DNA of 51,264 nucleotides, taken from the NCBI GenBank assembly GCA_015057715.1, contig SVDS01000018.1, positions 1 through 51,264 on the forward strand. Direction: 5' to 3'. Source of the stretch: Paenibacillaceae bacterium. GTDB taxonomy: Bacteria > Bacillota > Clostridia > Lachnospirales > Lachnospiraceae. Below, piece after piece: positions 1-51,264 of the stretch. Position 1 is the first letter of the stretch. Each line of letters begins with the position of its first letter. The notes under the pieces were generated by a model that saw nothing but the letters and a program-made list of their open reading frames with translations, made no database searches and was not told where the DNA came from. A program made the position numbers and the translations under genes.

Positions 1-97
1 CTTGATTTATGTTTTAGAATGCATTTATATTATCATCTAGTATCGATCTGGGCAATTGGTAACCTTGCCAAACAAATATAGCACTATTTCACTAATC

Positions 98-889
98 TCA
101 AAACTCACCAATATGTTGCGCTCCATCCTGATCTGATACATACAGTGCACATTCCAGATCATGACCGGCTCTTGGTTCAAAGTAATACCATTTACCATCA
201 ATTTCCTGCCACCCGGTAACAGCGTATCCGTCCGGATTAAAATAGTACTTATGGCCATTGATGAGCTGCCAGCAGGATTTATGGTAAGTGGTTTTCGTAT
301 CCGCATACCACCAGCCATTATCATCATGATTCCAGCCCGGAGTATATTCCGGCTGTGTCACAATGCTCCAATCCGGTCTACCATACCCCATAATTCTCTC
401 ATAGGACAAACTATAAGACTTCTGGCAGACTCCTCCGCCATTCTCGATCACGCCACTGGCTCCGGATGTATTACCTTCTATAGTTTTCACCTTGGTAGAC
501 GTTACCTCAGTTACGATACCTGTATGATATGCTCTGGTCCCATTCGTGAAGAAGATTACATCTCCCGGCTCAGGAGAGGTAAACCATCGTCCGGCTGCCT
601 TAAACTGATTTACGCCAGTCGGACAATAATGATACAGCGCCCCGGCCAGGAGCTTCTTGGCGTCTTCCAAGCCAAACATTTGTACAAATACCTCTGATGC
701 AAATATAGCGCACCATGCCTGCCCCTGCAGATTATAACCGGTATGTATCTTGTAATCCCTGGCAAAGCAAGTAAAGTTATTACTTCCTGCGTTGGATGTA
801 AAATCGTCCAGGCTGGCGTTGCTCTTCTTTTCCAGATATCCTGTCCAGGCTTTCGCCTTATTGATTAAGTCATTTACTGCATTACTCAT
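98..889 (-). CDS. Endolysin: CHAP/NlpC-P60-like amidase with choline-binding-type repeats
   Basis: Peptidoglycan hydrolase for host lysis, acting with the holin encoded just upstream. The N-terminal about 170 residues carry a cysteine-peptidase pattern: a Cys in QAWCAIFASE followed by a His in AYHTGIV. The C-terminal part has Trp/Tyr/Gly-rich units (GWNHDDNGWWYAD, GWQEIDGKWYYFE) typical of cell-wall-binding repeats. The ATG at 889 is chosen over a TTG at 904 because GGAGG lies 7 bases before it and overlaps the TTG. The extreme C-terminus after the last repeat is not repeat-like. A terminator-like hairpin (913-935) sits just upstream. Confidence 0.88.
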   Translation of the reverse strand: MSNAVNDLINKAKAWTGYLEKKSNASLDDFTSNAGSNNFTCFARDYKIHTGYNLQGQAWCAIFASEVFVQMFGLEDAKKLLAGALYHYCPTGVNQFKAAGRWFTSPEPGDVIFFTNGTRAYHTGIVTEVTSTKVKTIEGNTSGASGVIENGGGVCQKSYSLSYERIMGYGRPDWSIVTQPEYTPGWNHDDNGWWYADTKTTYHKSCWQLINGHKYYFNPDGYAVTGWQEIDGKWYYFEPRAGHDLECALYVSDQDGAQHIGEF

Positions 890-907
890 GCTATTTTCCT
901 CCAATTG

Positions 908-935
908 AAAAAGGACCCAGGATTAACCCAGGTCC
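908..935 (-). terminator. Hairpin with T-run between holin and lysin genes
   Basis: On the minus strand GGACC (931-935) pairs with GGTCC (913-917), with additional G/C pairing inside, and TTTTT follows (908-912). It lies between the holin stop and the lysin ribosome-binding site, so it would attenuate rather than end late transcription. Confidence 0.55.
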
Positions 936-957
936 ATAAAGTTGTGACATTACATCC

Positions 958-974
958 GTTGCGACGGTCGCAAC
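958..974. repeat. 17-bp palindrome GTTGCGACGGTCGCAAC, copy 1
   Basis: Seven-base arms GTTGCGA/TCGCAAC separated by three bases, just after the holin stop. A near-identical palindrome is at 15248-15264 ahead of the scaffold gene. Both are followed on the minus strand by a hairpin with a T-run. Function unknown. Confidence 0.7.
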
Positions 975-977
975 AGC

Positions 978-1406
978 TTATGTGTTATCCGGCAGCTCGT
1001 CCGTATACTGTGTAAGGAGCTTCTTTACTGCCTCCCACAACCGCTTCACCGGCAGACCACACAGAGTCATGTTTTTAAGAATGCTCACCAGCTCATATGC
1101 TATGTACAGGAGCCCGAAGAACTCCGCCACTCCAATGGCATTAACCGGCAGATATGACCGGATTGCTTCCGGAATGAAGCCGATCAGATTAAGATGTACG
1201 ATTCGATCAAGTATTAGTAGGAACGCCAGGGAGGCCACCATGGAGATTTTCCGGATCGCTCCATCAATGCCGAAACAACTGTTAAATTCATGCTCTTTAA
1301 TTGCTCTAATACAGCCAAAGCAGGTATCCATCACTACTGCCAAAATGACCAGTTTAATAATTGGGCTTCCCCATGCCAGGGCAAGCAGTTCTGTAATTCT
1401 ATCCAT
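978..1406 (-). CDS. Phage holin (TcdE/phage_holin_4 type)
   Basis: Small membrane protein that permeabilises the membrane and lets the lysin reach the wall. Several hydrophobic stretches are visible (about residues 15-30, 55-70 and 95-110), with a charged C-terminus KRLWEAVKKLL. Length of about 142 aa fits the toxin-secretion/phage-lysis holin family. The ATG at 1406 is preferred: TGAGG lies 9 bases upstream, whereas the longer reading starts with a GTG that overlaps this site. It sits between XkdX and the lysin. Confidence 0.85.
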   Translation of the reverse strand: MDRITELLALAWGSPIIKLVILAVVMDTCFGCIRAIKEHEFNSCFGIDGAIRKISMVASLAFLLILDRIVHLNLIGFIPEAIRSYLPVNAIGVAEFFGLLYIAYELVSILKNMTLCGLPVKRLWEAVKKLLTQYTDELPDNT

Positions 1407-1427
1407 TTTTATTATCCTCACTTTTTC

Positions 1428-1559
1428 TTAATTTTTAGTTGCCAAGATCTCTTTTTTATCTGATTCCGTTATCCAATTCTTTATTACCGCATTAGCCAAC
1501 ATCGTAGCCGTAAGTGGACCCTTGCCACTGTTATATAATCTCATTAATGTTTCAAACAT
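1428..1559 (-). CDS. xkdX: XkdX-like small protein (43 aa)
   Basis: A short open frame beginning MFETLMRLYNSGK and ending LATKN. It starts 2 bases after the stop of the 148-aa gene, with GGAGGGG as ribosome-binding site. XkdX-family proteins are about 40-50 aa, begin with a similar MF...LYxxG pattern and lie between the tail fibre genes and the holin in PBSX-like phages. That position matches here. Their function is not established. Confidence 0.7.
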   Translation of the reverse strand: MFETLMRLYNSGKGPLTATMLANAVIKNWITESDKKEILATKN

Positions 1560-1561
1560 AA

Positions 1562-2008
1562 TTACCCCTCCAGACCTGATAAAATTAGCGTGTCAACTGT
1601 TGCTCTTAATGATTTGATTTCCTCTGCCTGTGACTGTATCTTGTCCTGAATGTTCGGTGTCCTGTACTCAACGATCACCACGTCTTCCATTGCTTCCACG
1701 TTGCTGTATATCGGTTTTCCCTCATCATCAGTCCCTGTCTGCTTCTGCTCGATCCGTACGGGAAAGTCATTTTTCAATTTAATTTCCCCAGTATATATCA
1801 GATCGCTTCTCTGCCACTCTTCTACACCATCAGCTGTGTACTTTGTGATGGTGCTGTTTTCTGATAGGTTTTTATGTATATCATTAATTATATTTGATCC
1901 GATAATAATGGCTACCGTTGCCACCCCACCGTCAGACAGATGGAGACTGCAACTGCCGTTTGCAATGTTGTAGGTTACCTCACCTACTTTGATTGTTTCG
2001 TTATTCAT
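1562..2008 (-). CDS. Hypothetical phage protein between tail fibre and XkdX
   Basis: 148 aa, soluble and unrecognised. The C-terminal about 30 residues (DKIQSQAEEIKSLRATVDTL) look like a short coiled coil, as in many fibre-associated or XkdW-position proteins. AGGAGG precedes the ATG at 2008. Position suggests a tail tip or fibre accessory protein, but this is inference from neighbours only. Confidence 0.65.
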   Translation of the reverse strand: MNNETIKVGEVTYNIANGSCSLHLSDGGVATVAIIIGSNIINDIHKNLSENSTITKYTADGVEEWQRSDLIYTGEIKLKNDFPVRIEQKQTGTDDEGKPIYSNVEAMEDVVIVEYRTPNIQDKIQSQAEEIKSLRATVDTLILSGLEG

Positions 2009-2020
2009 ATTAAGTCCTCC

Positions 2021-3937
2021 TTATGAGTTTGTTTTATAAGTTGCACTCATGGCAATATTCCAAGTGCCTAATGGTATACTAACACTGGGTCTGAATGCAA
2101 TCGAACCTCCTGCATATAACCAACAAGCACTAGTACTCGATGGTGAATCTGTACATACTGGTACAGTATTGTATCCAGGTATATTTGATGGAGGCAATCC
2201 AGAAATAATATATTCGTTACCAGCGGCTAGAGCAACTTTAGGTTCGATACGCATATTGAGGCTGATCATAGCGGCACCATTTAAATTGCCATGCCTCACA
2301 TATCCACTTCTGATGGTTCCCCACGTACATGACAGTCCTGTGGTTATATCATCCGAAATCTGTGTACCATTTGAATAGACATACTGCCCAGAAGCGCCCT
2401 GTTGTATTGGTGTTGTTGCAGATATTAACATACCACTTGCAGTCCCACAAGTAGCAACTGAACCAGTGCTCACAACCACCCCAATATTAAATCCTGTTCC
2501 AGTAACCGTTGAAAAATGCACTCTCGATATCGATATTACTGACATGCCTACATCTGTATTGCCTGTTAATGTAATTGACCCTGAAATATAGATGTCACCC
2601 CTATTAGCGGCTATTGAAGCCTTACTTCCATTCTGTGGCTGACCGTCGATATATCCAGTTGTTTTAATACCAACAGCACTGAATGAGTCAAACCTGCCGG
2701 AGGCTGTTACATATAAGTATTTAATTGAAAGTGTACATGCGATAGATGCTGCACACGTTACCCTTGAATTCCCGATTGTTATAGAACCCGTGGTAACATT
2801 CCCTAACAATGTTAATTGCAGAGTGCCACTAAATCCTGATATAAGTATATCTTCAACATAGGTGCCAGAAGAGATAGTTATGGTAGCAAAGTATCCGCCA
2901 AAATCTTTAGGTAATGTGTCTATTGCATATTGTATGGTTTTGAAAGGTTTTGCGGCTGTTCCATCACCAGTGGTATTAGACCCAGCTGTAGAAACATATA
3001 ATGTAGTATCACTTTTCAAAGAACCGACTTTTGCGCCAAAAACATTAGATATTATTCCGCCTGCCGCATAGTATTCTTTGGAAGTGTGCCCATTAGGTTG
3101 ATATACATTTCCAATAGCTATGCTTCCACCACCATCTACATATGTCCCATATTTGATACCAATACTATCATCTGACCAATTCCCTGAGTATATATGTGAC
3201 GAATAGCACCATAAACATGAATTGTGATTTAAAGATCGACAGCCAGTTATTCGCGCTATTGATACATATAAAAAACTAAATGATTGGTTATCAAATGAAA
3301 TTGAAATTGACTGGCAACAATTTACATATACAAATTCACAATTAGTGGCATATATACTATCCGTATATTCGGCAATTAAATTAAATCCCAGGATATGTAT
3401 AGAATCGCTATTAGATACCGTGATTTTATTAATATTACAAAGAGAATTTAATTCTTCAACTCCATCTCTGCGCAGTATTAACAGACCATTTTTAATTCCA
3501 TTTATGCTGACATCCTCTGCGTAAGTGCCATCTGACACGTAGATCGAAGCTGTAAATCCATTTAGATTCTTTGGGACTACACTTAGTGCTTTTCCAATGC
3601 TCGCATATGGATTCAATTTGCTACCATCACCAGTCGTATCTGAGCCCGTTGTAGAAACATAAATATTGATATCACCCGTAAGAGGTCTTATGTTTCTAAG
3701 GAACGTCAGCATTTTTCCGAAAAACCGCTTAACACTCTCACCTGCATCCGGGATCGGATACTTATCCTCTACAGTATCCAGAATTTCAATGACTGTTTCT
3801 GAGATATCCCCGCCAGATGATTGCACCTTTGCAGCAACTGCTTCATCAATAATATCTGCGTTTTCATTAATGTCTGTTACATTTACGTACTCATTACTTT
3901 CTGGCTTATTAAGCCCCAAATTAGGTGTTGTCTGCAT
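2021..3937 (-). CDS. Tail fibre / receptor-binding protein with two beta-helix repeats
   Basis: 638 aa. The N-terminus (MQTTPNLGLNKPE, NENADIIDEAV) is the usual fibre/baseplate attachment segment. Two copies of a module with YVST-GS-TTGDG followed by a SDGTY/SSGTY-ED motif lie at about residues 91-147 and 311-369. This is a DUF1565/pectate-lyase-like signature of right-handed beta-helix fibres. The C-terminal about 130 residues are Gly/Ser/Ala-rich and probably the receptor-binding tip. Its ATG directly follows the upstream stop (TAAATG). No hydrolase active site was identified. Confidence 0.82.
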   Translation of the reverse strand: MQTTPNLGLNKPESNEYVNVTDINENADIIDEAVAAKVQSSGGDISETVIEILDTVEDKYPIPDAGESVKRFFGKMLTFLRNIRPLTGDINIYVSTTGSDTTGDGSKLNPYASIGKALSVVPKNLNGFTASIYVSDGTYAEDVSINGIKNGLLILRRDGVEELNSLCNINKITVSNSDSIHILGFNLIAEYTDSIYATNCEFVYVNCCQSISISFDNQSFSFLYVSIARITGCRSLNHNSCLWCYSSHIYSGNWSDDSIGIKYGTYVDGGGSIAIGNVYQPNGHTSKEYYAAGGIISNVFGAKVGSLKSDTTLYVSTAGSNTTGDGTAAKPFKTIQYAIDTLPKDFGGYFATITISSGTYVEDILISGFSGTLQLTLLGNVTTGSITIGNSRVTCAASIACTLSIKYLYVTASGRFDSFSAVGIKTTGYIDGQPQNGSKASIAANRGDIYISGSITLTGNTDVGMSVISISRVHFSTVTGTGFNIGVVVSTGSVATCGTASGMLISATTPIQQGASGQYVYSNGTQISDDITTGLSCTWGTIRSGYVRHGNLNGAAMISLNMRIEPKVALAAGNEYIISGLPPSNIPGYNTVPVCTDSPSSTSACWLYAGGSIAFRPSVSIPLGTWNIAMSATYKTNS

Positions 3938-4471
3938 TTATATTCTCACCGTCCTTATCTGGTTCCATGTATAGGCCGCTGCCTGCCCCCATGTAATCCG
4001 TTTTAAATTTTCCCACGTGTTGTATACATACTCATACGTCACGTCAAGATGTGCAGGCTTAATCTCCTCAATAGTGAGTTTGAGATCAGCTAAGTTATCA
4101 GGGACTCCCAATGTTCCAACAAACTTAATTGTGAATTTGCTGTTTTCGTTATCCTCAATCACTTCCACATCACCATTAGAATAACTTGCAGAGACGTTTT
4201 GTATCATCTGCTTTGTGGTGGTTCCCACCCCTGCTATTTTTGCCTTGATCCTCTCTCTTCGGAAAGTCTTAGACTTGGAAATGTCTATTTCAATGCCGTA
4301 AATCCTCTCATACCTTGATAGCATTGTACTGGCAGTATTGACAAAGCATTCAGCAATAACAGTACTTAACTGGATGTCAAGCTTATCTGATTCCGAGGAC
4401 AAGATTTCTTGTAATTTCTTCATAGTCTCATTCTGGTCGTAATAATTTGGCAGTAATGTCATTAAGTCCAT
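3938..4471 (-). CDS. xkdU: Baseplate wedge protein, YmfQ/DUF2313 (XkdU-like)
   Basis: 177 aa. It begins MDLMTLLPNYYDQNETMKKL and contains a RRERIKAK segment and IEEIKPAHLDVTYEYV, both typical of the YmfQ/DUF2313 family that joins the baseplate J protein to the fibre. It follows the baseplate J gene by one base and directly precedes the fibre gene, the usual order. Confidence 0.85.
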   Translation of the reverse strand: MDLMTLLPNYYDQNETMKKLQEILSSESDKLDIQLSTVIAECFVNTASTMLSRYERIYGIEIDISKSKTFRRERIKAKIAGVGTTTKQMIQNVSASYSNGDVEVIEDNENSKFTIKFVGTLGVPDNLADLKLTIEEIKPAHLDVTYEYVYNTWENLKRITWGQAAAYTWNQIRTVRI

Positions 4472-4472
4472 T

Positions 4473-5486
4473 TCACACAGCCTCCGTCAATACAACTGTA
4501 CCTTTTATCGGCACTTCTTTGCTACCAATTGTTATATTTCCACTCCCTGAATTTACTAAAAGCCCGGAATAGTCTTCCACGCCCGGAACCTCCAATAACG
4601 AGCTGCCTATCTTGGCGTAACTCACGCTGTAAGTGGTAAATACAGTACTAGACAGCAGGGATTCAAGGGCTACTCCAAACGCTGCAGTAACATCTTCCAG
4701 GGTTTTGCTACCGTCAAGTTTCACGGTGGCGGATACGTCTATTTCTTTGCCTGTTGGACTTAAAACTGTGACTGTAGCCCCTATTGGGCGTACAGTTTCG
4801 ATGTGTTCTGCCACGATGTCAGGAAGAGGTTCACTGATTTCTTTGTTTCCGTCAACTACTAAAACAGTTACAGTTCCAGGACCGCTATCGAGTGGGAATA
4901 CTTTTGCAGCTCCAACACCCGATACTTCAAGAGCCCATTGACTGTATTGGTATGCATTCCCTGAGGTCGCAGGAGTTCTTACCTTTTCGTAGAAACGTTC
5001 TCTAAGCGCATCGTCAGTCTCTTCATCGGCTCCTGGTGTTATAACATCTCCCAAGGTTGCCGTCACATCTGTGACATTAGAAATAGGAGTGAGCACACCA
5101 GAAAATTGGTTTCCGCTTATTCCTGGGGTTGTGCACTGCGCCTTGTATTGGTTGCTGGCTATTTGATTGGTTATTTTATAAACCAATCCATTAATGCCCC
5201 ACAACGTCCCTAAATCAACGCTCGCACTTGTACTAACCGTCCTTGCCGCATATGTAGCCGGTTTTCGTGTCATTCCGTTATCTGCCACAATGCGGTCAAG
5301 ATATCCTTCCACCGCCGTGTCAGCAAAAACCAGTTCAGAGTAATTATCAAGTGAAAACTGCTGATTCGCTATGTAGAAAGCGCAAGGAGCCAAGGCATCA
5401 TAAATAATGCTTCCTTCTCTTTTGTCCACATTACTTGGAACCTTGTTAAGCATAGATTGTAATATTTCTTCATAGGTTTGGCTCAT
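4473..5486 (-). CDS. xkdT: Baseplate J-like protein (XkdT)
   Basis: 337 aa. Family features include MSQTYEEILQSMLNKVP at the N-terminus and DEETDDALRERFYEKVRTPATSGNAYQY in the middle. Baseplate J/gp47 proteins form the wedge arms of contractile tails. The start overlaps the XkdS-like stop by four bases (ATGA), indicating translational coupling. Confidence 0.92.
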   Translation of the reverse strand: MSQTYEEILQSMLNKVPSNVDKREGSIIYDALAPCAFYIANQQFSLDNYSELVFADTAVEGYLDRIVADNGMTRKPATYAARTVSTSASVDLGTLWGINGLVYKITNQIASNQYKAQCTTPGISGNQFSGVLTPISNVTDVTATLGDVITPGADEETDDALRERFYEKVRTPATSGNAYQYSQWALEVSGVGAAKVFPLDSGPGTVTVLVVDGNKEISEPLPDIVAEHIETVRPIGATVTVLSPTGKEIDVSATVKLDGSKTLEDVTAAFGVALESLLSSTVFTTYSVSYAKIGSSLLEVPGVEDYSGLLVNSGSGNITIGSKEVPIKGTVVLTEAV

Positions 5487-5869
5487 GTAAGCACCTCCGT
5501 TTCAATCTCAAAATTTCCATATATGCTTGTGACGTTGAAACTGCATTTGCATGTATCACCAACAAATACAAAATTAAAACCGTCCACGTCACTGATACGG
5601 CTATCCAATAACAATGCTTCCTGGACCATTCGCTTCATTTCAGCCCGGACATATGCCCTTTCCTGCCCGATCAATTCTTTCCAAGAGATTCCGTAGTCAA
5701 AACTGTAAATAGGGTATTCATATTGCTCCGTGCCAAGTAATTTATAAATGGTCTGCTTGAGTGCTTCCAAATCATCTATAAACCCCTCTATTTTGTCACT
5801 GGATACTTTATATGTCTTATTATCATAGACCTGCTCTTTTATAATTAAATCTGTCGTTAAGTCAGCCAT
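5483..5869 (-). CDS. xkdS: DUF2634 baseplate protein (XkdS-like)
   Basis: About 128 aa. The segment YPIYSFDYGISWKELIGQ followed by VRAEMKRMVQEALLLD matches XkdS/gp25-like baseplate proteins. The ATG at 5869 has GAGGGGG just upstream and overlaps the end of the XkdR-like gene. A longer reading from 5884 would start inside that Shine-Dalgarno sequence, so 5869 is preferred. Confidence 0.85.
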   Translation of the reverse strand: MADLTTDLIIKEQVYDNKTYKVSSDKIEGFIDDLEALKQTIYKLLGTEQYEYPIYSFDYGISWKELIGQERAYVRAEMKRMVQEALLLDSRISDVDGFNFVFVGDTCKCSFNVTSIYGNFEIETEVLT

Positions 5870-6155
5870 GATCAGCCCCCTCATTGGTTACATAGGGCTT
5901 TCCGGTTATTTCCATAATGTAATATTCTTGCCCGCCATCATTCCTCAGAAGAACAACCTTATCACCAGAAACAAGCTTATTTTTCATATTCCCCATTATC
6001 ATACTCATAGGAATTGGCAACCTCTCATTTATTAATACAGCTGATCCGTTATAGGTCCCATTGACGAAAGTTGCTATCTGTCTATTCTTAATGTAATTAT
6101 CAACTATTGTCTTTATCACCGTAAATAACTCGTTTGCTGCGTTGTTATTACTCAC
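5862..6155 (-). CDS. xkdR: DUF2577 protein (XkdR-like)
   Basis: 97 aa small beta-rich protein with [18 protein letters not shown] and [19 protein letters not shown], characteristic of XkdR/DUF2577 proteins that lie between XkdQ and XkdS. It overlaps the XkdQ-like stop by 8 bases. Probable baseplate hub or spike accessory by position. Confidence 0.82.
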
Positions 6156-7107
6156 CGAGCATCACCTCCACATTCATTTTGTGCACTGGTATAAAATCAT
6201 GAGTTACTTTTTTTACTACTAACCGGTTGTTCAATTTAATACCTTCAATGCTACCATAAAAGCTATTTCCGGATCTTATTCTTATGTCGCCTAAACATTC
6301 TAATTTCAAGGTTTCTTTTTCGTGATTATACAGTTTTAACATGTCGTTCGCTCGTTTTTGTGCTTTTTCTGCATTGTCAACACCGGAAGCCGATGTTTCA
6401 AAGTATTGCAATAAACCATATTTATTAACAGATTCTTGGTCAACTGCTGTACCTACATCGAAGTGTCCACCCTCCTCACTTTTCCACCCAATTTTTATTC
6501 TGTTATAAAATTCATCGTCAATAGATTTTTCCCAGTTATACCCCATACACAAACTATCATCGCCAAGTACCAATGGTAATTGGAGGTTTCGCATGTTCCA
6601 GAGACAAACAAGCCCATATTCGTCCCTCATGCAGAATAAGTCATGGCTCTCCATACCATAGTAAGAGTTGTAAATCGCCCTGTTTACCTGATCGAGCCAT
6701 GTTTTGTCCATGTCGGCAATCGTAGGTAAAATGTACCCTGTATCTTCTAAAGTTCCCATTTTTAATGAAAGAGAAGTTCCCATTTTTTGAACCAGACTTT
6801 TAAGAGTTCCTTTTTCCAGTACAATAATTTCTTTTGCCTTTGCATAGCGTAACTGATCATAAGCTTTAACTTTAATTAACCCTTTTTCGTCGCCAGAAAC
6901 CTTAAATATAGTTCCAAAAAATATACCATCCTTTTGGTTGTTGTCAGTTAGACGTATTGCATCTCCGTTTTGTACTGTTAAGCCATCACTGATGTATATA
7001 ACCTCTAATGCACTGGCACCTTCATTAAGCGCATCAGACCATGATAATTCCGTGCACATATTGGATATATCATATATTTCCCCTTGTGTTTGCACCATTA
7101 ATTCCAA
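6148..7107 (-). CDS. xkdQ: Tail hub protein XkdQ-like (late control D family)
   Basis: 319 aa with [23 protein letters not shown] at the N-terminus and [25 protein letters not shown] at the C-terminus, typical of XkdQ/YqbQ hub proteins related to gpD/gp27. A TTG start at 7107 is used because GGAGG ends 6 bases upstream. An ATG three codons later is the alternative. Confidence 0.87.
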
Positions 7108-7117
7108 GTTGCGCCTC

Positions 7118-7780
7118 CTATATTGGTATGCTGAGCACTTGACCAGGATAAATCAAGTTCGGGTTTTTTATTGACGGATTAGCCGATGCGATTTTCGGAT
7201 ATTGTGTGCCGCTTCCATAAAATTTCTTTGCAATACCGCTCAACGTATCACCCTTAACAACTGTGTACGTTTTATTTTCTGTGACTGCCGGGCTGGTTTG
7301 GCTTGTAGGTACTTCCGCCTGCGCCACCGTAACAGTAGGCGTTGGAACCGCTATATATCGTTTTCCAGGAGCCTTATATTCGAGCAAGGTGATTGACAAA
7401 TACTTATCTCCTTCCTCACCCGCTTTTTCAACTGATTCCACACTTTGTACAAGCACTTTACAGCTGATATCATCTGTTATGTCATTCGATGCGATAAGCC
7501 GGATCGGTGTCATGTTTTTTTGAGCCTTACGAAACATTTTTTCATAGTAATCAGCATCTCTAAATCGTCCGGCTGTTTCCACGTAATGGTATTCCTGGCT
7601 CGGAAATTCAGCCTCAAAGCTAAACTTTTCAAGTTCGCAGGTTGCAGGGACCGATACTTGACCGGTCCCAAGAATCTGATACGTTTCGATTTGTAAATCC
7701 CTGGATCTTTTGATTTCTTCTGGGTTTACCGGAAGTTTATATTTTTTGCTGCCAAGCTTAAAGTAAATGGAATATGACAT
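7118..7780 (-). CDS. xkdP: LysM-domain tail protein (XkdP-like)
   Basis: 220 aa. The N-terminal about 140 residues are the XkdP/gp53-like domain ([32 protein letters not shown]). A Pro/Thr-rich linker is followed by a LysM peptidoglycan-binding domain at about residues 168-220 ([29 protein letters not shown]). It starts two bases after the tape-measure stop. Confidence 0.93.
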
Positions 7781-7782
7781 AC

Positions 7783-9744
7783 TTAGTTCACTCCTTCCGG
7801 TGCTGTTGCGATTTGCTCTTTAAGAATGCCACCAATGTGAGCCGCCACCCCATCAACATCGGCTTCCCTTGTGATAGGTCCAGAGAATTCCACGTGAATA
7901 TTAGGGGCGAGTGTGTTTTGTGAAATCCTGGCAACATAGTCTCTTTCCGCAAGCTTACGGAGCCATTCAATGTCCTCCTCGTTCTCCACCTTCACTGCTT
8001 TGTTTTTCCCTTTACCCTCAATTACTGCAGGGTTCCCACCGGTTGCAAATTTACTAAAATCAAATTGGTCTTTTTTGTCATTAGGATTTAACCCAGATAA
8101 AACATTGGTTAGTCCGTCTTCTAATCCCTTGCCGCCTTTATAACCTTTTTTTGCTTCATCGGTCATGTTTAGGTAATCCAGAGGTTTAACATACTCTTTC
8201 CAACCGGAAGCATCTTTAATGCTCTTTGATTTATCTTTCATTCCGCCTATCAGATCATCCACTTTAGAGGTTATATCTACTTGGACCCCTGGAATTTTAT
8301 TGATTAAGTCCTCTACTCCCTTTGCAATGGATTGGAAGTATCCAAGTACATTAACCGCCATGTCATAAAACAACACTTGGATCGCTGCCACTGGATCATT
8401 AAAAGCATTGGCAATCGCATTGATTATAATGGCTATCATGTTATATACATAGATCATTTGATTGACTATGAATGCAGCAAATGCTCCCATTACTCCGAGT
8501 ATAAGGCCGGTGGCGCTTATCGAAGTACCTGCAAAGTGATTAACGGCAGCTACGGCAGCATAAAAAGCCGCTACCAGTACCAGAATTAATATTATGATCC
8601 ATGTGAGTGGACACGCTAACAGCGCGGCATTAAACCCATACTGCGCGGCGGTAGCCGTAAACGTGGCACCAGACTGCATAGCAAGCGCTGCCGCATGCGC
8701 GCCGCTTATCAGTGCTGCTGCTCCTGCAATTAAGTTTGTTATTCCCTGTGCAATGTTATAAGCGACAAGGGCTGCGACAATGCCCCAAATAAATGGACTG
8801 ATGTATGGCCAGCTCTTACTCATAAAATCATATACCGCAGATGCGCCATCAAGTAATGAATTACAAGCATCCGCAGCACCATAAATAAGGCCTATTATGT
8901 TATTAAGTGCAGCTTGCCCTTCCGGTGAGTTGAGCGCCTTGTTAAGTTTTTCAAACACTCCACCGAAAGCCTGATTACCGGCGTTTTTAATCTTATTCCA
9001 TGTATCAGAAAACGTCATTGGCATAGTGGCAAATTTATTATTAATATCGTCTGCTGCTGCAAACATAGCCCCTTTTATGATGTCCGATGTGATCGCACCG
9101 TCAGCTGACAGCTCTTTTAACTCGCCTTTGGTCTTACCCATATACTTTGCGATTGCATCAGCTACCATGGGGGCATTTTCCATAACAGACCGGAATTCAT
9201 CTCCTTGCAGTTTGCCTGCCGCCATAGCCTGGGACAGCTGTAGAAATGCTGAATCCTGTTCAGATTTCCCCGCACCGGATACTTTTAAAGATTTCTGTAA
9301 TAATTCCGTGAACCCGATTGCTTCATCATTGCTTCCGAAACTATCTCCGGCCAGCAGGTTCATTTTTGCCACGGCGCTCGCCATATCGGTATAGGATCCT
9401 CTGGCTCGATTTGCTGAAGCAAATATTTTATCTTGTAGTTCAAGCTGGGTCTGCGTACCATCATTTACCATTTTAAGACGTGCCGCCGTATTGGTGTATG
9501 TATCTGTAAGATCCATTGTCTTTTTTACAGAAGCAAGCGTTATAACCGTTCCCACAAGTTTCATGAGGCCGCTATTGGCGGTAGAGGCGGCAGCCCCGGT
9601 CTTCTGAAGACTGTCATTATATGCATCTGTGCCCTTGCTTGCTGAAAGCACGCTTTTTGTGGCTTTATCTGTGCCGGAAACTATTTTATTTACCGTGGAA
9701 CTGTATCCATCAAACAATTTAAACATTGCTTTTAATGTAGCCAT
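7783..9744 (-). CDS. Tail tape measure protein (XkdO-like)
   Basis: About 653 aa, the longest tail gene. The N-terminal half carries the tape-measure domain ([47 protein letters not shown]). Long hydrophobic segments follow at about residues 320-450. The ATG at 9744 has GGAGG 8 bases upstream; a GTG at 9753 overlaps that site and is unlikely. It directly follows the frameshifted tail chaperone region, the classical order. The length, compared with siphophage tape measures, suggests a short to medium tail. Confidence 0.93.
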
Positions 9745-9757
9745 GTTCCCCACCTCC

Positions 9758-10329
9758 TTACTTCCTTACCTTTGCGGCCTCTCGCTTTTCGTCTTCAACC
9801 CTGCATCTTATACTGGCATATATAAACGCTTTTTCTCTGTCACCCATCTTTAACAATGTACTTGGCAATATGTGAAGCTTTTGCAGGGCGAAATGTGCTA
9901 AATTCATTTCACCATCGCCCTGCTTTATCAGTTTTTTGCTTCTTCGATGTCGTCGTTAATGTCCGCTTCCAAACCGGACAATTCTTTAACCGCCTGTGCC
10001 AGCGTGGCAAATTCACCTATAAGGAGCATCTTTTTCAGCAATTTCACGGCTCCAAGCACTCCATATGCTTTCTGTAGTTCTGCGTCGTTTAGGTCAGGGA
10101 AAACAACTGCGGAAGCAGCCAGATCATGGCTATAACCGATCTGATCGAATGTTTCTTCGCCCTTTTTATCTTTCCTCCGGTATTTTCTTATAATTTCTTC
10201 ATTTTCTTCCTGAGTCACCGGCCTGATTGTAAACGGGACAGTCTTTCCTTTTTCCTGGAATCTCTCAGATACAATTACCTCTTTGTTTTCAACCTTAACT
10301 GGGTTTAAGAATGCACTTAATGTACTCAT
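9758..10329 (-). CDS. Tail assembly chaperone, -1 frameshift fusion product (XkdN extended)
   Basis: The XkdN frame (10329 to 9928) ends ...EEAKN-stop. The last codons contain the heptamer A AAA AAC (9937-9931) in the correct zero-frame register. Slipping -1 opens a frame of 57 codons to a TAA at 9758-9760, reading LIKQGDGEMNLAHFALQKLH...EKAFIYASIRCRVEDEKREAAKVRK. The fusion is about 190 aa. A 9-bp stem (9923-9915 with 9891-9883) begins 7 bases after the heptamer and would stimulate slippage. Gene order just before the tape measure matches lambda gpG/gpGT-type chaperones. The frameshift is inferred, not measured. Confidence 0.82.
9883..9937 (-). promoter_or_regulatory. Programmed -1 frameshift site: A AAA AAC plus stem-loop
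   Basis: Slippery heptamer at 9937-9931, a 7-base spacer, then a perfect 9-bp stem (GCAGGGCGA with TCGCCCTGC) around a 23-base loop. The zero-frame stop TGA is the codon directly after the heptamer. Confidence 0.85.
9928..10329 (-). CDS. xkdN: Tail assembly chaperone, zero-frame product (XkdN-like)
   Basis: 133 aa with RFQEKGKTVPFTIRPVTQEENEEI and a TFDQIGYSHDLAASAVVFPDLNDAELQ segment, as in XkdN-family chaperones that coat the tape measure during tail assembly. GGAG precedes the ATG at 10329. Encoded between tube (XkdM) and tape measure. It is normally made in excess of its frameshifted extension. Confidence 0.88.
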   Translation of the reverse strand: MSTLSAFLNPVKVENKEVIVSERFQEKGKTVPFTIRPVTQEENEEIIRKYRRKDKKGEETFDQIGYSHDLAASAVVFPDLNDAELQKAYGVLGAVKLLKKMLLIGEFATLAQAVKELSGLEADINDDIEEAKN

Positions 10330-10374
10330 GTTTTATCTCCTCTCAATAATAAAGAGAAAGCTGTCAGCTCCCTC

Positions 10375-10851
10375 TTATCTCATATTTTCTGGCAATACAT
10401 AGCTCTCCAGATCATCCAGATCGTCAAATGTGAAATCTGTGTCTGTGGTATTAAGATCCTCGCTGCCATCTTCCAAGTAAGCCACCGGGACTTTAGCCAG
10501 AATAATATTTCTCATTACAACGGTACGCTTTCCGATGGTGGACGCCGGATCCTCGTTGGACACCTGAATGCTGATCTGTGGTGTGTCGCCGTTTTTAATG
10601 TACTGCTGATAAATTGCAAGCGCAGCCGGACTGACATTGTACATGGTCATGCTGCCTTTTCCCTCTGCGCCAACAACCTTATGCTGTTTCATTCGGTTCC
10701 CCAGCAACTTTTTCGCAATAACTGTGAACTCGATGTTTGCCTCGATTTTAGAGAGCTCGAAAAAATACCGGTTCTGTCCGTCCGTCGTAATAAATGCGCT
10801 ACCCTCACTGCCTGTCACGAGGTCCGCAATTTTTGTGTAACTTCCTGCCAT
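10375..10851 (-). CDS. xkdM: Tail tube protein (XkdM-like)
   Basis: 158 aa. The N-terminus SYTKIADLVTGSEGSAFITTDGQ and the pattern KIEANIEFTVIAKKLLGNRMKQHKVVGAEGKGSMT are those of XkdM/DUF2001 tube proteins of contractile tails. AAGGAGG precedes the ATG. It lies directly after the sheath gene, the standard order. Confidence 0.92.
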   Translation of the reverse strand: MAGSYTKIADLVTGSEGSAFITTDGQNRYFFELSKIEANIEFTVIAKKLLGNRMKQHKVVGAEGKGSMTMYNVSPAALAIYQQYIKNGDTPQISIQVSNEDPASTIGKRTVVMRNIILAKVPVAYLEDGSEDLNTTDTDFTFDDLDDLESYVLPENMR

Positions 10852-10862
10852 GATCTACCTCC

Positions 10863-11903
10863 TTATGACAAATTAACGATTATGTAAATCTTTTCCACGC
10901 TATCTACTGGTTTAATGTTCGCCGATACAAGTACCGTATCAATGGCAGTTCCTTTTTCCACGATCACATCATCCGTCTCAAATTCCTGAATGGCTCCCAA
11001 GTTCTGCAGCGTAGTGAAGTAATCTATTAATGCAGCTTTTAAAAGCACTCTGCCGTCAGCACTGTTATTCACTTTCCCAATATAGGAAGCCTCAAAAATA
11101 GAGGTTATATCATTCCTAATCCCATCAATTGTACGAATAACACGGTTTTTCTTAAGCATAGCCCCTTTAGTTGCTGTCGTAGTTGTCAGGGAATTGATAT
11201 CATAGACAACGGTCACATTCTGTGCGCTATCCACTTTGAAAATGAACTTCCCTGCCGTAACTGCTGTTTCCATTTCTGATCGGGTCATGCGGGGGGAAAC
11301 GTCAATGGCTCCCATAACAGTTTTACCAGTGTTCGAGGTGGTAATGCTTGCACCCGCGGTAGCGCCTCCCACCCACGCTGTAACTTCTGCCGCCGTAAGG
11401 CTTTCGTCTGCTGATGTTTTAAGCCCCTGTACCACATTGACAATAGCTTCACTGTCTGCGGTGTGGTTAGCGAGTACCGCCGTACACCACACTCCCTCAT
11501 CGTCTCTCATGGCTTTAATCCAGGTAACGATTGCCGCTTTTTCGGAGGCATGTTCCGTGTCATACGGATAGACCAGCGTATCAAACTTTTCTGTTCTGAG
11601 TGCAGCAAGTGCAGCCGTAATATCGTCAGCGTCATGCGTTGATGGAAGCTTATATACTTTGACCTTCTGTGTGTTATACAGTGCCAGATTTACGAGTTTC
11701 TTATCTGCTACCGTGGCGCTCTCTGGATAAGCCTGATCCGTTGCTGTGATCGTGTAAATGGCTCCGTCAGTGCCTACACTCAACTCCTGCAAAATAACCA
11801 CGGTTCCGCGATCACCTGGAGCAATGGATAATGGCTCATTTGTGACGACGTTGATATACGCACCGGGCAAAACTTTATTTTGTGATGTCCATGTTCCTGC
11901 CAT
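10863..11903 (-). CDS. xkdK: Contractile tail sheath protein (XkdK-like)
   Basis: 346 aa, with AGTWTSQNKVLPGAYINVVT at the N-terminus, AWVGGATAGASITTSNTGKTV in the centre and RVLLKAALIDYFTTLQNLGAIQEF near the C-terminus. These are hallmarks of phage tail sheath proteins. GGAG precedes the ATG at 11903. Its presence defines the phage as myovirus-type. Confidence 0.95.
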   Translation of the reverse strand: MAGTWTSQNKVLPGAYINVVTNEPLSIAPGDRGTVVILQELSVGTDGAIYTITATDQAYPESATVADKKLVNLALYNTQKVKVYKLPSTHDADDITAALAALRTEKFDTLVYPYDTEHASEKAAIVTWIKAMRDDEGVWCTAVLANHTADSEAIVNVVQGLKTSADESLTAAEVTAWVGGATAGASITTSNTGKTVMGAIDVSPRMTRSEMETAVTAGKFIFKVDSAQNVTVVYDINSLTTTTATKGAMLKKNRVIRTIDGIRNDITSIFEASYIGKVNNSADGRVLLKAALIDYFTTLQNLGAIQEFETDDVIVEKGTAIDTVLVSANIKPVDSVEKIYIIVNLS

Positions 11904-11904
11904 G

Positions 11905-12324
11905 TCAATTCTCCTTCATATTTGTATTGGTTTCCAGTTCCTGCATGGGCGTTTCACCCGCAGATAAGACCTCAATGTAGTCTACCGTGAACTGGAAGTG
12001 TAAAACATCGTCGGTCACTTTAAAGGACCGATCTTTTACATAAAAAGAACCCTCCAGAACGTGGAAATGTCTGGAAAGCTCCTCTTGCATCAACCTGCAC
12101 TTGCATAAATAATCTTTTGCCTCTCCATCAGGGAAATACTTTAAATCAAATTGAACGGATATGCGCTGCTTGCCATTAATAGAACGCGCCGGGGAAAAGT
12201 CGATTTGTTCCACCAAGAAAGCAGGTGTAGTAAAATTCTGTGGTGTATTGTCCCTATAGACTTTCGCGGTAGAATTAACTATCCTACATTCAGCCGATAT
12301 GCCCTTGTAGACATCATTTATCAT
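11905..12324 (-). CDS. Tail terminator / completion protein (XkdJ-position)
   Basis: 139 aa from an ATG at 12324 (MINDVYKGISAECRIVNS). This start is chosen because it overlaps the upstream stop (ATGATAAATGA) and follows GGAAAGAAG; a longer open frame to 12438 would sit inside the gp10-like gene. The fold pattern and location between gp10-like and sheath genes fit tail terminator/XkdJ-type proteins. Function is inferred from position. Confidence 0.72.
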   Translation of the reverse strand: MINDVYKGISAECRIVNSTAKVYRDNTPQNFTTPAFLVEQIDFSPARSINGKQRISVQFDLKYFPDGEAKDYLCKCRLMQEELSRHFHVLEGSFYVKDRSFKVTDDVLHFQFTVDYIEVLSAGETPMQELETNTNMKEN

Positions 12325-12730
12325 ACTTCTTTCCAATCCTCTCGATTTCAGCTTTGAATAAAGTAACCAGCCGTTTATTAATGTAACTGACACCCTTTTC
12401 AAGCATATAATGTCCGGGTACAAATCCGGTGGTTTCACCTGCCTTGTTTACAGTCCTATGTCCATCATTGACATACGAAGAATAATCCATAGTATTTACA
12501 ATAGATTTTTTAACTCCTTCCGCTCCTTTAACTGCTGGGGCAGATCTCCAAGCCTTTCTCATACTTCCGGAATCCACAGGAGTATTTTTCTTAATATCCG
12601 CAACACCTTCATTTACAGCCTGATTTAATATCTTCTTATCAAGTTCGCCTATCTCTCCAAGTTCTGCCATTAGTTCCTTGCGGAATTGGTCTATCATAGC
12701 CTTATTATTACGGTAATTACTGCTGCTCAT
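12314..12730 (-). CDS. HK97 gp10-like head-tail protein (XkdI-like)
   Basis: 138 aa. The features NEGVADIKKNTPVDSGSMRKAWR and DYSSYVNDGHRTVNKAGETTGFVPGHYML are characteristic of HK97 gp10/XkdI neck proteins. It overlaps both neighbours by a few bases, implying coupled translation. Confidence 0.88.
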   Translation of the reverse strand: MSSSNYRNNKAMIDQFRKELMAELGEIGELDKKILNQAVNEGVADIKKNTPVDSGSMRKAWRSAPAVKGAEGVKKSIVNTMDYSSYVNDGHRTVNKAGETTGFVPGHYMLEKGVSYINKRLVTLFKAEIERIGKKYDK

Positions 12731-13065
12731 GCCTTTCCGTCCTTTTCAATCTTACATTGCCATTGAAAGCGGTACGGGTGGCACTCGCCCAGTTTGACCG
12801 TGACCGGATCGCCCTTACGAAGTGTTACAACTACCTTGTCCCCGGGCTTTATGTCATGTTCAATTCCGCAAAAGAGCTGGGCTGTACTTAACATAATGGG
12901 AACCCCGTTTTCTGCTGTTGTCTGAGATGAAATACTGTACCGGCACTTTGCACTTTCTATAACCGGGAACTCCTGGTTTGTCTCGAAACCATCATCGTCC
13001 TCACCAGATATATACCGGTATACGTCCATCTTTGCATCATACATTCGCTCATATGGATTATACAT
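12727..13065 (-). CDS. Head closure / head-tail connector (XkdH-like, DUF3599)
   Basis: 112 aa beta-rich protein beginning MYNPYERMYDAKMDVYRY, with GIEHDIKPGDKVVVTLRKGDPV and GECHPYRFQWQC. These motifs are shared with XkdH/DUF3599 head closure proteins. It overlaps the connector gene upstream by 8 bases. Confidence 0.8.
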   Translation of the reverse strand: MYNPYERMYDAKMDVYRYISGEDDDGFETNQEFPVIESAKCRYSISSQTTAENGVPIMLSTAQLFCGIEHDIKPGDKVVVTLRKGDPVTVKLGECHPYRFQWQCKIEKDGKA

Positions 13066-13411
13066 ATCCTCTCAGCCTCCTATAAAGCCGTAGAGCTGTC
13101 TTATCACTGTCAGACAACCCATATATGCCCTCTTTGCCATTGGCTCCACTGGTGACGTATGTTATAGTTCCGTCGCCCTCTTTAATGCTTGCAATATCCT
13201 GGGCAAATCCGCTGCCACTTGCAGCCTCATAATCAATGATAGCTTTTGCTTTCTTACGAATAATTCTTTCCAGTGCGTTCGGTATCATTTCTATGTTGAT
13301 ATTGCAGTATTCGCAGACGAGCAGGATGACATCGGAGATGATCAAATCCTGCGTTTCGTCCTCAATCTTAAGATTATTTTTTACTACTGTGAGCATCTCC
13401 GATTCTGTCAT
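13058..13411 (-). CDS. Phage head-tail connector (gp6/YqbG-like)
   Basis: 117 aa helical protein (MTESEMLTVVKNNLKI, ILLVCEYCNINIEMIPNALERII, ALRLYRRLRGYV) directly downstream of major capsid. Fits the gp6/DUF3199 connector family. AAGGAGG precedes the ATG. Confidence 0.85.
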   Translation of the reverse strand: MTESEMLTVVKNNLKIEDETQDLIISDVILLVCEYCNINIEMIPNALERIIRKKAKAIIDYEAASGSGFAQDIASIKEGDGTITYVTSGANGKEGIYGLSDSDKTALRLYRRLRGYV

Positions 13412-13422
13412 ACTGCCCTCCT

Positions 13423-14421
13423 TTAACCAATCTTGTGTTTAATGGCTACGATACGAATCTGTTTAGGCTCATAAACGCGCTCATAGTTAATCGCATTCAT
13501 CAGTTCATCTTTCGTGGGTGTCTCAACATGTTCTCGTGCAAGGTTGGTCCACTTGATACCCCTGGGGTGCATGATAAAAGCTTTACGGCTGATAAGATAA
13601 TCAACACCGGACCCCTTTCTTTTTTCTCGATCAACCTCCGTCGGTACGAATCCAACTGGTGAACCGTTTCCGAATGCAATAGCGCCTTGCCCGAATAAAT
13701 ATGTAGTAAATACGTCACCGATTACTGGGCAGCCATCATCTACAATAACCCTGCGTCCCTGATATACCTCGAATTCCACATCGTTTGAGTCTCTTTCAGT
13801 AGAAATAAGGTTGAGCTTTTTAAGATATGTCTTAGTGGCACTGTGCATGCTAACAGCAGTAAGCTGACCCTGTGCATCTCCCAATAACTGTACAGCGTCA
13901 ATAAATGCACTGGCGCTGATTTTCTGAGCTGCAGCTGACCCCATAGAAGCAATGTCAAGAATGTGATCTTTAAGAGGAGTCGCAGTCTCGCTCTCCCCAT
14001 TGGTATAACTTCCGAAAGCACCGGATAAGACCTGGATCAAGATCTTCTGGTATTCTCTAACCCAATATCCAGCCTCCAGATTTCCGATAGCTGCCATAGG
14101 GTCGCTACCAGCAAGTGCCGCTGAAAGATCCGTTGCTGCCCACAGGTTGGCCTTGCGGATAGTTGTAGACACGTCCTGATTGGAAGTGATTTTTTTTGCT
14201 GTCAGATCTTTGTCTTCAATAATATCTTCAGAGTCACCGGTTAAATCCTCGAAGAATGGCATATTGTGGATTGGAGCTGCTTCACTCGCCAAACGGTCAA
14301 ACTCTGCATTGTTGGTAATTATACCGCTCTGGAAGAGGGCGGATTGCTCCATGGTACGATTTACTACATACGGTGTGTAAAGTTCCGGAATAATAACATC
14401 TGATAATTTTGTTGCTGGCAT
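13423..14421 (-). CDS. Major capsid protein
   Basis: 332 aa. The N-terminus contains TKLSDVIIPELYTPYVVNRTMEQSALFQSGI, with DVSTTIRKANLWAATDLSAALAGSDPM in the centre, typical of the PBSX/SPP1-like coat protein group. It follows the scaffold gene and precedes the connectors. It forms the icosahedral head shell. Confidence 0.9.
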   Translation of the reverse strand: MPATKLSDVIIPELYTPYVVNRTMEQSALFQSGIITNNAEFDRLASEAAPIHNMPFFEDLTGDSEDIIEDKDLTAKKITSNQDVSTTIRKANLWAATDLSAALAGSDPMAAIGNLEAGYWVREYQKILIQVLSGAFGSYTNGESETATPLKDHILDIASMGSAAAQKISASAFIDAVQLLGDAQGQLTAVSMHSATKTYLKKLNLISTERDSNDVEFEVYQGRRVIVDDGCPVIGDVFTTYLFGQGAIAFGNGSPVGFVPTEVDREKRKGSGVDYLISRKAFIMHPRGIKWTNLAREHVETPTKDELMNAINYERVYEPKQIRIVAIKHKIG

Positions 14422-14447
14422 TTAATCACCTATTACCTTTCTTTTCA

Positions 14448-15050
14448 TTAAATAGTTACGCCGGCGGATGCAGCCAGCTCTCTTGCCCTTGTTGGGTCGT
14501 CGCGAAGTAGCTTTCCCTGCTCCGTAAGATTAAAACTTTCTTTTGCAAATGGATTCTTTGCTGACGGATTTCCACCACCTGCTGGTTTATAGCCACCACC
14601 ATTGTCGACCTTAAATAAATGCGGAGAAGCTTCTTTCAGCGGTTTCAGTATATCGTCAACACCGACTGGCTTCCCCTCTTTATCGAAAGTAAACTTATCA
14701 AGCCCGCCCTGCTTATAAATGATATAATCTACATCTGTAACACCGGCCTCTTTAAGCTTGTCTTTCAGAGCATATTCCTTCTGAGTATTTGCGGCAGCGT
14801 CTTTCAGACCTTTAATCTCATTCTCATAGTCCGTAATCTTCTTCTGGAGACCTTCGCTTCCTTCGGAGTCCTTTTTCAAGTCACCAATGGTCGTATTGGC
14901 CGTTTCAAGCTCCTTGACCTTGTTGTTATACTCCTGCTTCGGTACTGCATGCTTCGGAAACTCTGTGTTGACAGCTTTCATCGTAGCTTCAATGTCCAAC
15001 TTCCCATCTGTAATTACTGCATTTTCTAAAATTGTTTTTATCCAATCCAT
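14448..15050 (-). CDS. Capsid scaffold protein (GPO-like/DUF4355-type)
   Basis: About 200 aa, highly charged with a long coiled coil (about residues 50-105, KELETANTTIGDLKKDSEGSEGLQKKI). The C-terminus ends NPFAKESFNLTEQGKLLRDDPTRARELA, common in phage minor structural/scaffold proteins. The ATG at 15050 follows GGAGG by 8 bases; the ATG at 15065 contains that Shine-Dalgarno and is less likely. A structured leader lies directly upstream. Confidence 0.83.
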   Translation of the reverse strand: MDWIKTILENAVITDGKLDIEATMKAVNTEFPKHAVPKQEYNNKVKELETANTTIGDLKKDSEGSEGLQKKITDYENEIKGLKDAAANTQKEYALKDKLKEAGVTDVDYIIYKQGGLDKFTFDKEGKPVGVDDILKPLKEASPHLFKVDNGGGYKPAGGGNPSAKNPFAKESFNLTEQGKLLRDDPTRARELAASAGVTI

Positions 15051-15079
15051 TGTTATTTCCTCCATAGATTTTTATTCCC

Positions 15080-15152
15080 GCTCTCCGGGTATTGGGATTC
15101 AGCCAGTTATACCCGTGGCAGGGTAGATGATAGTTTACCCTCGTTCCGGAGC
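15080..15152 (-). promoter_or_regulatory. Structured RNA leader ahead of scaffold/capsid genes
   Basis: On the minus strand two local stems form: 15141-15136 with 15125-15120, and 15115-15109 with 15092-15086. They are enclosed by a closing stem CTCC/GGAG (15151-15148 with 15086-15083, competing by one base). This gives a three-way-junction-like fold about 20-30 bases before the scaffold start. It matches no riboswitch class I recognise. Confidence 0.45.
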
Positions 15153-15156
15153 ATAA

Positions 15157-15182
15157 AAATAACACCCAGGATTACCTGCGTG
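15157..15182 (-). terminator. Attenuator-like hairpin ahead of scaffold gene
   Basis: CACGCAGG (15182-15175) pairs with CCTGGGTG (15170-15163) around TAAT, with one mismatch, followed by TTATTTTTATG. The loop region resembles the hairpin ahead of the lysin gene. Confidence 0.5.
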
Positions 15183-15204
15183 CTTTGTAAATTCAAATAT
15201 ATAG

Positions 15205-15234
15205 TTATATTGGATCTTCTCTAATCCGGTTCAT
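15205..15234 (-). CDS. Possible 9-codon leader peptide MNRIREDPI
   Basis: An ATG with a strong GGAAGGAG site 6 bases upstream opens only nine codons before TAA. It lies between the palindrome at 15248 and the attenuator-like hairpin at 15157. This arrangement resembles leader-peptide attenuation, but the frame is so short that it may be fortuitous. Confidence 0.3.
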   Translation of the reverse strand: MNRIREDPI

Positions 15235-15247
15235 TAGACTCCTTCCT

Positions 15248-15264
15248 GTTGCGATCGTCGCAAC
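15248..15264. repeat. 17-bp palindrome GTTGCGATCGTCGCAAC, copy 2
   Basis: Arms identical to the palindrome at 958-974; the three central bases differ on the plus strand (TCG against CGG). Located between the 72-aa gene and the scaffold gene. Possible binding site for a phage regulator. Confidence 0.7.
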
Positions 15265-15275
15265 TTTTTAATACA

Positions 15276-15308
15276 AAAATACCACCAGCCATTAACTGAC
15301 TGATGGTA
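15276..15308 (-). terminator. Terminator after the 72-aa gene
   Basis: Minus-strand TACCATCAG pairs with CTGGTGGTA (one G-T), followed by TTTTTG. It directly follows the stop at 15309 and would end or attenuate the terminase-portal-MuF transcript. Confidence 0.6.
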
Positions 15309-15527
15309 CTAAATAATTAACATAGTTTTTATTTTTTCTGCTTCTTCCTCTGTTATTTCATCGTATTCCCAATCCTCACCGATAAATATGCAGCATTGCT
15401 CTGGAGAAGGTTTCCATTCTTCTAATTCCTTGTTGTAGCGCTCAAACTCTCCGCCGATGAAACGATACAAGCGTCTTGCGCTTTTCTTGTTCTTTTCATA
15501 GCCATATACAAAATAAAAATCCTCCAT
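15309..15527 (-). CDS. Small acidic protein (72 aa), candidate immunity partner of MuF-RelA/SpoT
   Basis: Unrecognised. It is strongly acidic (about 18 Asp/Glu against 11 Lys/Arg) and has no membrane segment. The ATG has GGAGG 4 bases upstream and lies 8 bases after the MuF stop. In phages with toxin-tailed MuF proteins a small gene directly downstream is often the immunity gene. Acidic size and position fit, but the role is inference. A terminator follows it. Confidence 0.7.
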   Translation of the reverse strand: MEDFYFVYGYEKNKKSARRLYRFIGGEFERYNKELEEWKPSPEQCCIFIGEDWEYDEITEEEAEKIKTMLII

Positions 15528-15535
15528 GAGACCTC

Positions 15536-17284
15536 CTATTTTATCTGATCAATATTTAAAGGTATCTCTAATTGAGATGATAGTTCAAACATTTTATTAG
15601 TAAGGACATTACGTCTTTCGGCACTTGTAGCATCTTTACGATGCTCTTCGTATAAACCATGCATTTCTTTACTGTCTTTTAGTTTATAACTTTCAGGTGT
15701 GTGGAATTGCACCTCAAACCGCTGCCCTTCCGGTGTCTCAAAAACGCAATTCACGCCTTTATATGCAGACCTTTTATTAAGCCAAGTGTTTTTGACTTTT
15801 ACAGTCTTATACCCCATGTCGGTAAAATGCTTTGATACATTATTATACGAATCTACCACAGACAGGGCATTGCTCTGATAAGTGTATCGAATAACATCGT
15901 TCGTTGAATTAATGGTATCTTTAATAATCTGTGAATCCAAGCTATGCTCACTGTCAGTACCTACTTTTCGCAGGAAAGAATCTTTTGATTTTATCCGGTT
16001 TTCCAACCCTACTAATGTCACTCCGGTGTCATTAGATATCTTTTTCAGATCAGCAGTGATTGCCGGTTCTTTCAGAATGATCTTATTGTAAGCATTAGTC
16101 TTGCGGTAAAGCGCCTGTACGCTCTTCCACTCTTCATTATCATTATACTTTAATTTTTGGAAAGAATCCAGTGTTTCAGGAGCGTCTTCTCCAAGAATAT
16201 CTTTATACCGCTCAAACTGCTCCCGGTCTGCTTTTTCATGTTGGAGTTTCTTTTCAGCCAGTGCCTTTTTAGGATTATTTTCTATGTACTCAGCGTGCCA
16301 CTCTTTATAAGACATTTCAGCTGGAACTTTGTAAGATTCTCCCGTTTCAGGATCCCTGGCAACTCTTGTCATGCCATCTGTCGGAGTATCATCATAATAT
16401 GGCGCATCTGTGCAACGGCATAGAGCATGCATAGGGGCCATATTGACACCGACTACCGCCTTATCAACAACAAACTTCTTTGTATCCAGCGGTCTGCACA
16501 CCTCACATGTCTTACTGTCCAGAGTGGCAATATATTCATACTTCTCTACTCCGTCCTCTTTGTAGGCATCATGTGTAGCCTGAGACATCATAAAACTAGC
16601 CTCGGTATGCAAGAGCCGATATGCCTCCCATTGTTTGGTCTGGAATTTCTTTGCAAATTCCTTGCTTAATGTATTGGGGTGCTTTCCCTGTATCATCATG
16701 GTTGTCATGGACTCCATGAGCTGTTGCTGCAGGTATGCCTTTTGCTTCCAGAGCCGTGTGGAGAAATTAGCTCCATCAAACGGATAATTGATGTAAGTAT
16801 CAATCAACGCCGGGGATACTTGAGCGAAATCTTTATGAAACCCGGTGTATTGGTCGATATTGTACCATGTCCGATAGTAAGAATCTTTATACACCTGTTC
16901 CAATGTTAGGGATCCGTTATATTCATAATCAACCGCATACAGTTGCTGCAGGACAGCGTCGATCTGTTTTTCTAATGCTTCGTACCGGGTAACCCTCGCC
17001 TTGATAGACATGTTTTCCACTTCAAGGTTATACTTTCCCATGTTAGCCTTTACCTTGTCGATAAAGTCATTAAGTTCCCCGACCTCAGCCTTTGACAGCA
17101 GTTTCCGGGCTTTGGCATAAGTCACACCGTTTTCATCTGCATACCGCAGGTAAAACAAATCTATGGTCTGCTGTATTTCCTTTTTGGATTGAATAAACGC
17201 TTTTTCTAAGTCAACATAATATTGATTAGCAAGCTTTTCCCCGGCCATGTACCGACTTGTTTGCCTATCTTCCCAGTAAGACAT
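15536..17284 (-). CDS. MuF minor capsid protein with C-terminal RelA/SpoT-like domain
   Basis: 582 aa. Residues about 1-335 are a standard MuF/SPP1 gp7 head morphogenesis protein; the metal-binding signature is C260-x2-C263 with H286, C289 and C291. Residues about 400-582 are an extra domain carrying RelA/SpoT synthetase motifs: R430-x-K432-x3-S436-x3-K440, NDVIRY (D463, R466), YKG (508-510), FEVQFHT (E524, Q526) and MHGLY (H542). This fits a (p)ppGpp/(p)ppApp-type or tRNA-pyrophosphorylating toxin domain delivered with the virion. The start overlaps the portal stop (TGATG). The MuF part is certain; enzymatic activity of the tail is inferred. Confidence 0.9.
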   Translation of the reverse strand: MSYWEDRQTSRYMAGEKLANQYYVDLEKAFIQSKKEIQQTIDLFYLRYADENGVTYAKARKLLSKAEVGELNDFIDKVKANMGKYNLEVENMSIKARVTRYEALEKQIDAVLQQLYAVDYEYNGSLTLEQVYKDSYYRTWYNIDQYTGFHKDFAQVSPALIDTYINYPFDGANFSTRLWKQKAYLQQQLMESMTTMMIQGKHPNTLSKEFAKKFQTKQWEAYRLLHTEASFMMSQATHDAYKEDGVEKYEYIATLDSKTCEVCRPLDTKKFVVDKAVVGVNMAPMHALCRCTDAPYYDDTPTDGMTRVARDPETGESYKVPAEMSYKEWHAEYIENNPKKALAEKKLQHEKADREQFERYKDILGEDAPETLDSFQKLKYNDNEEWKSVQALYRKTNAYNKIILKEPAITADLKKISNDTGVTLVGLENRIKSKDSFLRKVGTDSEHSLDSQIIKDTINSTNDVIRYTYQSNALSVVDSYNNVSKHFTDMGYKTVKVKNTWLNKRSAYKGVNCVFETPEGQRFEVQFHTPESYKLKDSKEMHGLYEEHRKDATSAERRNVLTNKMFELSSQLEIPLNIDQIK

Positions 17285-18705
17285 CAGTCTTCATCTCCCT
17301 CACCCTCTTCGTTCTCTAACCCAGGGGCACCATTCTTAGCCAGCATATCAGTGACAGTCTGTTCCCGCTTCTCCTGCTCACCATCTTCTTCCTTTATGGC
17401 TTCCATCTCTGCTTCCGAATCTTCCACCCAGGGGTGATGCGCTACAATTGTTGCCCGCGAAATAACTCCCATACTCTTTTCCGCGATATCTGCAAGTTCT
17501 GTGTCATTCTTAACGCTGGTTCTGGTCCATGTCTGAATGATCGTATCGTCCTTGATAGGGATCTTCAGAAGCCGGCACACACAGCGGACGAACATTCCAA
17601 ACCCCAGCTTAAACTCCGTTTCCTGAAGACCCGCTTTCAACTCTAGGAGAGAATAAAGAAAATTCAATGCTACACCGGAGCTGTTTCCAAAATTTTGAGG
17701 ATCCGGATCTATTCCCTGCCCCTGCTCAAAGATACATTTCCGAGTTGTGGTAAGCAGTTTTTCCCTGGCTTCAACCGGTAACTCGATTGTAAGAGTTGAA
17801 ACCCCCGATTTGTCATCCGATCCGCCGCTTTCAACCTGGATTGCTTTGTAATTTTTAAGATCACTCAGAAACTCCCCAAGATCTGCCCCTCCATAATTGG
17901 TTAGCACAAAAATAACTTCCTGGATATCCTCCAGGTCATTAACAAAACCACTGAATACCTTGCAATAGGAGTCAATCAGCGGTTTTATATTTACCAGATC
18001 ATCGGTGTCTATATTGTTGTTGAAAAACGGGAAGAACGGAATTTCGCCCATGCCATGCTTATATGTTTCCGTTGCATCTCCTGTCTGCGGATCTGCGATA
18101 AACATCTGGTATGGTGACAGAAGATTGATATCATCACATGTTCTATGTCGGTATGTATTACACTCTGTATCATTCCAGTATTCATACACGATGTACGTAT
18201 CTCCGGAATCCTCGTCTATCACTTGGTAGTTCCTTAAAACCCCCTCAAGTTCTTTTTCCAGGCTTTTGTTCCATATCGGTATAATTTGTTCTGCTGGGAC
18301 AACCGCATACTTAAAGCCGCTCTTGCTGTCCTTCCATAAGTGCAACCACCCCACGGTACAGTTAGAGGCCTCAATGCAGAGATCTTTACACACCTTTGCG
18401 TACTTATCGCCCAAGAACTTTGTCAATTGTTTATTAGCATCCTTATCTCCCAAATCAAAAAGAGGGGGCGCGGCAAACATGTAGGAGGCTTTCTGATTGA
18501 CTAAAAGCCCGTGGAAGTTAAAAGGTATCCGATTGTCCGCATTCCTTAACGGACGTTCTCCCTGCTCCTCTTTTTTCTTAGGCTCTGCAATCAGTATGTC
18601 AGTCTTGTTTCTGTAGTAATTCCTTGCTTTTTCTGCCCTTGTTATAAAGCCCGAATGTCCGGGCTGATGTCTCTTTATCAGCTTTTTAATTATCTCTATA
18701 TCCAC
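17284..18705 (-). CDS. Portal protein (SPP1 gp6-like)
   Basis: About 473 aa. Family patterns are visible: RADxP-like PFNFHGLLVNQKASYMF near the N-terminus and GEIPFFPFFNN plus ENDLEDIQEVIFVLTNYGG-type segments in the core. The acidic, Glu-rich C-terminus is also usual. The portal is the dodecameric DNA gate of the head. A GTG at 18705 with AGGTG 6 bases upstream is taken as start; an earlier GTG at 18714 is possible. Confidence 0.92.
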   Translation of the reverse strand: MDIEIIKKLIKRHQPGHSGFITRAEKARNYYRNKTDILIAEPKKKEEQGERPLRNADNRIPFNFHGLLVNQKASYMFAAPPLFDLGDKDANKQLTKFLGDKYAKVCKDLCIEASNCTVGWLHLWKDSKSGFKYAVVPAEQIIPIWNKSLEKELEGVLRNYQVIDEDSGDTYIVYEYWNDTECNTYRHRTCDDINLLSPYQMFIADPQTGDATETYKHGMGEIPFFPFFNNNIDTDDLVNIKPLIDSYCKVFSGFVNDLEDIQEVIFVLTNYGGADLGEFLSDLKNYKAIQVESGGSDDKSGVSTLTIELPVEAREKLLTTTRKCIFEQGQGIDPDPQNFGNSSGVALNFLYSLLELKAGLQETEFKLGFGMFVRCVCRLLKIPIKDDTIIQTWTRTSVKNDTELADIAEKSMGVISRATIVAHHPWVEDSEAEMEAIKEEDGEQEKREQTVTDMLAKNGAPGLENEEGEGDED

Positions 18706-18715
18706 GCGTCTCACC

Positions 18716-20116
18716 TCACTTTAATACTTTCAGACCGCCTCCCTTTGCGCAATTCTCGGCAATGCCAGTAGTTGCGTCGGGGGCATCATCATGCTTATTT
18801 TTACCTTCTCGCTGATATTTGTTCATCGCATCGTGATACTCTGGCCATCTATTCCGCCAATCCTCCGGATAATAGATGTGCTGCATCACCCACGAAGAAT
18901 TGGAATAAATCCGCGCGTCTTTATTGCTCGACTGTGTGAACCATTTGATCGTGGTGAAATTGCTTCCATGCTCCTGCTCCAATATTCTTTTGACATTCCT
19001 TGCAAATCCGCGACCACCGTTGTTAGATTCAATCCTTGCAACGTTCACCTGGCCGTTATAAAGCATTTTTGCGGTCTCCGGTTCCGTATCTTCCATGGGA
19101 GCTTTAGTATACAGTACATCAAGTATGTAAGCCTCATTGGCAAACGTAACACCATAATTTATACTGCAAAGATAATCGTCGCCGGTATCTGCTGTATCTG
19201 TGTAATTCCTGATTTCCTTAAACTGCGGAAGCGCTCCACTATACGTCTTGAACGCAGTATATAGCTTTCCTTTAAGGTCAATCGGCTCCTGTTGATAGTT
19301 GGCAGAAGCAACATCTGCACCCATGGCTTTTATCTTACCCTGATAGGATTTGTAGGATAATACCTCCGGGCAAAGCATTTCATGGGTTTCTGGGTTTATC
19401 AATGCTTTCATGCATATGTGACGGATCTTTGCGCCAGCTTCTTTAAAGTGCTGCAATGCGCGTCCTGCAAGATCATCACTCGCCCACCGGGTCATGATGA
19501 TAATAATCTTGCCACATTCTTCCAGACGAGAGAGCATGGTATCCGTAAACCATGACCAGTGCTTTTCTTTTATTAGTTCGTTGTTGGCTTCCTCTGCATT
19601 TTTGATAAGATCATCAATGATGAGTAGGGAAGCACCGAAGCCGGTTGCTGTACCGGTTGGCGATGTGGCCAGGTAATTGTTATACCCACCTTCCAGACTC
19701 CAGAGGTTCATTGCTCCATCGCCTTGCTTTATTTGTACCCCTGGGAACACATCGGAAAATACTACTTTGTTCTGATCGGCTTTAACCTCCTGGATATCGT
19801 TACGGACGTTTTTCGAGAACATAGTGGAAAGGGTCTCATTGTAGGATCCGGTCATGATCTTCTGTGACTGATCTTTTCCCAGTACCCACTCTACCAAAAG
19901 GCCCGCAGTACGACTTTTGCCGTGGCGAGGAGGCTCGTTCACGATCAAGACTTCATCATCTGACTCTATAAAGTCCTGAAAGCCATTACAAAGATCCAGA
20001 AGATATCGGCGGTCTTCCTTGTAAAAATCCGGTGCTTTTAGATTGCAATAAAAAAAGAACTCCCTTCTGGCAAGTTCTATCTTTGCACCTCTAATAATAT
20101 TTTCCTTATCCACCAT
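18716..20116 (-). CDS. terL: Terminase large subunit
   Basis: 466 aa packaging motor. The ATPase has a Walker A-like PPRHGKSRT (about residues 62-70) and Walker B SLLIIDDL (about 163-170). The C-terminal half contains the nuclease segment with acidic residues (YTDTADTGDDYL, KHDDAPDA). The C-terminal DAPDATTGIAE motif is common to this group. It overlaps the small subunit gene by 11 bases. Confidence 0.95.
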   Translation of the reverse strand: MVDKENIIRGAKIELARREFFFYCNLKAPDFYKEDRRYLLDLCNGFQDFIESDDEVLIVNEPPRHGKSRTAGLLVEWVLGKDQSQKIMTGSYNETLSTMFSKNVRNDIQEVKADQNKVVFSDVFPGVQIKQGDGAMNLWSLEGGYNNYLATSPTGTATGFGASLLIIDDLIKNAEEANNELIKEKHWSWFTDTMLSRLEECGKIIIIMTRWASDDLAGRALQHFKEAGAKIRHICMKALINPETHEMLCPEVLSYKSYQGKIKAMGADVASANYQQEPIDLKGKLYTAFKTYSGALPQFKEIRNYTDTADTGDDYLCSINYGVTFANEAYILDVLYTKAPMEDTEPETAKMLYNGQVNVARIESNNGGRGFARNVKRILEQEHGSNFTTIKWFTQSSNKDARIYSNSSWVMQHIYYPEDWRNRWPEYHDAMNKYQREGKNKHDDAPDATTGIAENCAKGGGLKVLK

Positions 20117-20639
20117 GAATCAACTTCCTTAATTCGTCAGTAGTTAGACCCTCATAAGGATTATTTGTTTTTACTTCTCCAGACAGTTCCACCTTATCCC
20201 TAAACATACCCAAGTGCCTGCCGATCAGCTCCAGAGCTTTCCCTTTATCGTTCAGCTTAATCTCGATGCCGTTTGCCCCTTCCTTGATTCCGGCAATAGC
20301 TCCAAGCTTATCCCCTGGCATTTCATCTGTGGTCTTTACCTGCACCGCTTTGTAAGGCCCTTTATCCTCAATTGTCACGAAATCAGTGACATCCGCAAAG
20401 CCGATCTTTGCAAGCTCCTTTAGAACCATGTCCTGGGTGATCTCAGTGCGCTTTTCCCGGTCTTTCATGCGCTTTTCAACATAAGTGCCAAGGTTAACAT
20501 TCGTTAACATTCTGCTTGCAGCCGCTTTAGCCGTTTCATCTTTCTTGACCTTTGGATAAGCTACCTTGTAAGCTCTGGTAGCATTAAGGTCAATCAGGTA
20601 TTCATCTGCAAATATTTTCTGTCTGGCTGTTAATGCCAT
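20106..20639 (-). CDS. terS: Terminase small subunit
   Basis: About 177 aa with the terminase_2 signature MALTARQKIFADEYLIDLNATRAYKVAYP and MLTNVNLGTYVEKRM. It binds the packaging start site and recruits the large subunit. The ATG at 20639 is chosen over a GTG at 20651; GAGAGGTGG lies immediately upstream and covers the GTG. Confidence 0.93.
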   Translation of the reverse strand: MALTARQKIFADEYLIDLNATRAYKVAYPKVKKDETAKAAASRMLTNVNLGTYVEKRMKDREKRTEITQDMVLKELAKIGFADVTDFVTIEDKGPYKAVQVKTTDEMPGDKLGAIAGIKEGANGIEIKLNDKGKALELIGRHLGMFRDKVELSGEVKTNNPYEGLTTDELRKLIHGG

Positions 20640-20660
20640 CAGTCTCACCACCTCTCAAAA

Positions 20661-20692
20661 TAGAAAAGGAACTGTTTCCAGTTCCTTTAAAA
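20661..20692 (-). terminator. Terminator of the TIR gene
   Basis: AAAGGAACTG / CAGTTCCTTT 10-bp stem (20688-20679 with 20674-20665) with a 4-base loop, followed on the minus strand by TTCTATTTT. It separates the TIR gene from the terminase operon. Confidence 0.85.
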
Positions 20693-20705
20693 TGCAACAC
20701 TCAAT

Positions 20706-21635
20706 TTATAATATTTCTCTTTTATAAATATTTTGCTTAGCCATTGCTGATTCCAGATCATATTCTTTTTGTCGAAATCTATTACTAAACTCTAAATATT
20801 TCTCTTTTAAATCCATGAATCTATTGCGAATTATTGAACCACGTCTTTTACTATAGAAATCTAATAATTCCATAAGGTCATTTAATATAACTAATTCCTT
20901 AGGGCTCATTTTATTATCTATAATCATAGTTAAATGCACATCAGCAAACCTGACTAATTCCATAAACAAATCATTTGATATATTGTCATTGTTCCTGTTC
21001 TTATCCAAATCCCTACTTTCATTGAGTATACTCAATAAATATCCCGGAGATAAAATTTGATCAGGAGAAGATAATAAAACATTTTGCTTTCTTAACAATT
21101 GCAAAATTTCTTCAATCGGATCTTCTTTTAGAATTTCTTTGCCACTTTTTATTGGCTTGTAACTAGTTACTATGTTGTTCATAGAATGATACATTTTATC
21201 CCATATAGCTTCAAAAGCCGTCTCAATTACTTCTTTTGAAAGAGGACAATCCGTTGCTTTATTTATTGAATCTAATAACTGGTAAAAATCATCTTTTTCA
21301 AATTTCGTTGCTTGATATCTTTTTAAAGGTCCCTGTATATCTGACGTTTTTATATTTAGCATCAATGCAGACACTCTAGAATCTAAAGATTTAGCTATGG
21401 CACCGGCTTCAAAATGTATCCATGGAGCATTTGTATTTTCAGATGTCAAACATATTATGCCATAGCTACATTCAGATAATTCAGCGGATATTTTACTATC
21501 CCAATTCTCTCCTTTTTCAATATCTTCAGCAGAATAAAACACCTCTACTGATTGAATAATACAAGGTATCCATTTTTTTAATTCTTGTGCTATTTTCTTA
21601 CTCAACTCTCCTGACCAACTTACAAAAATTTTCAT
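20706..21635 (-). CDS. TIR-domain protein (candidate phage defence NADase)
   Basis: 309 aa. Residues 1-130 are a bacterial TIR domain: MKIFVSWSGE (beta-A), SAEDIEKGENWDSKI, YGIICLTSENTNAPWIHFEAGA with E76 as the expected catalytic glutamate. A helical C-terminal region (about 170-309) has no recognised domain. TIR proteins typically cleave NAD+ or make cyclic ADP-ribose signals. The gene has its own consensus promoter and terminator. The ATG at 21635 (GGGGG upstream) is chosen because the promoter places the 5' end near 21679, cutting off the GGAGG of an in-frame ATG at 21671. AT-rich relative to neighbours, so likely a moron. Confidence 0.87.
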   Translation of the reverse strand: MKIFVSWSGELSKKIAQELKKWIPCIIQSVEVFYSAEDIEKGENWDSKISAELSECSYGIICLTSENTNAPWIHFEAGAIAKSLDSRVSALMLNIKTSDIQGPLKRYQATKFEKDDFYQLLDSINKATDCPLSKEVIETAFEAIWDKMYHSMNNIVTSYKPIKSGKEILKEDPIEEILQLLRKQNVLLSSPDQILSPGYLLSILNESRDLDKNRNNDNISNDLFMELVRFADVHLTMIIDNKMSPKELVILNDLMELLDFYSKRRGSIIRNRFMDLKEKYLEFSNRFRQKEYDLESAMAKQNIYKREIL

Positions 21636-21685
21636 TTTATCCCCCTTGTAAAAATTATCATAGCATTTCATGCATTAGCACCTCC

Positions 21686-21714
21686 ATTATAAATAATTTA
21701 CTTAAAAATATCAA
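21686..21714 (-). promoter_or_regulatory. Sigma-70-type promoter of the TIR gene
   Basis: Minus strand TTGATA (21714-21709), 17-base spacer, TATAAT (21691-21686). Expected start near 21679. Confidence 0.8.
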
Positions 21715-21719
21715 TGATA

Positions 21720-21915
21720 ATCTAAAAAACACCCATCAAAGAATAACTAAGTCAGGCGTTTTCAAAAAGGAGAATATCAGGAATCAATCAGTCACCGGGC
21801 TGTTACACCCGGCAACCGTAGGGGGATTACCTAAATGAAGGTATGAGAAGCTTTTCTGTCTGGCTTCTGCATGGTATCATACTACCATCATTTTAACGAA
21901 CATGACCGAACATTT
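21720..21915. other. Intergenic region with direct repeats and hairpins
   Basis: Between the late regulator and the TIR promoter. It contains two CGAACAT direct repeats 10 bases apart (21897-21903, 21907-21913) and a palindrome ATGGTA/TACCAT (21871-21888). It also holds a bulged stem AGAAGC/GCTTCT (about 21846-21868) and a CCGGG/CCCGG stem near 21796-21813. It is a reasonable place for the late promoter or the packaging start site, but no assignment is possible from sequence alone. Confidence 0.4.
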
Positions 21916-22368
21916 CTAAATTTCTCCAAAAAATCTATTATTTCTCATCCTGCACCCGTCCTCCGTAAACCTCACCCTCCGCTTCGGAAACATCTTATTC
22001 ATGGACTGTGCCACCTTCCACCATGGAAGCCCATCTATGTAATACAGCCGGAACATAGTTCTTACCTCGCTCTTGGTAATAGACTCAATATATTCCTCTG
22101 CCTGTGTCATAAGTTCCAAAAGCTCCGTCTCTTTGATATCCAGTACTTTCTGAAGTCTTTCAATAGCTGCCTTTTTCCGGTAATGCTCCGGTGTTGGATA
22201 ACCTGTAATTTTGATACTGCCATAAGTTCCATCAGATCTGGTCCCTTTCACAGAATCGGAAACGATACCCAGATTTCTGATCTGCTTTTCCAGTAGCTCC
22301 TTGCGCCGGTGAATATCCTTTATTTCCTCTCTCATCTCACAATACTGGACCAGTATTTCTTTGTCCAA
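21916..22368 (-). CDS. Late transcription regulator, ArpU/RinA-like
   Basis: 150 aa, helical. EVRTMFRLYYIDGLPWWKVAQSMN resembles the sigma-region-4/RinA-like helix-turn-helix of phage late activators. Located at the early/late junction just before the terminase genes, the usual place. Starts with TTG at 22368 with GGAGGTGA upstream. Confidence 0.8.
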   Translation of the reverse strand: MDKEILVQYCEMREEIKDIHRRKELLEKQIRNLGIVSDSVKGTRSDGTYGSIKITGYPTPEHYRKKAAIERLQKVLDIKETELLELMTQAEEYIESITKSEVRTMFRLYYIDGLPWWKVAQSMNKMFPKRRVRFTEDGCRMRNNRFFGEI

Positions 22369-22374
22369 ATCCCG

Positions 22375-22530
22375 TCACCTCCCTGCTGTCTTTTTCTCGT
22401 AATACGTCCCTACCGCAAACAATCGACCATGATCCTTACAGTCACAATTTATTCTATCCGTATTAGCAGGAAATCTCTTATCACAGTACGGACATTTCTT
22501 GCTATTCGATATGGCTCTCGTCTTTTTCAT
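22375..22530 (-). CDS. Small zinc-ribbon-like protein (51 aa)
   Basis: MKKTRAISNSKKCPYCDKRF at the N-terminus, followed by a second cysteine pair in NCDCKDH, suggests a zinc ribbon or knuckle. The ATG has GGTGGAGAG upstream. The gene overlaps the end of the 65-aa gene by 29 bases in another frame, and its stop lies 6 bases before the late regulator start. Function unknown. Confidence 0.65.
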   Translation of the reverse strand: MKKTRAISNSKKCPYCDKRFPANTDRINCDCKDHGRLFAVGTYYEKKTAGR

Positions 22531-22699
22531 CTCTCTCCACCTCCACCGACACAATTCTCACCCGCTCTTGGGGGACATCTATGTATTCGCCACTGTTTAT
22601 CAGGATCCCGATCAGACCGTCATTGCTGCCGATCATGGTACCAAACTTCCTACCAGGATAAACCTGAACAGTGATTATCTGTTTTTCCTTAAGCTTCAT
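22502..22699 (-). CDS. Hypothetical phage protein (65 aa)
   Basis: Small beta-rich protein (KQIITVQVYPGRKFGTMIGS, ERVRIVSVEVERDEK) with GGAAGAAGGTG upstream of its ATG. Unrecognised. Part of the tightly packed end of the early operon. Confidence 0.6.
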   Translation of the reverse strand: MKLKEKQIITVQVYPGRKFGTMIGSNDGLIGILINSGEYIDVPQERVRIVSVEVERDEKDESHIE

Positions 22700-22889
22700 G
22701 CTGCACCTTCTTCCTTACAAGAGGCTTCCTGCGTTTTGGATCCGGGCATGAGCTTGTATATGTATACGGTGGATTTGTTGCACTGAAACTCATAACCGGC
22801 GGCGCCTTTATAGCTGCATCCGCCTCGGCCTGTATGCGACTGTTTACACTGGCTCTATCTGCTCTGCAGTCTTTTGATGATTTTCTCAA
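22689..22889 (-). CDS. Hypothetical phage protein (about 66 aa)
   Basis: Basic C-terminus (PDPKRRKPLVRKK) and no recognised domain. A TTG at 22889 with AAAGGAGG 7 bases upstream is the likely start; a GTG at 22910 would begin inside this site. Overlaps the next gene by 11 bases. Could be non-coding, but the strong ribosome-binding site argues for translation. Confidence 0.45.
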   Translation of the reverse strand: MRKSSKDCRADRASVNSRIQAEADAAIKAPPVMSFSATNPPYTYTSSCPDPKRRKPLVRKKVQHEA

Positions 22890-22916
22890 TTTATCCCTCC
22901 TTTTGGGCACAAAAAA

Positions 22917-22943
22917 ACCAACTACCGAATATTGATAGTTGGT
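22917..22943 (-). terminator. Terminator of the two-TM moron gene; carries the cassette inverted repeat
   Basis: ACCAACTA (22943-22936) pairs with TAGTTGGT (22924-22917), followed on the minus strand by TTTTTTTG. The segment 22928-22942 reads AATATTGATAGTTGG, the exact inverse of the promoter sequence at 23651-23665. Confidence 0.85.
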
Positions 22944-22945
22944 CT

Positions 22946-23605
22946 TTAATCTTGTATCTTATTTAATTCCACATTGGCATGAAATAGCTTGGCGTTTGCT
23001 ACAGATATTATCGCTTTATATTGATGTTCTTTTTTAAACTTATCATGACACGAAACCCTGAATACAAGTTCTAAATTTACTCCTTTAATTTCTCCTGCTA
23101 TGAAATAAAATGATAATGATTCGCCACCCCCTAATGAATTTCCGGATAACACTGCATTGTTAGGCATATTAATTAGTGCCCCCGTTGCATCGCGTAAATC
23201 AAATTTGCTTACAACAATGTTATTTGCTAAATTGTCAGATATATTTTTTAGTGTAAAATTCAATTGATGCGGGCGAAATACAGGAGTTGCAAATTCTAAT
23301 TTTAATTCTGGAGAATGTATTTGTCTTTCTAATATTTCTGTTCTTTTGTCAGTCTCTTTTTTAATCTCTTGATTCTGGTAAAGTGCTAACACACTCAACA
23401 CAACTGTTCCGCAAAATCCAAGAATTGAGCCATAATAACCTAAAACAACTCCTTCATTCCACCCTGGTCCTGCTTCTAAAAGATGAATTGGTGCTGGTAT
23501 CTTGAAAGAAATATATATAATAAATGGTATACCTATAATCAAAAATAACATAATCAAAATAACCATAAATATATGATTCTTTATCCAGGCAAACCATTTT
23601 TCCAT
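22946..23605 (-). CDS. Two-TM membrane protein of unknown function (moron)
   Basis: About 219 aa. A first transmembrane segment lies at about residues 10-33 (FMVILIMLFLIIGIPFIIYI) and a second at about 55-75 (GSILGFCGTVVLSVLALY). A coiled stretch and a beta-rich cytoplasmic domain of about 130 residues follow. ATG at 23605 with AGAGGAATT upstream. AT-rich with its own promoter and terminator, which suggests acquisition independent of the phage operon. The fold is compatible with superinfection or defence membrane effectors, but no family is recognised. Confidence 0.75.
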   Translation of the reverse strand: MEKWFAWIKNHIFMVILIMLFLIIGIPFIIYISFKIPAPIHLLEAGPGWNEGVVLGYYGSILGFCGTVVLSVLALYQNQEIKKETDKRTEILERQIHSPELKLEFATPVFRPHQLNFTLKNISDNLANNIVVSKFDLRDATGALINMPNNAVLSGNSLGGGESLSFYFIAGEIKGVNLELVFRVSCHDKFKKEHQYKAIISVANAKLFHANVELNKIQD

Positions 23606-23632
23606 AATAATTCCTCTCATCATTTTTTATAG

Positions 23633-23661
23633 AGTATATACTATATTTTTCCAACTATCAA
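23633..23661 (-). promoter_or_regulatory. Promoter of the two-TM moron gene
   Basis: TTGATA (23661-23656), 17-base spacer, TATACT (23638-23633). The -35 lies within the 15-bp sequence AATATTGATAGTTGG (23665-23651) shared with the second moron cassette. Confidence 0.8.
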
Positions 23662-23700
23662 TATTCAATTATCAAGGAACAATAATTCTTTAAATCCTAT

Positions 23701-24471
23701 TTAAAAATTCATCCACAACGTCTCCACCCTCGGAAGACTATTCTGCGCCCTGGCCGGAATCTGTAATTTCCTCCAACCCTTCAAATGCTTCTTATACAGC
23801 TCACAGTCATATCCGGAAAGCATCACCTTTGCCCGGCTACTGATTACCGTCTTCAGTAGCTCCTCATGATCCTGATCCGACATCTCAAACCAGTACTGCT
23901 TCCTGGTCCGCGTTGATAACACATAAGGCGGATCCAGGTAGATTAGGACATTATCATGATCAAACGCTCTTATCAGTTCCAGTGCCGGCTTATTCTCAAT
24001 CTGTACGCCTTTCAGCCTGATAGCCATTTCTGCCAGTGATTCCGGAAGACGATTCCAGTTCCGGACTGCGTAGGCCGCTTCCCTGCCATGAACATCTTTC
24101 TTCCAACCACATTTCTCAGTCAGACGGAAACCATGGCTTTGCATTGATCTGACCGCAAAGAACCCGGCCTGCTCCACTGGTGACTGCGGCTCCTTTACAA
24201 AGGATTCATCGTACACCTGTCTGGAATACGGTGTATATATAAGCCACTCCTGCAGCTCCTGACAGCTTTCCGGATTCTGTATTACCCTGAAGAAATTCAC
24301 CACATCACCATCAAGATCATTCACCGTTTCGATCTTCGAAGGAGGCTTTTCAAAGAACATACCACCTCCGCCAAAGTACGGATCCAGATAGCTGTGATGG
24401 TCTGGCATATTCTCAATTATCCAGGAGGCGATCCGTTTCTTGCTGCCGGGATAATGTAATAATGATTTCAT
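23701..24471 (-). CDS. DNA adenine methylase (Dam, D12 class)
   Basis: 256 aa. The SAM-binding motif is at residues 30-37 (DPYFGGGG) and the catalytic DPPY at 180-183. MKSLLHYPGSKKRIASWI at the start is typical of D12 methylases. It methylates adenine in a short palindrome, probably to protect phage DNA or mark replication. The ATG at 24471 is preceded by AGGAAAAG; the longer reading to 24513 lacks support. No partner endonuclease is adjacent. Confidence 0.93.
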   Translation of the reverse strand: MKSLLHYPGSKKRIASWIIENMPDHHSYLDPYFGGGGMFFEKPPSKIETVNDLDGDVVNFFRVIQNPESCQELQEWLIYTPYSRQVYDESFVKEPQSPVEQAGFFAVRSMQSHGFRLTEKCGWKKDVHGREAAYAVRNWNRLPESLAEMAIRLKGVQIENKPALELIRAFDHDNVLIYLDPPYVLSTRTRKQYWFEMSDQDHEELLKTVISSRAKVMLSGYDCELYKKHLKGWRKLQIPARAQNSLPRVETLWMNF

Positions 24472-24499
24472 TCTTCTTTTCCTTTCTCTTTTTGGCAAT

Positions 24500-24541
24500 A
24501 AAAAAACTACCAACTCAATACTGATAGTTAGTAGTTTTCTT
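24500..24541 (-). terminator. Terminator of the Lit-like moron gene; degenerate inverted repeat
   Basis: AAAACTACTAACT pairs with AGTTGGTAGTTTT (one mismatch), followed by a run of T on the minus strand. Positions 24517-24531 match AATATTGATAGTTGG at 13 of 15 bases. Confidence 0.8.
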
Positions 24542-24550
24542 TTTTAACAT

Positions 24551-25603
24551 TTATGTATTATAATATATTTTAAAGTACGTAAAGTTTTTTAATTCCTGTG
24601 GTAATTTTTGTAAATAATATTGATTTACCATCGAGTAATAACTTATATGTACTCCATCTAACTGCTCTCTATTATTTTCAACAGTAGTGTCTGTTTCGTC
24701 AAGCCCTCCTCCTTCTTTTAATTCACCACTTTTAATTTTTGTATATAAAACATACCATTCTTCAAATCGTATAATTACTTGTTCAAATTGTTGTCTTTCA
24801 TTAAAATCTCGAAACAAACTAATACGGTTAAAATGTTTAGTAGCTAATTCAGCAACCTTAATATAATTTTGTAAACGAAATCGCTTTGGAAGATGCTCTT
24901 CTAACTTATATTCATCCATTGCCTTATTGTTTTTTACTATATTCATTTCCATAAGGCAATACATAGATACAACTACAGCTGTAATCAAATAAAATGCATG
25001 TTCTATAGATTTTATAATAATACCATCTATATTATCTATATAAGTATACTGCCCTATAAGTCTTGTAATTGCAAAATCATCTGCATTCCACTCCAATGCT
25101 TGCCAATCTATGGGTTCAAGATAAGATCTAGAAATTTTACTATTTTCTAAGAACTCAGCAACATATTTTACATTATTTTCAACTGTATGGACCTTATAGT
25201 ACTCATCTATCTTAAACTTAATATAATCTATATGTCCATTGAAAATATGTCCTAATTCATGAAAAATTATTGTTCTAAGAGTCATCTCAATTAGGATATA
25301 CAAATATTGACTTGCAATTTTCTCTTCAAATTTATCTCTAAGTGTTATTATATTATAAAATCCTTCTATAACTAGCATTTGTTTATAATAATCATGAATT
25401 ATATTATAGGCCGCCAAACTAACCGTAACTTTATATTCTCCATTCTCTTTCTTTTCTGCTTTTGCAAAAATTTTCTTCTCTTCAATATCTGTTTGAAATT
25501 TTATATCAAGTTTTTTTTCAATCTTCAAATCGTTATTTATATATCCTAAACAGCCTCTAAATATAAGCTTTAAGTGTTCCTCTGCCTTTTCAATATCAAC
25601 CAA
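24551..25603 (-). CDS. Lit-like zinc metalloprotease (candidate phage exclusion protein)
   Basis: 350 aa, very AT-rich. The zinc site H115-E-L-G-H119 is followed by H124, and a third-ligand motif ExxAD lies at E171-W-N-A-D175. HExxHxxxxH plus ExxADxxA is also the layout of E. coli Lit (peptidase U49), which cleaves EF-Tu to block T4; a downstream HLPKRFR segment resembles Lit's HPAAYER region. Starts with TTG, with GGGGGAG upstream. It has its own promoter and terminator. Substrate and role are inferred; other HExxH peptidases are possible. Confidence 0.75.
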   Translation of the reverse strand: MVDIEKAEEHLKLIFRGCLGYINNDLKIEKKLDIKFQTDIEEKKIFAKAEKKENGEYKVTVSLAAYNIIHDYYKQMLVIEGFYNIITLRDKFEEKIASQYLYILIEMTLRTIIFHELGHIFNGHIDYIKFKIDEYYKVHTVENNVKYVAEFLENSKISRSYLEPIDWQALEWNADDFAITRLIGQYTYIDNIDGIIIKSIEHAFYLITAVVVSMYCLMEMNIVKNNKAMDEYKLEEHLPKRFRLQNYIKVAELATKHFNRISLFRDFNERQQFEQVIIRFEEWYVLYTKIKSGELKEGGGLDETDTTVENNREQLDGVHISYYSMVNQYYLQKLPQELKNFTYFKIYYNT

Positions 25604-25646
25604 TATTCTTCTCCCCCTTTACTCTGCTTATTACTATGTATGTTTA

Positions 25647-25675
25647 ATAATATAATAATTTCCACCAACTATCAA
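25647..25675 (-). promoter_or_regulatory. Promoter of the Lit-like moron gene
   Basis: TTGATA (25675-25670), 17-base spacer, TATTAT (25652-25647), embedded in the same 15-bp AATATTGATAGTTGG box (25679-25665) as the other moron cassette. Confidence 0.78.
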
Positions 25676-25812
25676 TATTAAGTTTTCAACGTGCACTCTT
25701 TCTTTCACAATCTCTTCACAGAACCATCAAACTCCCGTCACATTTCCCCGGTATATTAATACTTGTAAAGAGGCAAACAACCTTTTAATATAAATACTTT
25801 TTTTCATACTTC

Positions 25813-25842
25813 AGCCGGTAGGATTCCCCCATCTTACCGGCT
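25813..25842 (-). terminator. Hairpin downstream of the PAPS-reductase-like gene
   Basis: AGCCGGTA/TACCGGCT 8-bp stem with a 14-base loop, 11 bases after the stop at 25853. There is no immediate T-run, so it may be an mRNA 3' stabiliser rather than a strong terminator. Confidence 0.5.
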
Positions 25843-25852
25843 ACTCCTCTTT

Positions 25853-26926
25853 TTACGGCAGATAATCGTAAATTGACATCTGTACTGCCGGATAATCTTC
25901 CCAGGCTACCCCGATATAATCAAGGACCCTTCCCCAGCCATACTTTTCACCGGTTATCTCATCAACACAGCACTCATACATCCAGAAATGCCATGCTTTT
26001 TGATTATCTTCCCTCAGCCTATCAAATCGGTGCGGTCTTTTTTCTAGATGAATTCCAAACCCGCATATATCACAACCTGTCCTCTGGGCTTTTGTAGTAT
26101 ATAAAGTTCCATCTGATTTTCTTCGAATCTCACCATAAGCTCCGGGGACTGGGACTTTTAGATCAAGTGCCAACTGCAAAATATCCTGACGCATAAATGG
26201 AGCAAATGGCGCCGACCGTGTAACCTCTTTCCCGTAATAATTGCAGCCATTTTTCATAAGCGAAAATTCTCTTTGTCCACCTTCAGAAGCCATCAAACCA
26301 AGAAATGGAAAGCTGTTATGCTCTTTTGCCCATCGGTCGCATGGATCTTCTTTCATGTGCTTACAGCAATCTGCAGATACTCTGAAATTAGCGCATTTGC
26401 AGCATAGATCCGGTCGATGTTCCTGATAATTTCCTCCAAACAACTTAATCCACTTATCCGGAAGCTTGATTTTCTTTGAGTGTTGCCATTTGCCTTGTTC
26501 TCCCATATCCCCTGTCATGATTGCATGAATAAAGGTCTGTTTCTCGCTATCCTTAATCTGCAACAAGTTAATTTTGTGAGCCTTAGCTTTGCTGATAACT
26601 GGGAAACCAAGCTCTTGCAGCACCTTGTGTTTTGCCATATCCGGATAGATCGGTCTTACTCCTATCTGCTTATGTATCTTTCTGATGCTGGAATGCTCCA
26701 CCGCAGTAACTCCAATTGCAGGAACATCTAAGCCAATTGAATCAAGAAAGTATTTAAGAGTAATACTGTCCAGACCGCCTACTGAGACATGTACATTCAA
26801 ACCACGCTCATTTACAATCTCATCATAGAATTCCTTGGCCCTTTGTTCCGCCCGTCTGACTTTCACCTCATAAGGCAATCGCTGCATTGCAACAAATTTT
26901 TTAATATAATCTTTCTGTTCTGACAT
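25853..26926 (-). CDS. PAPS-reductase/ATP-pyrophosphatase family protein
   Basis: 357 aa with the PP-loop SVGGLDS (about residues 48-54) that binds ATP or PAPS. A cysteine-rich region follows: LCCKCANFRVSADCCKHMKEDPC and, later, TGCDICGFGIH, suggesting an iron-sulfur or zinc site. Such proteins are frequent in phage early operons; some relate to DndC/sulfur metabolism and some are thought to modify nucleic acid. No dnd partners are present, so the reaction here is unknown. Located between Lit-like and RusA genes. Confidence 0.85.
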   Translation of the reverse strand: MSEQKDYIKKFVAMQRLPYEVKVRRAEQRAKEFYDEIVNERGLNVHVSVGGLDSITLKYFLDSIGLDVPAIGVTAVEHSSIRKIHKQIGVRPIYPDMAKHKVLQELGFPVISKAKAHKINLLQIKDSEKQTFIHAIMTGDMGEQGKWQHSKKIKLPDKWIKLFGGNYQEHRPDLCCKCANFRVSADCCKHMKEDPCDRWAKEHNSFPFLGLMASEGGQREFSLMKNGCNYYGKEVTRSAPFAPFMRQDILQLALDLKVPVPGAYGEIRRKSDGTLYTTKAQRTGCDICGFGIHLEKRPHRFDRLREDNQKAWHFWMYECCVDEITGEKYGWGRVLDYIGVAWEDYPAVQMSIYDYLP

Positions 26927-26976
26927 TTCATAAAAGGACCCGCTATAGCATTACTCCGGCCGGAGGTCGGCTCCTT

Positions 26977-27192
26977 TCAGCTTTTTTCTTTTCTTCGCAT
27001 TCTCTGTCCCAACTCAGCTATCATTTCAGCAACCACCTGCTCCATGAATGGATACTTTTTCATCAGCACTACCGCCCAGGTGTTCATCCGTTCCCATTCG
27101 TCTGAATGCTTCGGGAGAACCTTTCCACGATAATTGAGCCAGAACTTGTTATAAACCTCTTCGAAACCTTTCTGTACATCCTGATCTGTCAT
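26977..27192 (-). CDS. Hypothetical phage protein (71 aa)
   Basis: Helical, with a basic C-terminus (MIAELGQRMRRKEKS). Its ATG overlaps the RusA stop by four bases, implying coupled translation. Unrecognised. Confidence 0.65.
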   Translation of the reverse strand: MTDQDVQKGFEEVYNKFWLNYRGKVLPKHSDEWERMNTWAVVLMKKYPFMEQVVAEMIAELGQRMRRKEKS

Positions 27193-27587
27193 AGGCTTTC
27201 CACCTTCACATAAATACCCGGGAGATCTGACCAGAACTTTTCCGTTACCTCAGACGCCACCTGTGCATCATCTTTCCAGAAGTGCAGCTCCGTCATAACG
27301 TCCTTAAGCAGTTTGACCAGATTATCCGTATCTGGCTTGCTGGTCTTGTATTCTCCGTTCTGGTGTTTTCCCAAGACGGGGAAGCACCACTTTGTTATCA
27401 ACCGCACTGGACCAATATACCTCTCTTCTGGTACATGCTGCCCTAAGTGAGCCAACAGCTTCGCCCTAGCCGTTTTCAGTTCGTCAGGTTCATAAAAGAT
27501 TGGTTTCCCATTCACCACATGAACTTGCTTTTCCTGGTGCGTCACGGTGGGGACCTTTTTCATTGGCATAAAAAATTCAGATACCAT
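27189..27587 (-). CDS. rusA: RusA-family Holliday junction resolvase
   Basis: 132 aa. The RusA signature KPDTDNLVKLLKDVMTELHFWKDDAQV contains the catalytic aspartates. It cuts four-way DNA junctions formed in phage recombination. AGAGGTAAAG precedes the ATG. First gene after the origin-like region. Confidence 0.92.
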   Translation of the reverse strand: MVSEFFMPMKKVPTVTHQEKQVHVVNGKPIFYEPDELKTARAKLLAHLGQHVPEERYIGPVRLITKWCFPVLGKHQNGEYKTSKPDTDNLVKLLKDVMTELHFWKDDAQVASEVTEKFWSDLPGIYVKVESL

Positions 27588-27599
27588 TCACTTTACCTC

Positions 27600-27907
27600 T
27601 CTAAATATTTAACGTATAAAATCGCTCTTGTGAAAATTTTTATTTGTCAAAGGACAGGGGAAGGAAGGAGGGTGGGCAGCGCTTAAGCCCACCTTTCTTT
27701 CCCCCTTTGACCGTCAGGGAAAATAGCCTTATATATATACGTAGTATATATAGCATTTCCTTTCCCTAGAAAATCTCGGTGTTTTTCCAACTTTTTCCCT
27801 GTGAGTGAAATTCTCGGTATTTCTCGACTTTTTCACTTTTTAAGGGAAAGGGAAATCATTCGAATATTTCACAACAAAGGAAACTATTTCCCTTCGACTT
27901 TTTCCCT
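27600..27907. other. Origin-like non-coding region: hairpin, AT palindrome, iteron-like repeats
   Basis: About 320 bases without a gene between the replication protein and RusA. It contains a G/C hairpin (GGTGGGC 27671-27677 with GCCCACC 27687-27693) and an AT-rich palindrome TATATATAC-GTA-GTATATATA (27732-27752). Two imperfect direct repeats lie at 27769-27800 and 27807-27837 (shared CTCGGT and CTTTTTC), with a partial third at 27893-27907. This combination beside a primase-helicase gene is typical of a phage replication origin. The assignment is inferred. Confidence 0.55.
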
Positions 27908-28780
27908 TTACTTCTTACCTACATAACCCTCATCAATCCAGAACCCACCATGCTCTTTTATGCGATTCCGGACTGTTTTTTCTGTCGTTCCCATACCTTC
28001 TGCAAGATCTTTTATACTCACCTTTCCATCTTCGTTAAAGCTTTTTAGGGATTCATATTGTGTTTCCAAGCTCTCTTTGCGTTCCTTCTTTGCTTCTTCC
28101 GGAGACTTCTTTTTACTAAAGTTTCTCTTCCATGAAGGGGCATCCGTCTCTGGCTGAATATCTCCCAGTACTCCAGACTGATCCACTACATGAATCGGAT
28201 AATTAAACCAGAGATTTTGCGGTTCGAATTTAGAAAACTCTCGCAAGGTTCCTTCAATTCTCCACGCCGTCATTGCCTTTACTTTGGCCTTGGCGGCTTC
28301 GATATTACGTTCCAATGCAGCCATTTGCCACTTGTCCAGCTTCTCTTTGCAGTAATTAAGCATCTGGAAGCTACTACATAAATCGTCCAGAGAGAGATCG
28401 TCTTCCCACTTAAAGTGTGCATCAAGGTACTGCTTGCAGGCTTCACACACCGCTTTATTTTCCTGCTGTTTCATTAACTCTTCGGTTGTTTCAAGCTCTA
28501 TTAAATCGATGAGTGCATCCGGATCCCTGGCAAATACTCCCGATCCGCTGGCGCGATCCATGGACTTCTTTCCGCCCTGGCTTCCCTTGCTGTGATGGTG
28601 GCAGTAAATCACCGCCACACCAAGTTCCGTACACACCTTGTCGAACTGATTACAGAAATTAGACATCTGATCCGCGCTGTTTTCGTCACCGGTAATGACC
28701 TTGTAGATCGGGTCAATGACAATGGCTATGTAATTCTTTTTCGCCGCCCTGCGGATCAGCATGGGCGCCAGCTTATCCAT
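27908..28780 (-). pseudogene. C-terminal part of frameshifted RepA-like primase-helicase
   Basis: 290 aa. It holds the Walker B part of an AAA_25/RepA-like ATPase (NYIAIVIDPIYKV, AVIYCHHHSKGS, SGSGVFARDPDALIDL). Coiled and winged-helix regions follow (KVSIKDLAEGMGTTEKTVRNRIKEHGG). Its Walker A lies in the upstream frame. An ATG at 28780 with AGAGGGAAG upstream could still allow separate translation, giving a two-chain ATPase. One inserted base near 28774-28780 would fuse the two frames. Confidence 0.8.
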
Positions 28781-30114
28781 GGACGGGACTTCCCTCTTAG
28801 ATTCCAGATATCTATGTTTTTAAGATTGTTTGGCTGCCACCCAAGAGCCTGATACACATCCTTAAAACGGTGGAGACAGCTGGCCCGATCAAGCTCTAAA
28901 TTTACATACATGATCTTTCCCTGCGTGCAATCCCAGTTAAGCCACTTTTTTCCCTCAGCTATGGCGATACACATTTCTATCTGAAGAAAGGACTTTCCCG
29001 CTTTTGATGGTCCTGCAATCAGCATCTTATGCCCCTGACGTAGCATTCCATCAATCAGGGTCGGTGCCAGCTCCGGAAGATTGTTCCATACATCGTCCAG
29101 GCTTTCCGGATCCGGTAGATCATCATTGATGGATTCAATCCATTCTTTCCACTCCGCCCAGCTCTCTTTTCCTATGTTGGTGTCAACAATAAACTGCTTC
29201 TGACCGCCTCGCATAATGCCGGGCATTCTGGAGAGTCTAGAGGGATTGCGGTTCTGCTGATCAATGGCAAGTCCGTTTTTTTTGCAGATATCATATAGAT
29301 AATCCACCCGTTTCCGGTATTCGCTGTAATCTGCAGCGTCAACTCTTACAATGGCATGGAGACTCTTTCCACCGCTGTGCACCAGACAGGCAACCGGTAA
29401 TTCCAACTCCCGGATAATGGCGTGCTGCTTCTCAATCTCCATGGAATCCGATTCCACCAGTGCATACTTAAAATCGCATACATTCTCATTCTTTACGCCT
29501 TTTCCGTCCAGAGGATTAAAGCGGATCCATGCGCCACCCTCCGGATCGTAATCGCCAAGTACGCTGCCAAGATCGCCCTTACATTGAGATAGAAGTTCAA
29601 TAAGTTGTCCCGCTGTTCTACTGAAAGCACCTTTATCTGCAGGAAGGAATTTCTCATCCTTCTTCCAACTCTTTACTACATAACCGACATTCTCCCCAGC
29701 TTCAAACAGGGTTTCTAAATACTTTATAAGCTCCCCAGCCGGATCCCACCGCCCGGGCTCTGTGACTTCTCTCTCTTCTACCCAGTTTTTATCAACAACA
29801 ACTCCTTCTGCTGAAACGGTATCGTTCCAATCAAGGGCTGTACCGGGATCATAAGGTGGAGTCCACCCCCGATCCCTTGCATATTGGACAATGGTCCCAC
29901 CTGTTACCGGAGTACCGGCCCCGTGGAAGCCCCGCCATTTCTTTTCACATTCCCCCGCGTGATACCGCTGGTCGTTCATGCTCCATCGGTCCCACACATC
30001 AACGGAATACCCTTCATGCTGCAAAGCCATGCCAACATTAATCCAGTCCTGATATTCAAGATCTGATGGGTCTATATGATTTAGGACCTCCATGAGGTCG
30101 TATGTACTATCCAT
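28756..30114 (-). pseudogene. N-terminal part of frameshifted PriCT/RepA-like primase-helicase
   Basis: 452 aa. The N-terminus (EYQDWINVGMALQHEGYSVDVWDRWS) is a PriCT_2 domain. A primase-like segment follows (VSDSMEIEKQH-type, LVHSGGKSLHAIVRVDA), and then the ATPase Walker A AGPSKAGKSF. The frame breaks off after IWNLRGKSRP and ends nine residues later. The intact homologous order would continue MDKLAPMLI in the other frame. A one-base loss in a short C run is the simplest explanation. No slippery heptamer is seen. Confidence 0.85.
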
Positions 30115-30127
30115 GTTTCAAGTCTCC

Positions 30128-31711
30128 TTATTCCGGTATATACTCACGCGGATTTACGCCAGAAGGGGCGCCCCGCCAGCCTGCCGCTGCGATACGGTCA
30201 ATCATGTTCTTGGCATTGTCAAAATTCCATGTTCCCACATGCTGAAAGCCATACTTTTCTAGGCAACGGATCTGCTTTGGCGTGCTTAAGTTTTCTTCAC
30301 GGCGTTTGTTCAGTCGGTCTAAAATCAGGTTAGCTTTTCCAGCATTGTCTATTTCATCCGGCATGATTCCGCGCTTTTCCAGTTCTTTCTTTTGCTTATC
30401 AGTAGGTGGCGACATTTCCCAGCCAAAAGCCGGAACATATCCGGATAAATCCTCCGCCTGAATGCTCATTTCAAACTGCAATGGATCCACCAATGCTTTC
30501 TTACGCTTCTTCATTTCTTCCAGCTTCTTTGCAAGGGCTTCTTCTCTCTGCGCAACAACATCTTCTGCAGCTTGTTTTTCTGCCAGTTCTATATCCACGG
30601 GACAGCCAGCCTGTTCGATGTTCTCAGTCATTTTCCGGGCTACTTCCTCATCCTGACAGATCAGACTGGCAGGGTGGCAAAGCTCATGGCGTTCTGTATG
30701 CCATAAGAAGTCCAGTAAGAGTAAGTGGTCCTTTCCCGGAAACAACCGGGTTCCACGTCCAACCATCTGACTGTAAAGGCTGCGTACCTTTGTGGGTCTG
30801 AGTACCACGATACAGTCAACACTGGGGCAGTCCCACCCTTCGGTCAGTAACATGGAATTACACAGAACGTTATAATCTCCCCGCTCATAGGCTGCCAGCA
30901 CTTCGGCACGATCCTTGCTGTCTCCGTTTACCTCTGCTGCCTTAAAACCTTTGTTATTTAGAATGTCCCTGAATTTTTGACTTGTTTTGACCAGAGGAAG
31001 AAATACAACCGTTTTCCGGTCCTTGCAGTGCTTTTCCATTTCATCGGCAATCTGATATAAGTATGGATCCAGAGCGGTTGCAATATCTCCAGATTTAAAG
31101 TCACCCGACTGCATTCCAACTGCTGATAGATCCAGCTTAAGGGGAAGGGTCAGGGCTTTGATCGGGGAGAGATAGCCGGCTTTAATTGCCTTTGGAAGTG
31201 TATACTCATAAGCCAGACTGTCAAAGCATTCCCCCAGGTTTCGCATATCACCACGATCCGGTGTTGCTGTTACGCCTAAAATATTGGCTTCTTTGAAATA
31301 ATCTAAGATCTTTTGATAACTGTCAGATAGGCAGTGATGTGCTTCATCAATGATAATGGTGTCAAAGTAATCTACAGGAAACTGCTTTAACCGTTTTTCT
31401 CTTGTAAGGCTCTGGACGGATCCAACCACAACCCGGAACCAACTCCCTAGGCAGGTTTCTTCAGCCTTTTCCGTAGCACACCCAAGCCCAGTAGCTTTCC
31501 CGATCTTATCGGCAGCCTGATCTAAAAGCTCCCCGCGATGTGCCATAATGAGCACCCTGTTTCCCCTGCGCACACAATCCTCTGTTACTTTTGCAAATAC
31601 GATAGTTTTACCACACCCCGTAGGGAGGACCAGGAGCGTCCGCTTGACGCCCTTGTCCCATTCTTCAAAGATTGCAGCCTTTGCCTCTGACTGATATGGT
31701 CTAAGTTCCAT
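30128..31711 (-). CDS. SF2 DEAD/DEAH-box helicase
   Basis: 527 aa. Motif I PTGCGKT (residues 30-36) and motif II DEAH (122-125) are seen, with motif III-like VTATPDRGD, and VGRGTRLFPGKDHLLLLDF marks motif VI. A ResIII/SSL2-type phage replication helicase. The C-terminal region beyond about 400 is charged and coiled. It follows the DUF669 gene by two bases, in the recombination/replication block. Confidence 0.94.
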   Translation of the reverse strand: MELRPYQSEAKAAIFEEWDKGVKRTLLVLPTGCGKTIVFAKVTEDCVRRGNRVLIMAHRGELLDQAADKIGKATGLGCATEKAEETCLGSWFRVVVGSVQSLTREKRLKQFPVDYFDTIIIDEAHHCLSDSYQKILDYFKEANILGVTATPDRGDMRNLGECFDSLAYEYTLPKAIKAGYLSPIKALTLPLKLDLSAVGMQSGDFKSGDIATALDPYLYQIADEMEKHCKDRKTVVFLPLVKTSQKFRDILNNKGFKAAEVNGDSKDRAEVLAAYERGDYNVLCNSMLLTEGWDCPSVDCIVVLRPTKVRSLYSQMVGRGTRLFPGKDHLLLLDFLWHTERHELCHPASLICQDEEVARKMTENIEQAGCPVDIELAEKQAAEDVVAQREEALAKKLEEMKKRKKALVDPLQFEMSIQAEDLSGYVPAFGWEMSPPTDKQKKELEKRGIMPDEIDNAGKANLILDRLNKRREENLSTPKQIRCLEKYGFQHVGTWNFDNAKNMIDRIAAAGWRGAPSGVNPREYIPE

Positions 31712-31713
31712 AA

Positions 31714-32163
31714 TTAAAACTTCCCTGCCTCAAATTTTTTAGGTTCATATGGAAGATATCTCTTCACATGATTAAACTTCTTAGTCGGATCGTCTCTTCC
31801 AGGCGTCACCTCGATCGTAGCTTTCCCTTTCGCTCCGGGGACTGCTGGCCAGTTCATTCTGACTTTGCCCTCGATTTCTTTTTCACCAATGCAAAGGAAG
31901 AACTGTGCAATTTTCCACTGCATCTTATCATAAAGAAGTAAGTTCTCTGTAAGGAGAGTGGTTCCCTCCTGGGTGTCGATTCTCAGCTTTAAGATTGCTT
32001 TGTTACACTCTGGAGATTTATCACCGCCTGGGTGTCTGGCCCGTTCGAATGACTCCACTGTAAACTCATAATCTCCAGGAGGAAGGAGGACAAAGTCCCC
32101 GCCCCCTTCGCCTTTTTCTACTTCATCGTCCCATCCTAATTCTTTTGCTTCATAATCTGCCAT
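31714..32163 (-). CDS. DUF669 protein, probable single-strand-binding role
   Basis: 149 aa with VLLPPGDYEFTVESFERARH and VPGAKGKATIEVTPG, characteristic of DUF669. This family lies between Sak4-like ATPases and helicases in many phages and is thought to bind ssDNA. Position supports that; function is not proven. Confidence 0.88.
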   Translation of the reverse strand: MADYEAKELGWDDEVEKGEGGGDFVLLPPGDYEFTVESFERARHPGGDKSPECNKAILKLRIDTQEGTTLLTENLLLYDKMQWKIAQFFLCIGEKEIEGKVRMNWPAVPGAKGKATIEVTPGRDDPTKKFNHVKRYLPYEPKKFEAGKF

Positions 32164-32178
32164 CTGTTATATCCTCCT

Positions 32179-33303
32179 CTAATTGAATACCAAGCTGTCG
32201 GTTTCTTTCATTTCTTTAACCATTCCATAGACCTGTTCCCAAGCGCCCACAAGCACTCCAGCTATAAAATCCTGCGGATAATCTGCCACTTTCATATCTG
32301 CAGGAAAGTATCCTCTGGCTGCAACTACGTTCTGGATATCCCACTCATCCACACCGCTACGAATCATCAGATCACGGAGGGCTTTTGGAATCCGCTCGTC
32401 CACCTTCACTTCTGGTGGGGTTACTGATTCTGACTTTGTATCCACCGGCGGAGCTGTTTTCTCTTCCGTTGGAGACTCTTTTCCGCTCTGGCTGACAGTA
32501 CTCCCAGAGTCCTCCTGTTTCGGCTGAGTAACTGGTGGAGTGATCTTCTTTTCTTCCGAAGCGGGATTTCCCACAACGGAACTTTCTATGATGTGGCGAA
32601 TTGAGTCATACTCAAATGGCACCTCGTCAGGAAGACCATAGCGGTTTTTGGCATCCCAGCAAGAGTGATGGGTTGTGTACATGACGCGTCTGCCGCCCTG
32701 AGCTTTGTTCTTTCCTTTCTGAGCACCCTGACCGTCTACGTTGACTACCATAGTCTTATAGTTGCAGAACAGGACCATATCCGCCCATTCCTTTACCATA
32801 GGAGCCACGCCTTTACTTAGCTTCATTTCCCACCGATCATAAGCTCCCATTTCATCCGGTTGTTCAAACTTCCGCATTTTTGCATGAGCTGTTAAAACCA
32901 CGTTGATTCCGATTTTTGTGACATCAGTAAGAAGATTTAGAAGCTTTCCGAATTCCTCCTGAATGTATGTATAACCTTTTCCATAGCCAAAATCTTCAAT
33001 GCTGCTTTTCTGATTCTTCGTGCAAACACTGGTAGTACAAAGCGTTTCAGCCCAGTCTGCAGTATCGACGATTAAAGTTTTGCAGACATTGGGCGTCTTG
33101 ATCACATCTGAAACCTGATTCAAAATCATGGTCCAGCTGCTAGGCTCCGGAAGTCTGGCTACATCCATATCCTTGGTGCTTCCCTCTGTATCAATAAATA
33201 CCGGATCCGGGAACCGTGCAGCAAATGTTGACTTACCAATACCTTCCGGGCCATATACAACAGTCTTCTTCGCCCCTGGCAACTTTCCTCTAACAATCTG
33301 CAT
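32179..33303 (-). CDS. Sak4-like RecA-fold ATPase (AAA_24)
   Basis: 374 aa. Walker A is YGPEGIGKST (about residues 17-26) and Walker B-like CKTLIVDTADWAE. The C-terminal region (about 240-374) is Pro/Ser/Glu-rich and ends in a small domain. Such proteins are phage recombinases that act with a DUF669/SSB partner on ssDNA annealing. The ATG at 33303 overlaps the previous stop (TAATG) and follows GGAAGGAG; a start at 33324 would lie within that site. Confidence 0.9.
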   Translation of the reverse strand: MQIVRGKLPGAKKTVVYGPEGIGKSTFAARFPDPVFIDTEGSTKDMDVARLPEPSSWTMILNQVSDVIKTPNVCKTLIVDTADWAETLCTTSVCTKNQKSSIEDFGYGKGYTYIQEEFGKLLNLLTDVTKIGINVVLTAHAKMRKFEQPDEMGAYDRWEMKLSKGVAPMVKEWADMVLFCNYKTMVVNVDGQGAQKGKNKAQGGRRVMYTTHHSCWDAKNRYGLPDEVPFEYDSIRHIIESSVVGNPASEEKKITPPVTQPKQEDSGSTVSQSGKESPTEEKTAPPVDTKSESVTPPEVKVDERIPKALRDLMIRSGVDEWDIQNVVAARGYFPADMKVADYPQDFIAGVLVGAWEQVYGMVKEMKETDSLVFN

Positions 33304-34577
33304 TAAAATACTCCTTCCTTCCATCCTGTCTTCTTATCTTCCATGAGCGGGTGCTCCTGACCTGCAACGTATCCATCTTCTATGACAATACTACACTCTT
33401 CCCCGGTGCTTACCCTGGTAGCAATGGCCTGCAGTCCTTCTGCTTCCAGCCATTCACCAAACTCCTTAAGGACTTCTAAATCCATCTGCTCCAGCTTGTC
33501 CAAGAGGACGAAACCGCACTCTGGATTCAACTTCCGGACGATAGCCGTGGATACCTTAAGCCGATCGGAACCCGACATGTTGTCCCACTGCTGACCTTTA
33601 TAAACCAGCTCTCCCTCTTTGATAGAAAGTTCCGGTAGCGGAAGCTCGGCTGATTTAAGAAGCTCATTTTTTGCGTCACGGGCTTCATCAAGCTGCTTTG
33701 AAAGCTGATCATACTGCCTGCGGTATTCTCTGGCATCGTCTTCCGCTTTCTCTTTGTCAAGGTTCGCCCGTACTTTCCGGTTAATCTCCTCGATATCAGA
33801 AATGCTGCGCTCCAGTTCTGCTGTAGACTGATCCTCCAGATCCTTCGCATTCATTCTGGCGATGGAAAGATCCGCCCGAACTGCTTCCTGTTTCTTCAGG
33901 AGCTCCTGGATCTGCTCCATAAGTCTCTGGTCTTCCTGTTCTAACTGGTGAAGCCGTTCCCGCTTTCTTTGGTTCTCACCGTTTTGAACCAGGATGTCCT
34001 GTTGCTTTTTAATGAGATCGGAGGCAGATACTAACTCCACCGGTGCATCGTTATAAGCCGGCTGCTCCTTTGCATACTTTTCTTTTTGATCTGCAATACG
34101 CCCAATGGTAAGACGCTCATTGTACTTTTCCTGCTCTTCGCGTTCCAGAGTCAGGAGCTTATCCCCTACCCCAATAATTTTAAGTAGGATCTGGGCTTTT
34201 TCTTTTGAGGTTGATTCCATAAACTTTGGAAGGTTTAATGCGAACTGCTCCACAAAATCATTAAGAAGCTGCTGTCCCCCCTTCTCCCCATTTGGATCTG
34301 TTACCTTCAGGGCACTGTTCTTGCCTTTCCGCTCAACCACAAGACCATTATTCATGGTGATACGCAGGTTTGGTGGAATCACTGACTGATCACGCTGCGC
34401 TTGTGAGGGGCGAAACTTGTCCCCGCCAAGCACCCAGGCAATGGAATCCAGTACAGAGGTCTTTCCCTGGTTGTTTCTGCCTCCAATAATAGTCAGGCCG
34501 TTTGCTGATGGTTCGATCTTTACGGCCTTAATTCGCTTTACATTCTCAATCTCCAATTGATTGATTTTCATAGACAT
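33303..34577 (-). CDS. SbcC/RecN-like ATPase with coiled coil
   Basis: 424 aa. Walker A GRNNQGKTS (about residues 33-41), a long coiled coil (about 190-300) and a C-terminal signature/Walker B half (DNMSGSDRLKVSTAIVRKL, ECGFVLLDKLEQMD). SMC/SbcC-type proteins of this size accompany Sak4-type recombination genes in phages. GGAGG is 9 bases upstream of the ATG. Confidence 0.88.
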   Translation of the reverse strand: MSMKINQLEIENVKRIKAVKIEPSANGLTIIGGRNNQGKTSVLDSIAWVLGGDKFRPSQAQRDQSVIPPNLRITMNNGLVVERKGKNSALKVTDPNGEKGGQQLLNDFVEQFALNLPKFMESTSKEKAQILLKIIGVGDKLLTLEREEQEKYNERLTIGRIADQKEKYAKEQPAYNDAPVELVSASDLIKKQQDILVQNGENQRKRERLHQLEQEDQRLMEQIQELLKKQEAVRADLSIARMNAKDLEDQSTAELERSISDIEEINRKVRANLDKEKAEDDAREYRRQYDQLSKQLDEARDAKNELLKSAELPLPELSIKEGELVYKGQQWDNMSGSDRLKVSTAIVRKLNPECGFVLLDKLEQMDLEVLKEFGEWLEAEGLQAIATRVSTGEECSIVIEDGYVAGQEHPLMEDKKTGWKEGVF

Positions 34578-34623
34578 TGTTGCAATCCTCCTGTGAATCC
34601 CTTATAATAGGGATGTGAATGAT

Positions 34624-34875
34624 TTACGTGTTACCTTGATTCCCTGGGAGTTGCCGCTCCTGGGGTTTCTGCTTCTTGGGAATTGATTCCTCTATTCCCT
34701 CTCTATCATTAAGTCCTTTGGCTACCGCGTAGGCTGCATCCTGGTTATAAATAACTTCGCCTGCATACTCCCGGTTACCAGAATAATCCACCTTACTGAT
34801 ATCTCTTAACCGGTAGACCTGAAAAACCCTTTCATCACCTATAAACTGGAACGATACTTTCCATTTGCCGTACAT
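34624..34875 (-). CDS. Hypothetical phage protein (83 aa)
   Basis: A beta-rich N-terminus (KWKVSFQFIGDERVFQVYRLRD) and a charged Gln/Pro-rich tail. Unrecognised but in operon order with a GAAGGTG ribosome-binding site. Confidence 0.65.
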   Translation of the reverse strand: MYGKWKVSFQFIGDERVFQVYRLRDISKVDYSGNREYAGEVIYNQDAAYAVAKGLNDREGIEESIPKKQKPQERQLPGNQGNT

Positions 34876-34900
34876 GTGATTTCACCTTCTCTCGCTGAAT

Positions 34901-35113
34901 TCATCCTTTACATATCTTAATAGCATCTTCTAGTGTCTTTACTGGTTGAGGAAAGCCTATTACAAAGAATCCGCCTATTTCCGTAACCTCATTATTTGCA
35001 AAGTAGGCAATAAATTGATCCGGCCAGTCCGCATCATAAATTTTCCGGACCCCTTCACCGCCTGCATATAAAAATCTTATGAATGGGATCTTCGCTACTT
35101 CCTGCTGATCCAC
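34901..35113 (-). CDS. Hypothetical phage protein (about 70 aa)
   Basis: The GTG at 35113 with GGAGGTGAG immediately upstream is the likely start; the ATG at 35131 contains this site. The segment FIRFLYAGGEGVRKIYDADWPDQFIAYF has no recognised domain. Confidence 0.62.
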   Translation of the reverse strand: MDQQEVAKIPFIRFLYAGGEGVRKIYDADWPDQFIAYFANNEVTEIGGFFVIGFPQPVKTLEDAIKICKG

Positions 35114-35127
35114 CGACTCACCTCCTC

Positions 35128-35274
35128 TCATATAACTTCCAGCGCACCAACCACCATAAGCATTAATGCCATTGCACCAATGAAGATCACTGCCGGCATG
35201 ATCCGCTTTGCAAACTCCATCAGCTTCGACGGGCGGGTGTCGGTGTAATCATCTAATTTGTCATAGTACCTCAT
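35128..35274 (-). CDS. Single-TM small membrane protein (48 aa)
   Basis: Reads MRYYDKLDDYTDTRPSKLME followed by one transmembrane segment (about residues 27-47, MPAVIFIGAMALMLMVVGAL). GGAGG precedes the ATG, which overlaps the HTH gene stop (ATGA). Function unknown. Confidence 0.65.
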   Translation of the reverse strand: MRYYDKLDDYTDTRPSKLMEFAKRIMPAVIFIGAMALMLMVVGALEVI

Positions 35275-35525
35275 ACGTCCTCCTTTCCTCTGACGATCTG
35301 CAGGATTTCCTGATCACTCAACCCCAATGCTGATACCATAATCCATATATCTTCCAAGCGGAAAGTTTCCGGGTGCTGCCAGCGATATTTTATGGTATTC
35401 TCTGGACGATTTAGGCGTTTGGCAATTTCCTTGTTTCGGATCTGCTTAAGCTCCATGCGCTTTCTGATCGTAGTTCTGGCAATCAGTTTCTTCTGTTCAA
35501 AATCACTTAGTTTTAACTTTGGCAC
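35271..35525 (-). CDS. HTH regulator (Cro/phage-associated XRE-like)
   Basis: 84 aa with a helix-turn-helix: KQIRNKEIAKRLNRPENTIKYRWQHPE. GTG start at 35525 with GGAGGG upstream. The second gene of the leftward early operon. Probably a regulator of lytic development. Confidence 0.75.
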   Translation of the reverse strand: MPKLKLSDFEQKKLIARTTIRKRMELKQIRNKEIAKRLNRPENTIKYRWQHPETFRLEDIWIMVSALGLSDQEILQIVRGKEDV

Positions 35526-35549
35526 TTATTTCCCTCCTTTTTTAAAGCA

Positions 35550-35747
35550 CTATGAATCCTTGGAATTTTCCAATAGACTGTCTACAGTCACACCTAACAT
35601 TTTCGCTACTCTTTTTAAGCTTTTTGCTGTAGGGCTTACCTTATTCCATTTGCACAAACTTCCAATTGATAAGCCCGTCTCCGTTTCTATAAAATTAATG
35701 GATAAACCAGACTTCTTAGCGGCTGCGCAAATATTGTCATATACCAT
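35550..35747 (-). CDS. Cro-like XRE regulator
   Basis: About 65 aa HTH_3 protein (NICAAAKKSGLSINFIETETGLSIGSLCKWNKVSPTAKSL). It is the first gene left of the operator region, where Cro proteins lie. The ATG at 35747 is chosen; a TTG at 35810 would place the start inside the operator at 35795-35807. A GGAGGTGA further upstream leaves the exact start uncertain. Confidence 0.78.
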   Translation of the reverse strand: MVYDNICAAAKKSGLSINFIETETGLSIGSLCKWNKVSPTAKSLKRVAKMLGVTVDSLLENSKDS

Positions 35748-35816
35748 AATTTGATTTTCTTCCTGTTTCGTAAAATCACCTCCATTTTTTAGTTCTGAAA
35801 AAATCGCCAAAATATA

Positions 35817-35845
35817 TTGACTTACTTCTGAAAATATTCTATAAT
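35817..35845 (+). promoter_or_regulatory. Rightward promoter for the repressor gene
   Basis: TTGACT, 17-base spacer, TATAAT. Points to the CI-like gene 155 bases downstream; the transcript would cross three operator copies. Confidence 0.8.
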
Positions 35846-35929
35846 TTAATTGTCGATCAAATTTAACAAAAAATTTCCAGATATTTTTATCGCTATAGTT
35901 ATGCGATTTTTTCAGAACCCTATAATCAC

Positions 35930-35957
35930 ATTATACGCGATAATTTCAGAATGTCAA
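35930..35957 (-). promoter_or_regulatory. Leftward early (lytic) promoter
   Basis: Minus strand TTGACA (35957-35952), 16-base spacer, TATAAT (35935-35930). The operator at 35937-35949 occupies the spacer, so a bound repressor would block it. Confidence 0.82.
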
Positions 35958-36000
35958 GGATGTTTTTGCGATTTTTTCAGGATTATTAAGGAGCGCAAAA

Positions 36001-36383
36001 TGGATCTTAAAGAGCGTATCAAAGAGTTGTGTAAGAAAAACAATATTTCAATGAATCAATTAGAGCAAGAACTTGATTTTGGTAAAGGATATATTAGTAA
36101 GCTAGGGAAAAGTACACCCAATGCTACGAAAATTCAACAACTGGCTAATCGGCTAGGAGTTACGGTAGATTACCTCATGACCGGCAATTCCGATGATGAT
36201 AACGATCATTATTATACTAATGAGGAAACTCGGGAAATAGCTCAGGAGATTTTTGAAAATCCAGATCTGAAATCATTGTTTCATGCCGCAAGAGACTTGC
36301 CACCAGAAAGGTTAAAGGCACATTTAACTTTTATACAGTCCCTAAAAGAGCAAGAAGACAAGCATAATGACGAAGGGTGTTGA
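36001..36383 (+). CDS. CI-like repressor, XRE family
   Basis: 127 aa. The HTH is in the N-terminal 60 residues (NNISMNQLEQELDFGKGYISKLGKS, RLGVTVDYLMTG). The C-terminal region (about 75-127) is helical and has no peptidase dyad, so this is not a LexA-type self-cleaving repressor. The ATG at 36001 has AAGGAG 7 bases upstream; the open frame extends upstream to 35850 through the operators but lacks a credible start there. Confidence 0.88.
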
Positions 36384-36388
36384 TACGG

Positions 36389-36613
36389 ATGAATAATCCT
36401 TTGCTCACCGAAGCAATAGGGGTACATTTTTTAGATATGGATACAGGAATTGAAGAACAAGTGATTTGTAACACTGACGGGAGTTTTACTATCATAATTA
36501 ATTCAAGACTAAATCAGGAGCGGCAGATGCTGGCATACCAGCACGCTCTCCTACATATTGCAAATGACGATTTTTATAAGATAAATGCTGATTCTGTAGA
36601 ATTAGCCATGTAA
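36389..36613 (+). CDS. Short degenerate ImmA/IrrE-like protein
   Basis: About 74 aa. The C-terminal QHALLHIANDDFYK aligns with the HExxH helix of ImmA/IrrE peptidases, but Ala replaces the catalytic Glu. Most of the peptidase domain is absent. It directly follows the repressor gene, where ImmA normally resides. It may have kept a binding role in repressor control; this is inference. A GTG at 36377 is an alternative start. Confidence 0.62.
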   Translation: MNNPLLTEAIGVHFLDMDTGIEEQVICNTDGSFTIIINSRLNQERQMLAYQHALLHIANDDFYKINADSVELAM

Positions 36614-36677
36614 AGAGTTTTGTTTTGAATTATCAGCCTATGGCTTTTAATAATTACAAGAAGAAAGGGGGAGGAAA

Positions 36678-37745
36678 ATGGATTTCATTGATGAATTGAA
36701 ACTATTTTCTGAACGAGTAAAGCAACGTAAAGAGCAAATACCAACTGAGGAGGCTACCAAAATGTCATTGATAGTCCCGTTCTTCCAATTGTTGGGATAT
36801 GATGTGTTTAATCCTGACGAATTCATGCCAGAGTATGTGGCTGATGTTGGTATTAAAAAAGGTGAAAAGGTCGATTATGCAATTCTATTCGAAGGAAAAC
36901 CATTAATACTCATTGAGTGTAAATGGTGCGGTTCTAATCTTGACCAGCATAGTTCCCAACTTTTTAGATACTTCGGAACAAGTACTGCAAAATTCGGTAT
37001 CCTCACAAATGGCATTGTCTACAGATTCTATACCGATTTGGATGAATCAAATAAAATGGATCTTACTCCATTTTTAGAGATTAATATGCTGGATATTAAA
37101 GAGAGTTATGTAAATGAATTAAAAAAGTTCTCTAAACAAAATTTTGATGTGGATAATATCTTTAATACAGCGTCAGAACTGAAATATTCAAAATTAATAA
37201 AAGAATATGTAAAAATGCAATTAGATAATCCTGATGATAATTTTGTAAAGTTTATTCTTACAAGCGTATACGAAGGTGTAAAAACACAAAATGTTATTGA
37301 TAAGTTTAAACCAATAGTAAAAAAATCCTTTAATGGTTTTATTAATGAAACCATGAACGATAAAATTTCAAGCGCACTTAAAAGTAACGATGAAGTAGCA
37401 GTCACTGAGCAACTGGACTCAGAAATATCAGAACATACCGACACGAATCAAAGTGGGGTTATAACAACAGAGGAAGAGATACAATCGTTTTATATCATTA
37501 AAGGAATGTTAGCTGAATTTGCAATACCATCTGATATTACATATCGTGATACTGAAAGTTATTTTGGAATACTTTATAAAGATAATAATCGCAAACCGAT
37601 CTGCAGGATAAATCTTGACAAAAAGAAGAGACAAATTTTGATCCCAGATGAGCACAAAAATTTTACACGACATTATATCGATACAATGGATGATATCTAT
37701 AATTATAAGCAAGAATTAATTGACTGTCTTAATAGATATCTATAA
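36678..37745 (+). CDS. Type I restriction HsdR N-terminal-domain protein
   Basis: 355 aa. The N-terminal about 140 residues carry a PD-(D/E)xK nuclease core: D66 in KVDYAILFEGK, then E80-C-K82. This matches the HSDR_N domain without the helicase motor. The C-terminal region (about 260-355) is a separate alpha/beta domain. GGGGGAGG precedes the ATG. Present in the lysogeny-expressed region between repressor and integrase, so a defence or superinfection role is plausible. Confidence 0.83.
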   Translation: MDFIDELKLFSERVKQRKEQIPTEEATKMSLIVPFFQLLGYDVFNPDEFMPEYVADVGIKKGEKVDYAILFEGKPLILIECKWCGSNLDQHSSQLFRYFGTSTAKFGILTNGIVYRFYTDLDESNKMDLTPFLEINMLDIKESYVNELKKFSKQNFDVDNIFNTASELKYSKLIKEYVKMQLDNPDDNFVKFILTSVYEGVKTQNVIDKFKPIVKKSFNGFINETMNDKISSALKSNDEVAVTEQLDSEISEHTDTNQSGVITTEEEIQSFYIIKGMLAEFAIPSDITYRDTESYFGILYKDNNRKPICRINLDKKKRQILIPDEHKNFTRHYIDTMDDIYNYKQELIDCLNRYL

Positions 37746-37920
37746 TTAATATTGAAAAACCGCCCGGTGCTACCAACACCGAACGGCTCTCAAATAGATA
37801 TTCTCTTACCGAATGTTCCGGAAAGATATGATATCAAATGTCAACCACATTATATCATTTTCGGAGCGCACTGACAAGGGGCGTTATTTTTATACCCAAA
37901 AATAGAAAGGAAATGATATT
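37746..37920. other. Intergenic region before integrase
   Basis: Contains an imperfect hairpin (CCG-c-CCGGTG with CACCG-aa-CGG, about 37761-37785) that may end the nuclease transcript, although no T-run follows. AAAGGAAATGATATT provides the integrase ribosome-binding site. No other gene seen. Confidence 0.45.
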
Positions 37921-39006
37921 ATGGCAACAGCAAAGAAACTGCCCTCCGGGTCCTGGAGGGTTCAGATCTACAGTCATACCGAATCAACTTTACTGCCAGA
38001 CGGATCTTCCAAAAACAAAAGAATATATAAATCTTTTACCAGCGATGATCCTTCTCCGAAGGGAAAAAGGCAGATTGAAAAAGAAGCTGCTCTATGGGCC
38101 GCAAATAAGGAACTGGATTCAAAGAGTTATAACAAGACTATTGGGGATATGATAAATGACTACTGTGCTGCAAAAAGTAACGTACTCTCTCCCACCACAA
38201 TAAATGGATATAAGTCTATTAAAGAAAATATGATGAAGAGCATATCTGAACTAAAGGCTGATCGTGTAGGGAACGATATAATCCAACAATGGATTAATGA
38301 AATCTCAATAGACAAATCTCCCAAAACCGTTAGAAATGCTCACGGACTTCTGGTAGCTGCATATGATCTTTACTATCCTGAAAGACGTATTCGGATAAAG
38401 CTACCGCAAAAAATAAAAAAGACTACTTATACCCCTTCTGACGAAGATATAAAAATTCTCATGGATCATTTTAAATGTGATAACGAAATGTTGAAAGCCG
38501 TCTGTCTGGCAGCATTTGGTACTCTTCGCCGATCAGAAATCTGCGCCTTGACAGCAGATGATGTACATGGCTGTACTATTGCAGTAAACAAGGCGATGGT
38601 CAGAGTTTCAAGAGGTGAATGGACAATAAAAACTACGAAAACAGTATCCAGTACAAGAGAGATAATAATGCCTCAGTTTGTAATTGATATGCTGCCAAAA
38701 TCAGGGAAGTTAGTAGAAGTCGGAGCTCCCGATAATATATCAAATCGATTTGCAAGAGCTATCAAAAAGCTAAAACTTGGGGAGATTCGCTTTCATGACT
38801 TAAGACATTACGCCGCTTCCATCATGCACGCGCTGAATGTACCAGATCAATATATTATGCAGCGTGGGGGATGGTCTTCAGATAAAACCTTAAAGCAGGT
38901 CTATCGTGGTACGATTAATGATTATGAGCAGAAATATGTAGATGTCACTATTAAACATTTTGAATCGATGCAACACGAAATGCAACACAAAAATAAAAAA
39001 GCCTAG
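37921..39006 (+). CDS. int: Tyrosine recombinase (phage integrase)
   Basis: 361 aa. An N-terminal arm-binding region (AKKLPSGSWRVQIYSHTE), a core-binding domain (about 72-170) and the catalytic domain. Active-site residues are R203 (TLRRSEI), H292 and R295 (HDLRH), W318 (GGW, replacing His as is common) and Y328. It catalyses integration and excision at the adjacent tRNA-Ala gene. ATG with AAAGGAAAT upstream. Confidence 0.95.
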   Translation: MATAKKLPSGSWRVQIYSHTESTLLPDGSSKNKRIYKSFTSDDPSPKGKRQIEKEAALWAANKELDSKSYNKTIGDMINDYCAAKSNVLSPTTINGYKSIKENMMKSISELKADRVGNDIIQQWINEISIDKSPKTVRNAHGLLVAAYDLYYPERRIRIKLPQKIKKTTYTPSDEDIKILMDHFKCDNEMLKAVCLAAFGTLRRSEICALTADDVHGCTIAVNKAMVRVSRGEWTIKTTKTVSSTREIIMPQFVIDMLPKSGKLVEVGAPDNISNRFARAIKKLKLGEIRFHDLRHYAASIMHALNVPDQYIMQRGGWSSDKTLKQVYRGTINDYEQKYVDVTIKHFESMQHEMQHKNKKA

Positions 39007-39026
39007 TATTTACTAGACTTTTACGA

Positions 39027-39099
<73 letters not shown>

Positions 39100-39108
39100 A
39101 TGACGGCT

Positions 39109-39137
39109 ATTATAGCAAAGAGTAAAAAAAATTGCAA
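39109..39137 (-). promoter_or_regulatory. Promoter of tRNA-Ala
   Basis: Minus strand TTGCAA (39137-39132), 17-base spacer, TATAAT (39114-39109), about 10 bases before the mature tRNA 5' end. Confidence 0.8.
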
Positions 39138-39144
39138 CTAGATA

Positions 39145-39172
39145 TTGCATTTAATAAAAAAAATGTTATAAT
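39145..39172 (+). promoter_or_regulatory. Promoter of the FMN riboswitch-ribU transcript
   Basis: TTGCAT, 16-base spacer, TATAAT, ending about 20 bases before the riboswitch. Confidence 0.75.
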
Positions 39173-39194
39173 ACATTCAGAACAACTGCATATA

Positions 39195-39310
39195 GATGTC
39201 TTCAGGGCAGGGTGAAATTCCCGACCGGCGGTAAAGTCCGCGAGCGCTCAGAGCGCAGAATTGGTTAGATTCCAATACCGACAGTAAAGTCTGGATGAAA
39301 GAAGATGTGT
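39195..39310 (+). ncRNA. FMN riboswitch (RFN element)
   Basis: Conserved RFN blocks are visible in order: TTCAGGGCAGGGTGAAATTCCC, GACCGGCGGTA, AGTCCGCGAGC, then TTGGTTAGATTCCAATACCGACAG, AGTCTGGATGAAAGAAGA. FMN binding lowers expression of the downstream riboflavin transporter, here probably through the terminator at 39341. Confidence 0.96.
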
Positions 39311-39340
39311 TAAATGATGATAATACACCTGTCTATTTTT

Positions 39341-39379
39341 AACACCTGAAAGACACTCTTTCAGGTGTTACTTATTTTT
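39341..39379 (+). terminator. Riboswitch-controlled terminator before ribU
   Basis: Perfect 12-bp stem AACACCTGAAAG/CTTTCAGGTGTT (39341-39352 with 39358-39369), 5-base loop, then ACTTATTTTT. Lies between the aptamer and the ribU ribosome-binding site. Confidence 0.88.
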
Positions 39380-39394
39380 CAGGAGGTCTGTATC

Positions 39395-40063
39395 ATGAAT
39401 ATGAGCAGAAAAGCAAACAAGTTAACTGTAATGGCAATGTTATGCGCATTGGCATTCGTAGCCGTAGTGGCAATCCGGATTCCGTTAATCCCTATCGTTC
39501 CGTTTTTAGAATATGAACCCAAAGATGTGATTATCCTGACCGGTGGATTCTTATTTGGTCCTATGTCCGCAGCTGTGATCTCCATCATCGTCTCTTTCAT
39601 CGAAATGTTTACAATCAGCAGCACAGGAATTATCGGACTTATTATGAACATCCTTTCCACAGTGGCCTTTGTTTGTCCTGCTGCCTATCTCTATAAGAAA
39701 CACCATTCCATGAAGGGTGCCTTCCTTGGTATGGTTGCCGGAACTCTTCTTATGACGCTGATTATGGTGCTTTGGAACTATCTAATTACACCAATTTACA
39801 TGGGTTACCCCAGAGAAGCGGTTGCGAAGCTTCTGCTCCCTGCTTTCGTACCTTTTAATATGCTGAAAGGCGGAATTAATACAGGACTGACGCTGTTAAT
39901 CTACAAGCCACTGGTTACTACACTGAGGAAATCCAATCTTTTGAACTTTACTGATACTGCATCTGAGAAAAAGCGCAGTTTTAACCTTGGTATGACACTT
40001 ACAGCTGTAGTCGTTTTAGCTACCTGCGTTATGATAATTATGGTAATGAAAGGCTCAATGTAA
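39395..40063 (+). CDS. ribU: Riboflavin ECF transporter S component RibU
   Basis: 222 aa integral membrane protein with about six hydrophobic segments. The conserved N-terminal helix (MLCALAFVAVVAIRIPLIPIVPFLEYEPKDVIIL) with the EPKD motif identifies RibU. It takes up riboflavin with the shared energising module EcfAA'T, encoded elsewhere. Start ATG at 39395 with AGGAGG upstream. Controlled by the FMN riboswitch. Confidence 0.95.
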   Translation: MNMSRKANKLTVMAMLCALAFVAVVAIRIPLIPIVPFLEYEPKDVIILTGGFLFGPMSAAVISIIVSFIEMFTISSTGIIGLIMNILSTVAFVCPAAYLYKKHHSMKGAFLGMVAGTLLMTLIMVLWNYLITPIYMGYPREAVAKLLLPAFVPFNMLKGGINTGLTLLIYKPLVTTLRKSNLLNFTDTASEKKRSFNLGMTLTAVVVLATCVMIIMVMKGSM

Positions 40064-40098
40064 ATAAATAAACAAATAAGTAAGTAAATAATAAATCG

Positions 40099-40143
40099 AA
40101 AAAGGTCCGCCCGGTTCATTCAACAACCGGCAGGACCTTTTTT
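40099..40143. terminator. Bidirectional terminator between ribU and DUF4846 gene
   Basis: AAAAAGGTCC / GGACCTTTTT outer stem with an inner CCGGTT/AACCGG stem, T-runs on both strands. Serves ribU (plus) and the exported protein gene (minus). Confidence 0.88.
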
Positions 40144-40157
40144 CTCTTTCTATCTCT

Positions 40158-41129
40158 TTATCTCGAAAATTCTCTCCAACGCTTCAGACTGTCTATGGAA
40201 AATGTATATTCCGGCGTTATAACCGTATCCTTAATCTCATTGCTATAATACCATGGATCCTCATCGTGAAGGGGATTATTCAGTACATGAAACTCCTGCG
40301 CCGGCATATATCCCTGTGCCAGTAAAAAGCACCGGTTTCCAGACTCATCCTCTGCCACATCCACAACCATAACGCAATGCCCAGGACTTCCTCCCCGAAT
40401 CAGTAAATCACCTGCCAGCACCTGGCTTAAATCGGTGCTTGTACACTCTTTTTCAAGAGAAAGGGTTCCCGCATATACCATAACCTGCCGTAAATATTTT
40501 ACAAAGCTTTCCCTGCTATCATCATAACCTGCCTTCTGCACCCAGGATACCTTGTTATTATCCACCAGCAAACGCTTTCCTGCTCTCCAGGACGGATAGT
40601 CCATTAAAAATCCGCTGGTTAAATGAAATGAGATACCATTATAAGCACCCACCGACCATAAGTATTCTCCGTATATTCGTATTACGCTGTCTGCACATTG
40701 CTGTAAATCACCTTCTACCAAAGGCATGGAAAATACTGCAGCGTGGACATCCTGACGCCTTTTCTCCTTACCGTCATATAAAAGAACAGGACTCTTGTCC
40801 GGCTTCATGGAATACTGTCTTAAATACCCCTGTAAACTCCCGGCTGGTTTCTCCAGCCTTTTATAACCGGCAGGAACCAGGAAACGGCTCTCCAGCGTAG
40901 CACCGGCAGGATCTAAAAGCGAAACTTTACCGCCAGCCACAACGCTTTTGTCCGTCGTGTTTTCTTTCTGGCTCTCTTCCAGAGAAACCATAGAAAGACT
41001 TTGTTCCGGCGCAGCTGCATGAGGCACAGGCAGCTCTTTCAGCGCAATCTGTGAATGACCTGACCGCACCGAAACAGCTGCCATACAAAGTATCGCCCCG
41101 GTTATCAATAAACTGATGGTTCGCTTCAT
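40158..41129 (-). CDS. Exported DUF4846 protein
   Basis: 323 aa with an N-terminal signal or anchor (KRTISLLITGAILCMAAVSV). The domain (about 75-315) shows family patterns: SFHLTSGFLMDYPSWRAGKR, GDLLIRGGSPGHCVMVVDVA, LLAQGYMPAQEFHVLNNP. Cys/His residues in PGHCVMV and the layout recall NlpC/P60-like folds, but enzymatic activity is unproven. A single gene with GGGGG upstream and a shared terminator. Confidence 0.82.
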   Translation of the reverse strand: MKRTISLLITGAILCMAAVSVRSGHSQIALKELPVPHAAAPEQSLSMVSLEESQKENTTDKSVVAGGKVSLLDPAGATLESRFLVPAGYKRLEKPAGSLQGYLRQYSMKPDKSPVLLYDGKEKRRQDVHAAVFSMPLVEGDLQQCADSVIRIYGEYLWSVGAYNGISFHLTSGFLMDYPSWRAGKRLLVDNNKVSWVQKAGYDDSRESFVKYLRQVMVYAGTLSLEKECTSTDLSQVLAGDLLIRGGSPGHCVMVVDVAEDESGNRCFLLAQGYMPAQEFHVLNNPLHDEDPWYYSNEIKDTVITPEYTFSIDSLKRWREFSR

Positions 41130-41229
41130 AATAAGACCCCCTGCATACTGGTAGTGTTTTCCACACTCTTTTCTAACATTGTAGCATAGTCTTATTTTGA
41201 TTACCAGAAGGAATCTTGACTCTTACCTC

Positions 41230-42105
41230 TTAACCCTTGACCGCACCTGCTGTCATTCCTCCCATAAACTGCTTGCTTGCTGCCATATATACGAGGATAA
41301 TGGGAACAATGGCGATGGCAGAACCTGCGAACAGAATGTTCCATGCTGCTGCCCCGTCTCCGGCATTCTGAAGAGCAACGACTCCTACCGTCAGAGGACG
41401 AAGCTTTTCATTGGTCATGGTAAAAATTAAAGGAAGGATGTATTCGTTCCAGCCGCCACGGAAGGATAATAAGGCAACACTTGCCAAAGCGGGCTTTAAA
41501 ACAGGAAGAATAACTCTGTAATAGATTCCGAAAAAGCTGCAGCCATCTATTTTTGCTGCTTCATCCATTTCCTTAGGGATGCTGTTCATAAATCCATGGA
41601 TCAGGAATACATACGTTGCCTGACCGCCACCAGCTGAGATCAGTATGATGGAGATCAGTGACTTGTTCATGTGGAGTTTTACAGCCAGCTCAAACAGAGG
41701 GCGGAGTGCAACGCTGCCCACATTGATAAACATGAACATTACCATGGAATTATAGATCAGGCTTTTCAGCTTGAATTCTTTTCTGGAAAATACATAGCCT
41801 GCCATACTGCTCACAGTAAGGGAAACTGCCATTACTCCAAAGCTGAGTACAAGGCTGTTCATGGTGTATCTTGAGAAATTCGCCATTTCCCATGCCTGCT
41901 TGTAATTGTCCAGAATGAATTTCTGGGGAAGCAGATTTACGCCGCCGCGTACCAGTTCGTTATTGGTTTTAAAGGAACCAAACAGGATATATATAACCGG
42001 ATAAACCGTGAAAAATGCCAGTGTTGCAAGAAGAAGAAAAATAACAACATTAATCATTTTAGTCTTTCGGGATTCTACGGAATGCCCTGTTCTTTCTTTT
42101 GCCAT
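41230..42105 (-). CDS. Carbohydrate ABC transporter permease (MalG-type)
   Basis: 291 aa, six predicted transmembrane helices. The EAA loop motif is present: EMDEAAKIDGCSFFGIYYRVILPVLKPAL. AFFTVYPVIYILFGSFKTNNE at the N-terminus is typical of carbohydrate ABC permeases of the CUT1 family. ATG at 42105 with GGAGGGAG upstream, 13 bases after the other permease. No ATPase gene is in the operon, so a shared MsmK-type ATPase elsewhere is likely. Confidence 0.93.
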   Translation of the reverse strand: MAKERTGHSVESRKTKMINVVIFLLLATLAFFTVYPVIYILFGSFKTNNELVRGGVNLLPQKFILDNYKQAWEMANFSRYTMNSLVLSFGVMAVSLTVSSMAGYVFSRKEFKLKSLIYNSMVMFMFINVGSVALRPLFELAVKLHMNKSLISIILISAGGGQATYVFLIHGFMNSIPKEMDEAAKIDGCSFFGIYYRVILPVLKPALASVALLSFRGGWNEYILPLIFTMTNEKLRPLTVGVVALQNAGDGAAAWNILFAGSAIAIVPIILVYMAASKQFMGGMTAGAVKG

Positions 42106-42118
42106 TGTTTTCTCCCTC

Positions 42119-43048
42119 CTATGAAATGTCATCCATTTTTTTGCTGATCTTCAGATATATGATGGTGATAACTCCTACGATAAGCGCCGAAACGATGCTG
42201 AGAACCGAGCCGTATCCGATCTGCAGCGGGGTTTTTGCTCTTGAAGTACCAAATACCATCTGGAAAATGTAGGAAAACATCACATGTGTCCGGTTATTGG
42301 GACCACCTGCCGTCAATACCAGTATGGATTCATAATCTTTAAATGCGGTGGTAATGGCAAGCATGATCACTACTTTTAATACAGGTCCAAGCATTGGGAG
42401 TGTGATCTTGAAAAAGGTCTGAATTCCGTTTGCCCCATCAATCTGTGCACTTTCGTATACGTCTGAAGGAATACCTGCAAGACCGGAAATCAGGAGGATC
42501 ATGTAGTTTCCAAAACCTCCCCAGACTGCTACTATGACCACTGCTGCCATGGCGGTCTTTCCGCTTCCCAACCAGTCGATTGGCTGCTGTATTATCCCTG
42601 TGCGCTGCAGGAATGCATTTAAAACTCCGTTATAAGTTGCGAAGATAAAATACCAGATCAGACTGTATACCGCCGAGCTAATGACAGTTGGAAGGAAATA
42701 GATGCCCTGCATCAGTCCGCTTCCAAACCGTTTTCTCTGTAAAAGCACTGCTGTCATCAGAGAAAGAGGCAGCAGAAAGACAAGCTTTAAAATAGCATAT
42801 TCAAAGGTGTGAAGAACACTGTTCCAGTATATTCCATCTCCGGTAATACGTTTGAAGTTTTCGAATCCTACAAAATATGCCTTAAAACCATTGTAATCAT
42901 AAAAAACATATCGAATCAGCCATGTAAATGGATACACCGACATTACCAGGATAAAAAAGATGGTGGGAATCAGCATCAGCCACATAGGGATATCACCATG
43001 ATCCCAGCTCTTTTTAAACCGGCTTCCCAAAGATTTGTTTGAATTCAT
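42119..43048 (-). CDS. Sugar ABC transporter permease (UgpA/MalF-type)
   Basis: 309 aa, six transmembrane helices, EAA loop YESAQIDGANGIQTFFKITLPMLGPVL. N-terminus WLMLIPTIFFILVMSVYPFTW is typical of CUT1 permeases. ATG at 43048 with AAGGAG upstream; the GTG at 43057 is less likely. Forms a heterodimer with the downstream permease. Confidence 0.93.
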   Translation of the reverse strand: MNSNKSLGSRFKKSWDHGDIPMWLMLIPTIFFILVMSVYPFTWLIRYVFYDYNGFKAYFVGFENFKRITGDGIYWNSVLHTFEYAILKLVFLLPLSLMTAVLLQRKRFGSGLMQGIYFLPTVISSAVYSLIWYFIFATYNGVLNAFLQRTGIIQQPIDWLGSGKTAMAAVVIVAVWGGFGNYMILLISGLAGIPSDVYESAQIDGANGIQTFFKITLPMLGPVLKVVIMLAITTAFKDYESILVLTAGGPNNRTHVMFSYIFQMVFGTSRAKTPLQIGYGSVLSIVSALIVGVITIIYLKISKKMDDIS

Positions 43049-43110
43049 TTCCTTCACTCCTTATTTTTATTCTATAATCGTTTTCCGCTCCTGCCCGCCC
43101 AGTGAAAGAA

Positions 43111-43148
43111 AGGCTGCTGCAAGACAGCAGTTCTGTTTGCAGCAGCCG
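43111..43148 (-). terminator. Hairpin between binding protein and permeases
   Basis: GGCTGCTGCAA/TTGCAGCAGCC 11-bp stem (43147-43137 with 43122-43112) followed by TTTCTTTC. Such hairpins lower permease expression relative to the binding protein by partial termination or 3'-end protection. Confidence 0.7.
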
Positions 43149-43158
43149 TAATACCATT

Positions 43159-44604
43159 TTACTTATCCAGATATTCCACTGTGCCTGCGCCTGGATGAAG
43201 AGGATCATAATCCTTAATAACCACACGTTTTGTCTTGCCCATTTTTACTTCTTTTTCCAGAGCATCATTATAGGTCTGATTTAATTTAGCAATTGTTTCA
43301 TCAATAGATGGACCCTCTGGGAGACATGCATTCCAGAGTGCATCTCTGTAATTCTCGCCATCAGGAGTTACGGATGGAGCAACCGGATATACTGCTTCAT
43401 AATCAGCACCTGCAAAATCTGCCATTCTTCCAGTCTTGCTCTTATCAATCTTTGAGTCCATATATTTAGAGATTGGCAGAGAATAACCGCCTTCTAAATA
43501 ACCTTTTAATACTTTTTCAGAGCCAAAGTATTCAATAACTTCCCATGATTCCTTCGGATGCTCGGTAAATGCACTCATCATCCAGCCGGTATTTGGAGAG
43601 CAGGTTTCCGCACCTTTGATCTCACCGTCTAAAGTTGGCAGCTGTGCAACGCCCCACTGAACCTTAGCCGGGAACTGCTCAGTTAAAACGGTTGCTTCCT
43701 GGGAAGCATTGCCATGAATTGCTGCATGACCTTCTGCAAACTGTACACGAACCGGGTCGATCTTCATGGAAGAGGAACCTGGGAATACGCTTTGATCCTG
43801 GAACATCTGGCGTACTGTTTCAAAGTATGGTTTAAATCCGGTAAAATCAAATTTACCTTCTTTGTAGTTATATAAAGTAATTCCGCTCATTTCAGCAGAA
43901 TGCTCCAGCCAACGCTCGAACGGGCCGCTTGCTCCTGGGAAAATGATGCCGTAATAATCGCCTTTACCAGCCTCTGTGATCTTCTTTGCCATCTCTGGAA
44001 GCTCACTGATCTTTGTCGGTGGTTTCAATCCCAGTTTATCAAAGACATCTTTGTTGTAGATCAGTCTGGAACCGCTTCTTTTGCCGCATGGAACCCAGTA
44101 AATTTTATCTCCGATTACGTTGCAGCCTTCGTATAAGTGCTCATCAACTTCGTTTACTTTTTTAAATTCATCAGTCAGATAATCATTTAAAGGCTGGATA
44201 ATTCCATTGTCTGCGAAGTTTCTAAAATCATCTCCGTTGATCTGAGAGAATATATCCGGTGACTGTCCTGAATTAGCTGCCATGGACAGTAAGTTCTCAT
44301 AGTTCTCTGTCTGAACAACATAATCCAGTACGATATGATCATTGGTTTTATTAAATTCATCTACCACCTTATTCATATACTCTAAATCATGCCTGTTATC
44401 CGTCCAGATGGTGATTTTTACCTTATCTGATGATGCGGTATCCTTTTTCGTTTCTTTCCCTGCTGCTGCAGTTGTTGTCTCCTGTCCTCCTGATGTTGCT
44501 GCCGGAGTAGTTTGTTCCGCACTCTTTGCCCCACATGCGGTTAATGCCGATGCCGCCATCATACAGGCCATACTCATTGCTGCCAGCCGTTTTGTTTTTC
44601 TCAT
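43159..44604 (-). CDS. Extracellular sugar-binding lipoprotein of ABC importer
   Basis: 481 aa. Signal peptide with lipobox LTAC, acylated Cys at residue 24, then a Thr/Ala/Gly-rich linker and a family-1 solute-binding domain (KITIWTDNRHDLEYMNKVVDEFNKTN, PSVTPDGENYRDALWN). It captures an unknown oligosaccharide for the two permeases. The ATG at 44604 has GGGAG upstream; the open frame to 44739 precedes the signal peptide and is not used. Divergent from the regulator genes. Confidence 0.93.
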   Translation of the reverse strand: MRKTKRLAAMSMACMMAASALTACGAKSAEQTTPAATSGGQETTTAAAGKETKKDTASSDKVKITIWTDNRHDLEYMNKVVDEFNKTNDHIVLDYVVQTENYENLLSMAANSGQSPDIFSQINGDDFRNFADNGIIQPLNDYLTDEFKKVNEVDEHLYEGCNVIGDKIYWVPCGKRSGSRLIYNKDVFDKLGLKPPTKISELPEMAKKITEAGKGDYYGIIFPGASGPFERWLEHSAEMSGITLYNYKEGKFDFTGFKPYFETVRQMFQDQSVFPGSSSMKIDPVRVQFAEGHAAIHGNASQEATVLTEQFPAKVQWGVAQLPTLDGEIKGAETCSPNTGWMMSAFTEHPKESWEVIEYFGSEKVLKGYLEGGYSLPISKYMDSKIDKSKTGRMADFAGADYEAVYPVAPSVTPDGENYRDALWNACLPEGPSIDETIAKLNQTYNDALEKEVKMGKTKRVVIKDYDPLHPGAGTVEYLDK

Positions 44605-44750
44605 AATTTCTGCTCCCTTCTTTTTGTTAACTATTACCTTCTTGTTAATGATGTGCCTTAATAATAAATCATTTTCTCGAATGAAAACACCACTTTTTCT
44701 ACTATGCATGTAACATTTTTTACGAAATATCCTACCCATGGCCTTTCGCC

Positions 44751-44779
44751 TTGATTTTCATTATGCACAATGCTATAAT
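44751..44779 (+). promoter_or_regulatory. Promoter of the two-component operon
   Basis: TTGATT, 17-base spacer, TATAAT, about 40 bases before the response regulator start. Confidence 0.75.
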
Positions 44780-44819
44780 TGCCTTGCTTCTTAATACGAA
44801 CTGAGGAAAGGATGCCGCT

Positions 44820-46439
44820 ATGAACCCAATATCCATGATTACTTTGCTGATTGTAGACGATGAAGCGGAGATCCGGTCCGGTCTCAGGTCCATTATTCCC
44901 TGGGAGGATTATTCGATCACACTGATCGGGACTGCTGCCAATGGCGCGGAGGCCCTGGATAAAATCCGCTATTATGAACCGGATATTGTAATAACTGATA
45001 TTCAAATGCCAGGAATGAGCGGACTCGAGCTGGTACGGCGCGCAAAAGAGGAACAGTTTGACTGTTCTTTTGTTATATTAAGCGGTTATGACGAATTTGA
45101 ATATGCGAGAAATGCGATTCGGTATGGGGTAAAGGAATATTTACTAAAGCCCATTTCCATCAGGGATTTAACTGAACTGATCCAGAATTTAAAAGAAGAA
45201 ATTTTAAGTAAACGGGACTATCACAGCGATCAGCTTTCCACACTGAGAAAGCTGCGCAAAGCACAGGTTTCCCTACGAAAACAGAACTTAATCCCCCAGC
45301 TTCTTCGTGGAGAGCTTTCCGCCTTGGAACTGAATAAGGTAATTGAGGAATATGGTCTTTCTATACGGGATAAGGAAAGCTGCGCCGTTTTAATCCAGGC
45401 TTATTCCACGTATCAGTATACGGAAGAAACGGCTGAACTGGCCAATTCACTTGTCCCTCTTACTGAAGCTCTGGAAGAAGAATTAAGCGGGTTACCGGCA
45501 CTGATCTCTGATTATCCTCCTGCTGGTCTTGTATTAATTGTAAACCTTCCGTTCCAGTCAGATCATTGGGACTCTCTTCATAAAATGCTGGAACATTATA
45601 TTAACAGAATAAACATTGACGGGATGGTCTGTGTTACAGCCGCCATTGGCAAACCCGTCTCTTCTCTGTGTGGGATCTCCGCCTCTATCCAGGATGCAAG
45701 GCATATCATTACCTGGCATATTTATCCGGAAGCTGGTTCCGTTCTTGATTTTGCTGTTCTTGAATCCGGACAGCCACCGGTAATTATGCCAGGTGACGAT
45801 CTTTTGGAAGCTGTTTTAAAAGATGACAGAGATAACATACAGGCCCGTTTTAAACTCTATTTAGAGAAACTGACGACACCTGTTCTTCCCCCGCCGTCTT
45901 ATCTTTACAGTATGTGCAATTATTTAATCATTACATTGCAAAGCCAGTTGTCCCGGTATCTTGACGGACCGCCCAAAAGCTATACCGGCAATTCTTTTGC
46001 AGCATTGCAGAGTTTAAACTCATTGGAAGATATCGAGATCTTTATGATAAAAGTCCTCTCCGGATTTGCAGAAGAGCTGACCGTAAGCCAGGCTGCAAAG
46101 AACGATCCACTGATCCAGAAGGCCCTGGACTACATTAATAAGAATCTCTTGAAAAATCCCAGAACCGAAGATGTATGCAATTATCTGGGACTGAGCAAAA
46201 GCTACTTCAGCACTTATTTTAAAAATAAAACACAGCTGAACTTTCGGGATTATACCCTGGATTTAAAAATCAACTACGCCCAGGAACAGTTGAAATTTCA
46301 GGAACATACATCGGGAGAAGTTTCCCTGCTCCTCGGCTATGAAGATTACCGCTCCTTCAGCCGTGCCTTTAAGGCAAGAACCGGACTTACACCTTCGGAA
46401 TACCAAAAACAGTTTGCTGCCGGAGAAAGGAGCAGTTAA
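44820..46439 (+). CDS. YesN-type response regulator with AraC HTH
   Basis: 539 aa. Receiver domain residues 1-125 with acidic D13-D14, phospho-acceptor D60 (DIVITDIQMPG) and K110 (YLLKP). A middle region of unknown sensing function is followed by a C-terminal AraC-type double HTH (about 440-535, NPRTEDVCNYLGLSKSYFSTYFK, LLGYEDYRSFSRAFKARTGLTPSEY). Probably activates the divergent sugar importer. It shares one base with the kinase start (TAATG). Confidence 0.95.
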   Translation: MNPISMITLLIVDDEAEIRSGLRSIIPWEDYSITLIGTAANGAEALDKIRYYEPDIVITDIQMPGMSGLELVRRAKEEQFDCSFVILSGYDEFEYARNAIRYGVKEYLLKPISIRDLTELIQNLKEEILSKRDYHSDQLSTLRKLRKAQVSLRKQNLIPQLLRGELSALELNKVIEEYGLSIRDKESCAVLIQAYSTYQYTEETAELANSLVPLTEALEEELSGLPALISDYPPAGLVLIVNLPFQSDHWDSLHKMLEHYINRINIDGMVCVTAAIGKPVSSLCGISASIQDARHIITWHIYPEAGSVLDFAVLESGQPPVIMPGDDLLEAVLKDDRDNIQARFKLYLEKLTTPVLPPPSYLYSMCNYLIITLQSQLSRYLDGPPKSYTGNSFAALQSLNSLEDIEIFMIKVLSGFAEELTVSQAAKNDPLIQKALDYINKNLLKNPRTEDVCNYLGLSKSYFSTYFKNKTQLNFRDYTLDLKINYAQEQLKFQEHTSGEVSLLLGYEDYRSFSRAFKARTGLTPSEYQKQFAAGERSS

Positions 46440-48226
46440 TGATTAAGTGGTTTGCCAATTTAAAATTCCGTTACCAGCTGGTGACCGGAATGATTTTCAT
46501 TACATCGGCTGCTCTTTTTCTCATTGGACAGGTCTCTTATTTCTATTTTTATGAACGAAACACCAATGAAGTTTTAAGAAGAGCCAGAAGCTCTGTGGAG
46601 ATGGCCGGAGATTCCCTATCCTACCAGTTTAATTCTCTCTCGGCCGCTACCAATCATCTTCTGGTAAAGGAACCCTTTCCTCAGATGATCGCCGCTATCA
46701 ACAACTATAATTTTACCGGTTATGCCAGATATTTCACTACTGCTACTGCTGTTACAGATTCATTTCTGCAAAATCATGATCTTGTAACCAACGTGCTGGT
46801 CTGCGGTGATGATCAGATTATGTTCAGCCCCACCTCTCTCGGCATCAGCAGTCACTTCGACAAACTTCTTCCGGAGAATATCTGGCAATATCCCCACATT
46901 ACCGTACTTCCCACCAGGTTTAGCAACATGTTTGGCGAAAAGGGCGTGATTCCGGTCTCCTATCCGGTCTCCAGTATTCTGTCGTCCAAGCATCTGGCTT
47001 ACCAGGATATACCCAACTGCAGAAAAGCCCGGTTCATTCTTCTGGTTGACACGGAGCAGATCCGTGATTATTTTAACCGGATGTCTAACCGCTACACTTA
47101 CTGTATGTATCTGGCAGATGATAAGGGACAGCCTTTGGATATTACGAAAGAAGAGTATCCGGATGCATTTCTTCCCCAGATCTGTAAGTGGATCGCAGAT
47201 GGTTCGCCCGGGCAGGAGGGAACGGTTAAAGCGGAGAACGAAGATCTGTTTCTTACCATGGACAAGATTAAATTTTGTAATTTAAAAGTGGTACACATGA
47301 CAAAAAAGACTTCTCTGACCGGGGATATCAAGGAGCTCCGCTCGTTTTTTATTCTGGTATGGATTGCCTGTTTTCTTGCGGCTGTTTTACTCAGCCTGGC
47401 TCTGTCCGGCCTTCTTACCAGAAATTTACGGGTGCTGGGAACAATCATTCGAAGCATTAACGACAAAACCTATACCAAACGAAAGGAATTTAATCATACA
47501 GACGAAATCAGCCTGTTGGGAGTCCAGTTAAACCAGATGTACGATACCATACAGCTGCAGCTTTTGCAGATTAAGGACGAGGAACAAAAAAAGGCGATTG
47601 CGGAAATACAGATGATGTCGGAACAGATTAACCCTCATTTTCTTTATAATACCCTGGAATGTATTCATTTTCAGATATTAAATGGTCATTCAAAAACTGC
47701 AGAAGGAATGCTTGAAAGTCTGGGAAAATATTTACGGACTACTCTGAGCTTTGGAAAGACAATGATTTCAGTGGAAAAAGAAGTGGAACACGTCACTTCC
47801 TATATGGAAATCATGAACCGTCATTCTTCAAACGGGATTCAGATGGAAACACAAATTGATCCTTTATTAAAAGACTGCCAAATCATGAAAATACTGCTGC
47901 AGCCGCTGGCGGAAAACTGCATACGCCACGGTTTTGACGGTTTCGTAAGCGGACTCGAACCAGTTCCTCCCCGGATCGATATCCTGATATCATCAGCAGA
48001 TGACAACAAAATCAGGATTGAAGTAACGGACAATGGCAGGGGAATTGATATAGAAGTGGCAAATGCCTGCATTACAGAGAATTCTTCAGAGTCTCAGAAG
48101 CATTTTGGATTATCTAATATACAAAAGAGACTGAAAGCGTGCTATGGGGATTCTTTTCGCATAACATTTCAAAGTATTCCTTATTTAAAAAACAGCGTTA
48201 TTATTGAACTTCCCAGAGAAATTTAA
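46439..48226 (+). CDS. YesM-type sensor histidine kinase
   Basis: 595 aa. An N-terminal transmembrane helix (about 12-35), an extracellular sensor of about 270 residues, a second helix (about 300-322) and a HAMP domain. The His_kinase domain has H400 in INPHFLYNTLE, and the HATPase has N-box LAENCIRHGF and G-box DNGRGI. Probably senses the sugar or its binding protein and phosphorylates the co-encoded regulator. Confidence 0.95.
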   Translation: MIKWFANLKFRYQLVTGMIFITSAALFLIGQVSYFYFYERNTNEVLRRARSSVEMAGDSLSYQFNSLSAATNHLLVKEPFPQMIAAINNYNFTGYARYFTTATAVTDSFLQNHDLVTNVLVCGDDQIMFSPTSLGISSHFDKLLPENIWQYPHITVLPTRFSNMFGEKGVIPVSYPVSSILSSKHLAYQDIPNCRKARFILLVDTEQIRDYFNRMSNRYTYCMYLADDKGQPLDITKEEYPDAFLPQICKWIADGSPGQEGTVKAENEDLFLTMDKIKFCNLKVVHMTKKTSLTGDIKELRSFFILVWIACFLAAVLLSLALSGLLTRNLRVLGTIIRSINDKTYTKRKEFNHTDEISLLGVQLNQMYDTIQLQLLQIKDEEQKKAIAEIQMMSEQINPHFLYNTLECIHFQILNGHSKTAEGMLESLGKYLRTTLSFGKTMISVEKEVEHVTSYMEIMNRHSSNGIQMETQIDPLLKDCQIMKILLQPLAENCIRHGFDGFVSGLEPVPPRIDILISSADDNKIRIEVTDNGRGIDIEVANACITENSSESQKHFGLSNIQKRLKACYGDSFRITFQSIPYLKNSVIIELPREI

Positions 48227-48265
48227 AAACCGGATCAGCATGGAATACCACGCTGATCCGGTTTT
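48226..48265. terminator. Bidirectional terminator between kinase and MFS genes
   Basis: AAAACCGGATCAGC/GCTGATCCGGTTTT 14-bp stem with a 12-base loop. It overlaps the kinase stop codon and serves both convergent genes. Confidence 0.9.
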
Positions 48266-48284
48266 AATTTATAATTATTTTAAT

Positions 48285-49574
48285 TTAAGCTGGGCCAGAC
48301 AGTTTTCTGATTGATCGGTTCTTATAACCAATTACCGAAGATAATGCCCCCAGGAGACCAGTACACAGAAACATAACTGCCATACCGCTTCCAGTTCCTT
48401 CTCCAACGATACGTTGTAAGAAAACTGCTGCGGTGTAATCAGAAGCCATAAAAGGCTCAAATACATAATCTGCCAGATACCCACCAAGAAGCAAACCGAT
48501 GGGAACTGTGGAATATTGAATTCCATTGCGGATTGCAAAAATTCTTCCCTGAATGTTTTCTGGAACAGTCCGGTATAGCAGTGCATTTTGACCCGCCATG
48601 ATAAATGGTATGGGTAAGCTTGCAAAGATTCCGGCGGCAGACCATGCAAAAACATTCCTCCCTGCTCCCATGGTTAAATCTCCAAGTAAAAATGAAATTC
48701 CTGCTGAAAGATAAATCATCTTATAGGGGCTTTTTGTATTTTTGCCGGAAGCAACGATAATGCCGCCAACAATCCCTCCTGCTCCCATCATACTGTTTAC
48801 CAATCCAAAGACTCCTGCATTTCCTCCGCTTCTTGCCAGAATCATAGGATTAAGGATATTCTCATAGGTCAGTCTGGAGAAAAAGTTAATCAGGGCAAGG
48901 CTGAGCATCAGATACAAAATACCTGGCTCTTTCTTTAAGAATTCTATATGCTCCCGATTTTTCCGTCCTGCATGTGTATGTTGTGTTTGTGATGTTCCTG
49001 GATTTTCCCTTGGCTTAACCAAAAACAGTGTAATCATACAGAACGTAAAGGTCAGCAGATCAATGGCAAGCACCAGTCGGATCCCAAAAAAGCCAACAAG
49101 TGTACCGGAAAGAACAGGTGCGGTAACCATAATTAAGTTAGAAGAAAATGAATTCAGACCGCTTGCCTTTTCATAATTTCCATCCGTAATCAACTGCCCT
49201 GTTACAACAGCTGCAGCCGGTGACTGAAATGCATTCATAAACCCGATTACTGCATTTACAACATAAATCTGCGTCAGTGCCAGGCTGCCCCGAAACAAAC
49301 TAAAAAGTATACTGATTGTACAAACAGCCGCTATGGTATCGGAAATAATTAAAATTTTCTTCTTCGATGACCGGTCAATAAATGTTCCCCCAAATATACT
49401 GACTAATATGTAAGGCAGATAATTGCAAAAAGACATAAACGACACTGCCATTGCTGAATTGGTCTGTTGATAAGACCAGAAGGTCAGAGCCAGAGAAGTC
49501 ATAGAACTGCCCAGTTGGGATACTGCCTGCCCCAGCCAAAATATTTTATAATCTGTATTTAATTTTGATTTCAT
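48285..49574 (-). CDS. MFS transporter, macrolide-efflux (Mef)-like
   Basis: 429 aa with about 12 transmembrane helices. The N-terminus YKIFWLGQAVSQLGSSMTSLALTFW and motif A-like FGGTFIDRSSKKKILI (about residues 61-76) resemble MFS_3/Mef exporters. VPENIQGRIFAIRNGIQYSTVPIG in the second half is also typical of this group. Probable drug or metabolite exporter. AAGGAG precedes the ATG. A leader peptide with competing hairpins lies upstream (49623-49740), suggesting induction by a translation inhibitor. Substrate unknown. Confidence 0.88.
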   Translation of the reverse strand: MKSKLNTDYKIFWLGQAVSQLGSSMTSLALTFWSYQQTNSAMAVSFMSFCNYLPYILVSIFGGTFIDRSSKKKILIISDTIAAVCTISILFSLFRGSLALTQIYVVNAVIGFMNAFQSPAAAVVTGQLITDGNYEKASGLNSFSSNLIMVTAPVLSGTLVGFFGIRLVLAIDLLTFTFCMITLFLVKPRENPGTSQTQHTHAGRKNREHIEFLKKEPGILYLMLSLALINFFSRLTYENILNPMILARSGGNAGVFGLVNSMMGAGGIVGGIIVASGKNTKSPYKMIYLSAGISFLLGDLTMGAGRNVFAWSAAGIFASLPIPFIMAGQNALLYRTVPENIQGRIFAIRNGIQYSTVPIGLLLGGYLADYVFEPFMASDYTAAVFLQRIVGEGTGSGMAVMFLCTGLLGALSSVIGYKNRSIRKLSGPA

Positions 49575-49622
49575 TGTATTCTCTCCTTATAAGTAAATTC
49601 CCTATAAGTACAAAATCCAATG

Positions 49623-49691
49623 TGGACGAGATAATGATTAAATGTTATACCTCTGTACAAGTCTCGTCCATTCATCAGACCTTGTACAGAG
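49623..49691 (-). promoter_or_regulatory. Mutually exclusive hairpins in the MFS leader
   Basis: Stem A: 49691-49681 with 49661-49651, 11 bp perfect. Stem B: 49670-49662 with 49631-49623, 9 bp perfect. In RNA order A, B, A', B', so the two interleave and can form only one at a time or a pseudoknot. The A, B and A' arms lie inside the leader peptide frame; B' lies just after its stop. Confidence 0.72.
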
Positions 49692-49724
49692 AAAAGCACT
49701 CAAATCGATTGATTTATTTCCCAT
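49638..49724 (-). CDS. 28-codon leader peptide of the MFS gene
   Basis: Reads MGNKSIDLSAFLCTRSDEWT then RLVQRYNI and stops 63 bases before the MFS start. GGGAGGA (49740-49734) is a strong ribosome-binding site. Codons 12-15 form hairpin arm A, 19-21 arm B and 22-25 arm A', so ribosome position would decide which stem forms. This matches the design of attenuation leaders before resistance genes. The inducer and mechanism are not known. Confidence 0.65.
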   Translation of the reverse strand: MGNKSIDLSAFLCTRSDEWTRLVQRYNI

Positions 49725-49740
49725 AAATTTAGTTCCTCCC

Positions 49741-50094
49741 TTTCCTGTTTTCAGAAACTGGTACATTGCTTATTGTAACACATGATTTAATATTAAAGAA
49801 GCTGATTCCACTATCCAGGCAATTTTACTTGGCACAGTTTGTATTTGCTCTATCAATCATTCATTACTATTATAAATAGAATGGGCATAGATGCTTCTAC
49901 TGTTTTGCTACCTTCTCTATCCCTATTTTGGGCATATTAACAGACGGCTGTTTTTTCATGCCCCGCCATTATAGCTTTGCGGGAGTTGTGCATTATAGCC
50001 TCTATCATTTATAACAAAAAATATTCTGTACATTGTTTTGCCCCCATCCTTATTAACCAAAAGGGTGGGGGCAGTCTTTAGAAATAATTTAAGA
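49741..50094. other. Intergenic region between MFS leader and collagen-like gene
   Basis: AT-rich. A TACAAT hexamer on the minus strand near 49774-49779 is a weak -10 candidate for the MFS leader. A hairpin TGCCCCCA/TGGGGGCA (about 50039-50073) lies just after the collagen-like gene stop and may end it, although no T-run follows. A short AACAG/CTGTT stem with TTTT is near 49939-49957. No gene is seen. Confidence 0.45.

Positions 50095-51264
<1,170 letters not shown>

What the first reader, a model, noticed from the sequence alone, without database searches (positions are those of the whole stretch)
15309..17284. MuF capsid protein fused to a RelA/SpoT-like synthetase domain, with a small acidic gene directly downstream
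Residues about 400-582 of the MuF protein carry a RelA/SpoT motif set in the right order and spacing: R430-x-K432-x3-S436-x3-K440, NDVIRY, YKG, FEVQFHT and MHGLY. MuF proteins enter or line the phage head, and polymorphic toxin tails on MuF proteins are known in temperate phages of Firmicutes. A nucleotide-second-messenger or tRNA-modifying toxin in the virion could slow the host after injection or kill rival cells. The 72-aa gene (about 18 acidic against 11 basic residues) sits 8 bases after the MuF stop and is a natural immunity candidate.
Basis: partly seen in the sequence, partly recalled or inferred. Interest (0 to 1): 0.82.

Follow-up and report, generated by a model that had tools for sequence, protein, structure and literature searches.

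The report
Phage-head alarmone toxin with immunity gene
A prophage, probably of a clostridial bacterium, fuses a minor head protein to an enzyme domain that likely makes a growth-stopping alarmone nucleotide, with a small candidate immunity gene directly behind it; this is a new member of a toxin family that is already in print.

Summary
On the minus strand, 15536-17284 encodes a 582-aa MuF minor head protein whose last ~183 residues are a RelA/SpoT-type synthetase domain with the active-site positions kept; it matches solved SaEAS (8vx3) at E 3.5e-17, by profile 8.7e-33. A 72-aa gene starts 8 bases after the stop. The kind is known: "Apk2" toxins (MuF plus (p)ppApp synthetase) with IapK immunity (PMC3482391, PMC12226406). 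The domain is 42/38/38% identical to Streptococcus, Mannheimia and Pasteurella phage relatives. The tail is modular: of 45 loci with a related MuF N-terminus, 6 show it, 7 are cut off, 32 show none; closely similar tail-immunity pairs sit on PF06152-type head proteins. A profile grown from the 72-aa protein matches 121 of 127 small genes behind such tails (partly circular) and 0 of 27 behind MuF genes without them. Differences from tested members: no Aph1 hydrolase gene (0 of 27 determinable rows of its clade) and Phe for Tyr in motif syn4, so the product, (p)ppApp or (p)ppGpp, is open. Toxicity and virion delivery are untested.

The parts
15536..17284 (-). MuF minor head protein with C-terminal RelA/SpoT-type synthetase domain (582 aa), Apk2-like
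16409..16720 (-). Phage_Mu_F domain, residues 189-292
   Evidence: Pfam PF04233 59.4 bits, cut-off 29.6
15539..16087 (-). Synthetase (SYNTH/Apk2tox-like) domain, residues 400-582; D463, R466, K496, N512, E524, Q526 fall on the SaEAS active-site residues named in PMC12691689
15309..15527 (-). 72-aa IapK-type immunity candidate, 8 bases after the MuF stop
17284..18714 (-). portal protein, upstream neighbour in the head module (context)
   Evidence: phrog_64, E 9.2e-122
18716..20116 (-). terminase large subunit (context)
   Evidence: phrog_30251, E 3.8e-219
14448..15065 (-). head scaffolding protein, next phage gene after the 72-aa ORF (context)
   Evidence: phrog_194, E 1.6e-43; no Aph1 match in 885 six-frame segments of the window
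13423..14421 (-). major head protein (context)
   Evidence: phrog_247, E 6.1e-108

Best explanation
A MuF polymorphic toxin of a temperate phage whose genes include a tail sheath. The MuF part places the protein in the phage head (inferred from family knowledge). The C-terminal domain moves pyrophosphate from ATP to the 3'-OH of a nucleotide, most likely an adenine nucleotide, making (p)ppApp and draining ATP (inferred from 38-42% identity to phage relatives of tested Apk2 domains and from a complete active site). The 72-aa protein is the cognate IapK-type inhibitor that shields the producing cell (inferred from its co-occurrence with the tail). When and into whom the toxin is delivered is unknown, for this protein and for the family. 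Shown here: domain identity, intact motifs, modular tail, tail-tracking partner gene, purifying selection.
For: Domain homology to SaEAS and Tas1. 42 of 50,697 phage records match, all over at least 80% of the domain and at under 60% identity: 33 Streptococcus, 3 Pasteurella, 2 Mannheimia, 2 Haemophilus, 2 Aggregatibacter phages; the first three are genera in which Apk2 was tested (PMC12226406). D463, R466, Y508, N512, E524, Q526 and H528 are the same in 164 of 164 aligned domains, near-copies included. Confident model: pLDDT 95.0, pTM 0.88. Tail exchange in both directions. IapK-type profile: 121 of 127 small ORFs directly behind Rel tails (partly circular), 0 of 27 small ORFs behind MuF genes without a Rel tail. 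dN/dS 0.06, 0.06 and 0.07 in the domain against L008, L009 and L010. Toxicity, product and IapK of tested relatives: PMC12226406, whole text.
Against: Nothing biochemical was done on this protein. No Aph1 gene stands beside it, although the tested apk2 loci have one. Syn4 reads QFH where five named phage relatives read QYH; [quoted passage not shown] The 72-aa protein is only 18-32% identical to five genes at the iapK position, gave BLASTP E 0.011 with the one compared directly, and its family matches no solved immunity protein by sequence.
Confidence: 0.8

Rival explanations
1. Same toxin-immunity architecture, but the product is (p)ppGpp or a mixture, so that the host's own Rel hydrolase can clear it and no Aph1 gene is needed. 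(Overlaps with the best explanation; only the product differs.)
For: Syn4 QFH as in SaEAS, which makes both. In the window's 29-row clade 27 rows have Phe there, and 0 of 27 determinable rows have Aph1. The genome carries a long RSH protein of 776 aa with HD and synthetase matches. A T7SS-linked relative is (p)ppGpp-specific (PMC12691689, passages).
Against: Over the whole tree Phe and absence of Aph1 are not linked: 13 of 66 Phe rows and 15 of 62 Tyr rows have Aph1, and independent pairs give no support. The tested MuF proteins make only (p)ppApp (PMC12226406).
Confidence: 0.2
2. A tRNA-modifying toxSAS that pyrophosphorylates the 3' CCA end of tRNA.
For: Such enzymes share the SYNTH fold and some are phage-borne (PMC12691689, PMC11782079, passages).
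Against: The profile of 86 rows finds only SaEAS and Tas1 among solved chains at E up to 1; I did not check separately which tRNA-modifying structures are in that copy. By PMC11782079 Tis1-type partners go with nucleotide-acceptor toxSAS, and IapK is described as blocking the acceptor site (PMC12226406); kinship of the 72-aa family with Tis1 itself was not seen.
Confidence: 0.04
3. A structural extension of the head protein that has lost catalysis.
For: It is part of a head protein, and some MuF relatives have tails of unknown role.
Against: 32 of 45 related MuF loci show no such tail, seven of them complete at 337-343 aa; the active site is intact and under purifying selection; a partner gene travels with it.
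Confidence: 0.03

Closest known systems
Apk2 MuF toxins of S. pneumoniae, M. haemolytica and P. multocida prophages
   Same: MuF N-terminus; SYNTH tail 42/38/38% identical to phage relatives L003, L005, L007; portal, MuF, small ORF in that order; small ORF of 69-73 aa directly downstream
   Different: No aph1 gene next door; syn4 QFH, not QYH; immunity candidate strongly diverged, 23/32/23%
SaEAS (PDB 8vx3), secreted alarmone synthetase of Streptomyces
   Same: Best-matching solved chain; same D, R, K, N, E, Q positions and the same QFH motif
   Different: Sec-exported, no phage head part, no adjacent immunity gene (PMC12691689, passages)
Tas1/Apk1, T6SS toxin
   Same: Same synthetase family; profile E 7.6e-06
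   Different: PAAR carrier for T6SS, partner Tis1 (papers); distant in sequence
C-terminal region of XopAD/skwp type III effectors
   Same: NCBIfam XopAD profile matches residues 403-581 at E 3.1e-26
   Different: A plant-directed T3SS effector (PMC3482391, passages); 91 bits against a whole-protein cut-off of 2000; no such gene was fetched

Membership tests
Apk2 (MuF + (p)ppApp synthetase) | N-terminal MuF domain | tested here: met
   PF04233 59.4 bits over 29.6; TIGR01641 88.8 over 39.65
Apk2 (MuF + (p)ppApp synthetase) | C-terminal SYNTH domain homologous to Apk2tox with intact syn motifs | tested here: met
   42/38/38% to L003/L005/L007, which are 46-47% identical to each other; syn2 RYT and syn3 GxN kept; syn4 is FH instead of YH
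Apk2 (MuF + (p)ppApp synthetase) | Makes (p)ppApp | not testable with these tools
   needs HPLC; syn4 Phe leaves it open
Apk2 (MuF + (p)ppApp synthetase) | Toxic to bacteria | not testable with these tools
   needs expression
Apk2 (MuF + (p)ppApp synthetase) | Followed by iapK-type immunity gene | tested here: met
   profile grown from the 72-aa protein reaches the genes at the iapK position of L003-L007 and 0 of 27 control ORFs; direct identity only 18-32%
Apk2 (MuF + (p)ppApp synthetase) | Followed by aph1 hydrolase gene (present in the tested loci, not part of the name's definition) | tested here: not met
   no match in 885 six-frame segments of the window
MuF polymorphic toxins | Conserved MuF carrier with exchangeable C-terminal tails | tested here: met
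   tail-less, Ntox50, other and Rel ends on related N-termini
MuF polymorphic toxins | Encoded in the head module of temperate phages | tested here: met
   portal, terminase, scaffold and major head protein beside it; integrase 37921-39006 and HTH protein 35850-36383
tRNA-modifying toxSAS (FaRel2/CapRel type) | Sequence kinship with those enzymes | tested here: inconclusive
Pfam RelA_SpoT, PF04607 | Curated model reached | tested here: not met
   kinship is shown by 8vx3 instead

The most novel reading that the evidence does not exclude
The window belongs to a clostridial/Paenibacillus branch of phage-head alarmone synthetases that relies on the binding inhibitor alone. Its product is (p)ppGpp or a mixture that the host's own Rel hydrolase can clear, which would explain why no member with readable flanks carries Aph1; and the toxin-immunity cassette hops as a unit between two classes of minor head protein (PF04233 and PF06152).
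Probability: 0.18. Interest if true: 0.5.

Novelty: new member of a known kind. Interest (0 to 1): 0.32.

Why it matters
The role of MuF toxins is open; PMC12226406 says that it remains to be established. This locus adds a probable clostridial prophage with tail-sheath genes, shows a toxin-immunity pair on two classes of head protein, and shows that many relatives lack the enzymatic second immunity (28 of 128 determinable rows have it). That makes one question testable: does the product change where Aph1 is missing?

Tried and rejected
A link between syn4 Phe and absence of Aph1 looked promising inside the window's clade, but over the whole tree independent pairs give no support (5 pairs on starred branches, median p 1). 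Dropped as evidence.

Solved structures searched with the immunity family (66 rows): best E 0.15, a WD-40 protein, nothing usable and no Tis1 match. Pfam, NCBIfam, PHROGs and PADLOC give nothing firm for the 72-aa protein: phrog_3514 at E 0.0073, unknown function, and PADLOC JAB at 0.051. tblastn of the 72-aa protein in 50,697 phage records: no match at E up to 10. Direct BLASTP with one gene at the iapK position gave E 0.011; the link rests on the iterated profile, which had not fully converged after six rounds.

Rows left out: the tree used 143 of 164 domains; identical, short and right-open rows and nine loci that I took for copies were dropped. The label PF06152-type in the tree comes from a profile that I built from six rows; of these, L009 alone was checked with Pfam. 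Collection searches kept the best 80 of 301 and the best 80 of 142 relatives. Downstream genes were sought on the match strand only.

Full report
What is there. The finding's 15309-17284 holds two minus-strand genes. The first, 15536-17284, encodes 582 aa with a Phage_Mu_F domain at residues 189-292 and an SPP1 gp7 match. It follows portal and terminase genes and precedes scaffold and major head protein genes. The second, 15309-15527, encodes 72 aa and starts 8 bases after the first gene's stop. A tail sheath protein (phrog_279), an integrase and an HTH protein point to a temperate phage with a contractile tail.

The tail is an alarmone synthetase domain. Residues 400-582 match one solved protein well, 8vx3 (named SaSAS in the PDB listing, SaEAS in PMC12691689), at E 3.5e-17. 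A profile of 86 rows, the window first, matches it at 8.7e-33 and Tas1 at 7.6e-06. PMC12691689 (passages read) names the SaEAS residues D121, R124, K154, N169, E182 and Q184. By the alignment (my count) these fall on D463, R466, K496, N512, E524 and Q526 of the window; the crystallised protein carries Ala at 121. In 164 aligned domains D463, R466, Y508, N512, E524, Q526 and H528 do not vary, while K496 is Lys in only 67 of 164. The 164 include near-copies. The predicted structure is confident: pLDDT 95.0, pTM 0.88.

It is a known kind. Zhang et al. 2012 (PMC3482391, passages) described RelA/SpoT domains fused to MuF in S. pneumoniae and M. haemolytica prophages and proposed conflict between bacteria. 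Jamet et al. 2017 (PMC5576092, passages) named MuF toxins and listed RelA-like tails. Paulet et al. 2025 (PMC12226406, whole text) compared Apk2tox domains from three prophages: all toxic in E. coli, one of them weakly; (p)ppApp only for the two that could be purified; neutralised by the cognate IapK and, mostly in part, by Aph1. A Bacteroides caccae Apk2 is mentioned there and in PMC11699363 (passages). Two primary papers cited there (J Mol Biol 2023, PNAS 2023) I did not read; a look-up of the PNAS one failed. In the phage collection 42 of 50,697 records match, all over at least 80% of the domain at under 60% identity. I looked at five of them. L003, L004, L005 and L007 have MuF, a 68-73 aa ORF and a gene of the HD hydrolase family in that order (L005's is annotated as hypothetical, and I put it with the others from its place and sequence). 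L006 (Aaphi23) has the small ORF but no Aph1 match. The window is 42, 38 and 38% identical to L003, L005 and L007, which are 46-47% identical to each other. These are phage relatives from the same host species, not the tested strains themselves.

Tails swap. A search with the MuF N-terminus gave 45 loci, near-copies included. Of these, 6 show a Rel tail (L052, L090, L091, L097, L100, L103), 7 are cut by the contig end before a tail could show (L092, L121, L126, L127, L130, L131, L133), and 32 show none (one of them, L128, has a broken frame). The closest complete ones without the Rel tail are L093 (81% over 385 residues) and the tail-less L094 and L095 (83 and 80%, 339 aa each). L098 has Ntox50 (78.6 bits over 22.2). 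In the other direction, L009, whose domain is 92% identical and whose 72-aa partner is 83% identical (contig also held as L139), has a Phage_min_cap2 (PF06152) N-terminus. PMC5576092 counts PF06152 as class MuF2 of one superfamily, so the exchange is between two classes of MuF carrier. On a quick tree of 143 domains (36 of 140 inner branches at SH-aLRT 95 or more) the window and L008 sit inside a group of PF06152-type rows, with 99 for the four-row set. The two labels need 9 changes, at least 4 of them forced by the well-supported branches, against 18.7 in shuffles. So the toxin-immunity pair was probably moved as a cassette.

The 72-aa gene. Of 148 Rel genes with at least 900 bases downstream, 118 have a 50-110 aa ORF directly behind by mechanical calling: the window, 5 of 5 named phages, 65 of 69 viral contigs and 47 of 73 genome loci. 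Starting from the window's 72-aa protein alone, iterated profiles took in 32, 62, 116, 117, 119 and 121 of 127 such ORFs. That figure is partly circular, because the profile grew on them. The controls did not enter the profile: 0 of 27 small ORFs behind 33 MuF genes without a Rel tail (near-copies included), and 26 of 1783 other small ORFs, all 26 in Rel loci. The family includes the genes at the iapK position of L003-L007, so I call it IapK-type. Direct similarity is weak: 18-32%, BLASTP E 0.011 with the one compared. Its predicted structure is a small beta-alpha protein, pLDDT 87.1, pTM 0.71. How it inhibits is inferred from IapK, which is described as blocking the acceptor site.

Selection. 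Against L008, L009 and L010 dN/dS in the domain is 0.06, 0.06 and 0.07. For the 72-aa gene it is 0.20 with L008, 0.04 with L011 and 0.10 with L012; dS is saturated with L009, L010 and L023. Both genes look maintained.

What differs. No Aph1 gene: no match in the six frames of the window, and the scaffold gene is the next phage gene. In the window's 29-row clade 0 of 27 determinable rows have Aph1; over all, 28 of 128 do. My profile could miss very divergent hydrolases or distant genes. The host genome has other candidates: a 776-aa ORF with HD and synthetase matches, and a 128-aa ORF 40% identical to a phage Aph1 over 87 residues. Syn4 reads QFH as in SaEAS, against QYH in L003-L007. SaEAS makes both (p)ppApp and (p)ppGpp, so the product here is open. 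Over the whole tree the Phe/Tyr state is not linked to Aph1.

Verdict. A well-supported new member of the MuF alarmone-synthetase toxins, with (p)ppApp the most likely product (my estimate about 0.7) and an IapK-type partner. The best explanation and the first rival overlap, since they differ in product only. My paper searches listed no report of a clostridial MuF-Rel locus without Aph1, but most subscription papers are not held, I read few of the listed ones, and PMC12226406 says that Bacillota members were among 89 Apk2 homologues already counted.

Noticed in passing
L227:6656-7438 (-), window's own genome, contig C278 (also L002): Stand-alone 260-aa Rel-domain protein without MuF, 35% identical to the window domain, between a GtrA-like and a DinB-like gene (my reading, no family search). 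Its last ~45 residues match the IapK-type profile (E 3.4e-12): toxin and part of an immunity protein in one frame. L173 and L177 have the same 260-aa form at the same place; L167 and L187 there have a 219-aa protein plus a separate 69-aa IapK-type ORF (as L153 and L161 do elsewhere); L165, L166 and L178 end at 217 aa without one. dN/dS 0.10-0.24 against eight relatives. Perhaps a phage toxin tail kept by Lacrimispora-type chromosomes.
   Followed up: partly
20706-21671 (-): TIR-domain gene (TIR_2, 34.0 bits over 28) just upstream of the small terminase gene; best PADLOC match TIR-TM, E 4.6e-72. A possible anti-phage defence gene carried by the prophage.
   Followed up: partly
36678-37745 (+): Gene with a type I restriction HSDR_N-like domain (60.7 bits over 25.1) just before the integrase; no PADLOC match. 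Possibly defence cargo.
   Followed up: partly
25853-26926 (-): PAPS-reductase-like protein (phrog_424, E 4.6e-19) among phage genes; no Pfam or PADLOC match at E 0.01.
   Followed up: partly
L204, L208, L212, L214, L217 (actinobacterial records): Large proteins (912-2495 aa) that carry the same Rel-type domain internally and no MuF match; perhaps other toxin carriers.
   Followed up: no
window's own genome, contig C37 near 26869: 128-aa ORF 40% identical over 87 residues to a phage Aph1: a possible stand-alone small alarmone hydrolase.
   Followed up: no
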